64,000 bases of DNA, taken from an uncultured Olsenella sp. GTDB taxonomy: Bacteria; Actinomycetota; Coriobacteriia; Coriobacteriales; Atopobiaceae. A program made the translations under genes and the position numbers. The stretch covers positions 1-64,000 of the forward strand of contig OMVT01000002.1 in assembly GCA_900314535.1 (NCBI GenBank). The letters are read 5' to 3'. Below the pieces are notes generated by a model, which was not told where the DNA came from, ran no database searches, and saw nothing but the letters and a program-made list of their open reading frames with translations. This document shows positions 1 through 64,000 of the stretch, piece by piece; position 1 is the stretch's first letter, and each line of letters begins with the position of its first letter.

Positions 1-194
1 GCGATTTCGTGTTTGGCGATGCGATCATACCATCAGGCGTGCCTGGCGGCCAGGCCATTCGGGCCGCCTCTATCCGCACTCTGGTTGACTATTCAATTCT
101 CTTTGTTTCCTGCATCAAGGATAGGGCCGCCTGCCAGCCATGTGAAATGCCCATGCAGGAAGCTTGCTATGCTCTGGCCGCATACCAGAAGGAC

Positions 195-1361
195 CTACAG
201 GCTCTCGCGGAAGATCTCTTCGACCTCCTCTGCCGTGAGCTTGTGGTATCCCCCATCGAGGATGAAGGTGGCCTTCACGGCAGCAGGAATCAGCTCTTTG
301 GTAAGACCGAGCTCGCGTGCATGCTTCACGACGCCGATTTCATCCATCCAGGCGCTCATCGCTTCGAGTCCTGCCTCGGCTACCTCGCGCTCGCTCTTCC
401 CTTCTGCATCCACGTCCCAGACCTCGCGGGCAAAGCGTGCGAACTTCGCAACACCGTAGGGCAGGACGAGCCGGTAGTATGGAAGGCTCACGGCAGACAA
501 TGTCATTCCGTGCGTCGCGTCTGTGACGGCGCCCATAGCCTGGCCGAGCATGTGGACTTCCCAGTCCGTCGACTTTCCGCAGGCAATGAGCGTATTGAGC
601 GCCCAGGTGCAGACCCAGCTGATGTTCGAGCGTGCCTCGTAGTCCTCTGGATCCTTCACAGCAATGCGGCTTGCATGCACGAGGCTCTTCATGAGGCCTT
701 CGGCGATGTAGTCGCCCGTATTGTCATCAGTCCCCGAGAAGTACTGCTCGCAGATGTGGTTGAAGGCATCGTAGATGCCGGCACGCATCTGGTAGTCAGG
801 CACGGTGAAGGTGAGCTCGGGATTCACGATTGCAAAGCGGGGAATCACATCCACGCCGAAGACATGGCCGATCTTGAGCCCCTCTTCATGGTTCGTGATG
901 ACCGATCCTGCATTCATCTCGCTGCCGGTTCCGCTCATCGTGAGGATGTCGCCGACCGGAATGATCTTGCCGGCAGGCTCTTCCATATGGAGGTACAGGT
1001 GCTCCCAGGGATCCCCCTCAGTCCAGGCGCCCACGCTCACACCCTTCGAGAAGTCGATGACAGAGCCGCCGCCGACCGCGAGAATCAGGTCGACATCGTT
1101 CTCCCGAGCCACGGCGCATCCTTCACGGAGCTTGTCTGCGGTCGGATTGGACATGACGCCAGAGACCTCGAAGACAGTCTTGCCGGCATCATGCAGCATA
1201 TCTACGATCTTCTGGTAGAGGCCAGACCTCTTGACGGACCCTCCGCCATACGTCAAAAGGACACGAGGTCCATAGGACGCAAGCTCTTTCGGCAGTTCTT
1301 CCAAGGCATGGGGTCCGAAATGGACGCAGCAGGGGTTGTGGTAGGTGAAATCTCCAAGCAT
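195..1361 (-). CDS. Iron-containing alcohol dehydrogenase (butanol dehydrogenase/YqhD type)
   Basis: 388 aa, full length for group III metal-dependent alcohol dehydrogenases, which reduce aldehydes to alcohols with NAD(P)H in the cytoplasm. Seen: the nucleotide-binding AVGGGSVIDFSK segment near residue 95, and metal ligands in the pattern D-x3-H (YDAFNH) then H-x13-H (WEVHML...DATHG). The start is the ATG in MLGDFTYHNP, preceded by AGAAAGG at 7 nt; a longer in-frame reading to 1412 has no such site. It is divergent from a MerR-family gene, with a MerR-type promoter between them (separate entry), so induction by an aldehyde or other electrophile is likely. The true substrate cannot be read from sequence. 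Confidence 0.93.
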   Translation of the reverse strand: MLGDFTYHNPCCVHFGPHALEELPKELASYGPRVLLTYGGGSVKRSGLYQKIVDMLHDAGKTVFEVSGVMSNPTADKLREGCAVARENDVDLILAVGGGSVIDFSKGVSVGAWTEGDPWEHLYLHMEEPAGKIIPVGDILTMSGTGSEMNAGSVITNHEEGLKIGHVFGVDVIPRFAIVNPELTFTVPDYQMRAGIYDAFNHICEQYFSGTDDNTGDYIAEGLMKSLVHASRIAVKDPEDYEARSNISWVCTWALNTLIACGKSTDWEVHMLGQAMGAVTDATHGMTLSAVSLPYYRLVLPYGVAKFARFAREVWDVDAEGKSEREVAEAGLEAMSAWMDEIGVVKHARELGLTKELIPAAVKATFILDGGYHKLTAEEVEEIFRESL

Positions 1362-1415
1362 TGGCAGGCCTTTCTCGAACGGGACGGCATATCTTCCCTC
1401 TCTCCTTGCCATTCT

Positions 1416-1446
1416 GTTGTAATATCTAAACCTAACTTCAGGTCAA
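1416..1446 (-). promoter_or_regulatory. MerR-type promoter and operator for the alcohol dehydrogenase
   Basis: On the minus strand TTGACC (1446-1441) acts as -35, and TACAAC about 19 nt further on (or TTACAA at 18) as -10. The spacer region holds the dyad ACCTGAAGTTAGGT (ACCT-N6-AGGT, 1430-1443 on the plus strand ACCTAACTTCAGGT). An over-long spacer carrying a dyad is the hallmark of MerR-activated promoters. The adjacent merR-like gene is divergent, so it is the natural regulator. Confidence 0.75.
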
Positions 1447-1467
1447 GATATATTCTGGGAGATACGC

Positions 1468-2151
1468 ATGTATACGATTGGCCAGGTATCGGAGATGTTC
1501 AGCCTTCCCATCTCGACAATCCGCTACTACGACAAGATGGGACTCATCCCTGGTCTCGAGCGCACCTCAGGCATCCGCCGCTTCGACGAGGAGCAGCTCG
1601 AATCCCTCAGGGTGATCGAGTGCCTCAAGCGCTCGGGACTCGAGATCCGCGATATCAGGCAGTTCATGGAATGGTGCCAGGAAGGACCTGATACCTATCA
1701 TGACCGCCTGCATCTCTTCGAAGAGCGGCAGAAGAAGGTGGACGAGAAGATTGCCGAGCTCGAGCGCACGCGCGCAATGATCTCCTGGAAGCTCTGGTAC
1801 TACCGCACCGCAGAGCAGACAGGCAGCGAGAGCTTCATGGAAGCGGGACCGGAAGGCCTTCCAGAAGAGGGGCGGCAGCTCTGGAAGAAGGCGCATCAGG
1901 AGACAGGCGTCGAGCAGGTCGCCCAAGAAAAAGCTGAGCGATGCGATGGCAGTCAATGCTCCAGCAAAACGAACCTTCCGAAACAGATAAAGCAGACCCG
2001 CAGCAGCACATCCAATTCCGCCAGCGCGATTCCGAACGGTGAAACCAGCACCGCTCTCCGCGAAGGAGCTGAGGCCATAGCGAAAGGTGGGACCGGCAAA
2101 TCATACAAGACAGCCGAAGACATGCTTGCCGCGATACGAGCAGAGTGCTGA
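1468..2151 (+). CDS. MerR family transcriptional regulator with unusual C-terminal extension
   Basis: 227 aa. The N-terminal winged helix is clear (MYTIGQVSEMFSLPISTIRYYDKMGLI), followed by the long dimerisation helix (residues about 80-120) and the segment WKLWYYRTAEQTGS typical of the aldehyde/redox-responsive MerR group next to alcohol dehydrogenases. GGGAG lies 9 nt before the ATG. Family members of this type usually end near residue 145-150. Here about 75 more residues follow from roughly VAQEKAERCDG, polar and low in complexity (KTNLPKQIKQTRSSTSNSASA). That tail may come from stop-codon loss or a frameshift. It most likely regulates the divergent dehydrogenase and itself. Confidence 0.88.
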   Translation: MYTIGQVSEMFSLPISTIRYYDKMGLIPGLERTSGIRRFDEEQLESLRVIECLKRSGLEIRDIRQFMEWCQEGPDTYHDRLHLFEERQKKVDEKIAELERTRAMISWKLWYYRTAEQTGSESFMEAGPEGLPEEGRQLWKKAHQETGVEQVAQEKAERCDGSQCSSKTNLPKQIKQTRSSTSNSASAIPNGETSTALREGAEAIAKGGTGKSYKTAEDMLAAIRAEC

Positions 2152-2251
2152 TGGGCTATCTGCAATAGATCTAGATACTGTCCTTTATATCCCCGAGGCA
2201 AGGTATCTTTGAGGCTTTTCTTGCCTACCGAGCTTCACGTCTTCTCCTTCA

Positions 2252-2407
2252 GCGTTATATACGCCTAGTTTCATCTCTTATCATTGCATGGAAGAACCCG
2301 CAGAAGAACAATCCCAGCAGGGGTGCTATCCGCCGTTTCGAATCGATGTGTCCCATCTCTGGCAGATAATGTGTTCGAGCTGGCAAAACAGTCCGTTAAC
2401 GTACGTT
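2252..2407. promoter_or_regulatory. Candidate control region of the LysR gene: two short palindromes
   Basis: The leader before the LysR gene carries GCGTTATATACGC (2252-2264), a near-perfect dyad that could also be a -10 region, and the perfect 10-bp palindrome AACGTACGTT (2398-2407), which ends 18 nt before the start codon. LysR proteins commonly repress their own genes from such sites. The assignment rests on position and symmetry only. Confidence 0.3.
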
Positions 2408-2425
2408 TTGATATGGAGCGTTGCT

Positions 2426-3304
2426 ATGGAGATAAGGACTCTCAGATACTTCTTGGCGGTCGCCCGCGAAGAGAGCATGACAGAGGCAGCCAATGTCCTG
2501 CATGTGACACAGCCGACGCTCTCGCGCCAGATTGCGGAGCTCGAACAGGAACTGGGATGCACACTCTTCAGGCGCACGAACCGCTCGACGACGCTCACCG
2601 AAGACGGCATGAGGCTCCGCCAGCGTGCAGAGGAGATTCTGGCGCTTGTGGAGCAGACCGAGTCCGAAGTGGGTCCTGGTGCAGAGCTCCAGGGCACGGT
2701 CCGCATCGGCGCAGCAGAGACCCAGGCCATGTCTTCTGTGGTCGAGGCATTCCGCCAGCTCCAGGCACTCCACCCCAAAGTCAATCTCAACCTCTCGACC
2801 GGCAATGCCGACACGATCGAGGAGAGACTCGAGAGAGGTGTCGTGGATTTTGCTGTCGTGCTTGATCCCTTCAAGGTCGACAAGTACGACCACCTCGAGC
2901 TTCCCCAGGAGGAACGTGTCGGTCTCCTTGTCCGTCCTGACCACCCGCTGGCACGAAAAGCCAGCGTCCATCCGGAAGACCTCGAAGGCCTCGACCTGAT
3001 GGTCTCCTCCCGTACGGCACACGAGACCTTCGACCTCATCTCCTGGTCTTCCGGCGTGCTCCAAGAGGGAAGCTGCCACATCGTTGCCCGCTTCGATATG
3101 ATCGGCAACGCCCTGCTGCTTGTGCGCGATGGCCTGGCTTCTGCCATCTCGATCGAAGGCGTCTGCCCTGACGACCTTGTCTTCGTGCCTCTCGAGCCGA
3201 CGCTCACAGCAGGCGCCCACCTCATCTGGAAGAAGTTCCGTCTCCTCTCGAAGACAGGAGAGGCCTTCATCAGCGAGATGCGCCACGTCGTAGCCGAGTG
3301 CTGA
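2426..3304 (+). CDS. LysR family transcriptional regulator
   Basis: 292 aa, the usual LysR length. The HTH is in MEIRTLRYFLAVAREESMTEAANVLHVTQPTLSRQIAELEQELGCTLFRR, followed by a periplasmic-binding-protein-like effector domain (residues about 90-290, GTVRIGAAETQAMSS...VDFAVVLDP). The ATG at 2426 has GGAG 7 nt upstream; an upstream extension to 2288 is open but lacks LysR-like sequence. The nearest downstream gene, a carboxymuconolactone decarboxylase-cupin, is convergent; LysR genes of this type often sit beside such enzymes, so it may be the target. Effector unknown. Confidence 0.93.
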   Translation: MEIRTLRYFLAVAREESMTEAANVLHVTQPTLSRQIAELEQELGCTLFRRTNRSTTLTEDGMRLRQRAEEILALVEQTESEVGPGAELQGTVRIGAAETQAMSSVVEAFRQLQALHPKVNLNLSTGNADTIEERLERGVVDFAVVLDPFKVDKYDHLELPQEERVGLLVRPDHPLARKASVHPEDLEGLDLMVSSRTAHETFDLISWSSGVLQEGSCHIVARFDMIGNALLLVRDGLASAISIEGVCPDDLVFVPLEPTLTAGAHLIWKKFRLLSKTGEAFISEMRHVVAEC

Positions 3305-3737
3305 AGAGGTTCCTTTCCTTGTGCAGTTCAGACAGGATTGCAGAGTCTCAGAACGTGGCACTGTCATCCGGCTGCCGAGCAGGAGCCTGGCAGGCGCGAA
3401 GCAGCGGATTCTGCCATTTAGTCCACGCGTCGCAGGCACGCTCCTCCAAGATCTGGCTGGCTGCAAGACGACTGTCAGTGCTTGGTTGTGCCGCCATGTC
3501 CCGGACGCGGCTTCTTTGGCTTTGCGGCAGCTGCAGCTGGTGGCAAAAGCACCTCATGCATGCTGCCAGCATCTGATAGCACGGAGCAGGAGAGCCCGAC
3601 AGCTCTTCCCGTCTTTGCCTTCGTGCAGAGGAACAGGCAGCCTTACCTCTGCCCGTTCCGTGCATGCAGAGCCTGCCCGCTACCGGATAAGCCACACAGC
3701 AGACTCCGGATGCCGAGATGTTCCAGCTATGGGAAGA
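3305..3737. other. Gene-free interval, nothing recognised
   Basis: About 430 bases between two convergent genes. Frames are open here only because of high GC; none has a ribosome-binding site or a familiar motif. I see no tRNA, structured RNA or repeat, apart from the hairpin at the right edge that is listed separately. Confidence 0.5.
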
Positions 3738-3766
3738 GGGCCTGGAGCCATGGTGCCTCCAGGCCC
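3738..3766 (-). terminator. Hairpin after the decarboxylase-cupin gene
   Basis: Perfect 10-bp stem GGGCCTGGAG / CTCCAGGCCC with a 9-nt loop, 17 nt beyond the stop codon at 3783 on the minus strand. The uridine tract is poor (TCTTCCC), so it is terminator-like rather than a textbook terminator. Confidence 0.6.
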
Positions 3767-3782
3767 TCCCGTCTGGCCATCT

Positions 3783-4517
3783 CTAGGCAAGTGCCAGGTA
3801 ATCCTTGTCCTCGACCGGCTCGAGCCACTCGTTCGTGGCGCCCTCTGCCGGCACGGCAAGCGCGATGTGCTGGAACCAGGAATCCTTTGTTGCGCCATGC
3901 CAGTGCTTGACCTCGGGTGCAATGCTCACGACATCGCCCGGCGTAAGCTTCTGGACCGGCTTGCCCCACTCCTGGTACCAGCCCTCGCCTGCGATGCAGA
4001 TGAGGACCTGGCCGCCCTTGTGATGCACGTGCCAGTTGTTGCGGCAGCCCGGCTCGAAGGTCACGTTGCAGGCACCGAGCTGCGGGTCTCCGAGCGATGC
4101 CAGATAGCTGTTGCCGATGAAGTACTTCGCATAGGCCGTATTCGACTCTCCCACCGGAAAGTCCTCGGAAAGGCCTTCAGGAGAGGTCACGGCGCCTTCC
4201 TCGTCCTCGGTCCAGACCTGCTTCGCGAGGTTGAAGACAGCCCAGCCCTTCGGCCAGCCGGCATACATCGTGACATGGGTAATGAGGGCTGCGATCTCGG
4301 CACGCGTCACGCCGTGCTTCTTCGCGTTCTGGAGATGGTAGAGAAGCGAGGAATCCGTGATGCCCTGTGCCATGAGGGTCGTGACTGTGAGCATGCACTT
4401 CGTCTTCGTGGAGAGCGCCTCCTGGTCCCACACCTCTCCGAAGAGGATATCGTCGTTCAGATGGGCGAACTCCGGTGCGAAGGTTCCGAGCTGATCGCGT
4501 CCTGCTGTCTGCTTCAT
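3783..4517 (-). CDS. Carboxymuconolactone decarboxylase family protein fused to a cupin
   Basis: 244 aa, two domains. The N-terminal CMD/AhpD-like part (residues about 20-110) contains KTKCMLTVTTLMAQG and ITHVTMYAGWPK. The C-terminal cupin (about 140-235) carries the metal-binding pattern in NNWHVHHKGGQVLIC and the second motif KHWHGA. The ATG at 4517 has AAAGGG at 6 nt. CMD-cupin fusions of this kind are common in anaerobes and are usually annotated by domain only; the reaction is unknown. It lies 38 nt after a small gene on the same strand, probably one transcript. A LysR gene converges on it. Confidence 0.9.
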   Translation of the reverse strand: MKQTAGRDQLGTFAPEFAHLNDDILFGEVWDQEALSTKTKCMLTVTTLMAQGITDSSLLYHLQNAKKHGVTRAEIAALITHVTMYAGWPKGWAVFNLAKQVWTEDEEGAVTSPEGLSEDFPVGESNTAYAKYFIGNSYLASLGDPQLGACNVTFEPGCRNNWHVHHKGGQVLICIAGEGWYQEWGKPVQKLTPGDVVSIAPEVKHWHGATKDSWFQHIALAVPAEGATNEWLEPVEDKDYLALA

Positions 4518-4555
4518 TGCAATCCCTTTCCTCATCCTGCTCTGCGCAGGAAGCC

Positions 4556-4765
4556 TCATGCGTTCTCCGACTTCTTGAGCATGTAGATCAGATAGTCGAG
4601 ATGTTCGAGCTTCTCCTGCTCTGCGTGAAGGCTCTCGAGCCTTCTGTTCCGGCAGCGGCTCAGAAATGCGACCTGGGCAGCCGTGCCAGAAAGGCCTGCG
4701 AAAGCCTCGACGTCCGCTTCGGTGAGCCCAGCATCTTCAGGCCTGACTGCGCTGTATGCATCCAT
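4556..4765 (-). CDS. Small hypothetical protein upstream of the decarboxylase-cupin
   Basis: 69 aa, predicted helical, with a charged second half (SRCRNRRLESLHAEQEKLEHLDYLIYMLKK) that could form a coiled coil. AAGGGA lies 6 nt before the ATG, and the gene is 38 nt from the next start in the same direction, so it is likely the first gene of a two-gene unit. I do not recognise the family. No membrane segment or metal motif is visible. Confidence 0.6.
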   Translation of the reverse strand: MDAYSAVRPEDAGLTEADVEAFAGLSGTAAQVAFLSRCRNRRLESLHAEQEKLEHLDYLIYMLKKSENA

Positions 4766-4875
4766 TGCCGTCCCTTCCTCTCTCTTGCCGCTTACAGCAT
4801 AGGATTGGACAAGCGCAATGTGAATTGCCTATCATGCTGACTCTGCAATAGTAGATATGCATAGCAAGAGAGGCA

Positions 4876-5454
4876 TCAAGAAAGAGCCTTGCGCACCTCA
4901 TCCTGGAGCGCCGGCACAACCTCCGACTCGAACCAGGGGTTCTTCTTCATCCAGATCTGGTTTCTGGGAGACGGATGGACAAGAGGGAAGGCTCCTGGCA
5001 GATAGTCCTCATATCCCCGCACGATATCGGTGAGCTTCACCTTCTGCGGCAGCTCCAGATAGTGGTGCACGGCATAGGTCCCCACAAGCACGAGGAGCTT
5101 CACGTCGGGCATCTGAGAGAGCAGAAGCGGGTGCCACTTCTCGGCAAATCCTGCACGTGGCGGCAGGTCTCCTGACTTCCCCTTGCCCGGGAAATAGAAG
5201 TCCATAGGAAGGATTGCGACCTGGGCAGGGTCGTAAAAGACGGAAGGCTCCATCCCGAGCCAGGACCTCAGGCGCTCGCCGCTCTTGTCGTTCCAGGGGA
5301 TATGCGTCTCCTCTGCGATGCGCCCCGGTGCTTGGCCGACGATCACGACACGGGAGGTAGCAGAGGCCGTGTAGAGCGGATCTATCCCCCGCTCTGCATA
5401 GGACACGTTCTGCTCATCCTGCCTGATTGCCTCATAGATCTCTGCGAAGTCCAT
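4876..5454 (-). CDS. Uracil-DNA glycosylase family protein
   Basis: 192 aa single-domain protein of the UDG fold. Motif 1 is GQAPG at residues 40-44, followed by NDKSGERLRSWLGM. Motif 2 is HPSPRN at 160-165. Between them is the hydrophobic strand KLLVLVGTYAVHHYL. The N-terminal cysteine cluster of iron-sulfur family 4 enzymes is absent, so this belongs to the compact group without a cluster. The expected role is removal of uracil or related deaminated bases from DNA. The start has AGAGGG at 5 nt; the in-frame extension to 5730 runs antisense to hcp and is rejected. Confidence 0.85.
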   Translation of the reverse strand: MDFAEIYEAIRQDEQNVSYAERGIDPLYTASATSRVVIVGQAPGRIAEETHIPWNDKSGERLRSWLGMEPSVFYDPAQVAILPMDFYFPGKGKSGDLPPRAGFAEKWHPLLLSQMPDVKLLVLVGTYAVHHYLELPQKVKLTDIVRGYEDYLPGAFPLVHPSPRNQIWMKKNPWFESEVVPALQDEVRKALS

Positions 5455-5473
5455 ATGCACCCTCTTCCCTGCG

Positions 5474-5508
5474 AAAAACGGGCTCCCGGCACGCTGCCGG
5501 AAGCCCGT
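5474..5508 (-). terminator. Rho-independent terminator of hcp
   Basis: Read on the minus strand, an ACGGGCT...AGCCCGT stem with inner CGGCA/TGCCG pairs is followed directly by TTTTTCG. It starts 22 nt beyond the hcp stop codon and ends before the glycosylase gene. Confidence 0.8.
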
Positions 5509-5530
5509 CTGAGACCCAGTCTTTGAGATC

Positions 5531-7165
5531 CTAGCCGATGAGGAGCTTGAGGTCGTCGTCGACCGTCGTGATGCCGGCGATGCCGAAGTTGTCCACGAGG
5601 ACCTTTGCGACGTTCGGCGAGAGGAATGCCGGAAGCGTGGGGCCGAGGTGGATGTTCTTGACGCCGAGGGAGAGCAGGGCAAGAAGGACGATGACGGCCT
5701 TCTGCTCATACCAGGCGATGTTGAAGGCAAGCGGCAGGTCGTTGATATCGTCGAGGCCGAAGATCTCCTTGAGCTTCAAGGCGATGAGAGCAAGCGAGTA
5801 GGAATCGTTGCACTGGCCAGCGTCGAGCACGCGGGGGATGCCATCGATATCGCCGAGGTTGAGCTTGTTGTAGCGGTACTTCGCGCAGCCTGCCGTGAGG
5901 ATGACAACGTCCTTCGGGAGCTTCTCTGCGAACTCCGTGTAGTAGCTCCTCGTCTTCTGGCGGCCGTCGCAGCCTGCCATGACAACGAACTTGCGGATGG
6001 CACCAGACTTGACAGCAGCGACAACCTTGTCGGCAAGCGCGAAGACCTGCTCATGGGCGAAGCCGCCGACGATTGTGCCATGCTCGATCTCAGTCGGTGC
6101 CGGCAGTGTCTTTGCCTGCTCGATTATCGGCGTGAAGTCCTTGTAGCCGTTCTCGTCTGCCTCGATGTGGCCGCATCCCGGATAGCCTGCAGCACCCGTC
6201 GTCCACATGCGGTCCTTGTAGCTGGCCTTCGGCGGCACGATGCAGTTCGTGGTCATGAGGATGGCGCCATTGAACTTCTCGAACTCGGTCGTCTGCTGCC
6301 ACCAGGCGTTGCCGTAGTTGCCAGCGAAGTGAGGATACTTCTTGAAGGCAGGATAATAGTGGGCAGGAAGCATCTCGGAGTGCGTGTAGACATCGACGCC
6401 GGTGCCTGCGGTCTGCTCGAGGAGCATCTCGAGGTCCTTGAGGTCATGGCCGGAGATCAGGATGGCGGGGTTCTTGCGGACGCCGATCTCGACCTCGGTC
6501 ACCTCCGGGTTGCCATACGTCTCGGTATTGGCGGAATCGAGCAGTGCCATGCCCTTGACGCCGAAGGAGCCGGTCTCGAGCGTCAGCGCCACGAGATCGT
6601 CGACCGTGAGGCTGTCGTCCGTGACCTTGGCAAGCGCCTGCTGGATGAAAGCGTCGATCTCGTCTGCATCGCGGCCGAGGACATTGGCATGCTTCGAGTA
6701 GGCAGCGAGGCCCTTGAGGCCGTAGGTGATGAGCTCGCGGAGGGAGCGGACATCCTCATCCTCGGTGGCAAGGACGCCGACCGTGCGTGCCTTCTCCTCG
6801 AAGGAATCGCGCGTGCCCTCCCAGAGCGCTGCCTCAGGCAGGCCCTCGGTGGAGGAAAGCTCGGCGAGAAGCTGCTTCTTTGCGACGAGGGTGTCCTCGA
6901 TGCGCTTGATGATGGCTTCCTTATCGAAGTTGGCGTTCGTGATCGTGGTAAAGAGGTTCGTCGTCACGAGGTGGTTCGTGTCCTTCGTGACCTCCTTGCC
7001 CTCGGCACGGAGTGCCGAAGCAACCTGGGAGATGCCCTTCGTCACGTAGATGAGCAGGTCCTGCATTGCTGCCACATCAGGGGTCTTGCCGCAGACGCCC
7101 GAACGCGTGCAGCCCTTGCAGCCGGCAGTCTCCTGGCACTGGAAGCAGAACATCGGCGTATCCAT
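5531..7165 (-). CDS. hcp: Hybrid cluster protein (hydroxylamine reductase)
   Basis: 544 aa. Hcp reduces hydroxylamine in vitro and acts as a nitric oxide reductase/S-nitrosylase in nitrosative stress; it is cytoplasmic. The N-terminus [15 protein letters not shown]...GVCGK carries the cysteines of the proximal iron-sulfur cluster in the spacing found in strict anaerobes. Ligands of the hybrid cluster are visible further on ([54 protein letters not shown]). AAGGA lies 8 nt before the ATG. A Crp/Fnr regulator gene is divergent, the arrangement known for HcpR-type control. Confidence 0.96.
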
Positions 7166-7330
7166 GCTATTTGTCCTTTCTTTCACTGCAGGCATCCGTA
7201 CCTGCAGGCCTCTCCATCCACCGAATATGTTTCCTATCCGGTATCATTTCCTCTTCATTGTTGGCTGCATCTCTGCTAGAGTACGTTGCCAGGACCACAT
7301 TTTGAGAAAATTGCGGCAAAGGGGGATGCA

Positions 7331-8002
7331 ATGGACATGGCTGCCCTCTCAGATATCCCGCTCTTCAGGGGCATCAGCGCCCAAGCGCTCGAAGAGATGG
7401 CAGAAGCGCTCCGGATGCATGAGGAGCGCTACGGGAAAGACGAGCTTATCCTGCGTGCCGGCACGCTCACGCAGTCTTTGGGCATCGTGCTCGCAGGCTC
7501 TGTGACGATCGAGAGCAACGATGCCTGGGGCACCCGCACGATTCTCGGCTTTGCTGGCAAAGGCGAGGCCTTCGCAGAGACCTATGCGCTCCTGCCGAAG
7601 GAGCCGCTGCTCGTCGATGTGCGCTCACATGAGTCCTGCCGCATCCTCTTCATCAGGATCTCGTTTCTTGCGCACTATGCAGAAGCGCAGAAGCTCTGGG
7701 CCACGCAGCTCTCCCAGAACCTCCTCATGAACGCTGCCAAGAAGAACCTCATGCTCTCGCGCAGGAGCTTCCTCATCGCCTCGAAGAGCGTCCGCGAGAA
7801 GGTCATGGCCTATCTCAATGCGGAGTCCATCAAGCACAAGGCCAACACGTTCGAGATTCCCTTCAACCGCCAGCAGCTTGCCGACTACCTGAACGTCGAG
7901 CGCACAGCGCTCTCGAAGGAGCTCAGCCGGATGCAGGCAGATGGCTACATCAGCTATCGGAAGAACCGCTTCACGATCCTGTCAAAGCCGTCCGTCCGCT
8001 AG
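7331..8002 (+). CDS. Crp/Fnr family regulator, probable regulator of hcp
   Basis: 223 aa. N-terminal cyclic-nucleotide-binding-like sensor (residues 1-130, LAGSVTIESND, GKGEAFAETYALL), dimer helix, and C-terminal winged helix (FNRQQLADYLNVERTALSKELSRMQADGYI). Only one cysteine occurs in the sensor part, so it cannot bind an FNR-type cluster; HcpR-type heme-based NO sensing is a reasonable guess. GGGGG lies 5 nt before the ATG. Head-to-head with hcp, sharing a 165-bp control region. A truncated, frameshifted copy of the DNA-binding half follows immediately downstream. Confidence 0.9.
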   Translation: MDMAALSDIPLFRGISAQALEEMAEALRMHEERYGKDELILRAGTLTQSLGIVLAGSVTIESNDAWGTRTILGFAGKGEAFAETYALLPKEPLLVDVRSHESCRILFIRISFLAHYAEAQKLWATQLSQNLLMNAAKKNLMLSRRSFLIASKSVREKVMAYLNAESIKHKANTFEIPFNRQQLADYLNVERTALSKELSRMQADGYISYRKNRFTILSKPSVR

Positions 8003-8089
8003 GGCCATCCCTCCTGCTCTCATGCCATTCCCCATCCCTCCCTCTCATACCTTGGGATGAAGCAGCCGATCTCTCCCCGCCATGCTTCT

Positions 8090-8428
8090 GGCCATGAGAC
8101 AACGTACTGGCCGCTCCAAAAAGGTGGACAGCACAGCTTGCCGGACGGCTTCTTGTCAATGCAGCCCAGAAGAACCTGGCTCTCCCGGAGGAGCTTCTTC
8201 ATTGCCCCGAAGAGCATCCGGCAGCGCGTGATGGCATACCTCAATGCCGAAGCCATCCAGCACCGGAGCCGTACCTTCGACATCCCGTTCAGCCGCCAGC
8301 AGCTCGCTGACTACCTCAATGTGGAAAGGACCGCCCTTTCCAAGGAGCTCGGCAAGATGCAGAAGGAAGGCTACATCGCCTTCCGCAAGAGCCATTTCAC
8401 ACTACTTGCGGACACCAAGGACAGATAA
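8090..8428 (+). pseudogene. Decayed partial copy of the upstream Crp/Fnr regulator
   Basis: From about 8188 the plus-strand reading LSRRSFFIAPKSIRQRV...FSRQQLADYLNVERTALSKEL...GYIAFRK closely matches the DNA-binding half of the intact neighbour. The sequence just before it continues the match only in another frame (AQLAGRLLVNAAQKNLA against TQLSQNLLMNAAKKNLM). A 2-nt loss near 8180-8190 therefore breaks the gene, and the sensor domain is missing. An ATG at 8057 could start a 123-aa reading, but it has no ribosome-binding site and its first 40 residues match nothing. Best explained as a tandem duplication now degrading. Confidence 0.82.
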
Positions 8429-8613
8429 GGCAATGTGCTGGCAGCATGGCATGTGCCCGCTGTCAGCACATCTCCATGTTCTCAAGGCTTTCCGCACCGC
8501 CGCTGCGAAAGATGCGGCATGCAGACAGGGCGGAGCCGCTCATGCGGTTCCGCCCTGGAATACGAAGATCTATACGGATGTCCTGAAGGCTGCGCCAGCA
8601 TCCTGCAGTCAGG

Positions 8614-10446
8614 CTATGCAAGGCTCAAGTCAAGCATTGCATCCCCTGCATGGTGGACGCCCTCGAGCTTGTCAGCAGGCTCCATCGACAGGACCTGGTC
8701 CCCGTTCGTGACGATGACCATAGCGACGGGATCCTTTCCTGCAGCACGAATAGCGTCTGCATCCATCGTGCAGAGAAGATCTCCTGCCTTGACCTTCTGG
8801 CCGGTCTTCACTGCCGGCGTGAAGCCCTTCCCTTTGAGGTCGACGGTATCGACGCCCAGATGCACAAGCACTTCGATGCCCTGCGAAGTCGTGATGCCAT
8901 AGGCATGGCCCGTCGGGAAGACTGCCGTGAGCGTGCCTGCCACCGGGGCCACGACCTTGGAGCCAGAAGGCTCGATAGCGAAGCCCTTGCCGAGATGGCC
9001 CTCTGCGACAATCGGATCGGAGACATCCTCCAGCGGCACATAGGTGCCATCCACTGCTGCCTTGAGCACCAGACGGGAGGAATCCTCGACTGCGTCTTCC
9101 TCAGAAGGAATCATCACCCACGTCACGCCAAAGGAGACGCCGGCAGCGAGCGCGATGCCGACAAGAGCGAGCGGGAAGTAGGGGCCGACATAGGCAACGA
9201 GGCTGAAGATGGAAGACAGGATATAGCCATAGATGCGCACACCCGTGATTGCGAAGAAGGCAGAAGCCACAGCAGAGCCGATGGTTGCCGCAATGAATGC
9301 CTTCCGGTACTTGGCAAGCACGCCGAACAGGGCAGGCTCAGTGATTCCCAGAAGCGCAGAGACTGCCGCAGCACCGATGTTGGACCGCTCGTCAGCATCC
9401 TTGACCTTGAAGTACATGGCAAGCGTCGCGCCCATCATTGCCATGTTCGCCATGAACATCATCGGCATGAGCTGGTCCCAGCCCTGTGTCTGGAAGTTTT
9501 GGAGGGCGATAGGGGTCATTGCATGATGGAGGCCGGTAAAGACGGCAATCGGGCGGATAGCTCCGAAGATGGCACCGGCCAGGATCGGAGAGGCAGCAAA
9601 CATCCATTGGATAGCATAGCCAAGCAGGTTGCCAAGATAGGTGCCCAGAGGACCGATTGCCACAAAGGCAAGGATGCCCGCAATGAAAAGAGAGATGGTC
9701 GGCGTGAACACCGTGCGCATGACGCGGGGCAGCACCTTGTCGATCCAGCGGTAGATATAGCTCAGCGCCCAGACCGCAAAGATGATCGGTATGACATTTC
9801 CCGCATAGCTCGCGACGGGAACTGGCAGGAAGCCGAACAGCATGAACCGGTCAACTTCGCCTGCAGCTGCAGCTGCCGTCATTGACGGATACTGCATCGC
9901 TGCTGCAATCGCGACCGCGACAAATGGGTTGGTCTTGAAGATCCTTGCTGCAGAGTAAGCGATAAAGAACGGAAGGAAGGTAAATACGCCCGAGGCAATC
10001 ATGTCAAGCACGACATAGGTGTCGCTGGCATTCGAGATTGCGCCAATTGCGACAAGACCTGCCATGAGGCCCTTGATCATGCCAGCGCCGGCAATGGCAG
10101 GCACGAGAGGGCCGAAGATGCCGGACACCGTATCCATCAGAACGCCGACAATGCCCTTCTTCTCTTCCTCCTCGCCCTCTCCGCTCTCTTCCCCATCTTT
10201 CAGTCCAAGCAGCTGAGCGAGTGCCGCGAAGTAGCTTTCGACCTCGGTGCCGACAACCACCTGAAGCTGTCCCGATGCGAACTTGGTGCCCAGTACGCCC
10301 GGAATCTTGCCGATCCCTTCGAGATCGACGGCACCCTCGTCCTTGATCCTGAACCTGAGCCTTGTCATGCAGTGCCAGGCATTCTGGATGTTGTCTTTTC
10401 CGCCTGCGGCAGCAACGATCGCCTTGACGGTATCGTCGTATGACAT
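8614..10446 (-). CDS. PTS transporter subunit EIIBCA, beta-glucoside type
   Basis: 610 aa, a complete three-domain sugar permease of the glucose/beta-glucoside superfamily. EIIB occupies about residues 1-85, with phospho-accepting Cys26 in WHCMTRLRF. EIIC (about 105-455) has about ten membrane segments and the motif GLHHAMTPIALQNF. EIIA (about 465-610) has the phospho-histidine in VLVHLGVDTV near residue 529. It imports and phosphorylates a sugar at the expense of PEP. GGGAGG lies 4 nt before the ATG. No BglG antiterminator or phospho-glucosidase is adjacent; instead a ManD-like dehydratase is divergent and a GntR gene lies beyond, so the substrate may not be a classical beta-glucoside. Confidence 0.95.
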   Translation of the reverse strand: MSYDDTVKAIVAAAGGKDNIQNAWHCMTRLRFRIKDEGAVDLEGIGKIPGVLGTKFASGQLQVVVGTEVESYFAALAQLLGLKDGEESGEGEEEEKKGIVGVLMDTVSGIFGPLVPAIAGAGMIKGLMAGLVAIGAISNASDTYVVLDMIASGVFTFLPFFIAYSAARIFKTNPFVAVAIAAAMQYPSMTAAAAAGEVDRFMLFGFLPVPVASYAGNVIPIIFAVWALSYIYRWIDKVLPRVMRTVFTPTISLFIAGILAFVAIGPLGTYLGNLLGYAIQWMFAASPILAGAIFGAIRPIAVFTGLHHAMTPIALQNFQTQGWDQLMPMMFMANMAMMGATLAMYFKVKDADERSNIGAAAVSALLGITEPALFGVLAKYRKAFIAATIGSAVASAFFAITGVRIYGYILSSIFSLVAYVGPYFPLALVGIALAAGVSFGVTWVMIPSEEDAVEDSSRLVLKAAVDGTYVPLEDVSDPIVAEGHLGKGFAIEPSGSKVVAPVAGTLTAVFPTGHAYGITTSQGIEVLVHLGVDTVDLKGKGFTPAVKTGQKVKAGDLLCTMDADAIRAAGKDPVAMVIVTNGDQVLSMEPADKLEGVHHAGDAMLDLSLA

Positions 10447-10500
10447 GAAGCCTCCCTATAATCCCGCTGTCATTGCGGCGCATGGGAAGCTGTGTGCACC

Positions 10501-10577
10501 CAGTCCAATGCGCTCTGTCACTGGTGCAGGTTTACCATGAGCTGCTCCTATTTTCCCTGGAAGGAGCAATTGGACTG
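10501..10577. repeat. Inverted repeat in the divergent PTS/dehydratase control region
   Basis: CAGTCCAAT (10501-10509) and its exact complement ATTGGACTG (10569-10577) are separated by 59 nt. Inside lies a second short dyad, TGCTCC/GGAGCA. This could be two half-sites for a regulator, or an RNA stem in the PTS leader. The GntR protein encoded at 12.0-12.8 kb is the nearest candidate binder. Confidence 0.45.
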
Positions 10578-10692
10578 AAATCCTGGCGGCTTTGCGACTC
10601 TTTCCCAGCCCACGCTGGCACACCGCCTCCCTTCCCTGTTGAATAGAGTCCAGCAAAAGCCGGAAAGGCAATCTCTCGAAGGGCAGGTTTGC

Positions 10693-11892
10693 ATGAGTCC
10701 GACCATCATCACCGATATCGCTGTCTTCATCGTGAAGCCAGACAAGCATAACCTCGTCGTCGTCCGGGTGGATACCGACAGGGGGGTCTCGGGTCTGGGC
10801 TGTGCCACCTTCCAGTTCAGGCCGACGACCGTTGCAGATGCCGTGCTTGGCTATCTCAAGCCTCTGCTGGTCGGCCGCGATGCGAACCAGATCGAGGATA
10901 TCTGGCAGCTCATGCATGCCAACTCCTACTGGCGCGATGGGCCTGTGCTCAACAACGCTATCTCCGGCATCGATATGGCTCTGTGGGACATCAAGGGAAA
11001 GCTTGCCCACATGCCGCTCTATCAGCTGCTGGGAGGTAGGGCACGCACGGCGATTCCCGCCTACACCCATGCGGTAGCCGATGATTTCGAGACGCTCTGT
11101 CACCAGATCGATGGCTTTCTCGAAGAGGGATACCGCTATCTGCGTGTGCAGCTCGGCTTCTACGGAGGCAAGGCATTCGAGGCGACGCTCCCGGAAAATC
11201 CCCTCCCTGGGTCATATTACGATCCGGATGCCTACATGCAGACTACGCTTGGCCTCTTTGCGAAGCTTTCCGATCGCTATGGCTCGCGTTTCCAGATGCT
11301 GCATGACGTGCACGAGCGGCTCTCCCCTGCGCAGGCGCTGAGATTCTGCAAGGCCGCCGAACCCTATGGAATCTTCTTCCTCGAGGACGTGGTGTCAAAG
11401 GAAGATACCGCCTGGCTCCATACAATCAAGCAGCAGACCGCAACGCCTCTTGCCACGGGCGAGCTCTTCACGAGCCCCAAGGACTGGGAGAAGCTCATCA
11501 TTGAGCGCGATATCGACTATCTCAGGGTGCATGTCTCCCAGATCGGCGGCATCACGCCAGCCGTGAAGCTCGCCCATTTCTGCGATGCTATGGGCGTCCG
11601 CATCGCATGGCACACCCCTTCGGACATCTCGCCTGTCGGCCTGGCTGTAAATACGCACCTCAATGTCGCACTGCACAATGCCGCTATCCAGGAGACGATA
11701 GAGCTCCCCGCCAATACGCGCAGGCTCTTCGGGGGAAGCCCTCTTCCCCGCCGCGGATACCTCTATGCACCTGAAGCGGATGGCATCGGCATCACCTTCG
11801 ACGAGAGCCTCGCAGATGCCTTTCCGGGGCAGTACAAGGAGCATCCCTGGACAGCAAGCCGCCTTCCTGACGGCACCCTCGCTATGCCCTAG
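10693..11892 (+). CDS. Mannonate dehydratase/RspA-like enolase-superfamily enzyme
   Basis: 399 aa. Enolase superfamily, ManD subgroup, which dehydrates D-mannonate or D-gluconate to a 2-keto-3-deoxy acid; some members have little activity. Metal ligands and catalytic residues are all present: D205 and H207 in LHDVHERL, E231 in FFLEDVV, E257 in ATGELFTS and H307 in IAWHTPSDISP. Their spacing is identical to that in characterised ManD proteins. The capping domain shows LWDIKGKLAHMPLYQLLGG. Start chosen at MSPTIITDIAVFIV, with AGGGCAGG upstream. It is divergent from the PTS gene. Confidence 0.92.
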   Translation: MSPTIITDIAVFIVKPDKHNLVVVRVDTDRGVSGLGCATFQFRPTTVADAVLGYLKPLLVGRDANQIEDIWQLMHANSYWRDGPVLNNAISGIDMALWDIKGKLAHMPLYQLLGGRARTAIPAYTHAVADDFETLCHQIDGFLEEGYRYLRVQLGFYGGKAFEATLPENPLPGSYYDPDAYMQTTLGLFAKLSDRYGSRFQMLHDVHERLSPAQALRFCKAAEPYGIFFLEDVVSKEDTAWLHTIKQQTATPLATGELFTSPKDWEKLIIERDIDYLRVHVSQIGGITPAVKLAHFCDAMGVRIAWHTPSDISPVGLAVNTHLNVALHNAAIQETIELPANTRRLFGGSPLPRRGYLYAPEADGIGITFDESLADAFPGQYKEHPWTASRLPDGTLAMP

Positions 11893-12046
11893 ACAGACCA
11901 TTCACCATATCTATTGGCAAAGCCAGGCCCAGAGCCGAGCCAGGGGGCATCCGCAGCCGCATTGATAGCGGGTACCATCTGGCCCTTTCCTATCGAACAT
12001 TCATCTGCAGGCAGGACAGAAGGCTACCCATCAGGCAATTTGTCTG

Positions 12047-12772
12047 CTATGCCCCAGATGTTCCCAGCCGGGTGCGATGGTTGGCCCGGTCGAAGGGACG
12101 TATATAGGTGACGGAGTAGTCCAGAGCGATGATGGAGCTTGTCTCGAAGACCTTTCCATTCCTCAGGATCCCCCGGTTCGAGATGTGCATGGCAGGAGTG
12201 TGGGGTCTGCAGCCAAGAAGCTCTGCATCCGTTTTCGTGACCTTGGCCGGCTCATAGCTTGTTATGAAATGAGATATGCGCAGCCCCATTGCCTCTATGA
12301 AAGCCTGTATCGAGCCTTCCACATCCTTCTGGGAAAGTTCTGGAACGATGCGCGCCGGCAAGGTCGAGCGCTCGATCTGCTCCGCTGCATGATTCACGAT
12401 ACGCAGACGCACGAAGTGCCAAACCTCCTCGCCAGAATCGATCTGAAAGCTCCTCTGTTCTTCGACCAAAGCCGAAACACGTTCGAGAGAGAGCATCCGC
12501 GACTCGATGTCTGTATAGGACGCCCGGGTCAGCGAATTGAAGACAAGCGGATTCTGCAGCAGCTTCTCACGTACGAAGATGCCAGAGCCCTGCTGCGCCC
12601 TGATGGCACCGATCTTTTCGAGGCCACGCAGAGCTTCCTGCACGGTCGAACGCGATACCCCATATTCCAGGGCAAGCTGGCGCTGCGTAGGAAGCTTTCC
12701 GGATCTGAATTCCAGGCAATAGATGCGGCTCAGAAGATCCTGCATGATGAAGTCGGATTTCAACACAGACAT
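12047..12772 (-). CDS. GntR family (HutC type) transcriptional regulator
   Basis: 241 aa. N-terminal winged HTH (PTQRQLALEYGVSRSTVQEALRGLEKIGAIRAQQGSGIFV) and C-terminal UTRA ligand-binding domain (about residues 90-235, EVWHFVRLRIVNHAAEQIERSTLPARIVPEL). The ATG at 12772 has GTGGGGA at 6 nt; another ATG 6 nt upstream is possible. It lies convergent to the ManD-like gene and within the same sugar cluster as the PTS permease, so it is the likely local regulator, responding to a sugar phosphate or sugar acid. Confidence 0.9.
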   Translation of the reverse strand: MSVLKSDFIMQDLLSRIYCLEFRSGKLPTQRQLALEYGVSRSTVQEALRGLEKIGAIRAQQGSGIFVREKLLQNPLVFNSLTRASYTDIESRMLSLERVSALVEEQRSFQIDSGEEVWHFVRLRIVNHAAEQIERSTLPARIVPELSQKDVEGSIQAFIEAMGLRISHFITSYEPAKVTKTDAELLGCRPHTPAMHISNRGILRNGKVFETSSIIALDYSVTYIRPFDRANHRTRLGTSGA

Positions 12773-13076
12773 CCCCATTCCCCACGCTTTCCTAGGCAGT
12801 GCCCCTGGCAGCATGTCCAAAGGCTCTGCTGCAGCCCGACGCCAGCATATCCTCTGGGAGTACAGCAGGCAAGCTCATGCATGCAGCTGGAAGCATTGCA
12901 TGCATCGGCATGCCGACATGTGATTCCAGAAGCCAGATAAGATGGCATGCAGATATTGCTGCTCCCGCAGCCTGTCTACGCATCTCCGCTCCTTCAGTGC
13001 CGGACAGCTATGCCAGACTGCTGTCATGCAATCTGCAATCCATTCCGGGGCGGTCCGTCACAAGCAGGCTTCTTCC

Positions 13077-14435
13077 CTACAGGCAGAACGACATATAGAG
13101 AGGCAGCAGGCGGTATCCATCCCTTTCTGTGTATGGCAGAGGATGGATGATGTATCCTGTCCCCACCCGCTTTCCGAAGCGGTTCTTGAACTTGTCGAGC
13201 GAGACGGTGGTATACCGCTTTCCCGACTTGACTTCGATGGGAGAGATCCTCGGCTTCGATGCGGCATCTTCGAAGGGACGGACAATCAGGAAATCGATCT
13301 CCATGCGCTCTTCCTTCTTTGCCGAATTGCGCGCATAGAAATGGAGATCGTAGCCATTGGCCACCAGCTGCTGGGCTACGGCATTCTCGGCGAGCATCCC
13401 TTCGTTGACTGCTGAATCTCCAAGAAGCACCTGGCGATACACCTCGGGCAGCGAGGGACCATCCCCTCCGAACGCCATGCTCGAGAGCAGCCCTGTATCG
13501 GCCATATAGCATTTGACCATCGTCTCGTCTTCGCTGAGCGCAAGGCCCAGAGAGGGATCGTCGCTCAGAGTGCAGAGATTCACGGTCTGGGCTTCACGCA
13601 TCCAGATCAAGGCCATCTGGAAATCCCGTGCACGTGAATCCTCCTCTATCTGGGCATAGATAAGACGCTTCTCATGCTTGGAGAGCTGCCCCGGGATGGC
13701 ATCGAAGACTGCCTTGATCCTTTTTGCTGCAAGTCCGCCATACTTTTCGATATCGTCACGATACAGCTTGAGCACCAGGCGTTTTGCATGATCGGCAGCA
13801 GCCATGTCGCGGCCCTGCGCATAGGCATCAACCGCTTGCGGCATGCCGCCTACCAGCATGTATTCACGCCAGTAGCGCATGGCTTTCCTGTGCAGCGCAT
13901 CAGGCAAAGCGCGGCGGCGCTCAAACGATGCCCTGATGTAGTCCGCAAGCGGCTCCTCGCCCATGGCCCAGAGAAATTCCTCGAAATCCATGGGCCCCAT
14001 GCGGAGCGATTCCTCTTCAGAAGGAATCAGGATATCCTGCACATTCTGTCTGAGCGAGACGAGAGAGCCTGTTTCAAGGTAGTCATATCTGCCGTCAGCC
14101 ACAAGGTGCTTGATGAACTCGCGCGCCTTCGGAAAGAGCTGCACTTCGTCGAAAATGATGAGGGATTCACGCGGGTAGAGCGTCACCCCATAAGCTGCGG
14201 AAAGATAGAGGAAGAAGCCATCAAGATCGGTACGCATGTCCAGAAAGGTCTGCTTGAAATCTTCAGATGCAAGAGTGAAGTCGACAAGCGCATATGAGCG
14301 GTACTCATTGCGGGCAAATTCCTCTGCGATGGTGGATTTGCCGACACGTCTTGCTCCCTCTATGAGCAGGGCAGACGATCCATTGCTGCGCTTCTTCCAT
14401 GCCAGAAGTTCCTGATACTGCTTTCTCCTGAACAT
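13077..14435 (-). CDS. AAA family ATPase with DUF4143 domain
   Basis: 452 aa. AAA_14-type ATPase: Walker A LIEGARRVGKST (near residue 30), Walker B ESLIIFDEVQLF, sensor LETGSLVSLR, then the DUF4143 domain ending in a PD-(D/E)XK-like core (EIDFLIVRPF...PIEVKSGK). Such proteins are abundant in Coriobacteria and related gut bacteria; their biological role is unknown. The ATG is chosen at MFRRKQYQELL, with AGGAGG and AGGAA upstream. The gene is intact, unlike its relative at 15.6-16.7 kb. Its promoter region carries four repeats at 34-bp spacing (separate entry), and it follows ydcF in the same direction. Confidence 0.9.
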   Translation of the reverse strand: MFRRKQYQELLAWKKRSNGSSALLIEGARRVGKSTIAEEFARNEYRSYALVDFTLASEDFKQTFLDMRTDLDGFFLYLSAAYGVTLYPRESLIIFDEVQLFPKAREFIKHLVADGRYDYLETGSLVSLRQNVQDILIPSEEESLRMGPMDFEEFLWAMGEEPLADYIRASFERRRALPDALHRKAMRYWREYMLVGGMPQAVDAYAQGRDMAAADHAKRLVLKLYRDDIEKYGGLAAKRIKAVFDAIPGQLSKHEKRLIYAQIEEDSRARDFQMALIWMREAQTVNLCTLSDDPSLGLALSEDETMVKCYMADTGLLSSMAFGGDGPSLPEVYRQVLLGDSAVNEGMLAENAVAQQLVANGYDLHFYARNSAKKEERMEIDFLIVRPFEDAASKPRISPIEVKSGKRYTTVSLDKFKNRFGKRVGTGYIIHPLPYTERDGYRLLPLYMSFCL

Positions 14436-14514
14436 GATTTCCTGAACCTCCTTGGCACATGCGCTGCACTGTCCATAGCGGTACGCAGCAATGCGTGGCA
14501 CTACCTCTATTTTG

Positions 14515-14634
14515 CACGTTTTCAAGGATAAGCAAACCGAGAAGGTCACACGTTTTTTATATTTATCCAACTTCACCATTTACACGTTTATAAGGTTTAT
14601 CTGACCTCTCGAACTGCACGTTTCTAAGGTTTGT
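14515..14634. repeat. Four direct repeats at exact 34-bp spacing before the AAA ATPase
   Basis: CACGTT begins at 14515, 14549, 14583 and 14617, exactly 34 bp apart each time. The extended unit is CACGTTTnTAAGGTTTAT: the third and fourth copies match best, the first has CAAGGATAA, and the second keeps CACGTTTT and an AT-rich tail. The array is AT-rich against a GC-rich background and fills the space between the ydcF stop and the ATPase start (14435). Regular phasing suggests cooperative protein binding, hence an operator array. Confidence 0.75.
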
Positions 14635-14637
14635 TTC

Positions 14638-15459
14638 TCATTCTCCCAGCGGAGCAGCAAATCTGCTCTGGGCTCGCCGCACCGACCAGGGATACCGCAC
14701 GGCGAGCCGCTGCCATGCAGCAAGTACCTCATCGGGGATGTCCACATGCGCGATATAGCCACGGCCCCGAGGTCCATAGCCCTCTGGCCCATCCTCGAGG
14801 CGCGGAATCTCCCCCATGAGAAGCGTGAGATAGCGCTCCATATCCCACATGCCCAACGGATGGCTCTTGAAGCGGAGCCCCTCCTCTCCTGCTTCGACAC
14901 GCACCGCATACGTCGCATAGGCGATAGCGCGAGCATGCGGCATCTCCTTTCCGAGGCCCGCCACCATGCGGCGCTCCATCGTGGCATCCTGGGCCAGAAT
15001 GAGGGAATCTGCAGCTATCCTGCGCTCCTCGAGCAGGGCTTTGAGGAAGGTGATGTTGTTTCCGCAGTTGGTCGAGTGCATCTCCAGAAGGTCCGCTTCA
15101 AGACCTTCCCGGGCGATGCAGGCAGAGAAGATCTCCGCTTCGGTTGCTCCATCTGCAACCGGTATGTCAGGGACCAGCATGCGCGCCTTCTGGCGTAGCG
15201 CCTCGGTCGTGTGCCCAGCGCCGCCGACAATCGCATAGGTCCGTGCCACCTTCGCACGGATTGCTTCGGCGAGCACATTGCCGCCTTCGAGGATGGAGCC
15301 GCCAAACAGGACGAAGACATCTGCCTGCTCCATGCCACAGCGTACACGGAGGTTCTCCCGCGTGAGCTCAGGGACATCGCGGGGTCCGAGATATGCTGCC
15401 AGGACATTGATGTCGTCTGCCACCCCATCAAGCTCCGCCCGCATCAGACCGTCCCCCAT
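14638..15459 (-). CDS. ydcF: YdcF family protein (DUF218)
   Basis: 273 aa, same length as E. coli YdcF and alike throughout: [11 protein letters not shown] near residue 50, [10 protein letters not shown] near 80, the signature [10 protein letters not shown] near 130, [25 protein letters not shown] and [13 protein letters not shown] near the end. YdcF is a soluble Rossmann-like protein that binds SAM in vitro; its function is unknown. Unlike the membrane-bound DUF218 protein at 25.1 kb, it has no membrane segment. AAGGAAAAG lies just before the ATG. Last gene before the repeat array and the ATPase. Confidence 0.9.
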
Positions 15460-15621
15460 TTCTTTTCCTTCTCCTTCTCCTATATGGCAGAATCGAGCGT
15501 CTTCGGTGCACAGTACAGAACAGGCAGCGTCAAGCAGGAGCAGATGTCCCTGCAGATCGGCTCAAGATAACGCATGCACAGCGAACACAGCACCGTGCCT
15601 GCCCGAAAGCTCATTCAGCCC

Positions 15622-16746
15622 CTATCGGTCTTCTTCCAGCAGCCAATCGATGATGTTCTTCTGCTTGATGCCATCATAGTCGCCGACGCCCACGCGATCG
15701 AGAGCAAGCACTGTCTTGGGATAGTTGTCCGCAATTGAACGGAGCGGCCTGAATTCACGTTCCCTTGTCTCGTCAGGCAGCACCGTCTGGGCAACCTGGA
15801 AGTATTCAGGTCCCGAATCGCCCAGAGCGACAAAGTCTACCTCCGCTGTCCCCAGCTTGCCGATTGAGACCTTGCGGTAGCGCCGCAGCAGCTCGAGATA
15901 GACGGCATTCTCGATACGATGCCCTATGTCACCCTGCGCCTTGCCCAAGAGCCAGAATCTGGAGCCAAGGTCGCCGAGGTAATACTTCTCGAGAGTTGCG
16001 AGGCATTCACGCCCCTGCAGGTCATAGCGCCCAGCTTTGAAGAAGAGATAGTTATCTATAAGGATATCCAGGTAGTTGCCGACTGTAGCAGCAGTTGTCC
16101 TGGTTCCTGCCGATGTGAGGCCAGATGCTATGCGCTTGCGCGAGGTCACGTTTCCGATATTGTCCGCCAGGAATGCGGCAGTATCCCTGAAAGAGCGCAT
16201 GTCCATACGTGGATATCGTTGGGCCACATCCTCGAGGACGATGATGCTGAAGACACCGCCCAGATAGTCGAGAATGCTTCTTTCATCATCCAGCCGTGCC
16301 GCAAAAGGCAGCCCTCCGTAGGTGAGATACCTGTTGAATTCTGCCTCTGGGTTCGAATTGCTGGGTCGCGCACGCAGGAATTACGAAAATGAAAAGGGCA
16401 AAAGACGCAGCTCCACATAACGACCGGTCAAAAGCGTTGCCAGATCGCCGGAGAGAAGATAGGCATTCGAGCCCGTGATGTAGAGATCGATATCGTCACG
16501 AAGAGCAAGTCCATCGACAGCACGCTCGAAGTCAGCGACGTGCTGGACCTCATCGAGAAAAACGTAGTTGGTACCAGCTGAAAGGCGTCCGACGAGGTAG
16601 CGGTACAAAGTCCGTGCATCGGTCGGATAATCCTCATCGAGGCTTTCGAAGTCGATGCTATGGATGTTCGAATCCGGGATTCCTTCGGCACGAAGCTCGT
16701 TCCGGAAGAGTTCGAAGATGCAGGATTTCCTGCAGCCAATGCAGTC
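15622..16746 (-). pseudogene. AAA/DUF4143 ATPase, disrupted
   Basis: One reading frame spans the region but is interrupted by a single TAA at 16381-16383 (LPFSFS-stop-FLRARPSN), where a glutamate codon is expected. The upstream part holds Walker B YVFLDEVQHV and the sensor TGSNAYLLSG. The downstream part has the DUF4143 core (FNRYLTYGGLPF, NYLDILIDNYLFF, AEVDFVAL) and a normal C-terminus (GIKQKNIIDWLLEE). The Walker A region near 16723-16746 reads GCRKSCIFELF instead of a GxxxxGKS loop, and there is no in-frame start upstream. The gene has lost its N-terminus, P-loop and continuity. Its 5' end overlaps the dead zone before the next plus-strand gene. Confidence 0.85.
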
Positions 16747-16806
16747 TTTACCGATACACTGGCGATATCAGGTCCATGCGTATCCTCCTCTTCCGAAGGG
16801 ACCGCC

Positions 16807-18336
16807 ATGATTGTCTTCTGCTCTGCACGGGCTCTTTCCCTCATCAGATCAGCGCTGACAGGCTATATCGGGAAGGAGCGCCCCTTTCCCGCCATCATCG
16901 ACAGAAAGGATGCTGTAGCCCAGGTCAGGCAATGGACGAAGGAACATCCCGAAGCTGCACCCTATCTCTGGAACCTCGATATCCTTGATACTCCGGCCAG
17001 GTCAGGAAGCCTTGCAAGCACCTATCTCACAGGCTATATCTACAACGCAGAGCTCAGGTCCATGGTTGTGACCTTTGGGCTGAGCCCGCACGATCTCTTC
17101 CATCTCGACGAAACCATTCCTTGCTGCATACGTTCCTTCTGGGAGGAGCTGAGCATCGTGCCCGCCGCCACCGAGCGCCACTTGGCTGCCTGCCAGAAGA
17201 CCGTCCGCTCCCTCATGAGGGATTGCCATATATGGCTGGAAGGCGTCGATGGCTTCCCCGGCTCGCAGCTGGTCCTGGTGGCAAACGGCAACCGCAAGGC
17301 GACTGCCGCCATCAACCAGGCACGCATCCTCCTCGAGCAGGACCCCAATCTGAACCGTCCCGAACGTACGAACGAGCTGGTCGACTCCTATCAATCCTGG
17401 ATCGTGGCATCGAGCATCGTGACCGACAAGGATGCTGCCCACGGCTATGTCACGCCGCTCGCAGTCACCCGCAGGAAGGTCCAGGATGAGGTGGCAGGAG
17501 TCTCGGTTCCTGCACTGACGCTGCGGATCGAGCTGGTCGATACCTATGCGGGAGAGCGCCGCGAAGGCTTCTGGCGCGACATCGAAGTACCCATCGATGC
17601 CCCGCTTTCGTGGCTGCATTACGCAATACAGCGGACCATGCTATGGTGCGACTACCACCTCCATGACTTCCAGCTCCTTTCCAAGCCTGCCGAACAGGCG
17701 CTCGAAGATGCCTTCTGGTCCCTCGCAGGCCCGGTCCCGGATTCCATCTGTCCCCTGGCGGAACAGCGGGAACACTGCGAGCGTTTTGCCAGCGGAGGAG
17801 CTTCGGACTTCAAAGAGTCGACCTGCCTCAGCCCCCGCTGGCTCTACCATGACTTTCTTTCTGCCATCGAAGACTCCAGCTCCTTCAATCCTGACTGCCC
17901 AGAACCGTTCCTGCCAAATACAAGTGCCCTTGGCTGCTATTTCGTGGGGGACGTAGCGGCGCGCAATCTCATCGCAGCCATCAGGGAAAAGAGGCAACCT
18001 GATCTCTCCAGCATTCCGCTCTCAGGCCCCGGACTCATCTACCACTATGATTACGGCGATGGATGGACGCTTGCCCTCACGGCACAAGATCTTTCCTGGA
18101 AAGAGGCTTCCTCCCTGCCCCGCATCGCCGATGCTTCAGGAGACACGCCACCCGAAGATGTCGGAGGGCTCGATGGCTTTGACGACTTCCTCAAGGCAAT
18201 GGAAGAAGACGGCATCAACGAGGATGGGATCGACCTTGCCAAGTGGTCCCGAGGTGTCGGCTGGCAGCCCTTCAAGGGCACAGAGCAGCTGCAGGGCCTC
18301 TTCGATGCAGGGCTTCCCCGCCTCTTCTGGTTCTGA
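16807..18336 (+). CDS. Plasmid pRiA4b ORF-3-like protein with unknown N-terminal domain
   Basis: 509 aa. The C-terminal half matches the pRiA4b ORF-3 / TnpR-passenger domain: LRIELVDTYAG near residue 240, WLHYAIQRTMLWCDYHLHDFQL, IYHYDYGDGWTLALTAQ and PPEDVGGLDGFDDFLKAM. The first about 230 residues are not recognised. Start set at MIVFCSARAL with AAGGGA at 6 nt; the open frame back to 16660 is antisense to the ATPase pseudogene. Function unknown; homologues ride on plasmids and IS elements but also occur in chromosomes. No transposase is present nearby. Confidence 0.85.
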   Translation: MIVFCSARALSLIRSALTGYIGKERPFPAIIDRKDAVAQVRQWTKEHPEAAPYLWNLDILDTPARSGSLASTYLTGYIYNAELRSMVVTFGLSPHDLFHLDETIPCCIRSFWEELSIVPAATERHLAACQKTVRSLMRDCHIWLEGVDGFPGSQLVLVANGNRKATAAINQARILLEQDPNLNRPERTNELVDSYQSWIVASSIVTDKDAAHGYVTPLAVTRRKVQDEVAGVSVPALTLRIELVDTYAGERREGFWRDIEVPIDAPLSWLHYAIQRTMLWCDYHLHDFQLLSKPAEQALEDAFWSLAGPVPDSICPLAEQREHCERFASGGASDFKESTCLSPRWLYHDFLSAIEDSSSFNPDCPEPFLPNTSALGCYFVGDVAARNLIAAIREKRQPDLSSIPLSGPGLIYHYDYGDGWTLALTAQDLSWKEASSLPRIADASGDTPPEDVGGLDGFDDFLKAMEEDGINEDGIDLAKWSRGVGWQPFKGTEQLQGLFDAGLPRLFWF

Positions 18337-18360
18337 CGGAGCAGGACCAGGCAGACGAAC

Positions 18361-18386
18361 GGGAGCCGGCACACCCGCCGGCTCCC
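18361..18386 (+). terminator. Strong hairpin after the pRiA4b-like gene
   Basis: Perfect 10-bp stem GGGAGCCGGC / GCCGGCTCCC with a 6-nt loop, 25 nt after the stop at 18336 and before the convergent lipoprotein gene. It is followed by GTCTCGTTCC on the plus strand and can act in both directions. Confidence 0.75.
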
Positions 18387-18411
18387 GTCTCGTTCCCTGC
18401 AGATATCTCCC

Positions 18412-20226
18412 TCAGGCCCTGAGCGATGAGGAGCTCTCCGTGCTCTCCGTGCTCTCCGTGCTCTCCGTGCTCTCCGTGCTTTCGGTCTCCTCAGAGCCTG
18501 TCATGCCCTGCGCCGCGGACGGAGCTCCGCTGCCGGCATTCTGTCCTGGCATGGCAGCGCTGCCATCCTGGCCGAGCTGTCCTTGCCCTTCCATCACGCC
18601 ACCTGCGCCGCCCGCGCCCTCAGAGTAGCTGAGGCCATCGAGCGTCACCTCAACCGTCGACGATCCATTGCTCACGCTATAGGTCCCGCCCGACACCATG
18701 CCCTCCGTGCTCACGACCACGCAGCCATAGGAGGTCTGCGCCGTCATCGAGCAGAGCAGCGTGCCCGAGCTGTCCGAGACCTCGATCGTGTCGCCGGCAG
18801 AGCCCGAGAGCGTGACCATCATGACGCCCTGGCTGCCCGCTGCCTCGAGCGTCTCCACCATGCCGCTCGCTCCTGCCGCCATGAGGGTGCCGTCTGAGAT
18901 GGTGCCCTCGCCTGCATAGTCGAGCGAGCCGTTCCCGCCTGTCTCGGGCCCGCTGATCGAGATGAGCCCGCCTGAGATCGTGAGGTCGCCATTGGAGTCC
19001 ATGCCATCACCGCCCGCCTCTATCATGACCGCACCGCCTGTAATCGTGACAGAAGCCGTCTCATCTGTCTCCATGCCGCCGGCGCCACCGCCCATGCCGG
19101 CAGAGGGCATGCCGCCTGTGCCGAAGGCACCTTCTGCCGTTTCGCTGGTCTCTGTAGGCTCGCCTGCCGCATTGATGCCATCATCCGACGAGACCAGATC
19201 GAGCGTGCCTCCCGTGATGGTGACCGCCGACCCTTCGAGCGCCTCATAGCTTTCTGCGACCGTGATGGTGCCGCCATTCACGACCGCCTCATATTCTGCA
19301 TGCAGGCCATCGTCTCCTGCCGTGACTGTGATATCTCCCCCGTCGATCTGGAGGAAGTTTCCTGCGTCGAAGCCGTCGGATGCCGCTTCGGCCACGATCG
19401 TGCCATCTGAGACATAGATCCAGCCGTGCTCCGTGTCCTCATCGTCCGCGCAGTGGAGCGCATCGGTCCCTGCCACCAGGTCGAGCGTGCCCCCTGCGAC
19501 AGCGAGGGAATCCTTTGCCTGGAAGGCATGGCCTGAGGCTTCGACCGAAAGGGTGCCGCCTGTTATCGTGAGCTCGTCTTTCGAGACGATACCGTGGCCC
19601 TCGGCGCAGCTGACGGAAAGCGCGCCCGTGCCCTGGATCGTGAGGTCTGTCTTCGAGAAGATCGCCCCGTCGACCGCATTCCCCTCATCGGTCGCCGCGA
19701 AGGTGCCACTCGTCGCCACCGCATTGCTGCTGCCGTCAGCAAGCGTCAGGAAGACCTTGTCGGCAGCCATCACGTAGATTGCGGCGCTGTCCGATGAGGT
19801 GATGTCCGCTCCATCGAGCACGATCTGGACCTTCGCGTCATCTGCCGCATCGACCACGATCTGGCCGTCCGTGAGCGTGCCCGAGACGATATAGACGCCC
19901 TCCTCCGTGATCGTGATGGTAGAGCCCGAAATCGTGACGCCTGTGCCTGTCGACGTGCTGCCGGCATCGGAGAGCTCGATGCGTGTAGCTGTTGCCTCAT
20001 CGTAGCTGGCGTCGAGATCGCGGTCAGAGAAGACCGACGAGGTGTCGACCAGCGTCACAGCCTCGCCCGACGCTGCCGTATCCGATGCAGCCGTGACGCT
20101 GGCGCTGGAGAAGACTGACGAGGCAGCCGTAGCCGCCGAAGAGGCGCAGCCCGAAAGCAGCGCCAAGCTTGTCACGAGCCCCAGTCCCGCCATGAGGGCA
20201 GAGCGCACCGTCGTCCGGTAGCGCAT
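18412..20226 (-). CDS. Lipoprotein with Cthe_2159-type carbohydrate-binding beta-helix
   Basis: 604 aa. Signal peptide MRYRTTVRSALMAGLGLVTSLALLSGC with a lipobox cysteine, then repeated beta-helix rungs (TITGGTLSVEASGHAF, AVAGGTLDLVAGTDAL, VTITGGTLDLVSSDDGIN) of the Cthe_2159 family (PF14262), some members of which bind plant polysaccharides. A Gly/Met/Gln-rich stretch and a run of Ser-Thr-Glu repeats form the C-terminus. Start at 20226 (AAAGG at 8 nt); an alternative ATG at 20262 overlaps the upstream DUF4956 gene. Third gene of an operon with VTC-domain and DUF4956 genes; it is expected on the outer face of the membrane. Confidence 0.87.
   Translation of the reverse strand: MRYRTTVRSALMAGLGLVTSLALLSGCASSAATAASSVFSSASVTAASDTAASGEAVTLVDTSSVFSDRDLDASYDEATATRIELSDAGSTSTGTGVTISGSTITITEEGVYIVSGTLTDGQIVVDAADDAKVQIVLDGADITSSDSAAIYVMAADKVFLTLADGSSNAVATSGTFAATDEGNAVDGAIFSKTDLTIQGTGALSVSCAEGHGIVSKDELTITGGTLSVEASGHAFQAKDSLAVAGGTLDLVAGTDALHCADDEDTEHGWIYVSDGTIVAEAASDGFDAGNFLQIDGGDITVTAGDDGLHAEYEAVVNGGTITVAESYEALEGSAVTITGGTLDLVSSDDGINAAGEPTETSETAEGAFGTGGMPSAGMGGGAGGMETDETASVTITGGAVMIEAGGDGMDSNGDLTISGGLISISGPETGGNGSLDYAGEGTISDGTLMAAGASGMVETLEAAGSQGVMMVTLSGSAGDTIEVSDSSGTLLCSMTAQTSYGCVVVSTEGMVSGGTYSVSNGSSTVEVTLDGLSYSEGAGGAGGVMEGQGQLGQDGSAAMPGQNAGSGAPSAAQGMTGSEETESTESTESTESTESTESSSSLRA
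18434..18487. repeat. Tandem 9-bp repeat in the lipoprotein gene
   Basis: Five perfect copies of CTCTCCGTG (18434-18478) plus one diverged copy. It encodes the Ser-Thr-Glu repeats at the lipoprotein C-terminus. Because the unit is 9 nt, copy-number change would alter tail length without a frameshift. Confidence 0.9.
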
Positions 20227-20251
20227 GGACACGACCTTTCGCCTGGTTCTG

Positions 20252-20932
20252 TCAGAGCTCATAGCCTGCCACCTCTCTCTGGGAAAGGGATACTTCGAGA
20301 TTGCCGTTGCGTACCCGTATGGCATCGATCAGCTGCTTCTCATCCACATCCGGATTCAGGCTCACCCGGTAGGTCAGCTTGCAGAGGCTGCCCATATTCG
20401 TGGTCTTGACCTCCTCGAGCTCGTGCTTCGATGCTGCCTTGGCAAGGATGTCCTCGAAGGCACCCATATAGTCGAGGTCTTCGGGCACCGTGATGCGCAG
20501 CATCCGCTCGCGCGCATCGCCCCTGCGCTCCGCTATCAGCTGGAGCGCGAAGAAGGCCCCTCCCAGAAGCAGGGTCACGATGCCGGCAAGCGCCACATAG
20601 CCCATGCCGGCAACAAGGCCTACCGCCATCGCCAAAAAGACGAAGGCGATATCGCGACCGGTTCCTGGTGCGCTCCGGAAGCGCACGAGGCTGAAGGTGC
20701 CCGCAACGGCGACACCGGCGCCGACATTGCCATTGACAAGGGCAATCACGATGCAGACGATAGCGGGAAGCACGCAGAGCGCCATCATGAAGGAAGCAGA
20801 ATGGCGGGTACGCCAGCCATAGACGAGCGCCAGGATCCCGCCATAAACCAGGCACGCTAAGGTGCAGGCAAGAAGCGGCAGGACCGAAAGCTCCGTTGCC
20901 GTCGTGGCAGAGCTGAAGATGGTATCGAGCAT
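20252..20932 (-). CDS. DUF4956 family membrane protein
   Basis: 226 aa. Four hydrophobic segments lie in residues about 15-135 (LPLLACTLACLVYGGILALVYG, FMMALCVLPAIVCIVIALVNG, FVFLAMAVGLVAGMGYV, LAGIVTLLLGGAFFAL), with the conserved loop AGTFSLVRFRSAPGTGRDIAFVF, then a soluble C-terminal domain (RITVPEDLDYMGAFEDILAKA). This matches DUF4956 proteins, which almost always travel with VTC-domain polyphosphate polymerase genes. It lies 15 nt after the VTC gene and overlaps or abuts the lipoprotein gene, so the three are co-transcribed. Function unknown. Confidence 0.87.
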   Translation of the reverse strand: MLDTIFSSATTATELSVLPLLACTLACLVYGGILALVYGWRTRHSASFMMALCVLPAIVCIVIALVNGNVGAGVAVAGTFSLVRFRSAPGTGRDIAFVFLAMAVGLVAGMGYVALAGIVTLLLGGAFFALQLIAERRGDARERMLRITVPEDLDYMGAFEDILAKAASKHELEEVKTTNMGSLCKLTYRVSLNPDVDEKQLIDAIRVRNGNLEVSLSQREVAGYEL

Positions 20933-20947
20933 TGCGAGAGCCTTTCT

Positions 20948-21721
20948 CTACCGGGCGAGCCGCTGGCCCGCGAAATGGCCTGCTTCCGGAAACCGGAGCA
21001 GCGTGCCGGAAGGAGCAGATGCCTCCTCCAGGTGACGCCGTGCTGCCTCTCCATATTTGGAGAACGAGGTCTTGCGGAGCCGCTCCTCAGAGAGGAAGGC
21101 CACAAGCCAGAGCGGCATGGCCTTCGCGGTCTTGATCTCGAGAAGATGGCAGTCGGACGCGATGAGGGGATCTCCTGCCGTGCTCACGAGATTGAGGCTT
21201 TCCCAGCGCATGCGCACATGGCGGTCGAAGGTGAACCTGAGGTCGCGGTCCTCAGCCCCATAGAACGCCTCCCGCTCGTAGGCAATGGAACAGACCGGGG
21301 AGACCCCGCCCTCGCGCAGGGCGGCATAGGCAAGCTCTTCCTGGATCTGCCCTTTGGGGCGCCTTCTTCCCTGGCAGAGCCCAAGCGCGTCTTCGAGCAC
21401 CATCTGGCAGCGCCTCTTGTAGACCACGCCGTCGCACTTCTTCTTGAGCTCGAGGAAAGCGAGATCTCCCCGAAGGACGGGCGCATAGCTCCTGATGCGG
21501 ATCTTCTCCTTGTAGAAAGGGCGCTCGGCAGAGCGGCGGGCAAAGAGGAGGGACGGCGTATCCAGATAGAGATTGCGTATCGTCGAGGCGCCGAATTCAT
21601 CAGGCACCATCCTGCCCTCCATCAGGGCACAGAGCCTCTCCTTCTGGTTTCCGTCGAGCAGGTATTTCGCTTCCGTGCGCTTGAAGACAAGCTGGACAGA
21701 ACGTACGTGGTTTGTTTCCAT
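20948..21721 (-). CDS. Polyphosphate polymerase domain (VTC) protein
   Basis: 257 aa, a single VTC domain of the triphosphate-tunnel superfamily. Basic and acidic tunnel residues are in place: FKRTEAKYLL (residue about 15), STIRNLYLDTPS, KEKIRIRSYAP, LELKKKCDGVVYKRR, FTFDRHVRMRW and LLEIKTAKAMPLWLVAFLSE. In yeast this domain polymerises ATP to polyphosphate; bacterial stand-alone versions are uncharacterised. ATG at 21721 with AAGGAG at 6 nt, preferred over a GTG two codons earlier. First gene of the VTC-DUF4956-lipoprotein operon. Confidence 0.88.
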   Translation of the reverse strand: METNHVRSVQLVFKRTEAKYLLDGNQKERLCALMEGRMVPDEFGASTIRNLYLDTPSLLFARRSAERPFYKEKIRIRSYAPVLRGDLAFLELKKKCDGVVYKRRCQMVLEDALGLCQGRRRPKGQIQEELAYAALREGGVSPVCSIAYEREAFYGAEDRDLRFTFDRHVRMRWESLNLVSTAGDPLIASDCHLLEIKTAKAMPLWLVAFLSEERLRKTSFSKYGEAARRHLEEASAPSGTLLRFPEAGHFAGQRLAR

Positions 21722-21788
21722 AGGCACTCCTTCCCTCGTGGCCTCTCAGTCATGAGCATGGAGAAGAGCATAGGGGCGGCCGCTGAAA

Positions 21789-21803
21789 CCCCTCTGAGAG
21801 GGG
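21789..21803 (-). terminator. Small hairpin downstream of the DMT transporter gene
   Basis: CCCCTC TGA GAGGGG stem; on the minus strand TTTCAGC follows. It sits 110 nt beyond the transporter stop codon and 70 nt before the VTC start. Confidence 0.4.
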
Positions 21804-21914
21804 CCCACCTCCAGCGCTGGCTCTGGAAAAGCCGGACAAATATCTTGGTTTCCTGAAAGAGCAGCCTGCTTTCATGCTGGCCGGGACCGCACCCGTGAAG
21901 ATGGGACCGAAGCC

Positions 21915-22829
21915 CTACCCCAGGACCTTCGCCGCAGCGATGCAGCAGATACCGGCTGCGATAACAAGGATGCCAACGATGCGCCAGCGGTCGACCTTCA
22001 CGCGGGGCGCTTCCAGGAGGCCCCAGGTATCCACGGCCATCCCGCCCGAGAGCTGTCCGAGCATTCCGCATGCCATCATGAGGCCGACGCCGATGATGGG
22101 GGTCGCCACGACATTGGCGATTGTATAGACGATGCCATACGCTCCGCCGACAAGCTTCCAGGGTGCAAGCCCCTTCACGGAATGGAGCTTCCCCTTCTGG
22201 ACGATCAGGGTCACCACGAGCAGGAAGATGGTTCCGACGATGAAGTTTATGAGGGAAGCGCCGAAGACGCCGGCGCTTCCTGCCAAGGTCGCATTGATCG
22301 GCGACTGTATGGCGCTTGCCACGCCCGAGGCGAAGGCGACGGCACAGAAGCGCGCCAGATGCTCAGGAGCCCTGCCTGTGTTCGAGCTGCCCTTGCGTCC
22401 CTGGTAGATGGATGCTATGCCCGCAATCACCAGAATGGCGCCGAAGATGCGAAGCGGCACGACCGCTATCGCGGAAGAGCCGAAAAGCCCCCACTCATCG
22501 ACGACCATGCCCATGAGGAGCTGGCCCAGCATGAACATCGTGAGCTCGAGCGCAACTCCGAGGTGCGGTGTGGCAATCACGGTGAGGCAGACACTCACCG
22601 CTCCGGCAAAGCCTCCCAGAAGCTCCCAGAGAGGTACTCCCACCGCTCCTGCCATGCCCGGGAAGCTTCCTGTCAGCGCCACGATCAGGGCCAGCAGGCA
22701 GAGGTCGAGCATGAAGCTCATGAGGGTCGTCTGGAGCGCGCCGACGTGCTTGGAGAGTGCTGCATTCGTAGGGACCTGGATCGAGATGGCAAGACCGCCG
22801 AGAACGGCGAAGAGCATGGATGCAAGCAC
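21915..22829 (-). CDS. DMT family transporter, tandem DUF606 (YdcZ) repeats
   Basis: 304 aa with ten predicted membrane segments. It is made of two homologous DUF606 halves, each with a motif of the type AISIQVPTNAALSKHVG / ASAIQSPINATLAGSAG and FMLGQLLMGMVVDEWGLFG / CGMLGQLSGGMAVDTWGLLE. Single-repeat members pair as heterodimers; this fused form should work alone. Substrate unknown. Initiates at GTG 22829 (AAAGG 9 nt upstream); ATG at 22817 is an alternative. Confidence 0.88.
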   Translation of the reverse strand: MLASMLFAVLGGLAISIQVPTNAALSKHVGALQTTLMSFMLDLCLLALIVALTGSFPGMAGAVGVPLWELLGGFAGAVSVCLTVIATPHLGVALELTMFMLGQLLMGMVVDEWGLFGSSAIAVVPLRIFGAILVIAGIASIYQGRKGSSNTGRAPEHLARFCAVAFASGVASAIQSPINATLAGSAGVFGASLINFIVGTIFLLVVTLIVQKGKLHSVKGLAPWKLVGGAYGIVYTIANVVATPIIGVGLMMACGMLGQLSGGMAVDTWGLLEAPRVKVDRWRIVGILVIAAGICCIAAAKVLG

Positions 22830-23261
22830 GGGCCAGGACCTTTCCTATTCTTCTCTGGATATGCCTTTTCCAGTATGCAGCGCAAAGCGCCTGCTCCAGA
22901 AAAAATGACAGAGAGGGATAGCCCTTTTTCAGAAGGGCAGCCCGCCACGCTTTGCAATCTCAGCCACACAAGGGGCATCTCAAGGCCGATCTGTCCTGCA
23001 TCCATAGATTCCCTTGAAGACGCTGCTGGCCATGATAGCCATGACGGGAGAGGAGCAGAGCACACACGTTTCGTCGAGCATGGCCAGCGAGACTGCAATG
23101 CTCGCCCTGCATGTCTTCAGCCCTGTACCATGCACCCCATATAACAGCGGAATGCCTGATGGAAGGCCCTGACGGCACCTCATGAGCACACGGGGAACGG
23201 CGTCAGCAAGAAACGTCCGGCGTACGTCATGGCCCAAGGCCCGAACATGGGTGCACTTCCC
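22830..23261. other. Gene-free interval with minor hairpins only
   Basis: About 430 bases. It holds a GCCCTT/AAGGGC hairpin (22921-22938) and a CTGACG/CGTCAG dyad near 23170-23200. I see no coding signal with a ribosome-binding site and no RNA gene. Confidence 0.4.
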
Positions 23262-24230
23262 TCAGCAGACCGGCAGACAGGTGTCGAGATATCTCTCGAC
23301 GGCCTCCATGTATTGCCTGAAGATATCATCATCGTTCTGAAGGCCATGGCCGGAGTGCGGCAGGACAAAGTACTCGTGGTCGACCCCGGCGCTGTCAAGC
23401 GCTGCGTCCAGCCGGACGGACGAGAGGAACGGCGCGACCTTGTCCTTCGCTCCGTATGCCATGACCGTGGGCACCGTATCTGGACCGACCCATGCAACGG
23501 CAGAGACGTCCCGCACCTTCTCGAGGTATTCGCCCGATCGAACATCCTCGGCGCTGAGAGGCACGCCGGCCATGGTCCCAAGCAGGCTAGCAGCCGCCTG
23601 GTCATCCTTGTCCAGGTCATAGCTGGTCCAGTCCTCCCTGTCCATAGATGCAGGGCCGACCGCCTCGAACACCATGCGCAGCGGCACCGGTGCCGCTGCG
23701 CTGTCCCGGTACGCATAGATGAGCGCGAGGCAGCCGCCAGCTGATCCGCCTGCTATAGCCATCTGGCCGATTGGATAGCCGAGATCGCCTGCGCGCTGGA
23801 CCACCACAGGCACGGCATCGCGCACCTCAAGCGACTGGGAGCGCACGCTCGCCTCAGGATGGGCGTCGGAGAAGAGCGTGTAGTTGATGCCGCATGCCAC
23901 GTACCCCTTCGAGCAGAGCCACTGGAGCATCGACGCATCGTCCGCCTTGTCGCCTGAAGTGAATCCTCCGGCGTGCAGATAGACCACAAGGCTGTAGCTC
24001 TCACGAGATACATCCGCTGGCAGGTAGAGGTCGAACCGATTTGCCTCTCCATCCCCATAAGGGATATCAAGGACCGACTTGCCGACGGCGTCATTCCAAT
24101 CTGCCTCGTACCTGCTCTTCCAGGAAGGGGCGATCGCGAACTTGGATGCAGCTCCTGCCACCATTCCGAAGAGAAGCGTTCCAGCACCAGCGCAGACGAA
24201 GGCCCTGCGGCTCATCCGATCTATCCTCAT
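23262..24230 (-). CDS. Alpha/beta hydrolase, esterase-lipase type, membrane anchored or exported
   Basis: 322 aa. An N-terminal twin-arginine-like signal or anchor (MSRRAFVCAGAGTLLFGMVAGAA) precedes an alpha/beta hydrolase fold with oxyanion motif YLHAGGFTSGD (HGG type), nucleophile elbow IAGGSAGGCLAL, an acid residue near GAKDKVAPF and His in PHSGHGL. This is the BD-FAE/carboxylesterase group acting on acylated sugars or small esters. Start at MRIDRMSRR with GGAGG at 9 nt. Its start overlaps a possible 41-codon upstream reading, and a TetR regulator is divergent. Confidence 0.88.
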   Translation of the reverse strand: MRIDRMSRRAFVCAGAGTLLFGMVAGAASKFAIAPSWKSRYEADWNDAVGKSVLDIPYGDGEANRFDLYLPADVSRESYSLVVYLHAGGFTSGDKADDASMLQWLCSKGYVACGINYTLFSDAHPEASVRSQSLEVRDAVPVVVQRAGDLGYPIGQMAIAGGSAGGCLALIYAYRDSAAAPVPLRMVFEAVGPASMDREDWTSYDLDKDDQAAASLLGTMAGVPLSAEDVRSGEYLEKVRDVSAVAWVGPDTVPTVMAYGAKDKVAPFLSSVRLDAALDSAGVDHEYFVLPHSGHGLQNDDDIFRQYMEAVERYLDTCLPVC

Positions 24231-24352
24231 AGGAAGTTGCCTCCAAACAGGGTCCCGCCGAGCAGCGCATTGAGCGCAGCCCTGACTGCAAGCCTTCCCA
24301 GAAGCACCCCGAGCGCCCCCAGCGCGATGAGAATCGCCACTCGTTTTGACAT
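24227..24352 (-). CDS. Possible small membrane protein ahead of the hydrolase
   Basis: 41 aa, MSKRVAILIALGALGVLLG followed by a second hydrophobic stretch. Its stop overlaps the hydrolase start in an ATGA arrangement, which suggests translational coupling. The ribosome-binding site is weak (GGCAGG very close to the ATG), so it could be a chance reading. Confidence 0.35.
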   Translation of the reverse strand: MSKRVAILIALGALGVLLGRLAVRAALNALLGGTLFGGNFL

Positions 24353-24467
24353 ATCCTGCCACCCGTCCATCCAGCCTTTCCCAAATGATGTGACAAATGT
24401 ACCATCGGAAAGGAAGCCGGAAGCAGGCATATGGAAAATGGAGCAGGGAGGGGGCATCTGTACCACC

Positions 24468-24974
24468 ATGGGAAACCATGAACGGAATACCTATGCACAG
24501 AACAGGATCACAGAAGCGACGTTGGCGCTCCTCGAGGACCGGGAGCTTTCAGACATCTCTGTGACCGAAATCTGCAGGACTGCGCAGGTGAGCCGCAACT
24601 CCTTCTACCGTAACTTCGGAAGCAGAGAGGACATTCTCGTGCGGCATCTCTCGGAGCTGCTCGGGTCGTGGTCTGCATCCTGCGAGGAGCATGCGCCTGT
24701 CTCGAACGCGGAGCTGTACGGGAGCCTCTTTGCTTTCCTCGGCAAGCATGCCAGCCTGCTCCTGCTGCTCAGGAGGCGCAGGCTCTTCCATCTCTTCGAG
24801 CGAGCGTTCATGGAAATCTGGGGACCAAAGGACGATCTGGAAAACGTCGCCGCATACACCGTCGCCTTCATCTCTTATGGGACTTATGGCTGGATCGAGG
24901 AATGGATTTCGCGCGGGATGCAGGAGTCGGCAGAGGAGATAGCCACGCTGCTCGGCAGCATTGACGTACGGTAG
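24468..24974 (+). CDS. TetR family regulator (DhaS-like C-terminal domain)
   Basis: 168 aa. N-terminal HTH: YAQNRITEATLALLEDRELSDISVTEICRTAQVSRNSFYRNFGSREDILVRHL. The C-terminal domain (FISYGTYGWIEEWISRGMQESAEEIATLL) is of the TetR_C type found in DhaS-like regulators. Start at MGNHERNTY; an earlier ATG at 24438 is in frame and closer to GGAAG, so the exact start is uncertain. It is divergent from the hydrolase and the small membrane reading, so it probably represses them. Confidence 0.87.
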   Translation: MGNHERNTYAQNRITEATLALLEDRELSDISVTEICRTAQVSRNSFYRNFGSREDILVRHLSELLGSWSASCEEHAPVSNAELYGSLFAFLGKHASLLLLLRRRRLFHLFERAFMEIWGPKDDLENVAAYTVAFISYGTYGWIEEWISRGMQESAEEIATLLGSIDVR

Positions 24975-25145
24975 CGGCAATCCCAGATCCAAGGCCTAAG
25001 CTGTAGCGTTCGGCAATCAGATTGGCATGCCAGCGCCAGCCAAGAGGTCAGCAATTGATAGAAGAAGCTGCCGTCCGGGATCTTCGCCTCTTCGCAGATG
25101 GCACGCACGGGTCTTCGGTGCCCGCCCTGTCTTTTCCTTTTCCAT

Positions 25146-26225
25146 CTATGCCAGCCCGCCCAGGACCGCTATGGCACAGTAGAGCGCCAGAAGGACCACG
25201 ACGAGCTTCAGGTAGAGCTCCCGCTTCAGATAGATATAGGCAACCCACTCGCGCACAAGGGCATTGAGCGAGAAATAGAGCCGGACCCGAGAGCCTGCCC
25301 CATCGGCTGCAAATCCAAGGTTTCTCGAGATCAGCAGGGCCCGGAAGACATGGTAGTCATCCGTGACGATGAGGACGCGCCCTTCTGCCGTAAGGCCCTC
25401 CTTTGCGCGGATAGCCTCCGAAAAGCGGAGGTTCTCCTCGGTATTCGTCGAGCGGTCCTCGACGAGGATGGCCTCTTCTGGCACGCCTTGAGACAGCGCG
25501 AAATCCCGCATCGCACAGGACTCGGGCTGCACCTCGTCTGCACCCTGGCCGCCCGACATGATGAGCCGGGATTCGGGATGCGCCTTCCAGGAAGCGATGC
25601 CCTTCCTCACCCTGTTCGCCAGAAGCGGCGTCGGGGTCCCATCTTTCCTGAGAGCACAGCCCAAGACGATGACAGCATCGTAGCGCCGGCCCCTGTGGGG
25701 ACGCTGCGCGCAGAAGCCTGCCACCGTATAGAAAGCAAAGGCGGTGCCGAGGAGGCCTATGAGGATTGCCAGAAAGCCGAAGATGAAATCGAAGACATTG
25801 CCAAAAACCGGAACGTCGCCGAGAGCGCTCCGCACAAACGGCCAGATGGTCACATAGGCGACCATCGCGCATCCAAGGCCAAGCGAGAGCATGTTGTGGA
25901 AGCTTCTCCCCTCTCGCCGTATGAGCCGTATGCCTGTCGCTATGAGCGTCACGACGAGGGCGATCGGAAACATGAGGAGGAAGATGAAGAAGATAGCAAG
26001 GATTGCCAGAACGAGCGTCTGCACCCACGGGAAGACATCCCTGGGAAAGAGCGCAACGAGCAGGAGCGAGACCGCTATAGCTGCCGTGCCGGCTGCGACA
26101 AGGGCTGCGCATCCCAGCCAGACCGTACGCTCCTCGCCGAGACGGAGCCGCCAGAACCAGAGCTGTCCCAGACCGGCCATGACTGCCGTCAGAGCGACGA
26201 AGATCCCTTCGCCTGCAAGGTCCAC
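25146..26225 (-). CDS. YdcF/ElyC family membrane protein (DUF218)
   Basis: 359 aa. Five to six N-terminal membrane segments (residues about 1-165) precede a DUF218 domain (YDAVIVLGCALRKDG, LIMSGGQGADEV, EDRSTNTEENLRFS, VLIVTDDYHVFRALLISR), with a last membrane segment at the C-terminus. ElyC and SanA relatives act in envelope polymer metabolism; this protein probably acts at the membrane in cell-wall or glycan metabolism. GTG start at 26225 with AAAGG 9 nt upstream. It lies 44 nt downstream of the UvrA-like gene on the same strand. Confidence 0.88.
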   Translation of the reverse strand: MDLAGEGIFVALTAVMAGLGQLWFWRLRLGEERTVWLGCAALVAAGTAAIAVSLLLVALFPRDVFPWVQTLVLAILAIFFIFLLMFPIALVVTLIATGIRLIRREGRSFHNMLSLGLGCAMVAYVTIWPFVRSALGDVPVFGNVFDFIFGFLAILIGLLGTAFAFYTVAGFCAQRPHRGRRYDAVIVLGCALRKDGTPTPLLANRVRKGIASWKAHPESRLIMSGGQGADEVQPESCAMRDFALSQGVPEEAILVEDRSTNTEENLRFSEAIRAKEGLTAEGRVLIVTDDYHVFRALLISRNLGFAADGAGSRVRLYFSLNALVREWVAYIYLKRELYLKLVVVLLALYCAIAVLGGLA

Positions 26226-26269
26226 TGCCGCCGCCTTTCCCCTGCGCCTCTGGGCACAAGCATAGCATC

Positions 26270-28774
26270 TCAGAGATAGCGGCCCGTCACCGACGCCGGA
26301 CAGCTGCTGGCACCAGCCGGCACCCCTGCATAGACGATGCGGCCGCCTGCCTCGCCGCCTCCCGGTCCCATATCTATCATCCAGTCGGCATTCGCGATCA
26401 TATCGAGATCGTGCTCGATCACAAGCACCGTCGCCCCATGGTCGATGAGGGTCTGGAGCACCCCTTCGAGCACTTCCACATCATGGGGATGAAGGCCAAT
26501 CGTCGGCTCATCGAAGACGAAGAGCGCATCCTTCTGGTCGCGCTCCATCTCCCCGGCAAGCTTGAGCCTCTGCGCTTCGCCGCCCGAAAGGGCAGGCGTC
26601 GCCTCGCCGAGCGTGAGATAGCCAAGGCCCAGATCGTGGAGCACCTGGAGCTGGGCATGGACGCGCCTGAGCGAGGATATGGCTGCAAGTGCCTCGTCGA
26701 CCGTCATCTCCATGAGCTCGGGAAGCGCAAACGACTTCGGCTCTGTCCCTTTCTTCGCACGGGCGAAGCTGCGCCTTATCTGCCATGCTGCCTCGCCGAA
26801 CCTCCCGCCGCGGCAGGAAGGACAGGCAATCTCGACATCCGGCAGGAACTGCACATCGAGCGAAATCGTGCCGGTGCCATCGCAGACGGGACAGCGCAGC
26901 GACCCGGTATTGTATGAGAAGTCTCCCGCATGGAGACTGCGCTCCTTGGCAGAGGGAGCCTGTGCGAACGCACGTCTGAGCTCGTCCATCACGCCCGAAT
27001 AGGTGGCAACCGTCGAGCGGACATTCGCGCCGATCGGCGTCGAGTCGATCAGATGCACCCTGCGGATGCCGGCAGGAGCGATACTCCTCACCTGGGAGGG
27101 AAGCTTCTCTCCCTTCGAGAATGCTTCGAGTGCCGGCACGAGGCATTCGAGGACAAGCGTCGTCTTGCCGGAACCGGAGACGCCCGTGACGACCGTCAGC
27201 GCTCCCAGCGGCAGCTCCACATCGAGTGGATGCACGGTATGGAGCGCGTTCGTGGAAAGCCTGAGCGCACCGCGCGAGAAGATGTCTTCCGCCGAGCGGA
27301 CAGGCCGTATCCTTTTCGGCCTTTCCTGCAGCAGATAGGCAGCGATGCGGGAGTCGGGGCTTTCTGCCACTTCGGCAGGCGTGCCCTGGGCGATGATGCG
27401 GCCGCCCTCCTTGCCAGATCCTGGCCCCACTTCGATCAGATGCTGCGCATGCTCGAGCACATGGACATCGTGGTCCACGACGACGACCGAATTGCCATCT
27501 GCCAGAAGGTCGTCCATCACGCCGAGGAGCCCTTCGACATTTGCCGGATGCAGACCGATCGAAGGTTCGTCGAGGACGTAGAGGACGCCTGTCGTCCTGT
27601 TGCGCACCGAACGTGCAAGCTGCACGCGCTGGCGCTCTCCTGTCGAGAGCGTCGAGCCCGCGCGGTCAAGCGCAAGATAGCCAAGGCCGAGCTGCTGGAG
27701 ACGGGAGAGAGGCTCATCGAGCGTCGAGACGATGGATGAGCCTATCGCCTTCACCTCTTCGGGCAGGCTCGGCACGACCTTGGGCAGCCAGCAGGCAAGC
27801 TCATCCACCGTCTTGGCTGTCGCCTCAGCCAGATCGATGCCCAGGACCTGGGGGTTGCGTGCCTCATCGGAGAGGCGCGTTCCTTTGCAGGCCGGGCAGG
27901 GCTCCTCCTTCAGGAAGCGGGCAATGCGCTTGACCGCGCTTTCCGTCTTTGCCTTGGCAAGCGCATTCTCGACCGTAGCGACGGCGGAGTAGTAGGTGAA
28001 GTCAAGCTCTGTTGCCGTATTCGAGCTCTTCATATGCACGACGATATGGCGCTTCTCCTGAGGGCCATGGAAGACGATCTCGCGTTCCTTCGGCGTCAGC
28101 TCCGAGAATGGCACATCGGTACGCACGCCCATCTCGCGGCAGACATCCTTCATCAGGGACCACATGAGCGTGCCCCAGGGCGCGACCGCTCCCTCGTCGA
28201 TCGTCTTCGATTCGTCCGGCACGAGCGTGCTCTCGTCGACGACGCGCATCGTGCCGGTGCCGCCGCAGGCAGGGCAGGCACCATCGCTGTTGAAGGCAAG
28301 CTCTTCCGCGCCAAGCCCATAGAAGCTCTCGCCGCAGACCGGGCAGACGATCGGCTTCTCGAGCGCCACGTTCATCGACGGCGCGACCCTGTGTCCGTTC
28401 GGACACCTATAGGAGCCGACACGGGAAAACAGGAGCCTGAGCGAGTTCAGCGCTTCCGTCATCGTTCCGAAGGTCGACCTGATGCCTGGTACCGGTGGCC
28501 TCTGATGGAGTGCCAGCGCTGCCGGCACATAGCGCACCTCGTCGACGTCGGCCCTGGCTGCCTGCGTGAGGCGGCGCCTCGTATAGGTCGAGAGCGCCTC
28601 GAGATAGCGACGAGATCCTTCCGCGTAGAGGACACCGAGCGCAAGCGAGCTCTTGCCGGAGCCCGAGACGCCGGCGATACCGACGATCTCGTGGAGCGGC
28701 ACACGCACATCGACCGACTTCAGGTTGTGGACCCTCGCGCCTTTGACTTCTATCGCTTCAGGGATGTTCTGCAT
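26270..28774 (-). CDS. UvrA-like ABC ATPase (class II, UvrA2/DrrC type)
   Basis: 834 aa, about 100 shorter than canonical UvrA. Two ABC ATPase modules: Walker A GVSGSGKSSL and GVSGSGKTTL; signatures LSTGERQRV and LSGGEAQRL; zinc-finger cysteine sets CPVCG/CPACG/CPACK and CPVCDGTG/CPSCRGG. The sequence between the first Walker A and the first zinc set is short, consistent with loss of the UvrB-binding domain, which defines class II. Such proteins (DrrC, UvrA2) protect against DNA-binding drugs. GGAGG lies 5 nt before the ATG. An MFS efflux gene precedes it by 65 nt, likely the same operon. Confidence 0.9.
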   Translation of the reverse strand: MQNIPEAIEVKGARVHNLKSVDVRVPLHEIVGIAGVSGSGKSSLALGVLYAEGSRRYLEALSTYTRRRLTQAARADVDEVRYVPAALALHQRPPVPGIRSTFGTMTEALNSLRLLFSRVGSYRCPNGHRVAPSMNVALEKPIVCPVCGESFYGLGAEELAFNSDGACPACGGTGTMRVVDESTLVPDESKTIDEGAVAPWGTLMWSLMKDVCREMGVRTDVPFSELTPKEREIVFHGPQEKRHIVVHMKSSNTATELDFTYYSAVATVENALAKAKTESAVKRIARFLKEEPCPACKGTRLSDEARNPQVLGIDLAEATAKTVDELACWLPKVVPSLPEEVKAIGSSIVSTLDEPLSRLQQLGLGYLALDRAGSTLSTGERQRVQLARSVRNRTTGVLYVLDEPSIGLHPANVEGLLGVMDDLLADGNSVVVVDHDVHVLEHAQHLIEVGPGSGKEGGRIIAQGTPAEVAESPDSRIAAYLLQERPKRIRPVRSAEDIFSRGALRLSTNALHTVHPLDVELPLGALTVVTGVSGSGKTTLVLECLVPALEAFSKGEKLPSQVRSIAPAGIRRVHLIDSTPIGANVRSTVATYSGVMDELRRAFAQAPSAKERSLHAGDFSYNTGSLRCPVCDGTGTISLDVQFLPDVEIACPSCRGGRFGEAAWQIRRSFARAKKGTEPKSFALPELMEMTVDEALAAISSLRRVHAQLQVLHDLGLGYLTLGEATPALSGGEAQRLKLAGEMERDQKDALFVFDEPTIGLHPHDVEVLEGVLQTLIDHGATVLVIEHDLDMIANADWMIDMGPGGGEAGGRIVYAGVPAGASSCPASVTGRYL

Positions 28775-28839
28775 GCATGCCTCCAGGACTCTTCAGGTCC
28801 TCTTAGGGTATCTCGCATATATGATGCAGGACAAGCCTT

Positions 28840-30078
28840 CTACTCGTCCCAGGCCCTGATCTCTGCCGTATGGGGATAGCGGCGCAGGACCGCCTGCCAG
28901 CCAAGAGCAGCACAGATCATGCTGACGAGAATTGTCCAGGCAAGAGATGACACATAGTCCGTGCCGAGAGCGCCGACAAGAAGCATGCCGCAAGACCCAT
29001 GGACCGTGCTTGTGAAGTTGATGGCAGAAGCCGTCGTGCCGCCGGCATCGCGGAACTTGGACAGCAGGATATTTGTCGAGAGCGGACGCAGGCTCGCCTC
29101 CACGATTGCAAAGACAGCAAAGGCGGCGCAGAAGAGCCAGGGTGCAAGATGGCCAAAGACGAGAAGAGCCGCCCCTGCCGCCACAGCCACGCCGATCTCT
29201 GCTGTGATGAAGGTCCTGGCCTGCATATGGCGGGAAGCAAGCTCCCAGGCAAAGGGGCCAAGCACGGTCACAAGGGCAGCGATTGCATAGTACATGCCAT
29301 AGCCAAGCTCAGAGAGCCCGAAGTAGGACTCATAGACGAAGGAGGCCACCGACACATAGGCCATGAAGCCGAGGTTTGGAAGCGTGAACACGAGAAGAGG
29401 CAGCGTGAAGGCAGGAACCTTGAGGACAGCAGCGAACTGCCGCACCGTCTCCCCTTTCTCGCTCGAGACATAACGCTCGGACACAGGAAGCGATTCCTCG
29501 AAGGCACATGCCAGGACGGACAGGAACACGCCCGACGCCGTCAGAATCCAGAATGTAGCCCGCCAGTCGAGGGCCATAACGACCCAGGCGCCGACAAGGG
29601 GTGCCACGACAGGACCCAGGATGAACATGAGCTGGATGAAGGAGATGGCAAGCTGGCGTCTCTGCTCCGTGAAGGCATCCTTCACGATCGCGTTTGTCAT
29701 TGCATCGGCAGCTCCCGCCCCAAGCGACTGGACGATGCGCGCCACAATCAGCACCTCGATCGAAGGAGCGAGGGCACAGGCAAGAGATCCGGCCACATAG
29801 AATGCCAGCCCGCTCAGAAGGACCGGACGCCTGCCGCGCCTGTCAGAGAGCGGACCGAAGATCAGGAGCCCCACTGCGAAGAAGAAGTTGTAGCCCACCA
29901 GCGTCAGGTTCACCATCGCCGTGGTCGTGAAGAGACGTTCTGCCATATGGGGAACGGCAGGCGTATACATGTCGAGGGAGAGCGGCATGAGCATCGAGGT
30001 GCCGACGAGCAGGACCATGAGGCCCAACGTGCCGAGATGCTCCTGCGGGCGTGCCAGCCAGCTGCCTTGCGTCTCCAT
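28840..30078 (-). CDS. MFS transporter, Bcr/CflA drug-efflux type
   Basis: 412 aa, twelve predicted membrane segments. MFS signature GPLSDRRGRRPVLL in loop 2-3; DHA1-type start MPLSLDMYTPAVPHMAERL; RIVQSLGAGAADAM in helix 4. Proton-driven export of drugs or dipeptides is typical for Bcr/CflA. ATG at 30078 with AGGA about 6 nt upstream. Followed by the UvrA2-like gene in the same direction, a pairing that suggests combined export and DNA protection against a DNA-damaging compound. Confidence 0.9.
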   Translation of the reverse strand: METQGSWLARPQEHLGTLGLMVLLVGTSMLMPLSLDMYTPAVPHMAERLFTTTAMVNLTLVGYNFFFAVGLLIFGPLSDRRGRRPVLLSGLAFYVAGSLACALAPSIEVLIVARIVQSLGAGAADAMTNAIVKDAFTEQRRQLAISFIQLMFILGPVVAPLVGAWVVMALDWRATFWILTASGVFLSVLACAFEESLPVSERYVSSEKGETVRQFAAVLKVPAFTLPLLVFTLPNLGFMAYVSVASFVYESYFGLSELGYGMYYAIAALVTVLGPFAWELASRHMQARTFITAEIGVAVAAGAALLVFGHLAPWLFCAAFAVFAIVEASLRPLSTNILLSKFRDAGGTTASAINFTSTVHGSCGMLLVGALGTDYVSSLAWTILVSMICAALGWQAVLRRYPHTAEIRAWDE

Positions 30079-30791
30079 AAGCCATCCTGTCGAAGTAGGG
30101 GCATCTGCCCATAAGGCAGGTTCCACGTATATGCAGTGCCGTCTATGGTAGCAGGTACAGCACAGAGGGCAGCCTCGCCCAGAAACCTGCCTGCTTCATG
30201 CCGCGCAGCGGACAGGCGTGCCTGCTCGGACCAAGGCCTTGCTCCGAGCAGGCACCATCTATCTTCTGCATTCAATGTCCCACAACGCTGCATCGCATGG
30301 GCATTCCGTCAGCACCTGCAGCCTGCGCGCTGAAAGCGCTCCAGAACGCTCCTGAAAGGCACTTCCTTCAAAGCATGCGCCACACTGCCGGACCTGGCCA
30401 GGACCAGAGCCTCGGCACAGCGCTCTTTTCCGTCGGTGCCCGCCGGACAGGATGAGAGGCACCATAGCCAAGACAGCCACACCAGCCGCTTGTGGTCCAT
30501 CGACGAGGCTCGACGCCTTTGGGGCCAGTCACGCATGCATGCGCAGCATGAGAGATGCTGTCATCCAGCTTCCTGTCAGCAAGATCCTCCGTATTTGGTG
30601 CCTTCCTGTTTGTCTGGATTCTCTGGAAGATGCAGGATCGTCGGCACAGGCACAAGCTTGCGCCAGGATTCGCGCCCGCGCGGACATGCAGAGCTTCTGC
30701 ATTGGATTGCAAAACGAAACGCAGGGGATACCGCACGGCCGCAGATTTCGCCTACACTGGTGCAGGACGGCGGAAGAGAAGGAGCGAGGCC
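30079..30791. other. Gene-free interval of about 700 bases
   Basis: No credible gene. It contains a perfect 13-bp hairpin (30218-30255, listed separately), the 12-bp palindrome CGCATGCATGCG near 30531 and AGCAT-GAGAG-ATGCT just after it. It has no RNase P, tmRNA or SRP RNA signature that I can recognise, and no tRNA. Confidence 0.5.
30218..30255. repeat. Perfect 13-bp inverted repeat in a gene-free interval
   Basis: GTGCCTGCTCGGA and TCCGAGCAGGCAC flank a 12-nt loop. It is not followed by a uridine tract on either strand. It lies 140 nt upstream of the MFS gene start and may be a leader structure, a small-RNA element or a weak terminator. Confidence 0.6.
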
Positions 30792-31361
30792 ATGCTCAGG
30801 CTCATGATCGGATCGGACATCCACCGGAAGCTCGACCATCTCAAAGAGGCACTGGACAATGCCAGGTCCGAAGGCGCGCTCGATGCCATCCTCCTCGCAG
30901 GCGACTTCGAGGCAGCGCAGGAAGATATCGACCGCCTGGACATCCCCGAGCCTCTCTATCTCGTCCACGGAAACAACGATGCGCTGCTTGCGCCATCAGA
31001 TCCTGCCGACGAGCTTGTAATCGATATCGAAGACGACAGGATCTCAGGCGTCCATGCAGCTGGCTACACAGACCCGCTGCCGCCACGTCCTGCATCCTCT
31101 GCCCACCGCATCCTCATGACCCACGGCCATAGGTACCACGCGCCGCGGCTTCTGGCCCTGCGCGCCCGGGCCCTTGAGGCGGGAGCCGACATCGTGGTAT
31201 ATGGGCATACACACCGCTATCAGGAAGATGCCGGAGAGCCAGGAGATGCCCTCGTCCTCAATCCTGGCACCCTCATGCCGGCACCAGGCTCGGGGCGCTG
31301 CACCTACATGATCCTCGAGATTGCAGGCAGCAAGGTCCGTCCCCTCAGGCACGAGCTCTGA
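30792..31361 (+). CDS. Metallophosphoesterase, YfcE type
   Basis: 189 aa. All five metal-binding blocks of the calcineurin-like YfcE/MJ0936 family are visible: IGSDIHRK, LAGDFE, VHGNNDA, MTHGHRYH and YGHTHRYQ. YfcE proteins hydrolyse phosphodiesters in vitro; the cellular substrate is unknown. ATG at 30792 with AAGGAG at 7 nt; the open extension back to 30555 has no supporting signal. Stands alone. Confidence 0.88.
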   Translation: MLRLMIGSDIHRKLDHLKEALDNARSEGALDAILLAGDFEAAQEDIDRLDIPEPLYLVHGNNDALLAPSDPADELVIDIEDDRISGVHAAGYTDPLPPRPASSAHRILMTHGHRYHAPRLLALRARALEAGADIVVYGHTHRYQEDAGEPGDALVLNPGTLMPAPGSGRCTYMILEIAGSKVRPLRHEL

Positions 31362-31674
31362 ACCTCGAAGCGATGCATGCAGCTCCGATGAGGAGGGGCT
31401 GCCCGCTGCACCCTGTCTGCATCATGCAGACAGGCCCAACCCTTCATATCCTCGTGCATGGTACTCAAAAGATGTTTGGCTTGTCTTGAGGGCATGGCGT
31501 CAAGACAGGGTGCCCCACGCCCCGGCCTGGAATCTGGACCTTGCTGCATAGCATCGCTTGCTTCCACCCGCTCGGTGGGTGGCTTTCTGTGCCGCACTGC
31601 GCCTGCACAGGCTGAAGCTTTTGGCAAACGGGGCGCAGTTTACGGCGCCAGCCCCTCCTTGGGTCCTGCGAGCC
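31362..31674. other. Interval with three hairpins, no gene seen
   Basis: About 310 bases. Besides the terminator at 31412-31434 it holds TGTCTTGA/TCAAGACA (31482-31489 with 31500-31507) and CCACCC/GGGTGG followed by CTTTCTG (31564-31582). The density of stems may simply reflect convergent terminators; a small RNA is possible but has no supporting promoter that I can identify. Confidence 0.4.
31412..31434 (+). terminator. Hairpin after the YfcE-like gene
   Basis: Perfect 11-bp stem CCTGTCTGCAT / ATGCAGACAGG around a single base, about 50 nt after the stop codon. No uridine run follows. Confidence 0.55.
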
Positions 31675-32130
31675 TCATGCCTTTTCGAGAAGGCGTGCCA
31701 CGGTATCCATCGCTGAGGCCAGCTCCTCGCGCTCGGATGGGATCAGATGTCCGAGCAGACGACGCACCTCTTGGGAACCCTCTTCGATGTGTGCTTCCAC
31801 ATAGGCCCTGCCGGCATCGGTCAGGCAGACCTTGCGGCAGCGGCTGTCCTCATCGTCTGGCACCTGCCTCGCGAAGCCACGCCCCTCGAGCCGCGCTGCA
31901 ATCTTCGATGCATGCTGCTTCGTGATCCTGAGGGCTGCTGCGAGCTCCTGCTGGCGGAGCTTCCCTGCCTGGTAGAGCTCTTCCAGGGCTTCGACCTGGG
32001 CAGGCCCAAGATCGCCCCGGTAGGTATCGCGGTAGGGCGCCATAACCTTCTGCTCGAAGACAGCGCGCATGCGCCAGGCCGGCTCCAGGGCATGGTCCTT
32101 CCAGGATGCGGACAGCTCCTCTTCTGCCAT
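31675..32130 (-). CDS. MarR family transcriptional regulator
   Basis: 151 aa. Winged helix with QQELAAALRITKQHASKIAARLEGRGFARQVPDDEDSRCRKVCLTDAG, the recognition helix and wing of MarR proteins, plus helical dimer regions at both ends. It begins 3 nt after the SDR stop codon, so the two genes form one operon. Two near-identical palindromes in the operon promoter (separate entry) are its likely operators. Ligand unknown. Confidence 0.9.
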   Translation of the reverse strand: MAEEELSASWKDHALEPAWRMRAVFEQKVMAPYRDTYRGDLGPAQVEALEELYQAGKLRQQELAAALRITKQHASKIAARLEGRGFARQVPDDEDSRCRKVCLTDAGRAYVEAHIEEGSQEVRRLLGHLIPSEREELASAMDTVARLLEKA

Positions 32131-32133
32131 ACG

Positions 32134-32934
32134 CTACCAGGTCCTCGAGCCCATGGCACGGAACTGGGCCACTGTCGAGGCATGGGAGTTCATGCCGCCA
32201 TCCACATTGATGATCTGCCCGGTGACATAGGCGCTCTCGTCGGAGGCGAAGAAGAGGCATGCCTGCGCGATATCGTCCGGGCAGCCATAGCGGTTGACCT
32301 CGATGTTCGAGAGGAAGATGTCCTTGAGCTGCTGCGGCACATGGGCCTCGTTCTGCGGCGTCACGATGAGCCCGGGACGCACGCAGTTGCAGCGGATGTT
32401 CTCCTTGCCATACTGGAGCGCGACCGACGAGGTCAGCATATCGACCGCAGCCTTGCTGCAGGCATAGGCTGTCGAGCCCAGATCCCCTGCAACCGATGCC
32501 ATCGATCCGATGTTCACGATCGATCCCGCCTTCTTCTCGCGCATGTAGGGCAAGACCGCCTTGATTGCATAGAAGGTGCCGCGCACGCCGGAGGCAAACA
32601 TGGCATCCCAGTCCTCGAGCGAAATCTCGTCCACCCGGCCATCGGCCAGACCCACACCGGCAGCATTGTTGATGAGGATATCGATGCGGCCATATTCCTG
32701 AGCAGTATCTGCCATCAGCGCATCGACCGTCGCCAGATCGTTCAGGTCCATGCGATGGAAGCTGGCGCTTCCGCATGCCTCATGGATGGCCTCCACGACC
32801 TCCTGCCCCCGCGCCTCGCGCCTGCCGCATACGACCACATGGGCGCCTTCCTTGGCAAATGCTTCGGCGATGCCGATGCCGATGCCGCTTGTCGAACCGG
32901 TCACGATTGCAATCTTGCCTTCAAGCCTCTTCAT
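32134..32934 (-). CDS. SDR family NAD(P)-dependent oxidoreductase
   Basis: 266 aa, classical short-chain dehydrogenase. Cofactor motif TGSTSGIGIG (residues 12-21), NNAAG near 90, catalytic Ser in NIGSMAS, Y-x3-K in YACSK, and the C-terminal SDESAYVTGQIINVDGGM. Arg-rich VVVCGRRE after beta 2 suggests NADP preference. GGAGG lies 5 nt before the ATG. First gene of an SDR-MarR operon with visible operators, so it is probably an inducible detoxification or hydroxysteroid/sugar dehydrogenase; the substrate is not evident. Confidence 0.92.
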   Translation of the reverse strand: MKRLEGKIAIVTGSTSGIGIGIAEAFAKEGAHVVVCGRREARGQEVVEAIHEACGSASFHRMDLNDLATVDALMADTAQEYGRIDILINNAAGVGLADGRVDEISLEDWDAMFASGVRGTFYAIKAVLPYMREKKAGSIVNIGSMASVAGDLGSTAYACSKAAVDMLTSSVALQYGKENIRCNCVRPGLIVTPQNEAHVPQQLKDIFLSNIEVNRYGCPDDIAQACLFFASDESAYVTGQIINVDGGMNSHASTVAQFRAMGSRTW

Positions 32935-32960
32935 GCAGACCTCCCATACAGCAACCTATT

Positions 32961-33005
32961 GTCATATCTATATGACCTTTAAGGAGATAGTAACATAGAT
33001 ATGAC
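32961..33005. promoter_or_regulatory. Twin MarR-type operators before the SDR-marR operon
   Basis: GTCATATCTATATGAC (32961-32976) is a perfect 7-bp dyad around CT. At 32990-33005 lies GTAACATAGATATGAC, which matches the complement of the first site at 14 of 16 positions. The two centres are 29 bp apart. They lie 27-70 bp upstream of the SDR start, where a repressor would block the promoter, and MarR proteins bind 16-18 bp palindromes of this kind. Confidence 0.75.
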
Positions 33006-33181
33006 CAAAGGGTCAGGAAATCCTGCCTCCATGGTTCCGCCATGAGCCAAAGCTACTCCCCTGGCAGCAAGGCCCTCTGTCCATCCCTGGCAGGCAAGCC
33101 TTGCGGCCAGCCTGGCACAGAACAATGTGGCAGCAGGGCCATGCCGGTCGCCAGGATCTGGATGGCAGCAGGCATCAAGAG

Positions 33182-33210
33182 CGCCTGCATGCCTTCACAG
33201 CATGCAGGCG
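33182..33210 (-). terminator. Hairpin after the nucleoside hydrolase gene
   Basis: Perfect 11-bp stem CGCCTGCATGC / GCATGCAGGCG with a 7-nt loop, 31 nt beyond the stop codon. On the minus strand CTCTTGAT follows. Confidence 0.65.
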
Positions 33211-33240
33211 GGTCCGCAGCCTCGCTTCTGTCTCTCTTGA

Positions 33241-34191
33241 TCAGGCAGCTGCAAGAAGCTTCGTGATGCGCTCCATGAACTGGGCAAGGAAGCGCTCGGT
33301 ATCGACAGCGACAGCCACCTTCATGGTCTTCTTCGCATCGTTCAGCCTGGTCTCGTCGCCGATCGTGCGGCCCCTGGTCGCCCCTTCGGTGTCCACCTTC
33401 ATGTTGATGGGAAGGCAGCCCACAAGCGAAGGATCGATGGCAACTGCTGCTGCCAAAGGATCGTGCAGGCCGCATCCTCCAAGATAGGGAGCGGTCTTGG
33501 CATAGGCGCCGATATAGTAGTCGACGATATCGGCGTAGGCATTTCCCGCCTTCGTCCCGAGCGCACGCCACTGCCCTGTCTCCTGCTTTGTGAGAAGCGT
33601 CTGGAGCGTGACATCGAGTCCCACCATCAAGACATCGGCGCCAGAGCGGAACACCTCGTCGGCAGCTTCGGGATCCTGGCTGATATTGGCTTCTGTCCAG
33701 GCGTTCACGTTGCCAGGCACCGTGAGCGCGCCTCCCATCATCACCACGTGCAGGCATGCTGAAAGCGAGGGGTCCTTCCTGAGCGCAGCAGCCAGATTGG
33801 TAAGCGCACCGGTCGGCACATAGACAAGATCGTCTCCCAGACGATGCGCTGCCTCGATCAGGAAATCGACTGCAGGCGTCTTTTCGGCAGCACGCCGGGA
33901 AGCAGGCACTTCGACCCCGCCGATGCCATTTCTCCCGTGGATGAAGGCAGAGGCCTCGCTCACGGAGAAGCCCTCCTGTGCCAGTGCATGGGTCTTGCCC
34001 GGAAAGACCGGGACCTCGGGATGGCCCAGAAGCTCGGTCAGGGCAAGGCTGTTGGCAAGGCCCTGCTCCATCAGGACATTGCCGTAGGTGCCGGTGATGC
34101 CGATGAGCTCGGCGTCAGGGCTTCCGAGCACATAGGCGATTGCGAGGGCATCATCGATGCCGGTATCGAGGTCGAGGATGATCTTCTTCAT
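33241..34191 (-). CDS. Nucleoside hydrolase (inosine-uridine preferring type)
   Basis: 316 aa. The N-terminal calcium-binding signature DLDTGIDDALAIAYVL is intact, followed by GITGTYGN, a TGALTNLAAAL motif, MMGGAL...NVNAWTEANISQDPEAADEVF and the late histidine in GCGLHDPLAAAVAIDP. These are the active-site elements of the ribonucleoside hydrolase family, which splits nucleosides into base and ribose for salvage. ATG at 34191 with AGAGG at 7 nt. Stands alone, with the metallophosphoesterase gene divergent. Confidence 0.93.
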   Translation of the reverse strand: MKKIILDLDTGIDDALAIAYVLGSPDAELIGITGTYGNVLMEQGLANSLALTELLGHPEVPVFPGKTHALAQEGFSVSEASAFIHGRNGIGGVEVPASRRAAEKTPAVDFLIEAAHRLGDDLVYVPTGALTNLAAALRKDPSLSACLHVVMMGGALTVPGNVNAWTEANISQDPEAADEVFRSGADVLMVGLDVTLQTLLTKQETGQWRALGTKAGNAYADIVDYYIGAYAKTAPYLGGCGLHDPLAAAVAIDPSLVGCLPINMKVDTEGATRGRTIGDETRLNDAKKTMKVAVAVDTERFLAQFMERITKLLAAA

Positions 34192-34333
34192 AGCAAGCCT
34201 CTCATGTCTTTCCGCCATCTGGGAAGCCTCGAAACCATCAGGGACTTCCTGCGTCTGTTCAGCATATAGAGTATAGCCAGGAACAGATATCCGCCAGATT
34301 GCCGCCGCCTGACGGATCGGAGAGGAGAGCTAC

Positions 34334-34906
34334 ATGATCTGGTTCACCGCAGACCTCCATCTGGGACATGAGAGCCTCGCCACCCAGAAGCGCGGCTTTT
34401 CCTCCCTGGAGGCTATGGAGCACACCATCATCCAGAACATCAATATCAAGGTTGCTCCGACCGATACGCTCTATATCCTCGGCGACTTCTCCTACCGCTG
34501 CACGGTCGAGCATGCCCATGCGCTCAGGAAGAAGATTGTCTGCCGCAAGGTCCACCTGATTTCAGGCAACCACGACAAGGACTGGTCGCGTCCGGAAGTC
34601 GCCCATACCTTCGTGCTCGAAGCGCCACTCATGAGGATGAAGACGGAGGACGGGCAGATCCTCGTGCTCTGCCACTATCCACTGCTCTCCTGGGAAGGCA
34701 TGCACAGGGGCGCCATCATGCTGCATGGCCATATCCATTCAGGCCAGGGCGAGCAGGCACCCGGCTCCTACAACATCCGCATGAAGGAGGAAGGGATCTT
34801 CCGCTACGACGTGGGCGTCGATGCGAATGCAATGGCACCGGTAGCGCTCGGCGATATCCTTGCCTGGTTCAAGGATGCAGATGCCCAGGTGCCGGAAGGC
34901 CTCTAG
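34334..34906 (+). CDS. Metallophosphoesterase family protein
   Basis: 190 aa. Motifs TADLHLGHE (residues 5-13), LGDFSYR, ISGNHDKDW, LCHYPLLSW and LHGHIHSGQG give the full set of metal ligands of calcineurin-like phosphoesterases, in the small subgroup often called predicted phosphoesterase/2H-phage-like. GAGGAG lies before the ATG. Its stop is 3 nt from that of the convergent hydrolase gene. Substrate unknown. Confidence 0.88.
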   Translation: MIWFTADLHLGHESLATQKRGFSSLEAMEHTIIQNINIKVAPTDTLYILGDFSYRCTVEHAHALRKKIVCRKVHLISGNHDKDWSRPEVAHTFVLEAPLMRMKTEDGQILVLCHYPLLSWEGMHRGAIMLHGHIHSGQGEQAPGSYNIRMKEEGIFRYDVGVDANAMAPVALGDILAWFKDADAQVPEGL

Positions 34907-34909
34907 AAG

Positions 34910-35674
34910 CTAGCGCCAGATGTGGGCACACAGCCACTCTGCCGCCTCGTTCACGACCTGCCAGTAATAGGGGTCGTCAAAGCCATGACCACCGCCTGGA
35001 ATCACATGGAGCTCGCAGCGCGGGAAGAGCGACTGGGCACGCTGGGAATACGAGAGCGGCACGACTTGGTCTGCGTCCCCATGGAAGATGATCACGTCCT
35101 GTGCGAAGGCCGGGATGTGCTCGAAGAAGTCGTAGTCCCAGCAGGAGCGCAGGAAGTCTCCCGACACATCCATGCTCATCACATGGAAGCGCTCAGGCAG
35201 GTCTTCCCTTCTCTGGCATGCGCCATGCACTGCATCATGCAGGTTGAAGGCAGGATAGAGCAGGGCGCAGCCTTTCACGAGCTGCACATTCGCCCTTGCT
35301 GCCATGAGCGCGATCGTGGCACCGAGCGAGGCACCGCAGAGGAAGAGATTGTGTTCATCCACATAAGGCTCGCGCGAGAGCTCCCAAGCCACTGCCTCGA
35401 GATCGTGCTGCTCCGTGAAGAGCGACATGTTATCCTGCCAGCTGCTCATCGAATAGCCGCCACCTCCACAGAAGTCGAAGACATACGTCACCATGCCCCG
35501 CTCAGCAGCTGTCCTGGCGTAGGGCTCCATGTCCCCATGGTTCGTCGAAAGCCCATGAGCAAAGATGGCCGTGGCACGAGGCCTGCCGTCGTCCCACCCA
35601 TCCGGCAGAAAGAGCTTTCCGTAGATCTTCTTGTCATCGCGCTGGCACCAGTGCTCGCGTTCTGCATAGCCCAT
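34910..35674 (-). CDS. Alpha/beta hydrolase (serine aminopeptidase/feruloyl-esterase-like)
   Basis: 254 aa. ATAIFAHGLSTNHGDMEPYAR holds the oxyanion region, LCGASLGATIALMAA the nucleophile serine, IIFHGDADQVVPLSYSQ the acid and GGGHGF the histidine. It is cytoplasmic, with no signal peptide. Related proteins include cinnamoyl esterases and bile-salt or peptide hydrolases, so specificity is open. ATG at 35674 with GGGAGG at 6 nt; the open extension to 35752 is not supported. Confidence 0.88.
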   Translation of the reverse strand: MGYAEREHWCQRDDKKIYGKLFLPDGWDDGRPRATAIFAHGLSTNHGDMEPYARTAAERGMVTYVFDFCGGGGYSMSSWQDNMSLFTEQHDLEAVAWELSREPYVDEHNLFLCGASLGATIALMAARANVQLVKGCALLYPAFNLHDAVHGACQRREDLPERFHVMSMDVSGDFLRSCWDYDFFEHIPAFAQDVIIFHGDADQVVPLSYSQRAQSLFPRCELHVIPGGGHGFDDPYYWQVVNEAAEWLCAHIWR

Positions 35675-35764
35675 GGAAAGCCTCCCGGAAAGTCCCTGTT
35701 GTCTGGATCTGTGGAACCATTCTGGCTGAAGAATGTGCAGCCCCTTTACCATTTCCCATGATTG

Positions 35765-35794
35765 GGACGCCTGTCTCAGATGGGACAGGCGTCC
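35765..35794. terminator. Strong 11-bp hairpin
   Basis: GGACGCCTGTC / GACAGGCGTCC with an 8-nt loop, between the hydrolase start (35674) and the pcp terminator. ATTTGAGG follows on the plus strand. It may insulate the hydrolase promoter from pcp read-through. Confidence 0.5.
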
Positions 35795-35838
35795 ATTTGA
35801 GGCATTGAGCTGGAATTATGCAGGGCACACAAGACGAA

Positions 35839-35873
35839 GGAAGCCCCGGAAGAGCGAATCTCCCGAGGCTTCC
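35839..35873 (-). terminator. Terminator of pcp
   Basis: On the minus strand GGAAGCC...GGCTTCC with inner CGG/CCG pairs is followed by TTCGTCTTGTG. It lies 40 nt beyond the pcp stop codon. Just before it, a 14-nt segment containing GATGGATCTGTG is present twice in tandem. Confidence 0.6.
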
Positions 35874-35912
35874 CACAGATCCATCACACACAGATCCATC
35901 ACAGACTGCTGG

Positions 35913-36560
35913 CTAGTGCGTCGTGCCCGTCGCTGCCTTCACATCGTCCGTGCGCTCGACAGCAGCGGCCAGGCCAAGCTCGATGCCGCGCGCCATCATG
36001 TCGAGCGACATGCTCGGCGTAGCAGATGGCAGATGGCAGGCCTGCTCCGTCGCATACGGGACATGGAGGAATCCGCCACGGACACCCGGATGCTTCGTTG
36101 CAAGCGTATGCAGCAGCGAATACATCACGTCGTTGCAGACATAGGTGCCAGCCGTATAGGAGACCTCCGCCGGAATGCCGGCCTCGGTCATGGCCTGGAC
36201 CATCGCCTTGACGGGAAGCGTCGCGAAGTAGGCGTCGGGGCCATCGGCGGCGATACGCTCTGCCACCGGCTGGTTCCCGTCATTGTCCGGGATGCGGGCA
36301 TCGGCATAGTTGATGCCGACAAACTCCGGCGTGATCTTCGCACGGCCGCCTGCCTGGCCGACGCAGAGCACGAGGTCCGGCTGGACCTCGTCGATTGCCT
36401 TGTCCACTGCCTCGGGGCCCTTGCCGAAAACGACCGGGATCTCGACCTTCGTGACGGAGGCACCGGCAATCGTGTCAGGAAGCCTGCGGACAGCCTCCCA
36501 GGCCGGGTTCATGGTCTCGCCACCGAACGGCTGGAAGCCCGTCACAAGAATCTTCTTCAT
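35913..36560 (-). CDS. pcp: Pyroglutamyl-peptidase I
   Basis: 215 aa, the standard length. It removes N-terminal 5-oxoproline from peptides in the cytoplasm. Catalytic triad visible: E79 in KITPEFVGIN, C142 in AGTYVCNDVMY, H166 in GGFLHVPY. The N-terminal motif ILVTGFQPFGGETMNPAWEAV is family-typical. AAGGA lies just before the ATG. Third in the order DUF969-DUF979-pcp, a conserved cluster in Gram-positive bacteria, which suggests the two membrane proteins handle pyroglutamate or its peptides. Confidence 0.95.
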   Translation of the reverse strand: MKKILVTGFQPFGGETMNPAWEAVRRLPDTIAGASVTKVEIPVVFGKGPEAVDKAIDEVQPDLVLCVGQAGGRAKITPEFVGINYADARIPDNDGNQPVAERIAADGPDAYFATLPVKAMVQAMTEAGIPAEVSYTAGTYVCNDVMYSLLHTLATKHPGVRGGFLHVPYATEQACHLPSATPSMSLDMMARGIELGLAAAVERTDDVKAATGTTH

Positions 36561-36581
36561 GCATTCCTTCTCTCTCCCAGA

Positions 36582-36605
36582 AGAGCCTGCCGGAAGGCAG
36601 GCTCT
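36582..36605. terminator. Hairpin between DUF979 and pcp
   Basis: Perfect 10-bp stem AGAGCCTGCC / GGCAGGCTCT with a GGAA loop. The T-rich tail CTTTTCTTTCC lies on the plus strand, so as an intrinsic terminator it points antisense to the flanking genes. On the minus strand it could only attenuate pcp expression. Confidence 0.6.
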
Positions 36606-36646
36606 CTTTTCTTTCCTACCGTCTCTCTACCCAGATGCAGCGCATC

Positions 36647-37612
36647 CTACAGTGCAACCAGGCAGATCATGAGGATGGTCTGGAAGGCAAGCATGATGAG
36701 GGCAGGAACGATCTGCTTCTTGATGACACCGTACTCGTCGTCCATCTCGAGAATCGCGACAGGGACGATGTTGAAGTTAGCTGCCATCGGCGTCATGAGC
36801 GTGCCGCAGTAGCCACAGGTAAGGGCCAAGGAGCCGACGATGACGGGATCTGCGCCGAGGGACAGCACGAAGGGAGCTCCGATGCCGACGGTCATGACCG
36901 TGATGGCGGCGAAGGCATTGCCCATGATCATCGTGAAGAGGGCCATGCCGAGGCAGTAGACGACGATGCCGACGACCATGTTGCCCTGCGGGATGATGGC
37001 ACCGACGATATCGGAGATCACGTTGCCGACGCCTGCCGCCGTGAAGACCGATCCCAGGATTGCAAGGAGCGTCGGAAGCATGATCAGCGTGCCCACGATA
37101 TCGATCATGCGCCGGGAATCCTCGAGATAGACCTTCATGGTGTTCTGCTTCGGACGCATGAAGTGCAGGACGGCCATGCCGATGAAGACGCCGACGGTGA
37201 TGCCGACAAGCGAGCTGATCTTCGTGAAGAGGGCAAAGATCAGGGCAACGACGCCGATGGAGAAGGCAGGGATGAAGATCTTCGTGCCAAGGTCCTTGTA
37301 GCCGGCATGCGCCTCAGTGTCGGTCGGCTTCGTGCGGTCTGCACCCTTGCCGACCTGCTTTGCAATCGGCGGGATGACCATGAGGATAACGAGGACGCCG
37401 TCCACCTCATACGGCACCCAGGGGCCGACGATGAAGAGGATGCCGAGAATGCACCAGAAGAAGGCCGTGCCGATCCTCTTTTCGTTCGTCTCGTCCTTTG
37501 CATTGCGGATTCCTGCATAGATGCAGACGAGGCCAATGATCAGGTAGACGACCTCGAGGAGCTTCTGGGAAAGCGTCACATCGGCGCTCTGGAAGAATTC
37601 GATGACACCCAT
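36647..37612 (-). CDS. DUF979 family membrane protein
   Basis: 321 aa with nine or ten hydrophobic segments, e.g. LLEVVYLIIGLVCIYAGI at the N-terminus and IVPALIMLAFQTILMICLVAL at the C-terminus, and a conserved TCGYCGTLMTPMAANFNIVPVAIL motif near residue 275. This matches DUF979, always found next to DUF969. Together they resemble two halves of a permease. Its ATG overlaps the DUF969 stop (TGATG). Transport of pyroglutamate or short peptides is inferred from the pcp neighbour only. Confidence 0.9.
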   Translation of the reverse strand: MGVIEFFQSADVTLSQKLLEVVYLIIGLVCIYAGIRNAKDETNEKRIGTAFFWCILGILFIVGPWVPYEVDGVLVILMVIPPIAKQVGKGADRTKPTDTEAHAGYKDLGTKIFIPAFSIGVVALIFALFTKISSLVGITVGVFIGMAVLHFMRPKQNTMKVYLEDSRRMIDIVGTLIMLPTLLAILGSVFTAAGVGNVISDIVGAIIPQGNMVVGIVVYCLGMALFTMIMGNAFAAITVMTVGIGAPFVLSLGADPVIVGSLALTCGYCGTLMTPMAANFNIVPVAILEMDDEYGVIKKQIVPALIMLAFQTILMICLVAL

Positions 37613-38325
37613 CAGTCTTCCTCCTTCACGCCGGCCGCAGCCTCAGCCTCGAGCTGCTTCGGATCTTCCTTCGTGAGCTTCTTGTCGCAGATCGCGTAGT
37701 AGATCGTCGTAACGACGACCGCGACGACGGCGACAGGGATCTGGATGGCAGCGAGCTGGGGAAGGTCGACCGTGTAGCCGAGGTCAGCCATCGTGCCCTG
37801 GACAAGCAGCATGCCGGACGTGCCGACGAAGAGCACCTGGCCGAAGAACCAGGCGACATTCTCCATGCCGGCTGCCATGGCCTTGAGCTCCTCATGATGC
37901 TTGCGGGACATCTTGTGGCCACCTGCCTCGTCTGCCGCCTCTGCCATGGGCATGACGACAGGCTTCACGAAGCCGGCAACGCCACCGAAGCTGACATTGA
38001 AGGCAGCAAAGATCACTCGGAAGACGCCGTAGGCACCGAGCACGATGCCGGCTGTGGCATTCTTCACCTTTGCCATCACGTCTTTCGCCGCTTCCTTCAG
38101 GCCGTTCCTCTCGAGCGTGCCCGTCAGCAGGAACACGACGACCGTGATGAGCATGTTGCGGTTCGAGACGAAGCTCTTGCCCAGCGTCTGCAGGAATACC
38201 AGAGGATCCATGCCGGCAATGAGGGCAGTGACGACAGCGGCAGCCATGATCGTCAGGATCGAATCCCATTTGAGGGCAAATCCGATCACGACGATCAGGA
38301 TGCCCAGGAGCTTGAGCGCTTCCAT
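37612..38325 (-). CDS. DUF969 family membrane protein
   Basis: 237 aa with about five to six membrane segments (LLGILIVVIGFALKW, ILTIMAAAVVTALIAGM, NMLITVVVFLLTGTLERNG, IQIPVAVVAVVVTTIYYAI) and a conserved FGGVAGFVKPVVMPM loop. This is DUF969, the constant partner of DUF979. ATG at 38325 with AAAGGG at 6 nt; the open frame continues upstream to 38421 without support. First gene of the DUF969-DUF979-pcp operon. Confidence 0.88.
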   Translation of the reverse strand: MEALKLLGILIVVIGFALKWDSILTIMAAAVVTALIAGMDPLVFLQTLGKSFVSNRNMLITVVVFLLTGTLERNGLKEAAKDVMAKVKNATAGIVLGAYGVFRVIFAAFNVSFGGVAGFVKPVVMPMAEAADEAGGHKMSRKHHEELKAMAAGMENVAWFFGQVLFVGTSGMLLVQGTMADLGYTVDLPQLAAIQIPVAVVAVVVTTIYYAICDKKLTKEDPKQLEAEAAAGVKEED

Positions 38326-38504
38326 CTGCACCCTTTCTCGCGAAGGCAGGGCACAAAAGCCAGAGTTCCTCGGATGCCAGGCCCTGCCACCATCAGTTGC
38401 AGCACGACAGTATCCCAGCACATCCCTGCTCCTTCAAGAAGAGTTTATCGTGTTGACATGCACAGCCAGCAGGATGTCTGCGCATCCGTGCAGAGGCACG
38501 TATC

Positions 38505-39281
38505 TCAGTGCCTGCATGCCCCTGCATGCGTGCAATGCCGGCACAGCCTAACATATCCTTTATGCATGAGAATCCAGATGCCGAGCACCCCCAGCCCATA
38601 GGGCACCAGATAGCCTGGCCAGCCGAAGAGCTGGAAGAAGGCCTCGAGAGGGGAGCCTTCTGCCGGCACGCGCACGAACATGAAGTTTGTCCCGAAGCGG
38701 GCATTCACCGCAAGGCAGAAGACAAGATAGGCACCTGTGAAGGCAACCGCCTGCCAAAGACGTCCGAGGCTGGGCCGAAGCTCGCCGGTCGCAAGCTTCA
38801 TGAGGACCAGGGCAAGCATCAGGGAATGCTCGGCAAAACCACAGACGACCGGCCATGACAGAGGCGGACACCATGCCCAGCCAGGGAACAGCACGGCACA
38901 GATGGCTCCTGTGGCAGAAAGGCAGAAGAGCGTCTCCCCCATCCAGGCGGCAGGCCATATCGCATAGATGATGCCGAGATACTCGCAGGCATTGCAGGAA
39001 TGGAGCGGCCACCAGCTGGGCGTGAACGTGCCTGTAGCGATGAAACCCAGATCCTGCGAAGCCAGAAGGATGAGCGGCACGATCGCCACGACGTATGTCA
39101 TCTGCTTCCGCGCTTGCCCAGCAGGCAGCGCACGGTAATGGAGGACACAGAAGGCGATGAGAGCACACGATGCCGCGAGCCAGGCAACATGCACAGCTCC
39201 GAAGAGCGGCCAGCCCTGGCCTTCTGCCAGAAGGGTCGCCGGCGTGAAGAGGTTCACGAGCCATGGAAGGACTGTCTCCAT
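38505..39281 (-). CDS. YwaF/TMEM164-like membrane protein (TIGR02206 type)
   Basis: 258 aa, seven predicted membrane segments. Family marks: FGAVHVAWLAA in helix 1-2, WPLHSCNACEYLGIIYAIW (where relatives have LPLHLC), a central HSLMLALVL and NARFGTNFMFVRVPAEGSPL. Human TMEM164 is an acyltransferase acting on ether lipids, with a catalytic cysteine in the second motif, which is kept here (HSC). The bacterial YwaF group is uncharacterised; a lipid acyl-transfer role is inference. GGAGG lies upstream of the ATG. It ends with an odd Cys/His-rich tail, RLCRHCTHAGACRH. Confidence 0.82.
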   Translation of the reverse strand: METVLPWLVNLFTPATLLAEGQGWPLFGAVHVAWLAASCALIAFCVLHYRALPAGQARKQMTYVVAIVPLILLASQDLGFIATGTFTPSWWPLHSCNACEYLGIIYAIWPAAWMGETLFCLSATGAICAVLFPGWAWCPPLSWPVVCGFAEHSLMLALVLMKLATGELRPSLGRLWQAVAFTGAYLVFCLAVNARFGTNFMFVRVPAEGSPLEAFFQLFGWPGYLVPYGLGVLGIWILMHKGYVRLCRHCTHAGACRH

Positions 39282-39355
39282 CCCAGGCCTCCTCCTTCAA
39301 GACCTGATCGGCCGGCCCTTCAGCCACCGAAGGCAGGATTCCTGCTTCCTGCCGC

Positions 39356-39886
39356 CTACTCCGCCCAGAAGGCGCGGCCGTCCTTGCGGGGCTGCGGAGC
39401 AGCCACCTTGTCCTTCACAGGATAGCCCAGGATCAGATGTCCCACGCCTTCATAGCCTTCCGGCACGCCGAGCGAGGAGAGCCACTCCTGGACTTCCGGC
39501 ATCTCCGATTCTTCCTTCGCGCGATGGATCCAGCAGCTGCCGAGACCCAGCTCTTCCGCTGCGATTCCCATGGTGCCGATCATGAGGGAGCCATCGCAGA
39601 CATAGGTCGGCATGTCCTTCTTGCCGAGGACCATGAGCACGACTGGTGCCCCATAGAAAGGATCAAACCCCTCTTTCCAGCCGCCGATCTTCCTGTTGAG
39701 CTCGGAGAGCCAGGAGATCTTCTCCTTGTCCGTGACAGCAACGACGATGGCAGACTGCCTGCCCATGCCGCTTGGCGCCCAGAGTCCAGCATCGATAACC
39801 TTGTCTATAAGGTCCTTCGGCACCGCCTTGTCCTCATAGGCGCGGACGCTGCGGCGGTTATGGATTGCTTCAAGAGCATTTTCCAT
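39356..39886 (-). CDS. Nitroreductase family protein
   Basis: 176 aa FMN-binding fold. The N-terminal motif IHNRRSVRAYEDKAVPKDLIDKVIDAGLWAPSG supplies the FMN phosphate contacts; GSLMIGTMGIAAEELGLGSCWIHRA and LILGYP complete it. These enzymes reduce nitro compounds, flavins or quinones with NAD(P)H. GGAGGAGG lies 5 nt before the ATG. The same-strand gene upstream is the GH3 enzyme, about 170 nt away with a terminator between, so it is probably a separate unit. Confidence 0.92.
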   Translation of the reverse strand: MENALEAIHNRRSVRAYEDKAVPKDLIDKVIDAGLWAPSGMGRQSAIVVAVTDKEKISWLSELNRKIGGWKEGFDPFYGAPVVLMVLGKKDMPTYVCDGSLMIGTMGIAAEELGLGSCWIHRAKEESEMPEVQEWLSSLGVPEGYEGVGHLILGYPVKDKVAAPQPRKDGRAFWAE

Positions 39887-40002
39887 AAGTACCTCCTCCA
39901 AGAGAAAGCCTGCATCATTCAAGAGAACTCATACCCAATGTGCTTCTCCGCTTGCACTTAGCTAGCCACAAGGACGAATCCGAAAACACTCCCAATGCAG
40001 AT

Positions 40003-40036
40003 GTGCCCCTGAAGCTGTCAATGGCTTCAGGGGCAC
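40003..40036 (-). terminator. Terminator-like hairpin after the GH3 gene
   Basis: Perfect 13-bp stem GTGCCCCTGAAGC / GCTTCAGGGGCAC with an 8-nt loop, 21 nt beyond the GH3 stop codon. No clear uridine tract. Confidence 0.7.
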
Positions 40037-40056
40037 TGATCCAGATGTCGATGAAC

Positions 40057-43000
40057 CTACTCGCTCGTGCTGCTGTCTGAGCTTTCCTCGTCCTCGGCAG
40101 CTTCAGCCTTGCGGCGCTTTGCCCCGCGGACAATAGCGTAGATGCCTGCCGCAGCACCGACCGCTGCTGCCACATCGATTCCCGTGAGTGCCATCTGCCA
40201 TGGCGCCATGACAGAGACGACCTTTGCCGTGGAAGAGATGCCATTCATGGCAAGGCTGCGGGAGACGGCATAGAGGATGTGCTTGGAGGCCTGGCGCAGC
40301 TGCGTCATGACCGTCGGATTCGATGCATAGCCATCGATCTGCCAGTTGTCGGTACCGGAGTTGAGCCACATGTCAGTACCGCCAGCAAGGCCTGCACGGA
40401 TGGCCAGCAGCGGGAAGGCCTGCGGGTAGGATGCCTGGTCGGTGATGATGGCACCCTTAAAGCCCCACTCGCCGCGTACGACATTCGTCGTGAGACCCTT
40501 GTTGTCGCCAGACCAGACAAGGCCGACGCGGTTCATGCTCAGCATGATGCCGAGCGTGCCCTCGTCTCCTCCCGAGATGCTTGGCTCGAAGGCTGCAAGG
40601 TAGATCTCCCTGATTGCCTGCTCGTTGGAAAGCGTGGCGATAGTCGTACGGCTGGTCTCCTGGTCGTTCAGAGCGAAGTGCTTCACGAATGTCATGACGC
40701 CCTTGGAGCGGGCACCTGCAACCGTGGCAGCTCCGAACTGTCCGGAGAGGAAGCCATCCTCTGAGTAGTACTCGAAGTTGCGTCCCGAGAATGGCGTACG
40801 GTGGATGTTCATCGACGGCGCATACCAGCCCGCAAAGTTGAGGTCGCCCTGAGCAAGGCAGTCCTCGCCGATCTGCTCTCCCATTGCCTTGGCGCAGGCA
40901 GGATTCCAGGTCGAGGAGATGACGACCTCGGAGCACCAGGCATAGGTCTTCTCGACGGTATTGACGCCTGTCGTGCCAGCATTGCCGACATAGGCAGGGC
41001 CATCGACACAGACCGTTGCTGGAGCGCCTACCGAGTTGACCGCCTGAGTCTGGTAGCCGCCGACACGGACCAGGTTGTACATCTCTTCGGGTGTCAGCTG
41101 GTCAAGAAGATCGTCCCATGCCGGATCGTCCGCATCGACCTCACGGAGCATCGCGAGCGTGAGGCCATTCTGGGCACCTGTCGTCGGCATCACCGCGGAA
41201 GGATCGTCCCGTCCCTCCTGTACAGCAAGCGCCTGGAGCACCTCATCAGTTGCCGTGAAGATGTAGGTCGTGGGATAGCTGGCTTCCCAGTCGCTGCGCG
41301 TCAGATAGGTGAAGCTTGCGTCATAGCTCCGCATGTCCGCATCATCGAACTGGTTCTGAACTGCAGCACCGGTATAGGGAGAAGTGGCGTAGTCGCTGCT
41401 CTCCCCAAGCGAGAGCTTCACGGCCTTCCCTGCATCGCTCTCTGCATCCATGCCAGATGCACCCTTGGCAGCAAGGATGTTGTTGAGGGCGTCATGGACA
41501 TCCGTACCGATTGCGAGGTAGTAGTCGCCTGCCTCGAAGATGTAGGTCCCCTTACCGCCCTCGTCGTAGCTCTTGAGGCTTGCAAGGGAGACGGCCACCT
41601 CGAGCGTCTGCGACTGACCAGGTGCAAGCTCATCGGTCTTGGCCAGGCCCACCAGCTGGACAGCAGCCTTCTCGACACCGTTTGCGCGGTCATAGTCCGT
41701 ATAGGGGCTCTGGCCATAGACTTCGACGACATCCTTGCCTGCAAGAGACCCCGTGTTGGTGACCTTGACGGTAAGGGTCACCGTATCATCCTTCTGGGCG
41801 CTTCCGGAAAGCACCTGCTCGAAGGAGGTATAGGAAAGGCCGAATCCGAACGGGAACTGCACCTCGCTGCCATAGCTCCACTTGTCTGCAGAGCCGGATG
41901 CTCCGACTGCGGAATCTGCGTTGCCCTGTCCGAGCACGCAGTCCTCGTAGCGGGTCTCATAGTACTTGTAGCCGACGTAGATGCCTTCCTGGTAGACAAC
42001 GAATGGCGCATTGTCTGTGCCAGCGATGATATTCGAGCCGAAGTTCATGAGCGACGGCGCAGACAGGGAGTTGCGGGCGTAGGTATCGACCGTCTTGCCA
42101 GATGGATTCACGGCGCCTGTCAGGATATCGCCCACGGCATAGAGGCCGTCCTGGCCCGGGTTGCCGATCCAGAGGCAGGCATCGACGTTGAAGCGGCTGC
42201 TGTCGAGGAACGAGAGCTCCATAGCATTGCCGGAATTGATCAGCACGATAACCCTGCCGAAGTGCTGGGAAGCATACTCCAGAAGCGCTTCCTCATTCGA
42301 GGTGAGCTCCAGATAATGACGTCCAAGATCGTCATCCGAATCGAGCCTGCTCGAATGGACCGTGCCGGTATAGCCCTTGATATCGACATCCTGAAGATAC
42401 GACTCATCATATGCCCTCGGGACATCCGAGCTCTCCGAGCCGGAGCGGGCAAAGACGACGATGGCAGCATCGCTGTAGTCGCCGAGACTTGCGGTCTCCG
42501 TATCGGTGAAGAGGTCCGGAGATGCCTCATGGATGACATAGCGGCCCGTGCCTGCAATGTCGGCTACATCCATGTGGATCGAGCTGCCTGCACCCTCGGT
42601 GTAGAAGCTCCACATCGTCGGGTTGACCTCGAAGCCAGAAGCCTCGAGCGCAGACTTCAGGGTCGGAGCAGTCGAGGAGTCGACAGCGCCGGAGCCGCCA
42701 CCGCCGTAGAGGATGTCTGCAGAGCTTACACCGAGAAGCGTGACCCTGCCTTCTGCCATCGGAAGCGCGCCATCATTCTTGAGGAGGACGAAGCCTTCCT
42801 GCGCAACTTCTTTGGCAATGGATGCATCTGCCGCAAGACGCTCCGACTCGCTGCTATAGGACGCCTTGAAGTAGACGCTGTCCTCAGCTCCTGCGCCACC
42901 ATCCTTGACTTCGTAGCTCTTCTGCCCGAGATAGGTATTGATGACCGGCGCATACTTGTTCGCATAGTAGTTGCCGACACCCAGGGCAACAGCACCGGCT

Positions 43001-43074
43001 CCGATGCCTCCCAGCCCCAGCACAGAGCGCCTCGTAAGTCCGCCTTTGGTCTGCGGCTTCTTCGAATCCGTCAT
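40057..43074 (-). CDS. Membrane-anchored glycoside hydrolase family 3 enzyme with swapped domain order
   Basis: 1005 aa. Twin-arginine signal TRRSVLGLGGIGAGAVALG at the N-terminus; a C-terminal membrane segment (IDVAAAVGAAAGIYAIV) followed by a basic then acidic tail. The GH3 C-terminal (alpha/beta sandwich) domain comes first (EVAQEGFVLLKNDGALP near 90), then fibronectin III-like sequence (TVTLTVKVTNTGSLAGKDVVEVY). The GH3 TIM-barrel domain comes last (PAYVGNAG..., VKHFALNDQETSR, nucleophile Asp in IITDQASYPQA). Hydrolysis of beta-glucosides outside the membrane is likely. A LytTR two-component pair is divergent. Confidence 0.92.
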   Translation of the reverse strand: MTDSKKPQTKGGLTRRSVLGLGGIGAGAVALGVGNYYANKYAPVINTYLGQKSYEVKDGGAGAEDSVYFKASYSSESERLAADASIAKEVAQEGFVLLKNDGALPMAEGRVTLLGVSSADILYGGGGSGAVDSSTAPTLKSALEASGFEVNPTMWSFYTEGAGSSIHMDVADIAGTGRYVIHEASPDLFTDTETASLGDYSDAAIVVFARSGSESSDVPRAYDESYLQDVDIKGYTGTVHSSRLDSDDDLGRHYLELTSNEEALLEYASQHFGRVIVLINSGNAMELSFLDSSRFNVDACLWIGNPGQDGLYAVGDILTGAVNPSGKTVDTYARNSLSAPSLMNFGSNIIAGTDNAPFVVYQEGIYVGYKYYETRYEDCVLGQGNADSAVGASGSADKWSYGSEVQFPFGFGLSYTSFEQVLSGSAQKDDTVTLTVKVTNTGSLAGKDVVEVYGQSPYTDYDRANGVEKAAVQLVGLAKTDELAPGQSQTLEVAVSLASLKSYDEGGKGTYIFEAGDYYLAIGTDVHDALNNILAAKGASGMDAESDAGKAVKLSLGESSDYATSPYTGAAVQNQFDDADMRSYDASFTYLTRSDWEASYPTTYIFTATDEVLQALAVQEGRDDPSAVMPTTGAQNGLTLAMLREVDADDPAWDDLLDQLTPEEMYNLVRVGGYQTQAVNSVGAPATVCVDGPAYVGNAGTTGVNTVEKTYAWCSEVVISSTWNPACAKAMGEQIGEDCLAQGDLNFAGWYAPSMNIHRTPFSGRNFEYYSEDGFLSGQFGAATVAGARSKGVMTFVKHFALNDQETSRTTIATLSNEQAIREIYLAAFEPSISGGDEGTLGIMLSMNRVGLVWSGDNKGLTTNVVRGEWGFKGAIITDQASYPQAFPLLAIRAGLAGGTDMWLNSGTDNWQIDGYASNPTVMTQLRQASKHILYAVSRSLAMNGISSTAKVVSVMAPWQMALTGIDVAAAVGAAAGIYAIVRGAKRRKAEAAEDEESSDSSTSE

Positions 43075-43318
43075 CTGATGTCCTCCCTCATCCTGATGGC
43101 TTCACTTATGGGCCTCCAGGCCCTTTCTTGCTGATGCCATCTTCTTCGGAAGCAGGATGCAGATACAGCGGGCTGGCACGTTTCGGCAGCGCGCTGGCAG
43201 GATTCGACGGAAAAGCGCCATCTGCGGATTCCGGAAGGTCGAACGGTCGCCAGCACGGCGAATCCGCCCCCGCCGATAGGCTAGGATGTAGCGAGGATGC
43301 AAACTGGAAAGGGGATGC

Positions 43319-44020
43319 ATGCAGGCTGCAATCGTCGACGATTCAAGTCTCGACAGGGACAATCTCGTCCGCTATATCGATGAGTACGCAAAGAGCCATG
43401 ATGCCGATATCGAGCCCATCGCATTTCCGGATGCCACTTCCTTTCTGCGGGAGGATTCATCCCAGTTCTCTCTTGTGTTCTTCGATATAGACATGCCAGG
43501 CATATCCGGCATGGAAGCCGCAAGGCTTCTGCGCAGCGTGAATCCCGATATCACGATCGTCTTCGTCACGAGCATGCCGCAATATGCCCTCGAAGGCTAC
43601 GAAGTGGAGGCCGCCGACTATCTGGTCAAGCCGATCTCCTACCCGACCTTCTCGCTCAAGCTGACGAGGGCTTTGGCCCGCGTCCAAGAACGCTCGGAGC
43701 AGTCTCTTGTCATCAAGACTGCTGATGGCATGGTGATCCTCCCGATCCGCGATGTGCTCTACATCGAATCGCATGGCCACTACCTCATGTATCACACCGC
43801 TCATGAGACCTACCGCACACGCGAGACCATGACGGCATGCGAGAAGAAGCTCGAAAGCTCAGGATTCGCCCGCTGCAACAGCTACTACCTTGTGAACCTC
43901 AAGCAGGTCAAGGCAATCTCAGGTTCCAGCGTAAAGGTCGGCGCAGCCGAGCTCGCTATGAGCAGGTCGAGGCGCGAGGCCTTCACCGAGGCCTTCATTG
44001 CCTGTGCGGGAGGTATCTGA
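43319..44020 (+). CDS. LytTR-type response regulator
   Basis: 233 aa. Receiver domain (residues 1-120) with acidic pair DD near 7-8, phospho-acceptor D56 in LVFFDIDMPG, VTS and the lysine in VKPIS. A LytTR DNA-binding domain follows (IRDVLYIESHGHYLMYHT, FARCNSYYLVNLKQVKAISG). GGGG lies before the ATG. It is followed one base later by a histidine-kinase-like gene and is divergent from the GH3 gene, the probable target. Confidence 0.92.
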   Translation: MQAAIVDDSSLDRDNLVRYIDEYAKSHDADIEPIAFPDATSFLREDSSQFSLVFFDIDMPGISGMEAARLLRSVNPDITIVFVTSMPQYALEGYEVEAADYLVKPISYPTFSLKLTRALARVQERSEQSLVIKTADGMVILPIRDVLYIESHGHYLMYHTAHETYRTRETMTACEKKLESSGFARCNSYYLVNLKQVKAISGSSVKVGAAELAMSRSRREAFTEAFIACAGGI

Positions 44021-44021
44021 C

Positions 44022-45320
44022 GTGGCTGCCTTCCTTGCTGCTGCAACCCCTCTCGCTATCTTCGAGGAGCTTCGCTTCGTCTGGGAATACCTTGCCGCTG
44101 CCTTTGTCCTGCTTGCTATCCAGGCAGAGCCGAAGCCTAAGGCCGCACTCAAGGCTGCGGGCCTCATTGCAGGCTTCTCTTTCGTCTCGCTTGGCTATTT
44201 CCCCTTCAGGGAATTCGTTGTCTCGGCAGCGCTGCCCAATGCCATGAACGTCCTCTGGTACCTATCGCTTGTGTTTGCTATGACGTTCTCGCTGCAGTGC
44301 TGCTTCCGTATAGGCCTGACCGATCTTCTCTGGAGTGCAGCCACTGCCTACACGACCCAGCACATTGTCTACATCGTGGTGCATGAATGGCTTGCGCTCT
44401 GGATATGGCCAAGCCTCACCCGGAATCTTGCGCTCTATTTCTGTCTGAGCGCCTTTGCCTGCATCGTCTGGTACACAGCTGTCCGGCTGATATTCAGGGA
44501 TGTCCTCTCCAGGACCGGAGGACGGCTTCTCGAAGACGAACCCTACGGCGTGCTCGGAGCTTCTGCCCTTCTGGCCATGCTTTTCCTCTGCACCTTTGGC
44601 TTCCAAGGGCTGTTCCAGCAGGATGATTCTCGCCTCAGATCCGTATGGATGAGCCTTCTGGTCTGCATCATGGTGCTTTCGCTTCAATACATGGCCTGCC
44701 AGAAGGTCATCTCTTCGCGGGAAGCGCGGGCAAGCGAGCAGATACTTGCCGATGCGCAATCCAGTCTCGATCTTTCCCATGCCCTCTTCGAACGGCTGGG
44801 CAGCCTCATGCACGATGTGCGGCATATTGTCGCGGGTGTGCGTGCAGAGCAGACCGAAGGATTGGGAGGATATCTCGACCGTGTCGAGAAGAATCTCAGA
44901 AGCTACGATGCAACGCTCCGGACGCACAGCGAAGCCATCAATGCAGCGCTTGCAAAGATGGAGCTGCTCTGCGGGCAGCAGGACATCACGCTTGCGTGCA
45001 TGGCAGGCAGGATTGATGGCGGGGCACTCCGCAGCACAGACCTCTATGCATTGGTCACGGGCATTGGACGCCTTGCGATGCTTGTTGCCAGCCGAGGCAA
45101 GAATCAAGAAGAACGGGCCATAGACCTTTCGCTGAAGCAGCACGGCGGGATGCTCTTCATCTCATGCGATATGCCTATCCCCGCCTCAGCAGAGAAGCTC
45201 TCAGCCCTCGAAGACTTCCAGGCTGTGAAACGTCTTGCCACTCAGCATGGAGGCTCTTTGATTGTCATGAGCGAAGGCGGACTCACTACGCTCCGTCTGG
45301 CGGTAGCGCCAGGCTGCTAG
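44022..45320 (+). CDS. AgrC-like membrane sensor kinase with degenerate ATPase domain
   Basis: 432 aa. About six or seven membrane segments (residues 1-225), a dimerisation helix with the H-box LMHDVRHIVAG, and a GHKL-sized C-terminus. GTG start at 44022 with GGGAGG at 8 nt, 1 nt after the regulator stop; a TTG at 43998 is less likely. Where AgrC-type kinases have an asparagine box (LLGNLLDNAIEA type) this protein reads DLYALVTGIGRLAMLVA, and no GxG box is visible near the end. ATP binding may be lost, so it might sense without phosphorylating or use another kinase. Confidence 0.85.
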   Translation: MAAFLAAATPLAIFEELRFVWEYLAAAFVLLAIQAEPKPKAALKAAGLIAGFSFVSLGYFPFREFVVSAALPNAMNVLWYLSLVFAMTFSLQCCFRIGLTDLLWSAATAYTTQHIVYIVVHEWLALWIWPSLTRNLALYFCLSAFACIVWYTAVRLIFRDVLSRTGGRLLEDEPYGVLGASALLAMLFLCTFGFQGLFQQDDSRLRSVWMSLLVCIMVLSLQYMACQKVISSREARASEQILADAQSSLDLSHALFERLGSLMHDVRHIVAGVRAEQTEGLGGYLDRVEKNLRSYDATLRTHSEAINAALAKMELLCGQQDITLACMAGRIDGGALRSTDLYALVTGIGRLAMLVASRGKNQEERAIDLSLKQHGGMLFISCDMPIPASAEKLSALEDFQAVKRLATQHGGSLIVMSEGGLTTLRLAVAPGC

Positions 45321-45958
45321 ACCCTGAATGATGGGAACTCCTCGAGCTGCTCATCTGCCTCTGAGGTGTCCTGCACAATGCTTGCGCCCCGATACCCCAT
45401 CACATAGAGCCCCGCAGCCTTGGCGGCATGGATGCCGACAGGAGAATCCTCGACGGCGATGGAGTCTTTCGCATCCTTTCCCAAGAGCCTCAGCGCCAGA
45501 AGATAGGGATCGGGCTCTGGCTTGTGATGCTCGCACATGTCCCCTGTGACAATCACGTCAAAGCAGGACGTAAGATGGAGCCTGTCGAGCGCAAAGAGGA
45601 TGGAGGAAGCTGCTGTCGTAGAGACCAAGCCCGTCGGGATATGGCGGGCACGAAGGTCTTTCAGGACATCCAGAAGGCCTGCTTCTGCCTCGAGCGGGAA
45701 ATCACGGTAGATGCAGGTGTTGTCACGGCGCTTTGCAAAGAACTCCTGCGCCGTGACCGTGAGGCCATACCTCCTGAAAAGTGCCGGGATGGACTCAAGC
45801 CCCGTCGTGCCGACAAGCGACTGCATCTCCTCTTTCGTGGGATTGATGCCGTAGAGCTCATACACCTCTCTGTCGAGCTCTATGCCATACCTCTCGGTAT
45901 CGGCACAGACGCCGTCGAAGTCGAAGAGGACGCATGCGGGCGTATCCGGCTTTATCAT
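45317..45958 (-). CDS. HAD family hydrolase, beta-phosphoglucomutase-like
   Basis: 213 aa. HAD motif I VLFDFDGVCADTE (residues 10-22), helical cap domain, motif II VSTTAASS, motif III lysine in HHKPEPDPYLLAL and motif IV VEDSPVGIHAAKAAG. Small sugar phosphates are the usual substrates of this subgroup. GGAG lies 7 nt before the ATG. Its stop codon overlaps that of the convergent sensor-kinase gene by 4 nt. Next upstream on its strand, 36 nt away, is the DUF3825 gene, so the two may be co-transcribed. Confidence 0.9.
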   Translation of the reverse strand: MIKPDTPACVLFDFDGVCADTERYGIELDREVYELYGINPTKEEMQSLVGTTGLESIPALFRRYGLTVTAQEFFAKRRDNTCIYRDFPLEAEAGLLDVLKDLRARHIPTGLVSTTAASSILFALDRLHLTSCFDVIVTGDMCEHHKPEPDPYLLALRLLGKDAKDSIAVEDSPVGIHAAKAAGLYVMGYRGASIVQDTSEADEQLEEFPSFRV

Positions 45959-45994
45959 CAGTCTCTCTCCTATCTTTCCACTCGGGCTCAAGTC

Positions 45995-46921
45995 TCACTT
46001 CACGAAGCAGGCATCGAGCCATTCGGATCCAGGACATGCAATCAGGCGCGCATCCTTGTATGCCATCTCTGCCGTCAGTATCGTCTGGCCGATGTAGCGG
46101 CCCGACTGCGTCCGCTCGAGCACGAGCGCGATATCGGGCTGCTCGTCCTCTGTGAGGTCGAGCGGCAGAAGCAGGCTCACACAGTCTCTGGCAGGATAGT
46201 AGATAGGCACCGCCCACCTCCAGTTCCAGGCAACCTGCTTGACCGACAGCCTGATAGCAGCATCAAGCCGGTCCTTCAGGCGCCGGAAGCGCAGCTGGTC
46301 GGCATCCAGAAGCTTTGCAAGCGCATCGAAGGCATCCCTGCGCGCATCTTTCTCCTTCGCTGCAAACGCGCGCTTCGTGCATGCCAGCTCTTCCTCATTG
46401 TCTGCAAGCTCGCGCACGAGGAAGGCCTCAGGCAGCCGGTCGATATTGCCGATCAGGATATGGCCATAGTCAGGCGTCGGCACCTGGTCCACGTCGTAGA
46501 GCACATCCTCTGCCTTGAAGAGATAGCGCGCACGCTCCGGCAGGTCGTGGAAGCTCCTGAGCAGCCTGTCGCCGAGCCTGTCTGCTCCTGCCGCAGCGAA
46601 GCCTTCGAGATACCAGGGCTGCCTGTCCGGAATCCTGTTCGGCGTGAAGCAGGCAAAGATGTCCTCATACGATTCATCGACAAGGCCGGTATTGAAGGCG
46701 CAGAAATCTTCATCATCGCTGATGAGGACCTTGCCCTCACGCTCGAGGCGAAGGAACGTGAAGCGCAGATAGTCGCTCAGGATCTCGTAGCGGCGAGGCC
46801 CTGTTCCGGCGAAGTCCCACCGCTCAGGCAGGGTCATCTGTGCCAGACGCGCAGAGGTCTCTCCCCACTCGCCGAGATAGGCGAAATCAAAGAGCGAAAT
46901 CTCGTCCCGGCCCTTCTCCAT
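45995..46921 (-). CDS. DUF3825 domain protein
   Basis: 308 aa, soluble. ISLFDFAYLGEWGETSARLAQMTLPERWDFAG at the start, CAFNTGLVDESYEDIFACFTPN near residue 85, and ERARYLFKAEDVLYDVDQVPTPDYGHIL and WRWAVPIYYPARDCVSLLLPLDL later are the conserved blocks of DUF3825, a domain of unknown function sometimes joined to RNA-binding or nuclease domains. Here it stands alone. AGGAG lies 6 nt before the ATG. No metal or nucleotide motif is clear. Confidence 0.85.
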   Translation of the reverse strand: MEKGRDEISLFDFAYLGEWGETSARLAQMTLPERWDFAGTGPRRYEILSDYLRFTFLRLEREGKVLISDDEDFCAFNTGLVDESYEDIFACFTPNRIPDRQPWYLEGFAAAGADRLGDRLLRSFHDLPERARYLFKAEDVLYDVDQVPTPDYGHILIGNIDRLPEAFLVRELADNEEELACTKRAFAAKEKDARRDAFDALAKLLDADQLRFRRLKDRLDAAIRLSVKQVAWNWRWAVPIYYPARDCVSLLLPLDLTEDEQPDIALVLERTQSGRYIGQTILTAEMAYKDARLIACPGSEWLDACFVK

Positions 46922-46993
46922 CGGCTGCTCCTCTCTGCACATCAGCCTTCTTCTGTATCATACGCCTGTGAGAGCATCCGATGGAATTGAGCG

Positions 46994-48295
46994 CTACACG
47001 AACCCCAGGCCGACCTTCATCTTGAGGATGCGGCGGATGGAGTCATCGATCCTGTCCTCGGAGATGTCTCCTGCCTCCACAGCGCTGAGCACAGCCGCAT
47101 AGGCCCGGTCGAAATCGCTTGGCATGAGCAGCATATCGACACCGGCATCGAGCGCTGAGAGTACAATCTCCTCGATCGTGTAATCCTGTACGATGGCACC
47201 CATCTCGAGCGAGTCGGTGATGATGACACCGTCAAAACCAAGACGATCGCGGAGCATGTCGGTCACGACTTCCCTCGAGATGGAAGCAGGTGCATACGTG
47301 CCTGTGATATTGGGACAGGAGAGGTGACCGACCATGATCATGGGGACACCGGCCGCGATGGCAGCCTGGAAGGGCTTGAGCTCCTCTTCTGCCATCTCGT
47401 CTGCCGTCTTCTCGGAGACGATAGGCTCGGTCTCCGAGTCGCCGACCGCACCCCCTATGCCCGGGAAGTGCTTCGCGCAGCACCCGATGCCGGAAGAGAC
47501 GAAGCCCTCGACCTGCGCTGCCACCATAGGAGCGACAGTGGCAGCAGTCGTTCCGAACGAACGCTGTGCCATCGTGTAGCTGTCCGGGTTGTTGCAGATG
47601 TCAGCATCTGGTGCGAAGTCGAGATTGAAGCCGAGTGGCAGGAGATAGCCCGCAATCGTCTCCGCCACGTCCCGTGCTGCCGAGACGTCGCCGGCATCGC
47701 CGATAGCGCGCATGTCGCCGACATTGGCAATGCCGAAGCCAGGAGTTCCGCCGATACGCGAGACCGTGCCGCCTTCCTCGTCGGTAGAGCACAGAAGCGG
47801 TATGCCGCAGGCATCCTTCGAATACGTCTTCAGGGCGGAGAGCATCTGGACTGTCTGGTCCGTATCCTCGAGATTCTTTCCGAAGAAGCACATGCCACCT
47901 ACGGGATAGGCCTGGAGTGCCTGCTGCGCCTCCGAACCTGCTTCCGTCATCGTATCCGAGACAAGGCTTTCGGGCCTCAGGAAGAAGAGCTGGCTTACCT
48001 TCTGCTCTGTCGTGAGGCCACCCAAGAGCTCCTCTATATGTTGTGCCGCAAGCTCCTCAGCCGTTGGCTCGGGAGCTGCCTCTTCCTGCGTCCCGGCATC
48101 GGTGCTGTCTGTTGCAGCAGGTCTCTCCTGCGTATCTGAAGCTGCGTCTGCAGCGTCATCCGTCTTGCCGCAGCCGGAGCATCCGGCTACGCCGAGCATT
48201 GCGAGGCCTGCCGCAAGGCCAAGCGCTCCCCTCCTTGTCATGGCACACCCTCTGCCGGCATTGCCGATATCTTCCTTGCTGTTTCTGGGCTCCAT
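46994..48295 (-). CDS. GH3 beta-N-acetylhexosaminidase-like lipoprotein (NagZ type)
   Basis: 433 aa. Tat-like lipoprotein signal TRRGALGLAAGLAMLGVAGCSGC, an acidic linker (residues about 45-80), then a GH3 TIM barrel: QLFFLRPESL, VGGMCFFGKNL, CSTDEEGGTVSRIG, NLDFAPDADI, the NagZ signature CCAKHFPGIGG with the catalytic His, and nucleophile Asp in VIITDSLEMGAI. Acts outside the membrane on N-acetylglucosamine-containing wall or host glycans. AGGAGG lies 6 nt before the ATG. Confidence 0.92.
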   Translation of the reverse strand: MEPRNSKEDIGNAGRGCAMTRRGALGLAAGLAMLGVAGCSGCGKTDDAADAASDTQERPAATDSTDAGTQEEAAPEPTAEELAAQHIEELLGGLTTEQKVSQLFFLRPESLVSDTMTEAGSEAQQALQAYPVGGMCFFGKNLEDTDQTVQMLSALKTYSKDACGIPLLCSTDEEGGTVSRIGGTPGFGIANVGDMRAIGDAGDVSAARDVAETIAGYLLPLGFNLDFAPDADICNNPDSYTMAQRSFGTTAATVAPMVAAQVEGFVSSGIGCCAKHFPGIGGAVGDSETEPIVSEKTADEMAEEELKPFQAAIAAGVPMIMVGHLSCPNITGTYAPASISREVVTDMLRDRLGFDGVIITDSLEMGAIVQDYTIEEIVLSALDAGVDMLLMPSDFDRAYAAVLSAVEAGDISEDRIDDSIRRILKMKVGLGFV

Positions 48296-48588
48296 TGGCG
48301 CCTCCTTGTCCGGACAGCGCGCCCGCACCCGCCCTGCCGCTATCAGGTCCCTCTTCTGTTACCCGCCCGTTCAGCATTCGCAGCATGAGGAAGGCCCTTT
48401 TCAGCAGGCAACATTCAGAATTATGAAGATAGCTCTTTTCTGAACGCCGCGCAGCACCGGATGAATGGTTAATGCATCAGAGAGAATATCCCCGCTATCT
48501 TTCCTGGATATAGCCAGCTGTCTGAAAGATTCATTGCAGAACAGTACCTCTTCGGCCAATGGTTGAATACTTAATGCCACTACGGCGG

Positions 48589-48653
48589 TATAAATAACGC
48601 ACTATCTCTTTTGCCATGGCTTCCGAGACAGGGGAGCATGATTTGCGGAAGCC
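48589..48653 (+). promoter_or_regulatory. Promoter and leader hairpin of the amino-acid ABC operon
   Basis: A good -10, TATAAAT, lies at 48589-48595; a -35 is less clear (TTGAAT at about 20 bp). The transcript would begin with a stem GGCTTCCG (48618-48625) / CGGAAGCC (48646-48653) 27 nt before the first start codon. Upstream, GATGAATGGTTAATGCATC (near 48457-48475) is a rough dyad and could be an amino-acid regulator site. Confidence 0.45.
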
Positions 48654-48679
48654 AGAACAATGAAAAGAAAGGCACTGAC

Positions 48680-49681
48680 ATGCGCAAGCTTGACAATCTT
48701 CTTCTCACCAGGCGCCAGGCACTCGCAGCAGGAGCTGGCACCATTGCAGCAGCAGGCCTCTTCGGCCTTGCAGCCTGCGATTCTTCTGACACCTCTTCGA
48801 GCACCGCGTCTTCATCCTCGTCCTCGAGCTCGTCCGACACGTCGAGCGCATCGACCGACCTCGATATCGACGCCTATGACTCCCTGATTGCTGGCGGCGC
48901 CACCGCAGACGACGCAACGATCTCCGCAAATGCCTGGGCCAAGAAGATCAAGGATGCCGGCACGTTCCGCGTCGGCGGCACCCGCACCTCCACCCTCTTC
49001 AGCCTCCTGAACGAGACGGACAACAAGGTCCGCGGCTTCGATGCCGGCCTCTATCAGCTCCTGGCCCGCTACATCCTGGGCGACGAGACGAAGCTCGACC
49101 TCACGCAGGTCACATCCGATACCCGCGAGTCCGTGCTCCAGAACGACCAGGTCGACGCCGTATTTGCAACCTACTCGATTACGGACAGCCGCAAGAAGGT
49201 CATCTCCTTCGCAGGCCCCTACTTCGTCTCCCAGCAGGCCATCCTGGTCCTCGCAGACAACACCGATATCAACAGCGTCGATGACCTCGCCGGCAAGAAC
49301 GTGGCTGTCCAGTCTGGCTCCACGAGTCCCAGCATCGTGAGCGAGCTTGCCCCTGATGCCAAGCAGCAGGAGTTCAGCACCGACGAGGAGGCACGCCGGG
49401 CTCTCGAGCAGGGACGTGTCGATGCCTACGTGATCGACGAGACGCTCCAGATGGGCTCTGTCGTCAAGAACCCGGGCAAGTACCGCATCGCCGGCGACCC
49501 GTTCGGTCCGGACGATCCTTACGGCATTGGCCTCCCGCTCGACTCCGACGGCGTCGATTTCGTCAACGCATGGCTCAAGAGCATAGAGGATGACGGAACG
49601 TGGGAGCAGCTCTGGAAGATCGCTATCGGCGACCGCACGGGCCTCGACAACGCCCCCGAGCCTCCTGCCATCGAGGCATAG
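48680..49681 (+). CDS. Amino-acid ABC transporter substrate-binding lipoprotein (glutamate type)
   Basis: 333 aa. Twin-arginine lipoprotein signal LTRRQALAAGAGTIAAAGLFGLAAC, a Ser/Thr-rich linker, then a family-3 periplasmic-binding fold: FRVGGTRTSTLFSLLN, RGFDAGLYQLLARYIL, VTSDTRESVLQNDQVDAVFATYSITDSRKKVISFAGPYF and GIGLPLDSDGVDFVNAWL. Similar to GluB/GlnH proteins that bind glutamate, glutamine or aspartate. AAAGG lies 8 nt before the ATG. Followed by two permeases and an ATPase. Confidence 0.92.
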   Translation: MRKLDNLLLTRRQALAAGAGTIAAAGLFGLAACDSSDTSSSTASSSSSSSSSDTSSASTDLDIDAYDSLIAGGATADDATISANAWAKKIKDAGTFRVGGTRTSTLFSLLNETDNKVRGFDAGLYQLLARYILGDETKLDLTQVTSDTRESVLQNDQVDAVFATYSITDSRKKVISFAGPYFVSQQAILVLADNTDINSVDDLAGKNVAVQSGSTSPSIVSELAPDAKQQEFSTDEEARRALEQGRVDAYVIDETLQMGSVVKNPGKYRIAGDPFGPDDPYGIGLPLDSDGVDFVNAWLKSIEDDGTWEQLWKIAIGDRTGLDNAPEPPAIEA

Positions 49682-49719
49682 GCACCCTATCCAGCATATT
49701 TCCTGGCTGTTAGCACACT

Positions 49720-49754
49720 ATGAGGTTTCCGCTGCACCCGGGCGGAAACCTCAT
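49720..49754 (+). terminator. Intercistronic hairpin after the binding-protein gene
   Basis: 12-bp stem ATGAGGTTTCCG / CGGAAACCTCAT, 38 nt after the stop codon and 58 nt before the permease start. It is not followed by a T run. A stem here typically protects the abundant binding-protein mRNA or limits read-through, so that more binding protein is made than permease. Confidence 0.7.
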
Positions 49755-49812
49755 ACTTATAGAGACACGCCTTCTTCCAGAAGGCACCTCACAGAAAGGA
49801 AGGAGAGGATGC

Positions 49813-50472
49813 ATGAGCTTCGCTGAGCTCTGGAGCGCCTATGGCTCGGACTACATCACGGCCCTTCTCACGACCTGGCAGCTTACCGCCATCTCGTTCG
49901 TCTTCGTGATGCTGCTCTCTGTCATCATCACGATCATGCGTGTCTGCCCGATCAAGCCTCTGCGCGTCGTAGGCGACCTCTATGTGCAGATCTTCCGCAA
50001 CATCCCCGGCATCTCGCTTCTGATCATCTGCGTCTATGCACTGCCGTATCTCAAGGTCCTTCTGTCCTACCGCGACTGCGTGATCATTGCGACGATCCTT
50101 CTGGGCTCTGCCTTCGGGTCGGAGAACTTCATGAGCGGCATCAATACGATCGGCGTCGGCCAGATCGAGGCAGCACGCTCCATCGGCCTCACGTTCACGC
50201 AGATCCTGCGCCGCATCGTGATTCCCCAGGCCCTGCGCTCGTCCGTGCTGCCGATGACAAACCTGCTCATCGCCGTCATGCTGACGACAGCACTCGGCTC
50301 CCAGGTCCCGCTCGATCCCAATGAGCTCACCGGCATCGTCTCGACGATCAACACCCAGGTCGCTGGCGGCATTGCCACGTTCTTCATCTCCGCGCTCGGC
50401 TATGCCCTGACCGCTCTTGCTATCGGCTTTGTCGGCAATGCAATCGACAAGAAAGCGAGGATCCTGAGATGA
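49813..50472 (+). CDS. Amino-acid ABC transporter permease (first)
   Basis: 219 aa, five membrane segments, HisM/GluC type. It has TTWQLTAISFVFVMLLSVII and the EAA loop EAARSIGLTFTQILRRIVIPQALRSSVLPMTN that contacts the ATPase. ATG at 49813 with AGAGG at 5 nt; an open extension to 49720 runs through the hairpin. Its stop overlaps the next permease start (ATGA). Confidence 0.93.
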   Translation: MSFAELWSAYGSDYITALLTTWQLTAISFVFVMLLSVIITIMRVCPIKPLRVVGDLYVQIFRNIPGISLLIICVYALPYLKVLLSYRDCVIIATILLGSAFGSENFMSGINTIGVGQIEAARSIGLTFTQILRRIVIPQALRSSVLPMTNLLIAVMLTTALGSQVPLDPNELTGIVSTINTQVAGGIATFFISALGYALTALAIGFVGNAIDKKARILR

Positions 50473-51314
50473 GTGCCACGACTGTCTCCATGCGCGACGC
50501 CCTCTACGAGGCACCCGGTCCCAAGACCCGTCGCCGCATCCGCATCTGGACGGCCATAGCGCTTGTCCTCGTCGCCCTGGGCATCTTCGCGATCGTCCAG
50601 CGCTTCTATGTCACAGGCCAGCTCGCCCCGAAATACTGGGCCTTCTTCACGCGCTGGACGACCTGGCGTTTCCTGCTCCAGGGATTTGTCGGCACGGTCG
50701 AGGTCGCTGTCACGGCAGGCATCATCGCCCTTGCTCTCGGCCTTCTCCTCATGATGGGCCGCATCAGCGAGAACAAGATCCTGGCCGGCATCTGCCATGT
50801 GATCATCAACTTCTTCCGTGGCGTCCCGAGCCTGCTTCTGATCTACTTCTTCTTCCTGGTCATCCCCCAGTACGGCATCAAGATGTCCTCGTTCTGGATG
50901 ATCACGCTGCCGGTCGCGCTTGCTGCCTCAGGTGTCCTGGCCGAGGTCTTCCGTGCCGGCATGTACGCCGTGCCGAAGGGCCAGACGGAGGCTGCCCTCT
51001 CTCTCGGCATGAGCCCGCTCCATGTGAAGCTCAAGATCGTGTTCCCGCAAGCCATCCGCATGGTCATACCGTCGCTCATCTCGCAGCTGGTCGTTGTCGT
51101 GAAGGACACGACCGTCGCCTACGTCGTGTCGTTCCCCGACCTCCTGCAGAATGCGCGTGTCCTCATCACGAACTACGATGCACTCGTCTCCACCTACTTC
51201 GTGGTTGCAATCATCTACATCCTCATCAATTACGGCATCAACCAGTTCGCCATCTCCCTCGCCCGGAAGCAGGGCTCCTCGATCGTGGCCCGCACGAACG
51301 AGAATCCCGTCTAG
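50469..51314 (+). CDS. Amino-acid ABC transporter permease (second)
   Basis: 281 aa, GluD type, with an N-terminal cytoplasmic stretch of about 25 residues and then five or six membrane segments. EAA loop: EAALSLGMSPLHVKLKIVFPQAIRMVIPSLISQLVVVVKDTTVAYVVS. FFRGVPSLLLIYFFF is the usual conserved segment. Start overlaps the first permease by 4 nt, so translation is coupled. Confidence 0.93.
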   Translation: MSATTVSMRDALYEAPGPKTRRRIRIWTAIALVLVALGIFAIVQRFYVTGQLAPKYWAFFTRWTTWRFLLQGFVGTVEVAVTAGIIALALGLLLMMGRISENKILAGICHVIINFFRGVPSLLLIYFFFLVIPQYGIKMSSFWMITLPVALAASGVLAEVFRAGMYAVPKGQTEAALSLGMSPLHVKLKIVFPQAIRMVIPSLISQLVVVVKDTTVAYVVSFPDLLQNARVLITNYDALVSTYFVVAIIYILINYGINQFAISLARKQGSSIVARTNENPV

Positions 51315-51353
51315 CAGGAAGATAGGCAGACATTGGCAATGGATAGGAGCCAT

Positions 51354-52109
51354 ATGGATACACAGGCAGCCTCTGCGCCCGTCATCGAGCTCAGGCATGT
51401 CGAGAAGCACTACGGAGACCTCCATGTCCTGAAGGACATCAATCTCTCCGTCCACAAGGGCGAGGTCGTCGTCGTGATCGGCCCTTCCGGTTCGGGCAAG
51501 TCGACGCTCTGCCGCACGATCAACCGCCTCGAGACCATCGATTCAGGCGAGATCTTAATCGAAGGCAAGCCTCTTCCCCAGGAAGGCAAGGAGCTCGCTG
51601 CAATGCGTGCCGACCTCGGCATGGTGTTCCAGCAGTTCAACCTCTTCGCGCACATGACAATCTTGGACAACGTGACCTTGGGTCCCATCGATGTCCTGCA
51701 TGAGCCGAAGGAGCAGGCCAAGAAGGAGGCCATGGACCTCCTGGCACGCGTCGGCGTGGCCGAGCAGGCAGGAAAGGTCCCCGCCCAGCTCTCCGGTGGC
51801 CAGCAGCAGCGTGTCGCGATTGCCCGCTCCCTTGCGATGCATCCGAAGGCCATGCTCTTCGACGAGCCGACATCTGCCCTCGACCCCGAGATGATCAACG
51901 AGGTCCTGGACGTTATGGTCGAGCTTGCAAAGCAGGGAATGACGATGATCGTCGTGACGCACGAGATGGGCTTTGCCCGCCGCGTTGCTGACCGCGTCGT
52001 CTTCATGGCAGACGGCCAGATTGTCGAGGAAGGCACACCTGACGAGTTCTTCGAGCATCCGAAGAGCCAGCGTGCCCGCGACTTCCTCGACTCCATCATG
52101 GGCCACTAG
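51354..52109 (+). CDS. Amino-acid ABC transporter ATP-binding protein
   Basis: 251 aa. Walker [11 protein letters not shown]-loop [13 protein letters not shown], signature [15 protein letters not shown], Walker [15 protein letters not shown], switch His in [10 protein letters not shown]: all intact, in the polar amino-acid (GlnQ/GluA) subgroup. ATG at 51354 with AGGAG at 6 nt. Completes an operon of binding protein, two permeases and ATPase. Confidence 0.95.
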
Positions 52110-52136
52110 CCAGGATATCCCGCACTGCACATCTGG

Positions 52137-52168
52137 CACCCCGCATCAGCCGCAAACGATGCGGGGTG
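52137..52168 (+). terminator. Hairpin after the ABC operon
   Basis: 11-bp stem CACCCCGCATC / GATGCGGGGTG, 28 nt after the ATPase stop and 22 nt before the peptidase C26 start. TCCTCATG follows; partial read-through to the next gene is possible. Confidence 0.65.
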
Positions 52169-52190
52169 TCCTCATGAAAGGTCCTTTTCC

Positions 52191-52949
52191 ATGTCTGTAT
52201 CTTCGAAGCGTCCTCTTATCGGCATCGCTCCCCGCTGGGAGAGGAAGGTGCCGACCGCACAGGTCCCCGACCAGCTTGCCCCGACCGAGGGGATGGCAAG
52301 CTGCTTTCCTGATGCAATCGTCGATGCAGGAGGCACGCCTATCCTGCTTCCGCTGACAGATGACGCAGATGCAATCAACCAGCTTGTAGAGCTCTGCGAC
52401 GGCTTTGCCCTGCAGGGCGGCCCCGATGTGGACCCTGCCCGCTTCGGCAGCACCAAGCCATACGATCCGGCCCTCCTCTGCCCTGAGCGCGATGCCTTCG
52501 AGCTTCCGCTCGTGCAGAAGATCCTCGCTGCAGACAAGCCGCTCTTCACGACCTGCCGCGGCACGCAGCTCCTGAACGTGGCACTCGGCGGCACGCTCTG
52601 CATGGATGTGCCAAGCCTCAAGCCACGGGAAGGCATGCAGCTCTGGCGCCATGCCAAGGTCCTGACCGATCCGGTCCACCCTGTCGAGGTGAAGCCAGAT
52701 ACGCTTCTTGCCCATATTGTGGGAAAGCCAGAGATCCAGGTGAACTCGGCCCACCACTGCTGCGTCGGGAAGCTGGGAGAGGGGCTCATCCTTTCCGGCG
52801 AGGCAACAGACGGCGTGCCTGAGTGCATCGAGCTTCCTGAGGCACGTTTCGTCCTCGGCGTGCAGTGGCACCCTGAATACACGTGGCCGACACTCGCCTC
52901 AGACCGTGCGCTCTGGCATGCCTTCGTGGATGCCGCACGCAAGTCCTAG
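52191..52949 (+). CDS. Gamma-glutamyl-gamma-aminobutyrate hydrolase family protein (peptidase C26)
   Basis: 252 aa class I glutamine-amidotransferase fold. Nucleophile C122 in FTTCRGTQLLNVALGG, histidine in GVQWHPEYTW near residue 227, and the family motif LQGGPDVDPARFG near 75-87. Members split gamma-glutamyl bonds (PuuD) or remove glutamate from conjugates. It follows the glutamate-type ABC operon in the same direction, so imported gamma-glutamyl compounds may be the substrate. AAAGG lies 9 nt before the ATG. Confidence 0.92.
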   Translation: MSVSSKRPLIGIAPRWERKVPTAQVPDQLAPTEGMASCFPDAIVDAGGTPILLPLTDDADAINQLVELCDGFALQGGPDVDPARFGSTKPYDPALLCPERDAFELPLVQKILAADKPLFTTCRGTQLLNVALGGTLCMDVPSLKPREGMQLWRHAKVLTDPVHPVEVKPDTLLAHIVGKPEIQVNSAHHCCVGKLGEGLILSGEATDGVPECIELPEARFVLGVQWHPEYTWPTLASDRALWHAFVDAARKS

Positions 52950-52952
52950 AAT

Positions 52953-54560
52953 CTAGCCGCGCTTCCTCGAAGCGAATGCGTGCAGAGCCTCTTCAAATGT
53001 CCGCTTCTGCTCTTTGCTCCAGCTGCCCATATCATCCGACGTGAAAAGGACGCTCCCCAACGAGGCATCTGCCTCAAGGAGCGTCTTCTTCTGTGCTTCA
53101 GAGAGCTTCACATCGTCTCTCAGGAAGAAAACATCGGGGTCGTTGAGGAACGCCACGCCATCCATATGCGCACGTCCCCGGATATTGCCGAGAGCATTCT
53201 TCGTGCTCACGCGCTCACGGCCGGATATCCTCATGTACGGCGCGCCATCCCAGTCAAGCCCCACGTCGCAGCCGATGCGGCAGTACTCGGTGCGGCCGAT
53301 AGCAGACATGATGGGCACGCCGCAGAGATCGAAGAGCGTGCCTTCAGGAACGGAATCCCTCAGAAGGTCGAGCGCGTCTGCCATGAGCTCGCCCCGGTTC
53401 TTCCCGCCATGCGGCAGGAGCGCTGCCGCATAGAGAAAGTCGAGCTTGAGAAGCCGGAATCCCCAGGTCCCTGCAGCAAGTCCCAGCACCTCATGCACAT
53501 AGGAGCGGACTTCAGGGTTCAAGGTATCGAGCGCATAGCCGCCTGACCAGTGGGAGCCGCTCATCACGGGGTTTCCTGCCTCATCGCGCAGCAGCCAGTC
53601 CCGATGCTCATGGAAGAGCCGAGAGTCCTTCTCGCAGACGAAGGGTGCGATCCAGAGCCCCGGAAGAAGCCCCGCTGCAGCAATCTTCTCTGCCATGAAG
53701 CCCATGCCATGAGGGAAGCGCTCTGTGCTTGGATGCGTCCAGTCCCCTACCTTCGTGTAGCCGTCGTCGATCTGAAAGACCGGAAGGATGCCTTCGGGCA
53801 CCTGCCTGGAAAGCGCTGCCTTGACACCAGCGAGGTCCTGCACAAGCTTTTCCTCATCGATATCCCCGTAGTGCCTGTACCAGCTCGTGAAGCCGACGAG
53901 GGGCTCAGCTGGCCTGCGCCTCTTCCCTATGCATGTCACAAAGCGAGCGAATGCCTCTTTTGCTGTTCCCTCCAGAAGGCAGAGCGCAAAGACGCAGATG
54001 CGCTCGCCGGGCTCGATGAGACGGGCTGGCCCTTCCTTCACGATCCTGAACTTCTGCGCATCGAGATCTTCCTGGATCGTCGTGAGCCCAAGATCGGGCA
54101 GGCATTCTCCGAAGAGGAGCGTCTCATCTCCGTAGCGCAGATATCCATAGCCTTCGCCGTGCTGATGTCCACTCTTGGGATTCTGGGGGCAGAAGCGGTA
54201 GTCACCCGAGGCATCGAGCACCCAATGGCGGATGGCCGCCTTCGGCGTATGGGCAAGGCCGGCCATCGAAGCATCGAGCGGACGCTCGCAGGAGTCGGTC
54301 CAGGAGTTGTAGCCATTGAGGAAGAGCGCCGTGGCCTTTTCCATATCTGGCTCGATCGTCGCCTCGACGGAGGCCACCATCAGAGGCTCAAGAGGCTCGA
54401 TCCACAGGCGGCAGCCGTTCTCTGTCTCCTCGAGCTCCGCCATTAAGGGAAGCCTAGGCACTCCCGGCACGAGGACGGATGCCGTTCCTTCCTTTCCGGC
54501 AGCTGTCCGCCAGGAAAGCTTCCAGGAAGGCGCCTTCAGGATATGTGCGAGCAAAGCCAT
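52953..54560 (-). CDS. Alpha-galactosidase-like glycoside hydrolase (GH36 type)
   Basis: 535 aa, shorter than the usual 720 because the N-terminal beta domain is reduced. TIM barrel: FTSWYRHYGDIDEEKL, FQIDDGYTKVGDWTHPSTERFPHGM, GLWIAPFVCEKDS, nucleophile Asp in FRLLKLDFLYAAA, acid Asp in YCRIGCDVGLDW and IRGRAHMDGVAFLNDPDVFFLRDD. Cytoplasmic, no signal peptide. ATG at 54560 with AAGG at 8 nt, one base after the GPH transporter stop, so translation is coupled. It cleaves alpha-galactosides imported by the neighbour. Confidence 0.9.
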   Translation of the reverse strand: MALLAHILKAPSWKLSWRTAAGKEGTASVLVPGVPRLPLMAELEETENGCRLWIEPLEPLMVASVEATIEPDMEKATALFLNGYNSWTDSCERPLDASMAGLAHTPKAAIRHWVLDASGDYRFCPQNPKSGHQHGEGYGYLRYGDETLLFGECLPDLGLTTIQEDLDAQKFRIVKEGPARLIEPGERICVFALCLLEGTAKEAFARFVTCIGKRRRPAEPLVGFTSWYRHYGDIDEEKLVQDLAGVKAALSRQVPEGILPVFQIDDGYTKVGDWTHPSTERFPHGMGFMAEKIAAAGLLPGLWIAPFVCEKDSRLFHEHRDWLLRDEAGNPVMSGSHWSGGYALDTLNPEVRSYVHEVLGLAAGTWGFRLLKLDFLYAAALLPHGGKNRGELMADALDLLRDSVPEGTLFDLCGVPIMSAIGRTEYCRIGCDVGLDWDGAPYMRISGRERVSTKNALGNIRGRAHMDGVAFLNDPDVFFLRDDVKLSEAQKKTLLEADASLGSVLFTSDDMGSWSKEQKRTFEEALHAFASRKRG

Positions 54561-54561
54561 C

Positions 54562-55944
54562 CTATCTGCCTTCCTCTGCAGAAGCCGACTCCGTGGCGCC
54601 AATCGTCCTGAGTACCTTGGCTTCGTGATAGCGCGTGAAGACAAGCCCCGCCACGAAGCAGAAGATGGTCGCGACGATTGCCGTGAGACGGTAGCCCATC
54701 TGTCCCCCTGCAGCCGTCGAGAGCGACGTGAAGAGGACCATCGCAAGCGTCTGCCCCAAGGTCATGCTGAACGTGCGTGCGGCATAGAACATGCCCTCGC
54801 GGTTCTCTCCAGACGTTATGGCATCAGCCTCTGCGATATCGGCAAGCACAGCCTGCGGAAGGATGCCAAGTATTGCCATGGGCACGGCGGCAAGCACGGC
54901 CACAAGGATGCCCCAGACAAGCGAGGGGATGCCGAACTGGCCGCAGACCGCTGTCACGGCAAAGGCGAGGCAGAAGAAGAAAAAGGCGAAGGCAACAAGC
55001 TTCTTCTTGCCCATCTTCTTGGCCAGAATGTTCACCGGTGCATAGAACAGGAGCGATATCGCTGTCATCGCAGCGAAGAAGATGAAGGTCCAGGAGTCGT
55101 CGAAGCCCATGAGCTCCGTGACATAGTACGGAAGGCCCGTCTGGAACATCGTGATTGAGACCCAGTAGAGGACGTCGGACCCTTCGAAGATCTGGAACTC
55201 GCGGTTCTTGAAGGTCTTCACGACCGACTGCCCCATGGGAGTCGAGCTCGGCTGCGTATCGGCGTACTTGACCTCGTCGATCCCGAAGGCAGCAACGAGC
55301 ATGCAGATGGCAGCGACGACAGCAAGCACGGCGACCGTCGCGCGGAATGCATTGGCAGGGCCCAAGGCCGGCTCGAGGAAGCCTGAGATCATCGTCACGA
55401 GATATGCCATGGCAGTGCCGACGAAATAGGTCACAGAGATATAGGTCGAGATGTTGATCCTGAGCTCCTGCGTACGTCCGAGCTCAGGGATCAGGGCATT
55501 GAACGGCGTGCAGTAGAGCGAGAGCGTGATGTAGAAGAGCATGAGGCAGCAGAAGAGCAGGACATTGTTCGCCACCGCAGACGAAGTCCCCGGCAGCACG
55601 AACACGAGCACCGTCATCGCTGCAAACGGAATCGCCGCCCTCCTCATGAACGGGATCCTCCTGCCGTGAGGGTTGGCAAGAGAGTCAGACTTCGAAGCGA
55701 TGAAGGGATCGATGAAGCCATCGAGCAGGCGTCCGCAGCCCGTGATGATGCCAATGACGGTAAGACCGGCAAACACGATGCCCTGGGTGATGAAGATGGG
55801 CATGCCTTCTGCGACCAGAGTATCGGAGGGCATGTAGTAGTAGACGAGCCAGTTGCTGATGATGCCCGAAAGTATTGCCCAGCCAAGCTGTCCGATCGCG
55901 AAGAGGCGGATGGTCTTCCCATCTGCAAGCGGCCTGCTCTCCAT
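54562..55944 (-). CDS. GPH family sugar:cation symporter
   Basis: 460 aa, twelve membrane segments, glycoside-pentoside-hexuronide family (MelB-like). Marks: RLLDGFIDPFIASKSDSLANPHGRRIPFMR in the 2-3 loop, LSLYCTPFNALIPELGRTQELRINISTYISV in helix 4, and ENREGMFYAARTFSMTLGQTLA near the end. AAGGG lies 7 nt before the ATG. Between tetR (26 nt upstream) and the GH36 gene, so the operon reads tetR-symporter-alpha-galactosidase. Likely substrate: an alpha-galactoside. Confidence 0.92.
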   Translation of the reverse strand: MESRPLADGKTIRLFAIGQLGWAILSGIISNWLVYYYMPSDTLVAEGMPIFITQGIVFAGLTVIGIITGCGRLLDGFIDPFIASKSDSLANPHGRRIPFMRRAAIPFAAMTVLVFVLPGTSSAVANNVLLFCCLMLFYITLSLYCTPFNALIPELGRTQELRINISTYISVTYFVGTAMAYLVTMISGFLEPALGPANAFRATVAVLAVVAAICMLVAAFGIDEVKYADTQPSSTPMGQSVVKTFKNREFQIFEGSDVLYWVSITMFQTGLPYYVTELMGFDDSWTFIFFAAMTAISLLFYAPVNILAKKMGKKKLVAFAFFFFCLAFAVTAVCGQFGIPSLVWGILVAVLAAVPMAILGILPQAVLADIAEADAITSGENREGMFYAARTFSMTLGQTLAMVLFTSLSTAAGGQMGYRLTAIVATIFCFVAGLVFTRYHEAKVLRTIGATESASAEEGR

Positions 55945-55970
55945 GGATATCCCTTCTCGCTGAAACGTGC

Positions 55971-56651
55971 CTAGATCCTGATGAAACGCACTGCCATATC
56001 GACAAGGCAGACAAGCTCTGAGGGGTCTTCCTCGAAACGGTCGGAGGGGATCACATCGCCCCGGGAGATCTTCTCTGCCAGGCCCGTAAGCGCATGGGCA
56101 ACCGTGCGGTAGAACGTCCTGAAATCGTCGATCTGCCTGACCGTGCCATCGGAGACGCCGAGCTGGTAGGCATCGACGAAGATGAGATAAAACGAGTCGA
56201 CCTCGCGTCCATAGTCGGCAAGCGCCTCAAGGCCGACATGCTCTGCAAGCATCAGATGGTCGAAGTCGTCGAGGAAGCGCGCGAATTCCCTGTTTGCCGC
56301 ATAGTGCGCTGCATACTCGCGCAGCAGGCACTCGAGGCGGTCTGCGCCCGACATGGCAAGGAAGCGGTCCGATTCCACGATATCCATGATGCGGTCATTG
56401 AAGCGCTGCCAGAGAAGCGTCGCTGCCGCAATCGCAAGATTCGTCTTCGTGGAGAAGCGGCGATAGAGCGTGGCTACGCCGATACCAGAAGCATCGGCAA
56501 TGTCGGTCATCCGGACCTCTCCCAGGCCATCCTTCAGGAAAAGCGCCGCTGCACAGGCCACGATATGGGCATCGCGGCTCTCTTCGGCAGAGCCCGAAAG
56601 GTCACGCATCCCCCGCTTCAGCAGGCTTGTGTCGAGACCTGCGTACTCCAT
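55971..56651 (-). CDS. TetR family regulator of the alpha-galactoside/GT-B locus
   Basis: 226 aa. HTH FLKDGLGEVRMTDIADASGIGVATLYRRFSTKTNLAIAAATLL; the C-terminal ligand domain is not assignable. AAAGGAG lies 9 nt before the ATG. It heads the tetR-GPH-GH36 operon and is divergent from the GT-B-like gene; two 17-bp palindromes in the 90-bp gap (separate entry) are its likely operators, so it should control both directions. Confidence 0.9.
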   Translation of the reverse strand: MEYAGLDTSLLKRGMRDLSGSAEESRDAHIVACAAALFLKDGLGEVRMTDIADASGIGVATLYRRFSTKTNLAIAAATLLWQRFNDRIMDIVESDRFLAMSGADRLECLLREYAAHYAANREFARFLDDFDHLMLAEHVGLEALADYGREVDSFYLIFVDAYQLGVSDGTVRQIDDFRTFYRTVAHALTGLAEKISRGDVIPSDRFEEDPSELVCLVDMAVRFIRI

Positions 56652-56674
56652 TCTTGACTCCTTTGCCGCGTGAG

Positions 56675-56711
56675 TGATAGTCTGTCTATCACTTTGATAG
56701 TCAGACTATCA
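56675..56711. promoter_or_regulatory. Twin TetR operators
   Basis: TGATAGTCTGTCTATCA (56675-56691) and TGATAGTCAGACTATCA (56695-56711) are near-perfect palindromes that share TGATAGTC and CTATCA. The centres are 20 bp apart, i.e. two helical turns, which allows side-by-side dimers. They lie exactly between tetR and the GT-B-like gene. Confidence 0.85.
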
Positions 56712-56741
56712 AGCATGCCGCCACCCGTCAAGGAGGAATCC

Positions 56742-58295
56742 ATGGAAAGAGACGAGGACCGGGCGAAAAGCGCCTTCGGAAATGTCCAGGACGAGCACAC
56801 CTATAAGAAGGCCGTCCGCTCCAAGGAAAGCTATCTCAAGCGTTTCGGCGATGACTCGAATGCGGTCTACCACCTTGCGGCCAAGCCGGTACCGGTGATC
56901 TCAGACGCCCTCGGCGTCCGGAACCTCGTGCTCTCAGGCACCGGAGATGCCTTCGATATCAAGGCAGATGCCGCAGCGGCGCCCATGCCTCCCGAGACCT
57001 CTGCCACGCAGGAAGACGCCCATGGCGCTCCTCTCATTGTCGGCAATATCCGCATGGGATTCGGGCACTACCGGATTGCGATGGCCATGGCATCGGCTGC
57101 TCATGCGATGGGATACACCCCCTACTGGATGGACCTTGCCTCATTCAAAGGCTCGACAGGATCTGCTGCCATCGCCTGGCAGAACAACCTCTATTCCAAG
57201 GGCTCGAAGGTCTCGCAGCAGGTTCCCCTCTTCAACCAGCTCTTCTGGGAGCCGCTCAACAGCGAAGGATTCCGCAAGCTCTCCTACAACGCAGGCGACC
57301 AGAAGATGAGCGAGCTTCTGGTGCCGCTCTTCCGCGACATCGCAAAGGACACGCCCTTCATCGGCACCCATGCGTGGTGTGCACAGGCAGCAGTCCATGC
57401 CGGGATGACGCACGTCGTGAATGCGATTCCCGACAACTGGCCAATGGCGCTCCACCTGGCAGAAGGCTCAATCCACACCGTGCAGACGCCGAGCGCCTAT
57501 CTTGGCTACCACCAGCTCCGCGGCATGGACCCGAAAAGACAGCTTGCCCCCATGCCGGAAGATGCGCTGTTCTATACGGGCCACTATGTGGACCACGAGC
57601 TGGTCTCTGCCATCCCTGAAGACTGCGCGAAGCGCCGCGAGCGCGTGCTCGGAGGAGGGCCCGTGCGCTATCTCCTCTCTGTCGGCGGCGCAGGAGCGCA
57701 GCAGGAGCTCTTTGCTGCCATTGTCTCCCACCTCATCCCCTACGTGAAGAAGCATGAGGCCGCCGTCTTCATCAATGTCGGCGACCACAAGGATGTCTGG
57801 GAAGGGCTCGTGAAATCCGTCGATGGGCTCTCCGCTCTCGCTGAGACCCACTTCGGCGACTTTGCCGGCACGGAAGCCTTCGCCGAAGCAGCCCATGCAG
57901 GAGATGTCCAGGGCATCCATGCCTTCTGCGATGAGGACATCTTCTCAGCCGTATACAGTTCCAATGTCCTCATGCACTGCTCCGATATCCTTGTCACGAA
58001 GCCAAGCGAATTCTCGTTCTATCCCATCCCGAAGCTCATGATCCACCGCATCGGCGGCCATGAGGCATGGGGAGCTATACGTGCCGCAGAGGTAGGAGAC
58101 GGCACCTACGAGATGGACAGGACCGAAGAGGTCCTCTCGATGATCGACTCCTTCCAGCATGACAGGAACCTCATCTCGTTCATGTGCGACCGCATCGAGG
58201 AAGCGAACCAGATGGGCATCTACGACGGTGCCTATCGTGCGGTCGACCTCGCTGTGCATGGCCTCAAGTCTTCCTGGGCGAAAGCGAGCAGATAG
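56742..58295 (+). CDS. Uncharacterised protein with GT-B glycosyltransferase-like features
   Basis: 517 aa, soluble. VGNIRMGFGHYRIAMAMASAAHAMGYTPYWMDLAS (near residue 100) resembles the first motif of MurG/MGDG-synthase-type GT-B enzymes. LLSVGGAGAQQELFAAIVSHL (near 305) looks like the linker-to-donor-domain strand, and SDILVTKPSEFSFYPIPKLMIHRIGGHEAWGAIRAAEVGDGT (near 435-475) like the nucleotide-sugar-binding region. The N-terminal 75 residues are charged and not recognised. AGGAGG lies 6 nt before the ATG; the reading back to 56670 crosses the operators. Function unknown; coupled to alpha-galactoside genes by TetR sites. Confidence 0.8.
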   Translation: MERDEDRAKSAFGNVQDEHTYKKAVRSKESYLKRFGDDSNAVYHLAAKPVPVISDALGVRNLVLSGTGDAFDIKADAAAAPMPPETSATQEDAHGAPLIVGNIRMGFGHYRIAMAMASAAHAMGYTPYWMDLASFKGSTGSAAIAWQNNLYSKGSKVSQQVPLFNQLFWEPLNSEGFRKLSYNAGDQKMSELLVPLFRDIAKDTPFIGTHAWCAQAAVHAGMTHVVNAIPDNWPMALHLAEGSIHTVQTPSAYLGYHQLRGMDPKRQLAPMPEDALFYTGHYVDHELVSAIPEDCAKRRERVLGGGPVRYLLSVGGAGAQQELFAAIVSHLIPYVKKHEAAVFINVGDHKDVWEGLVKSVDGLSALAETHFGDFAGTEAFAEAAHAGDVQGIHAFCDEDIFSAVYSSNVLMHCSDILVTKPSEFSFYPIPKLMIHRIGGHEAWGAIRAAEVGDGTYEMDRTEEVLSMIDSFQHDRNLISFMCDRIEEANQMGIYDGAYRAVDLAVHGLKSSWAKASR

Positions 58296-58301
58296 AAAAG
58301 A

Positions 58302-58333
58302 AGCAGCGCCAGCCACAGAGAGCTGGCGCTGCT
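58302..58333 (+). terminator. Terminator of the GT-B-like gene
   Basis: 12-bp stem AGCAGCGCCAGC / GCTGGCGCTGCT followed by TTCATGAATA, 7 nt after the stop codon. Confidence 0.8.
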
Positions 58334-58369
58334 TTCATGAATATAGAGCTGGCGCTGCTTTCATGAATA
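58319..58369. repeat. Tandem duplication of the terminator arm
   Basis: A 25-nt segment starting AGAGCTGGCGCTGC and ending ATGAATA occurs at 58319-58343 and again at 58345-58369. The left stem arm at 58302-58313 can therefore pair with either of two right arms, giving alternative hairpins. Confidence 0.85.
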
Positions 58370-58379
58370 CGTCTTGCAT

Positions 58380-58646
58380 CTAGGCACGCACGCCCGGACC
58401 TCCCGGGCCGCCGCCTCGCCCATCAGGACCTCCTGGACCTCTTCTGTCCGGGCGCCCACAATGAGGGCCACGAGGGTCGCCTTCAGGTCCCCAGCCACCA
58501 CGCATGCCAGGATCTCCCCCGCCGGCACCTCTGCCCCAGCCACCGAACCAGCCTCCCATGCCCATGCCGCCACGGAAGAAGAGGCCACGGATGAGCTGGA
58601 AGCCCACCATGAGCAGAAGGACGAACATGACAACGAGCAATACCAT
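58380..58646 (-). CDS. Small membrane protein with Gly/Arg/Pro-rich tail
   Basis: 88 aa. One membrane helix (VLLVVMFVLLLMVGFQLIRGLFF, residues 2-24), then GGMGMGGWFGGWGRGAGGG and a tail rich in Gly, Pro, Arg and Asp. GGAGG lies 8 nt before the ATG. No enzymatic motif. It may be an envelope scaffold or a low-complexity anchor; I do not recognise a family. Convergent with the GT-B-like gene. Confidence 0.65.
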   Translation of the reverse strand: MVLLVVMFVLLLMVGFQLIRGLFFRGGMGMGGWFGGWGRGAGGGDPGMRGGWGPEGDPRGPHCGRPDRRGPGGPDGRGGGPGGPGVRA

Positions 58647-58945
58647 CTCACTCGCCTCCGATACGCCAGCAGCTGGAGCGCCTTTGGTTCCGCAGCCCCG
58701 ATGAACTGCCCTGTGCTGCCTGAACGTGGAGTGAGCATACCCACCCCGATAAGGCCGATGCATATCCCAGTCCGGAATCATGTCTCAAGCTCAAAGCTCG
58801 ATGCATGCTGAGCGTCCGCCAGATATCAGCTGAAATAGCCGCAGCAGGCTGCAGGAAATAGCGAGTCTGGCCGCTCCTGACAGGAGGCGGTGCCGGAGCA
58901 GACACCGGCATCAGCGAGAAACGTTCTGTCGGAGAGGAGAAGGCC

Positions 58946-59203
58946 ATGTCGAGCTTCAAGACGTTTCAGCAGACCATTGCTGCCAAGGCTCTGGACGCAA
59001 GCCATGTAGAGGCCACCTTCGAGAACGGCAGCGCTGCCATCCTCGACCTCTCCGACATCAAGGGCCAAGGTCCCTGGGCAAAGCTCCAGGACCCGGCCTT
59101 CTTCGAGCGCGCACATGCCGCCTTCGGCACCATCGTCTGGCCAGACGGCATAGACCTCACGCCCGAAGAGGTCTGGGTCCGCGCACAGAAGGCTGCCTGC
59201 TAG
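58946..59203 (+). CDS. DUF2442 domain protein
   Basis: 85 aa. KALDASHVEATFENGSAAILDLSDIKGQGPWAKLQDPAFFERAHAAFGTIVWPDGIDLTPEEVW is a complete DUF2442 domain: short, beta-rich, ending in the typical WPDGIDLTPE. Such proteins are often partners of DUF4160 in toxin-antitoxin-like pairs, but no DUF4160 gene is here. GAGGAG lies 6 nt before the ATG. Its last 4 nt overlap the thiD stop in convergent orientation. Confidence 0.85.
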   Translation: MSSFKTFQQTIAAKALDASHVEATFENGSAAILDLSDIKGQGPWAKLQDPAFFERAHAAFGTIVWPDGIDLTPEEVWVRAQKAAC

Positions 59204-59967
59204 ATACGAGGCTGTCCGAGATAGGCTCCTTCCGGAAGCACCGTCTTGCTCTGGAGGCCACAGGCAAGCACGATCTTTGCCTGCCTCACCGCATCTTCCG
59301 TGCCTCTGCCTGCGGCGAGTCCCGCTGCAATGGCGCTCGAGAGCATGCATCCCGTTCCGTGGGCAGAGACGCCTGCAACAGGCGGGACCGATATCCAGGA
59401 GACGCCGTCCTCTTCAGCCAGGCAGTCATCGGCAAGTCCCAGATGCCCGCCCTTGAGAAGGACAGCGCAGCCGAAGCGGCGCTGGAGCTCAGCAGCTGCA
59501 GCGACCATGCCATTCCGCGAAGCGATCTCATGTCCCAGGAGCTTCTCCGCCTCAGGCACATTCGGCGTGATGAGCGTAGCCAGGCGGAAGAGGGAGAAGA
59601 GCCCTTCTTCTGCATCCTCCTCGAGAAGCAGGGTCCCGCTCGTTGCCGCGAGCACGGGATCGACCACGATGTTCTGCGCACCGACCTGCCTCAGCGTCTT
59701 CGCTGCTACAGCAGCTATCTCCTGCGTGCCGAGCATGCCGATCTTCACGGCAGAGGGCACAAGGTCTTCGAAAGCAGCACGGATCTGCTGCTGCACAAGC
59801 TCGGGCGGAAGCGGCGTGACCACATGCACTGCCGCAAGCGACTGCGCCGTCACGGCCGTGGCTGCCACCTTGGGATGAAGGCCCATTCCCGAGATGGTTG
59901 CCACGTCCTGCGCCAGGCCTGCCCCGCCCGAGCTGTCAAGCCCTGCTATAGCGAGGACCGCTTTCAT
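59200..59967 (-). CDS. thiD: Hydroxymethylpyrimidine/phosphomethylpyrimidine kinase
   Basis: 255 aa ribokinase-fold kinase. Phosphorylates HMP and HMP-P for thiamine synthesis. Motifs: AGLDSSGGAGLAQDVATISGMGLH at the N-terminus, VKIGMLGTQEIAA, VVDPVLAATSGTLLLEEDA, VLLKGGHLG and the anion-hole GVSAHGTGCMLSSAIAAGLAAG. Starts within the thiE stop (ATGA), last gene of thiC-thiM-thiE-thiD. Confidence 0.96.
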   Translation of the reverse strand: MKAVLAIAGLDSSGGAGLAQDVATISGMGLHPKVAATAVTAQSLAAVHVVTPLPPELVQQQIRAAFEDLVPSAVKIGMLGTQEIAAVAAKTLRQVGAQNIVVDPVLAATSGTLLLEEDAEEGLFSLFRLATLITPNVPEAEKLLGHEIASRNGMVAAAAELQRRFGCAVLLKGGHLGLADDCLAEEDGVSWISVPPVAGVSAHGTGCMLSSAIAAGLAAGRGTEDAVRQAKIVLACGLQSKTVLPEGAYLGQPRI

Positions 59968-60653
59968 GCGGAGACGACCTTCTGAAGCTCTGCCTTGAGC
60001 TTCTCTGTCGCCGTACGGCAGTCATCTGCGGCAAAGATGGTAGAGACGGCTGCCCCTCCGGCAACGCCCGTGCCTTCGAGCTCATGCGCCGTCGTGGCAT
60101 CGACGCCGCCGATACCGATAACAGGAATGGGGACCGCCGCGCAGATGCGGGTCAGCTCCTCGTAGGTCACATCGACCGCGTCGGGCTTCGTCGGCGTCGG
60201 ATGGAGCGCACCGACGCCGAGATAGTCGGCACCTGCCTTCCAGGCAGCCACAGCCTCATCCGCGGTCTGGGCAGAGACGCCGATGATTGCATCTTCGCCC
60301 AGGATCTCGCGGGCCTTGCTGCAGGCAAGGTCTTCCTGTCCAACATGCACGCCGTCAGCGCCCACCTTCTTTGCAAGCTCGACATCGTCGTCGAGCACGA
60401 AGGGGACGTGGTGGGCAGCGCAGATGTCCTTGAGTTCGAGCGCAAGCTTCTCCGTCTCCTCGACGGAGGCCTTCTTCTCGCGGAGCTGGATGAAGGTAGC
60501 GCCTCCTGCAATGGCATCCTCGACACAGGAGGCAAGCGTCCTTCCGCGGAGCCAGGCTCTATCTGTCACGGCATAGCAGAGCATGCTCTTCCTGATGTCC
60601 GCGGCTGACCAGGGTCTGCGCTGGCAAGGGCCGAGCTTCGTCTCCTCTGTCAT
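59964..60653 (-). CDS. thiE: Thiamine-phosphate synthase
   Basis: 229 aa TIM barrel that joins HMP-PP and thiazole phosphate. Seen: LCYAVTDRAWLRGRTL, FIQLREKKASVEETEKLA, FVLDDDVELAKKVGADGVHVGQEDL, GVSAQTADEAVAAWKAGADYLGVGALHPTPTKPD and VIGIGGV. The N-terminal 20 residues are extra. Its start shares one base with the thiM stop (TGATG). Confidence 0.96.
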   Translation of the reverse strand: MTEETKLGPCQRRPWSAADIRKSMLCYAVTDRAWLRGRTLASCVEDAIAGGATFIQLREKKASVEETEKLALELKDICAAHHVPFVLDDDVELAKKVGADGVHVGQEDLACSKAREILGEDAIIGVSAQTADEAVAAWKAGADYLGVGALHPTPTKPDAVDVTYEELTRICAAVPIPVIGIGGVDATTAHELEGTGVAGGAAVSTIFAADDCRTATEKLKAELQKVVSA

Positions 60654-61483
60654 CAGAGATCGGCCACCTTCGCAGACTCGACAAGGTCTCTGCCCTGGAT
60701 GTTCGAGAGCGCATCGATGAGATACGTGCGGAAGCTACCGGTACCGTCCTCCCCTGCCATGCGAGAACGTGCCTTCTCGCCGCAGATGCCCATCATCGAG
60801 ATGCCGGCAACCGTTGCCATATATGCATCCTCATTCGCTGCCAGGCAGGCCGGAAGCATTGCCGAGAGCATGCAGCCCGTGCCGGTGATGCAGCCCATCA
60901 TCGAGACGCCATTCCTGATGGCGCAGGTCCTCATGCCGTCGCTCACGATATCGATAGCGCCCGTCACGGCAACCGTGCACTTCCATGCCACGGCAAGGCT
61001 CTTCACGAAGGCAGCTGCCTCGGCGAGGTTCTCCTCTGTCGCCACGTCAGCAGCCGAGGCATCGACGCCGCGGGTCGAGGACGAGGCTCCACCAAGCGTA
61101 CGAATCTCGCTCATGTTGCCGCGGACCAGCTGGGGATGGTAGGTGTCGAGCAGGTGCTGTGCCGTCTCGGTACGAAGCTTCGAGGCACCGGCACCGACCG
61201 GATCGAGCACGATTGCATGGCCCAGAGACGCTGCCTTTGCGGCGGCATGGTTCATGCCTTCGATGCTCCGGCGGTTCAGGGTGCCGATGTTGAGGTCGAG
61301 CCCATTGCAGATGGATGTGATGTCTTCCACGTCGTCCGGCTCGTCGCTCATGATCGGGCTGGCACCGATAGCGAGGACGGCATTTGCGCAGTCATTCACC
61401 GTGACATAGTTCGTGATGCAGTGCACGAGAGGCGACGTCTTCCTGACATTGTCGAGGCAGGCACCAAGCTCTTCCGTATTCAT
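60653..61483 (-). CDS. thiM: Hydroxyethylthiazole kinase
   Basis: 276 aa. Phosphorylates the thiazole alcohol salvaged from the environment. CITNYVTVNDCANAVLAIGASPIMSDEPDDVEDI, NIGTLNRRSIEGMNHAAAKA, IVLDPVGAGASKLRTE, LVRGNMSEIRTLGG, VAVTGAIDIVSDG and MGCITGTGCMLSAML are all typical. ATG at 61483 with GGAGGAG upstream. It lies 78 nt after thiC. No thiazole synthesis genes (thiG, thiS, thiF, thiH) are present in the window. Confidence 0.96.
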   Translation of the reverse strand: MNTEELGACLDNVRKTSPLVHCITNYVTVNDCANAVLAIGASPIMSDEPDDVEDITSICNGLDLNIGTLNRRSIEGMNHAAAKAASLGHAIVLDPVGAGASKLRTETAQHLLDTYHPQLVRGNMSEIRTLGGASSSTRGVDASAADVATEENLAEAAAFVKSLAVAWKCTVAVTGAIDIVSDGMRTCAIRNGVSMMGCITGTGCMLSAMLPACLAANEDAYMATVAGISMMGICGEKARSRMAGEDGTGSFRTYLIDALSNIQGRDLVESAKVADL

Positions 61484-61561
61484 AGGTATGCTCCTCCATG
61501 CAGCGAGAAGCAGGTGCTGCCATCTGCCCTGCTGCTTCATATGCTTTTCTTCTCTTCGCTT

Positions 61562-62854
61562 CTAGCCGAGGTCGACCGTAAGACCTGCCATGATCCTGTT
61601 CACGGTGCGGGCGGCGCACATCTTGCCGCACATCGTGCAGGTGCCATCCTCCTCAGGAGGCGCCTCCGCAATGATCTCCTTCGCACGGTCAGGATCTATT
61701 GCGCATGCGAACATGCCATCCCAGTCGACACGGCGGCGGGCATCGCTCATCTTGTTGTCGATGTCGCGGGCTCCCGGAATGCCCTTCGCGATATCTGCGG
61801 CATGGGCTGCGATGCGGGTGACGACGAGGCCTTCGCGCACTTCCTTTGCATTGGGGAGCTTCAGGTGCTCGGCCGGCGTCACATAGCAAAGCCAGTCAGC
61901 ACCGGAAGATGCGGCGACGGCACCGCCGATAGCGGCCGTGATGTGATCATAGCCCGGCGCGATATCCGTCACGAGAGGTCCGAGCACATAGAACGGCGCA
62001 CCATGGCAGAGGCGCTTCTGGAGCTTCATGTTTGCTTGGATCTCATCCAAGGCCATATGTCCCGGTCCTTCGACGACGACCTGGACGCCCTTCTTCCAGG
62101 CACGCGTCGTGAGCTTGCCGAGCTCGACCAGCTCTGACACCTCGGAGGCATCCGTCGCGTCATACGTGGAGCCGCCACGCATTGCGTCGCCGAGGCTGAT
62201 TGTCACGTCGTGGTCATGGAGGATATCGAGCACGTCGTCGAAATGCTCATAGAAGGGGTTCTCCTCCCCTGTTGTCATCATCCACCCGAAGAGAAGCGAC
62301 CCTCCGCGCGACACGACATTCGTGAGGCGCTTCGTCTCGAGGAGAGTATTCAGGACCGAGCGGTTGAAGCCAGCATGGATGGTCATGAAGTCGACGCCGT
62401 CTTCGGCATGCGCTTCCACGACGTCCAGGAAGTCCTGGGCTGTGAGCTTCACGAGAGGCTTGTCGTTGTAGCCGATTGCATCGTAGATGGGAACCGTACC
62501 GACCATGAGAGGAGTCTTGGAGATGAGCTCGCGGCGGAACGGACGGGTCTTGCCAGAGTTCGAGAGGTCCATGATCGCATCGCCGCCATACTCCTCGGCG
62601 ATCCTGACCTTCTCCCACTCCTCAGGTGCATTCTGGATATCGCCGGAGATGCCGAGATTCACGTTGACCTTCGTGCGCAGGCCTGTTCCCACGCCGCAGG
62701 GCTTGAGTGCCTTGTGTGCCGGATTCGCAGGAATCGCGATCGTTCCCTTTGCGACACCGTCTCTGATGAATTCGTCGGATCTGTGTTCTGCCACTGCTAC
62801 TGCGTGCATCTCGTCGGTCACGGTACCTGCACGCGCAGCATCCATCTGCGTCAT
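61562..62854 (-). CDS. thiC: Phosphomethylpyrimidine synthase
   Basis: 430 aa radical-SAM enzyme that makes HMP-P from aminoimidazole ribotide. KVNVNLGISGDIQ, DLSNSGKTRPFRRELI, MTIHAGFNRSVLN, SRGGSLLFGWMM, ISLGDAMRGGSTYDATDASEVSEL, VEGPGHMALDEI and the C-terminal cluster cysteines CTMCGKMC are present. GGGAG lies 5 nt before the ATG and forms the 3' edge of the TPP riboswitch, so translation initiation can be blocked by the ligand. Confidence 0.97.
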   Translation of the reverse strand: MTQMDAARAGTVTDEMHAVAVAEHRSDEFIRDGVAKGTIAIPANPAHKALKPCGVGTGLRTKVNVNLGISGDIQNAPEEWEKVRIAEEYGGDAIMDLSNSGKTRPFRRELISKTPLMVGTVPIYDAIGYNDKPLVKLTAQDFLDVVEAHAEDGVDFMTIHAGFNRSVLNTLLETKRLTNVVSRGGSLLFGWMMTTGEENPFYEHFDDVLDILHDHDVTISLGDAMRGGSTYDATDASEVSELVELGKLTTRAWKKGVQVVVEGPGHMALDEIQANMKLQKRLCHGAPFYVLGPLVTDIAPGYDHITAAIGGAVAASSGADWLCYVTPAEHLKLPNAKEVREGLVVTRIAAHAADIAKGIPGARDIDNKMSDARRRVDWDGMFACAIDPDRAKEIIAEAPPEEDGTCTMCGKMCAARTVNRIMAGLTVDLG

Positions 62855-62860
62855 GGCGCT

Positions 62861-62944
62861 CCCTTCGTTGGCATTACCCACATCAGGTTCAAAGGGTCGG
62901 GACCATCTGTCCCCTCTCAGCCGGCCCATGCCAGCTCCCCTCTA
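62861..62944 (-). ncRNA. TPP riboswitch (THI element)
   Basis: On the minus strand, GGGG...GGCTGAGAGGGG, then ACCCTTTGAACCTGATG, GGGTAATGCCAACG and AAGGGAG appear in the order and spacing of the thiamine pyrophosphate aptamer (CTGAGA and CTGAT-N-TAATGCCA boxes). It lies directly before thiC, and its last bases include the Shine-Dalgarno sequence, so control is probably at translation. Confidence 0.95.
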
Positions 62945-63071
62945 TGTCTGCATCTTCAGAAACCTCATCTGCAGCTGCAAGGCGGATTGTAGCACCCATG
63001 CAGCGGATAGCAAAGTGGAGAGGTCCGTCTGATGCACTCATCTGGAAACCAGACAGAAGGGTGCGTAGGCC

Positions 63072-63833
63072 ATGAATGACAGACGCTATCAGGACATCAA
63101 CGCCGAAACGATAGACCGCTGGGTCAGCGAAGGCTGGGTGTGGGGCAAGCCCATAGACCATGAAACCTACAGGGCTGCCACAGAAGGAGACTGGCAGATC
63201 GTGCTCACGCCGACACAGCCCGTACCCAGAAGCTGGTTTCCGCCTCTTCAGGGAGCACATGTCCTCGGCCTTGCTGCAGGAGGAGGCCAGCAGATGCCGA
63301 TTCTTGCTGCAGCAGGAGCACGCTGTACCGTGCTCGATCAGTCAGAGGCGCAGCTCGCAAGCGAGCGCCTTGTCGCAGAGCGCGAAGGCTACGACATCGA
63401 GATCGTGAAGGCAGATATGACAGAGGGACTGCCTTTAGAAGATGCAAGCTTCGATATGGTCCTCAATCCTGTGAGCCTCTGCTATGTGCGCGAGTGTGCG
63501 CCCATCTTCCGCGAGGTTGCACGCGTTCTGGTACCAGGCGGCACCTTCCTTGCGGGCTTCGATTTCGGCGGCTTCAACTACGTCGTCGACGAGTCTGAGG
63601 AGCGCATCGTACACAGTCTGCCGTTCGATCCTGTCATCGACCCCTCGCTTGTGGAGGAGCTTGCCGCACAGGATGCCGGCGTGCAGTTCTCCCACTCCCC
63701 CGAAGAGATCCTGGGCGGCATGCTCCATGCGGGCCTTGCAATAGACGATGTCTTCGACGACACGAACGGAGAAGGCAGGCTCCATGAGCTCAATATCCCG
63801 ACCATGCTCGCGGTGAAGGCGCACAAAGCATAG
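63072..63833 (+). CDS. Class I SAM-dependent methyltransferase
   Basis: 253 aa. Motif I HVLGLAAGGGQQMPILAAAGARCTVLDQSEAQL (residues about 63-95), motif II VKADMTEGLPLEDASFDMVLNPVSLCYV, motif III REVARVLVPGGTFLAGF. The methyltransferase_11 fold is clear, but the substrate is not. Divergent from the thi operon. The ATG follows AAGGGTGCGTAGGCC. Confidence 0.9.
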   Translation: MNDRRYQDINAETIDRWVSEGWVWGKPIDHETYRAATEGDWQIVLTPTQPVPRSWFPPLQGAHVLGLAAGGGQQMPILAAAGARCTVLDQSEAQLASERLVAEREGYDIEIVKADMTEGLPLEDASFDMVLNPVSLCYVRECAPIFREVARVLVPGGTFLAGFDFGGFNYVVDESEERIVHSLPFDPVIDPSLVEELAAQDAGVQFSHSPEEILGGMLHAGLAIDDVFDDTNGEGRLHELNIPTMLAVKAHKA

Positions 63834-63921
63834 GGAAAGGCGAAAGACATCTTTCCATCCGCTATGTCACGGCTTCTCACCGTCGGCGAGTGATGAATGC
63901 ATGCTTCTGAGATTCGATGCA

Positions 63922-63959
63922 GGGCCTGCCAGCCTGCCGATCAGGCAGGCAGAAGGCCC
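63922..63959. terminator. Hairpin after the methyltransferase gene
   Basis: GCCTGCC / GGCAGGC stem with a 5-nt loop inside outer GGGCC / GGCCC pairs, about 90 nt after the stop codon and near the window edge. It could serve the methyltransferase or a convergent gene beyond the window. Confidence 0.5.
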
Positions 63960-64000
63960 GTCTGTCGCTGAAACCTATATCCTCGGCTGTGAAGTGACCT

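Follow-up and report, generated by a model that had tools for sequence, protein, structure and literature searches.

A predicted TetR-controlled galactoside-utilisation locus of an uncultured Olsenella sp. includes a conserved GT-B-like protein of the DUF6937/DUF6938 family

The window, i.e. the whole stretch of 64,000 nucleotides analysed here from contig OMVT01000002.1 of an uncultured Olsenella sp., contains a four-gene locus in which three genes on the minus strand face a single gene on the plus strand. The genes and the features recognised in and around them are as follows:

52953-54560, minus strand: GH36-type alpha-galactosidase (predicted), 535 aa; PF02065, 43 bits (cutoff 27)
54562-55944, minus strand: GPH-type (MFS_2) sugar:cation symporter (predicted), 460 aa; PF13347, 133.9 bits (cutoff 27)
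55971-56651, minus strand: TetR-family regulator, 226 aa; PF00440, 39.5 bits
56675-56691, no strand: putative operator 1, palindrome TGATAGTCTGTCTATCA, kept in relatives
56695-56711, no strand: putative operator 2, palindrome TGATAGTCAGACTATCA, 20 bp from operator 1, kept in relatives
56742-58295, plus strand: 517-aa GT-B-fold protein with DUF6937 and DUF6938; PF22052, 357 bits, and PF22053, 334.9 bits (curated cutoff 27 bits, exceeded in both)
57036-57077, plus strand: motif VGNIRMGFGHYRIA, about residues 99-112, with the invariant His109, aligned to the GxGH of MGDG synthase
57996-58079, plus strand: altered donor-site stretch TKPSEFSFYPIPKLMIHRIGGHEAWGAI, residues 419-446, in place of TKPGGxTxxEA...PGQExxN of relatives
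58301-58334, no strand: 14-pair hairpin 3′ of the GT-B gene stop, possibly a terminator; the call was on the minus strand alone

The four genes lie where the first-pass annotation had put them, and the spacing on the minus strand, 26 bp between tetR and the symporter gene and a GH36 gene beginning 1 nt past the symporter stop, is consistent with its reading of tetR-GPH-GH36 as one operon. The GH36 coordinates start at an ATG; a longer form with a TTG start would extend to 54746. The protein is of the short type, and its nearest solved structures by phmmer are the alpha-galactosidases 6lcj (5.7e-44) and 1zy9 (8e-36). The catalytic regions KLDFLYAA and RIGCDV align with 6lcj, and the Melibiase profile match together with the catalytic aspartates predicts GH36 alpha-galactosidase activity. 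The symporter scored 97.7 bits with TIGR00792, under the curated cutoff of 231, and would be at best a divergent GPH member.

At lower coordinates of the window (48611-52949), genes that by eye encode a polar amino-acid ABC transporter are followed by a peptidase C26/class-I glutamine amidotransferase gene, the stop of which lies 3 bp from that of the convergent GH36 gene. On the other side, two copies of a directly repeated sequence about 24 bp long, GAGCTGGCGCTGCTTTCATGAATA, lie immediately 3′ of the GT-B gene (window 58321-58370) and overlap the hairpin; terminator-like matches around this gene end were not far over the shuffle mean. The adjoining minus-strand run of genes at 59200-62929 reads by eye like thiamine synthesis or salvage (ThiD, ThiE, ThiM and ThiC).

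The 517-aa gene is divergent from tetR-GPH-GH36, and the two palindromes of 17 bp lie between them. Exact matches to TGATAGTCNGNCTATCA were in the 2.4-Mb genome confined to this tetR/GT-B intergenic region, and the reversed-pattern control gave 0. A further site with one mismatch lay upstream of an aldo/keto reductase gene, at a distance of about 180 bp; the frame of this gene is apparently broken by a frameshift or an assembly error (L149:7082-7098; G000:C29:57581-57597). The operator, single or paired, was also found as TGATAGTnnnACTATCA at the same position in most loci of Atopobiaceae with an adjacent TetR, and in 18 of the 26 genomes searched it was nearly always at this locus alone. In one relative a perfect operator was detected off the main locus near ABC transporter genes (G182:C18:4547-4563; L167). 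The upstream regions of tetR in Bacillota displayed no common palindrome, with related palindromes in subsets. The regulon was considered as a clue to the substrate and rejected, the operator being almost restricted to this locus and the aldo/keto reductase site not tied to the pathway. The TetR_N domain and the palindromes in the divergent intergenic region point to a local repressor, and from the position and recurrence of the putative operators the 517-aa gene and the uptake/hydrolysis operon are very probably under this one predicted repressor. Both the TetR control and the shared operators proposed in the first-pass annotation are thereby upheld at the level of sequence.

The arrangement resembles melibiose-type operons (GH36 and MelB) in that GH36 and a GPH symporter are in one operon with a local regulator. 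It differs from them in the predicted control by TetR rather than by an AraC/LacI-type regulator, in the near-constant additional GT-B gene, and in the GH2 beta-galactosidase found in about a third of the fully flanked loci described below.

The neighbourhood was compared across 109 loci: 80 from genome contigs, 28 from class relatives and the window. After calling and clustering of ORFs, the DUF6937/DUF6938 family was placed in 107 of them. Sixty-three loci were fully flanked, with five or more called genes to either side, and in these the neighbours were counted within five genes: GH36 (n = 58), GPH (n = 57), both of them (n = 53), TetR (n = 49), GH2 (n = 22), galT (n = 13) and galK (n = 11). 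Because genes were called by a simple ORF procedure, the counts are approximate and more likely to be too low than too high. The GH2 representative is nearest to the beta-D-galactosidase 5euv. In the genome studied here galK is not at the locus but elsewhere, whereas it adjoins the locus in many relatives. The gene order in Bacillota is usually co-directional (tetR, sometimes GH2, GT-B, GPH, GH36), as in locus L189 with tetR-GTB-GPH-GH36-galK-galT, whereas the GT-B gene is divergent in Coriobacteriia. In Anaerosporobacter faecicola (L080) the order tetR-GH36-GTB-GPH is followed by an S33/monoacylglycerol-lipase-like gene (L080:11039-11989), a possible link to lipids seen in this one locus only. 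Across about 106 loci the recurrent neighbours were all catabolic, namely GPH, GH36, GH2 beta-galactosidase, galK, galT and TetR, and no recurrent gene for lipid synthesis, a flippase or glycan export was seen among them.

The family was present in 32 of the 298 Coriobacteriia genomes sampled. In an evenly drawn sample of Bacillota the core family was found in 5 of 398 genomes, one of which was the centre genome of the search; the neighbours in these carriers were GH2, GPH, GH36, galK and galT in varying sets, and one carrier had GPH only. The neighbourhood thus spans two phyla and is not specific to this strain, as the first-pass annotation had left to be checked.

In most Bacillota the GT-B protein shares 50-55% identity with that of the window. 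The GPH partners are about 22% identical between Bacillota and Coriobacteriia, the GH36 partners about 28% over 160 residues, and the TetRs barely align. With different lineages of GPH, GH36 and TetR beside so similar a GT-B protein, the partners appear to have been recruited or replaced more than once. In the tree the other type of transporter also appeared within the Bacillota clade (L070 and L086), and L080 and L038 had mixed sets. Retention of one GT-B gene while its partners are exchanged is a strong sign, from sequence comparison, that the protein is functionally coupled to the galactoside genes, and the proposed connection to galactoside uptake is likewise borne out by the conserved neighbourhood, with "uptake" depending on the family assignment of the transporter. 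That the GT-B gene merely hitchhikes beside GH36-GPH pairs, which are common by themselves, is in our view highly improbable: a few orphan copies with GH36 or any partner absent nearby (L062, L065 and L094) would agree with it, but the association holds in 53 of 63 loci, spans two phyla whose partner lineages are unrelated, involves a common operon or shared operators, and persists through partner switching.

The family DUF6937/DUF6938 has no assigned function in Pfam, and searches of the open-licence literature for DUF6937, DUF6938 and galactosylglycerol with Butyrivibrio gave nothing direct. The AlphaFold (AF2) model of the 517-aa protein (pLDDT 92.3, pTM 0.93) has two Rossmann-like domains, as predicted for a GT-B fold. 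Foldseek matches in the PDB were GT-B enzymes, viz. glycogen synthase, UDP-GlcNAc 2-epimerase, trehalose-6-phosphate synthase and MGD1, which is the galactolipid synthase of plants, at low to moderate TM-scores (0.24-0.44 normalised to the query and up to 0.59 normalised to the target). Low TM-scores can arise from differing angles between the two GT-B domains. A search of a viral fold library returned generic GT-B matches only. The resemblance to GT-B glycosyltransferases first noticed by eye, and the comparison with MGDG synthase then suggested, are in this way substantiated by the predicted structure and by the profiles described next.

A PDB sequence search with the protein gave no usable match, and the PF06925 profile did not match it at E<=1. 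The alignment profile of the family found in the PDB a weak match to diacylglycerol glucosyltransferase (E 0.6). Profile-profile comparison by hhalign aligned the family to the MGDG_synth family at 96.4% (E 1e-9), and at 98.5% and 99.0% through an intermediate family, while four unrelated control families reached at most 0.7%. UgtP-like proteins match the DUF6938 profile just short of its cutoff (E 2.3e-5 to 2.6e-4). The intermediate family (L178-L183) consists of DUF6938-only proteins of about 450 aa from other Bacillota, which bridge DUF6937/DUF6938 and UgtP. They share with the 517-aa protein the motifs MGxGH, GGAGAQ and TKPSELSFY, but have no DUF6937 match, are 26-33% identical to it and have no galactoside genes nearby; their neighbours are unrelated and gave no useful context for function.

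Like MGDG synthase (MGD1, PDB 4x1t) and UgtP/processive diacylglycerol glucosyltransferase (PF06925; CAZy GT28), the 517-aa protein has the predicted GT-B fold, the GxGH motif, the G-loop at the start of the C-domain, the Lys of TKP and the Glu of GxE, and the profile alignment spans the full length. It differs from them in the missing PF06925 match, an N-terminal extension of about 95 residues and the setting in a catabolic operon. In an alignment of 64 homologues about 100 positions over both domains are invariant, among them G108-H109 and the GGAGAQ loop. The His of GxGH (H155) is the catalytic base in MGD1 (PMC7419546). In the donor site TKPSELxFY replaces TKPGGxTxxEA and GGHExWGA replaces PGQExxN. 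As GxGH is retained and TKPGGxTxxEA is replaced, the protein is best viewed as a remote relative of the MGDG synthase/UgtP superfamily, forming a separate clade. The donor motif of the known UDP-sugar-using relatives being replaced, synthesis based on UDP-galactose cannot be assumed.

Diacylglycerol is captured in MGD1 by a flexible loop some 50 residues long (PMC7419546). In the model of the 517-aa protein the counterpart of this membrane loop (residues ~131-200) consists mostly of ordered helices (pLDDT 85-97), and many of its invariant positions are polar or aromatic. This may reflect a different substrate, probably a soluble one. The hydropathy of the protein is lower overall, and hydropathy and pI support solubility weakly.

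These features bear on whether the protein is a biosynthetic galactosyltransferase, through which imported galactose would pass as UDP-Gal into a glycolipid or surface glycan, close to the "scavenging-and-display" pathway of the first-pass annotation. Remote homology to MGDG synthase and to the processive diacylglycerol glucosyltransferase, the retained catalytic-base motif, the galT beside some loci as a possible supply of UDP-Gal and the lipase-like gene of L080 all agree with such a role. We nevertheless regard it as unlikely, since the donor motif has changed and the membrane-loop counterpart is predicted to be mostly ordered, as described, the roughly 106 loci lack recurrent lipid, flippase or export genes, and presence in 32 of 298 Coriobacteriia genomes is unlike a housekeeping membrane-lipid enzyme. 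With only catabolic genes among the recurrent neighbours and a replaced donor motif, the earlier "scavenging-and-display" proposal is not sustained.

A GT-B fold may also serve something other than a transferase, e.g. an NDP-sugar epimerase, a hydrolase or a sensor tuning the pathway. The best fold matches include non-hydrolysing UDP-GlcNAc 2-epimerases, the donor motif differs from that of the relatives, and the gene is apparently co-regulated with a pathway in which the pools of UDP-Gal and Gal-1-P need balance. The nearest sequence relatives found are however MGDG synthase and UgtP rather than epimerases, and the roughly 100 positions invariant over the two domains point to a catalytic site with strict requirements, which leaves a function of this kind distinctly unlikely.

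As all the recurrent neighbours are catabolic, a catabolic role is favoured, and with somewhat better than even confidence we propose that the locus is a TetR-controlled galactoside-utilisation module with a dedicated, probably soluble and probably catabolic GT-B enzyme for the handling of galactosyl groups; its substrate, reaction and direction are inferred. The module may be depicted as follows: TetR bound to the two tandem operators would repress the tetR-GPH-GH36 operon, to which its own gene belongs, as well as the GT-B gene facing it. In the presence of a galactoside or its product, the symporter would, judging from its family, import the galactoside, GH36 would likewise remove terminal alpha-galactose, and the released galactose would enter the Leloir pathway. 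The intracellular DUF6937/DUF6938 enzyme, probably soluble and probably acting in the catabolic direction, would add a galactosyl group to, or take one from, the imported compound or what is left of it. Possibly a bond of the beta-galactosyl-glycerol type to the aglycone, left after GH36, is cleaved with UDP or phosphate as the acceptor, on the same principle as in sucrose synthase or a phosphorylase.

Alpha- and beta-galactosidases are jointly present (GH36, and GH2 near 5euv), which makes a substrate with alpha- as well as beta-galactosyl groups plausible. The GT-B gene occurs with and without GH2 and would not be a simple replacement for a beta-galactosidase. Use of raffinose and galactomannan was judged less likely, as no sucrose-cleaving or mannosidase family was among the recurrent neighbours scanned, although enzymes for the aglycone could be encoded elsewhere. 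A natural candidate substrate would be the galactosylglycerol of plant galactolipids (Gal-alpha-1,6-Gal-beta-glycerol). Many carriers have source titles naming ruminant, rabbit, deer or horse, in a raw tally uncorrected for background, and galactosylglycerol as a possible substrate fits this herbivore and rumen origin and the gene content. With simple glycosides, moving the galactosyl group of a beta-galactoside to UDP is energetically unfavourable, which counts against catabolic cleavage. The most specific form of the proposal, in which a soluble GT-B relative of galactolipid synthases uses UDP or phosphate to split galactosyl-glycerol-type compounds and retains the bond energy as UDP-Gal or Gal-1-P, is held to be rather unlikely. 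It has been proposed that gut beta-galactosidases naturally act on galactosylglycerols derived from galactolipids (PMC8333865).

In many Lachnospiraceae and Coriobacteriia of the animal gut, the operons for galactoside utilisation include a member of the highly conserved DUF6937/DUF6938 family, which lacks an assigned function. That the family is conserved while the transporters, hydrolases and regulators beside it are interchangeable implies a step missing from current models of alpha-galactoside catabolism, and the partnership with unrelated genes in two phyla points to an undescribed step of galactoside metabolism. A catabolic function would show that a membrane-lipid glycosyltransferase fold had been recruited to catabolism, and the protein is a concrete candidate for a means of galactolipid use by gut bacteria. 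Galactolipids are the main lipids of green leaves, and catabolic splitting of galactosyl-glycerol, if true, would provide the bacteria of the herbivore gut with an undescribed, energy-saving route for the head groups of plant galactolipids.
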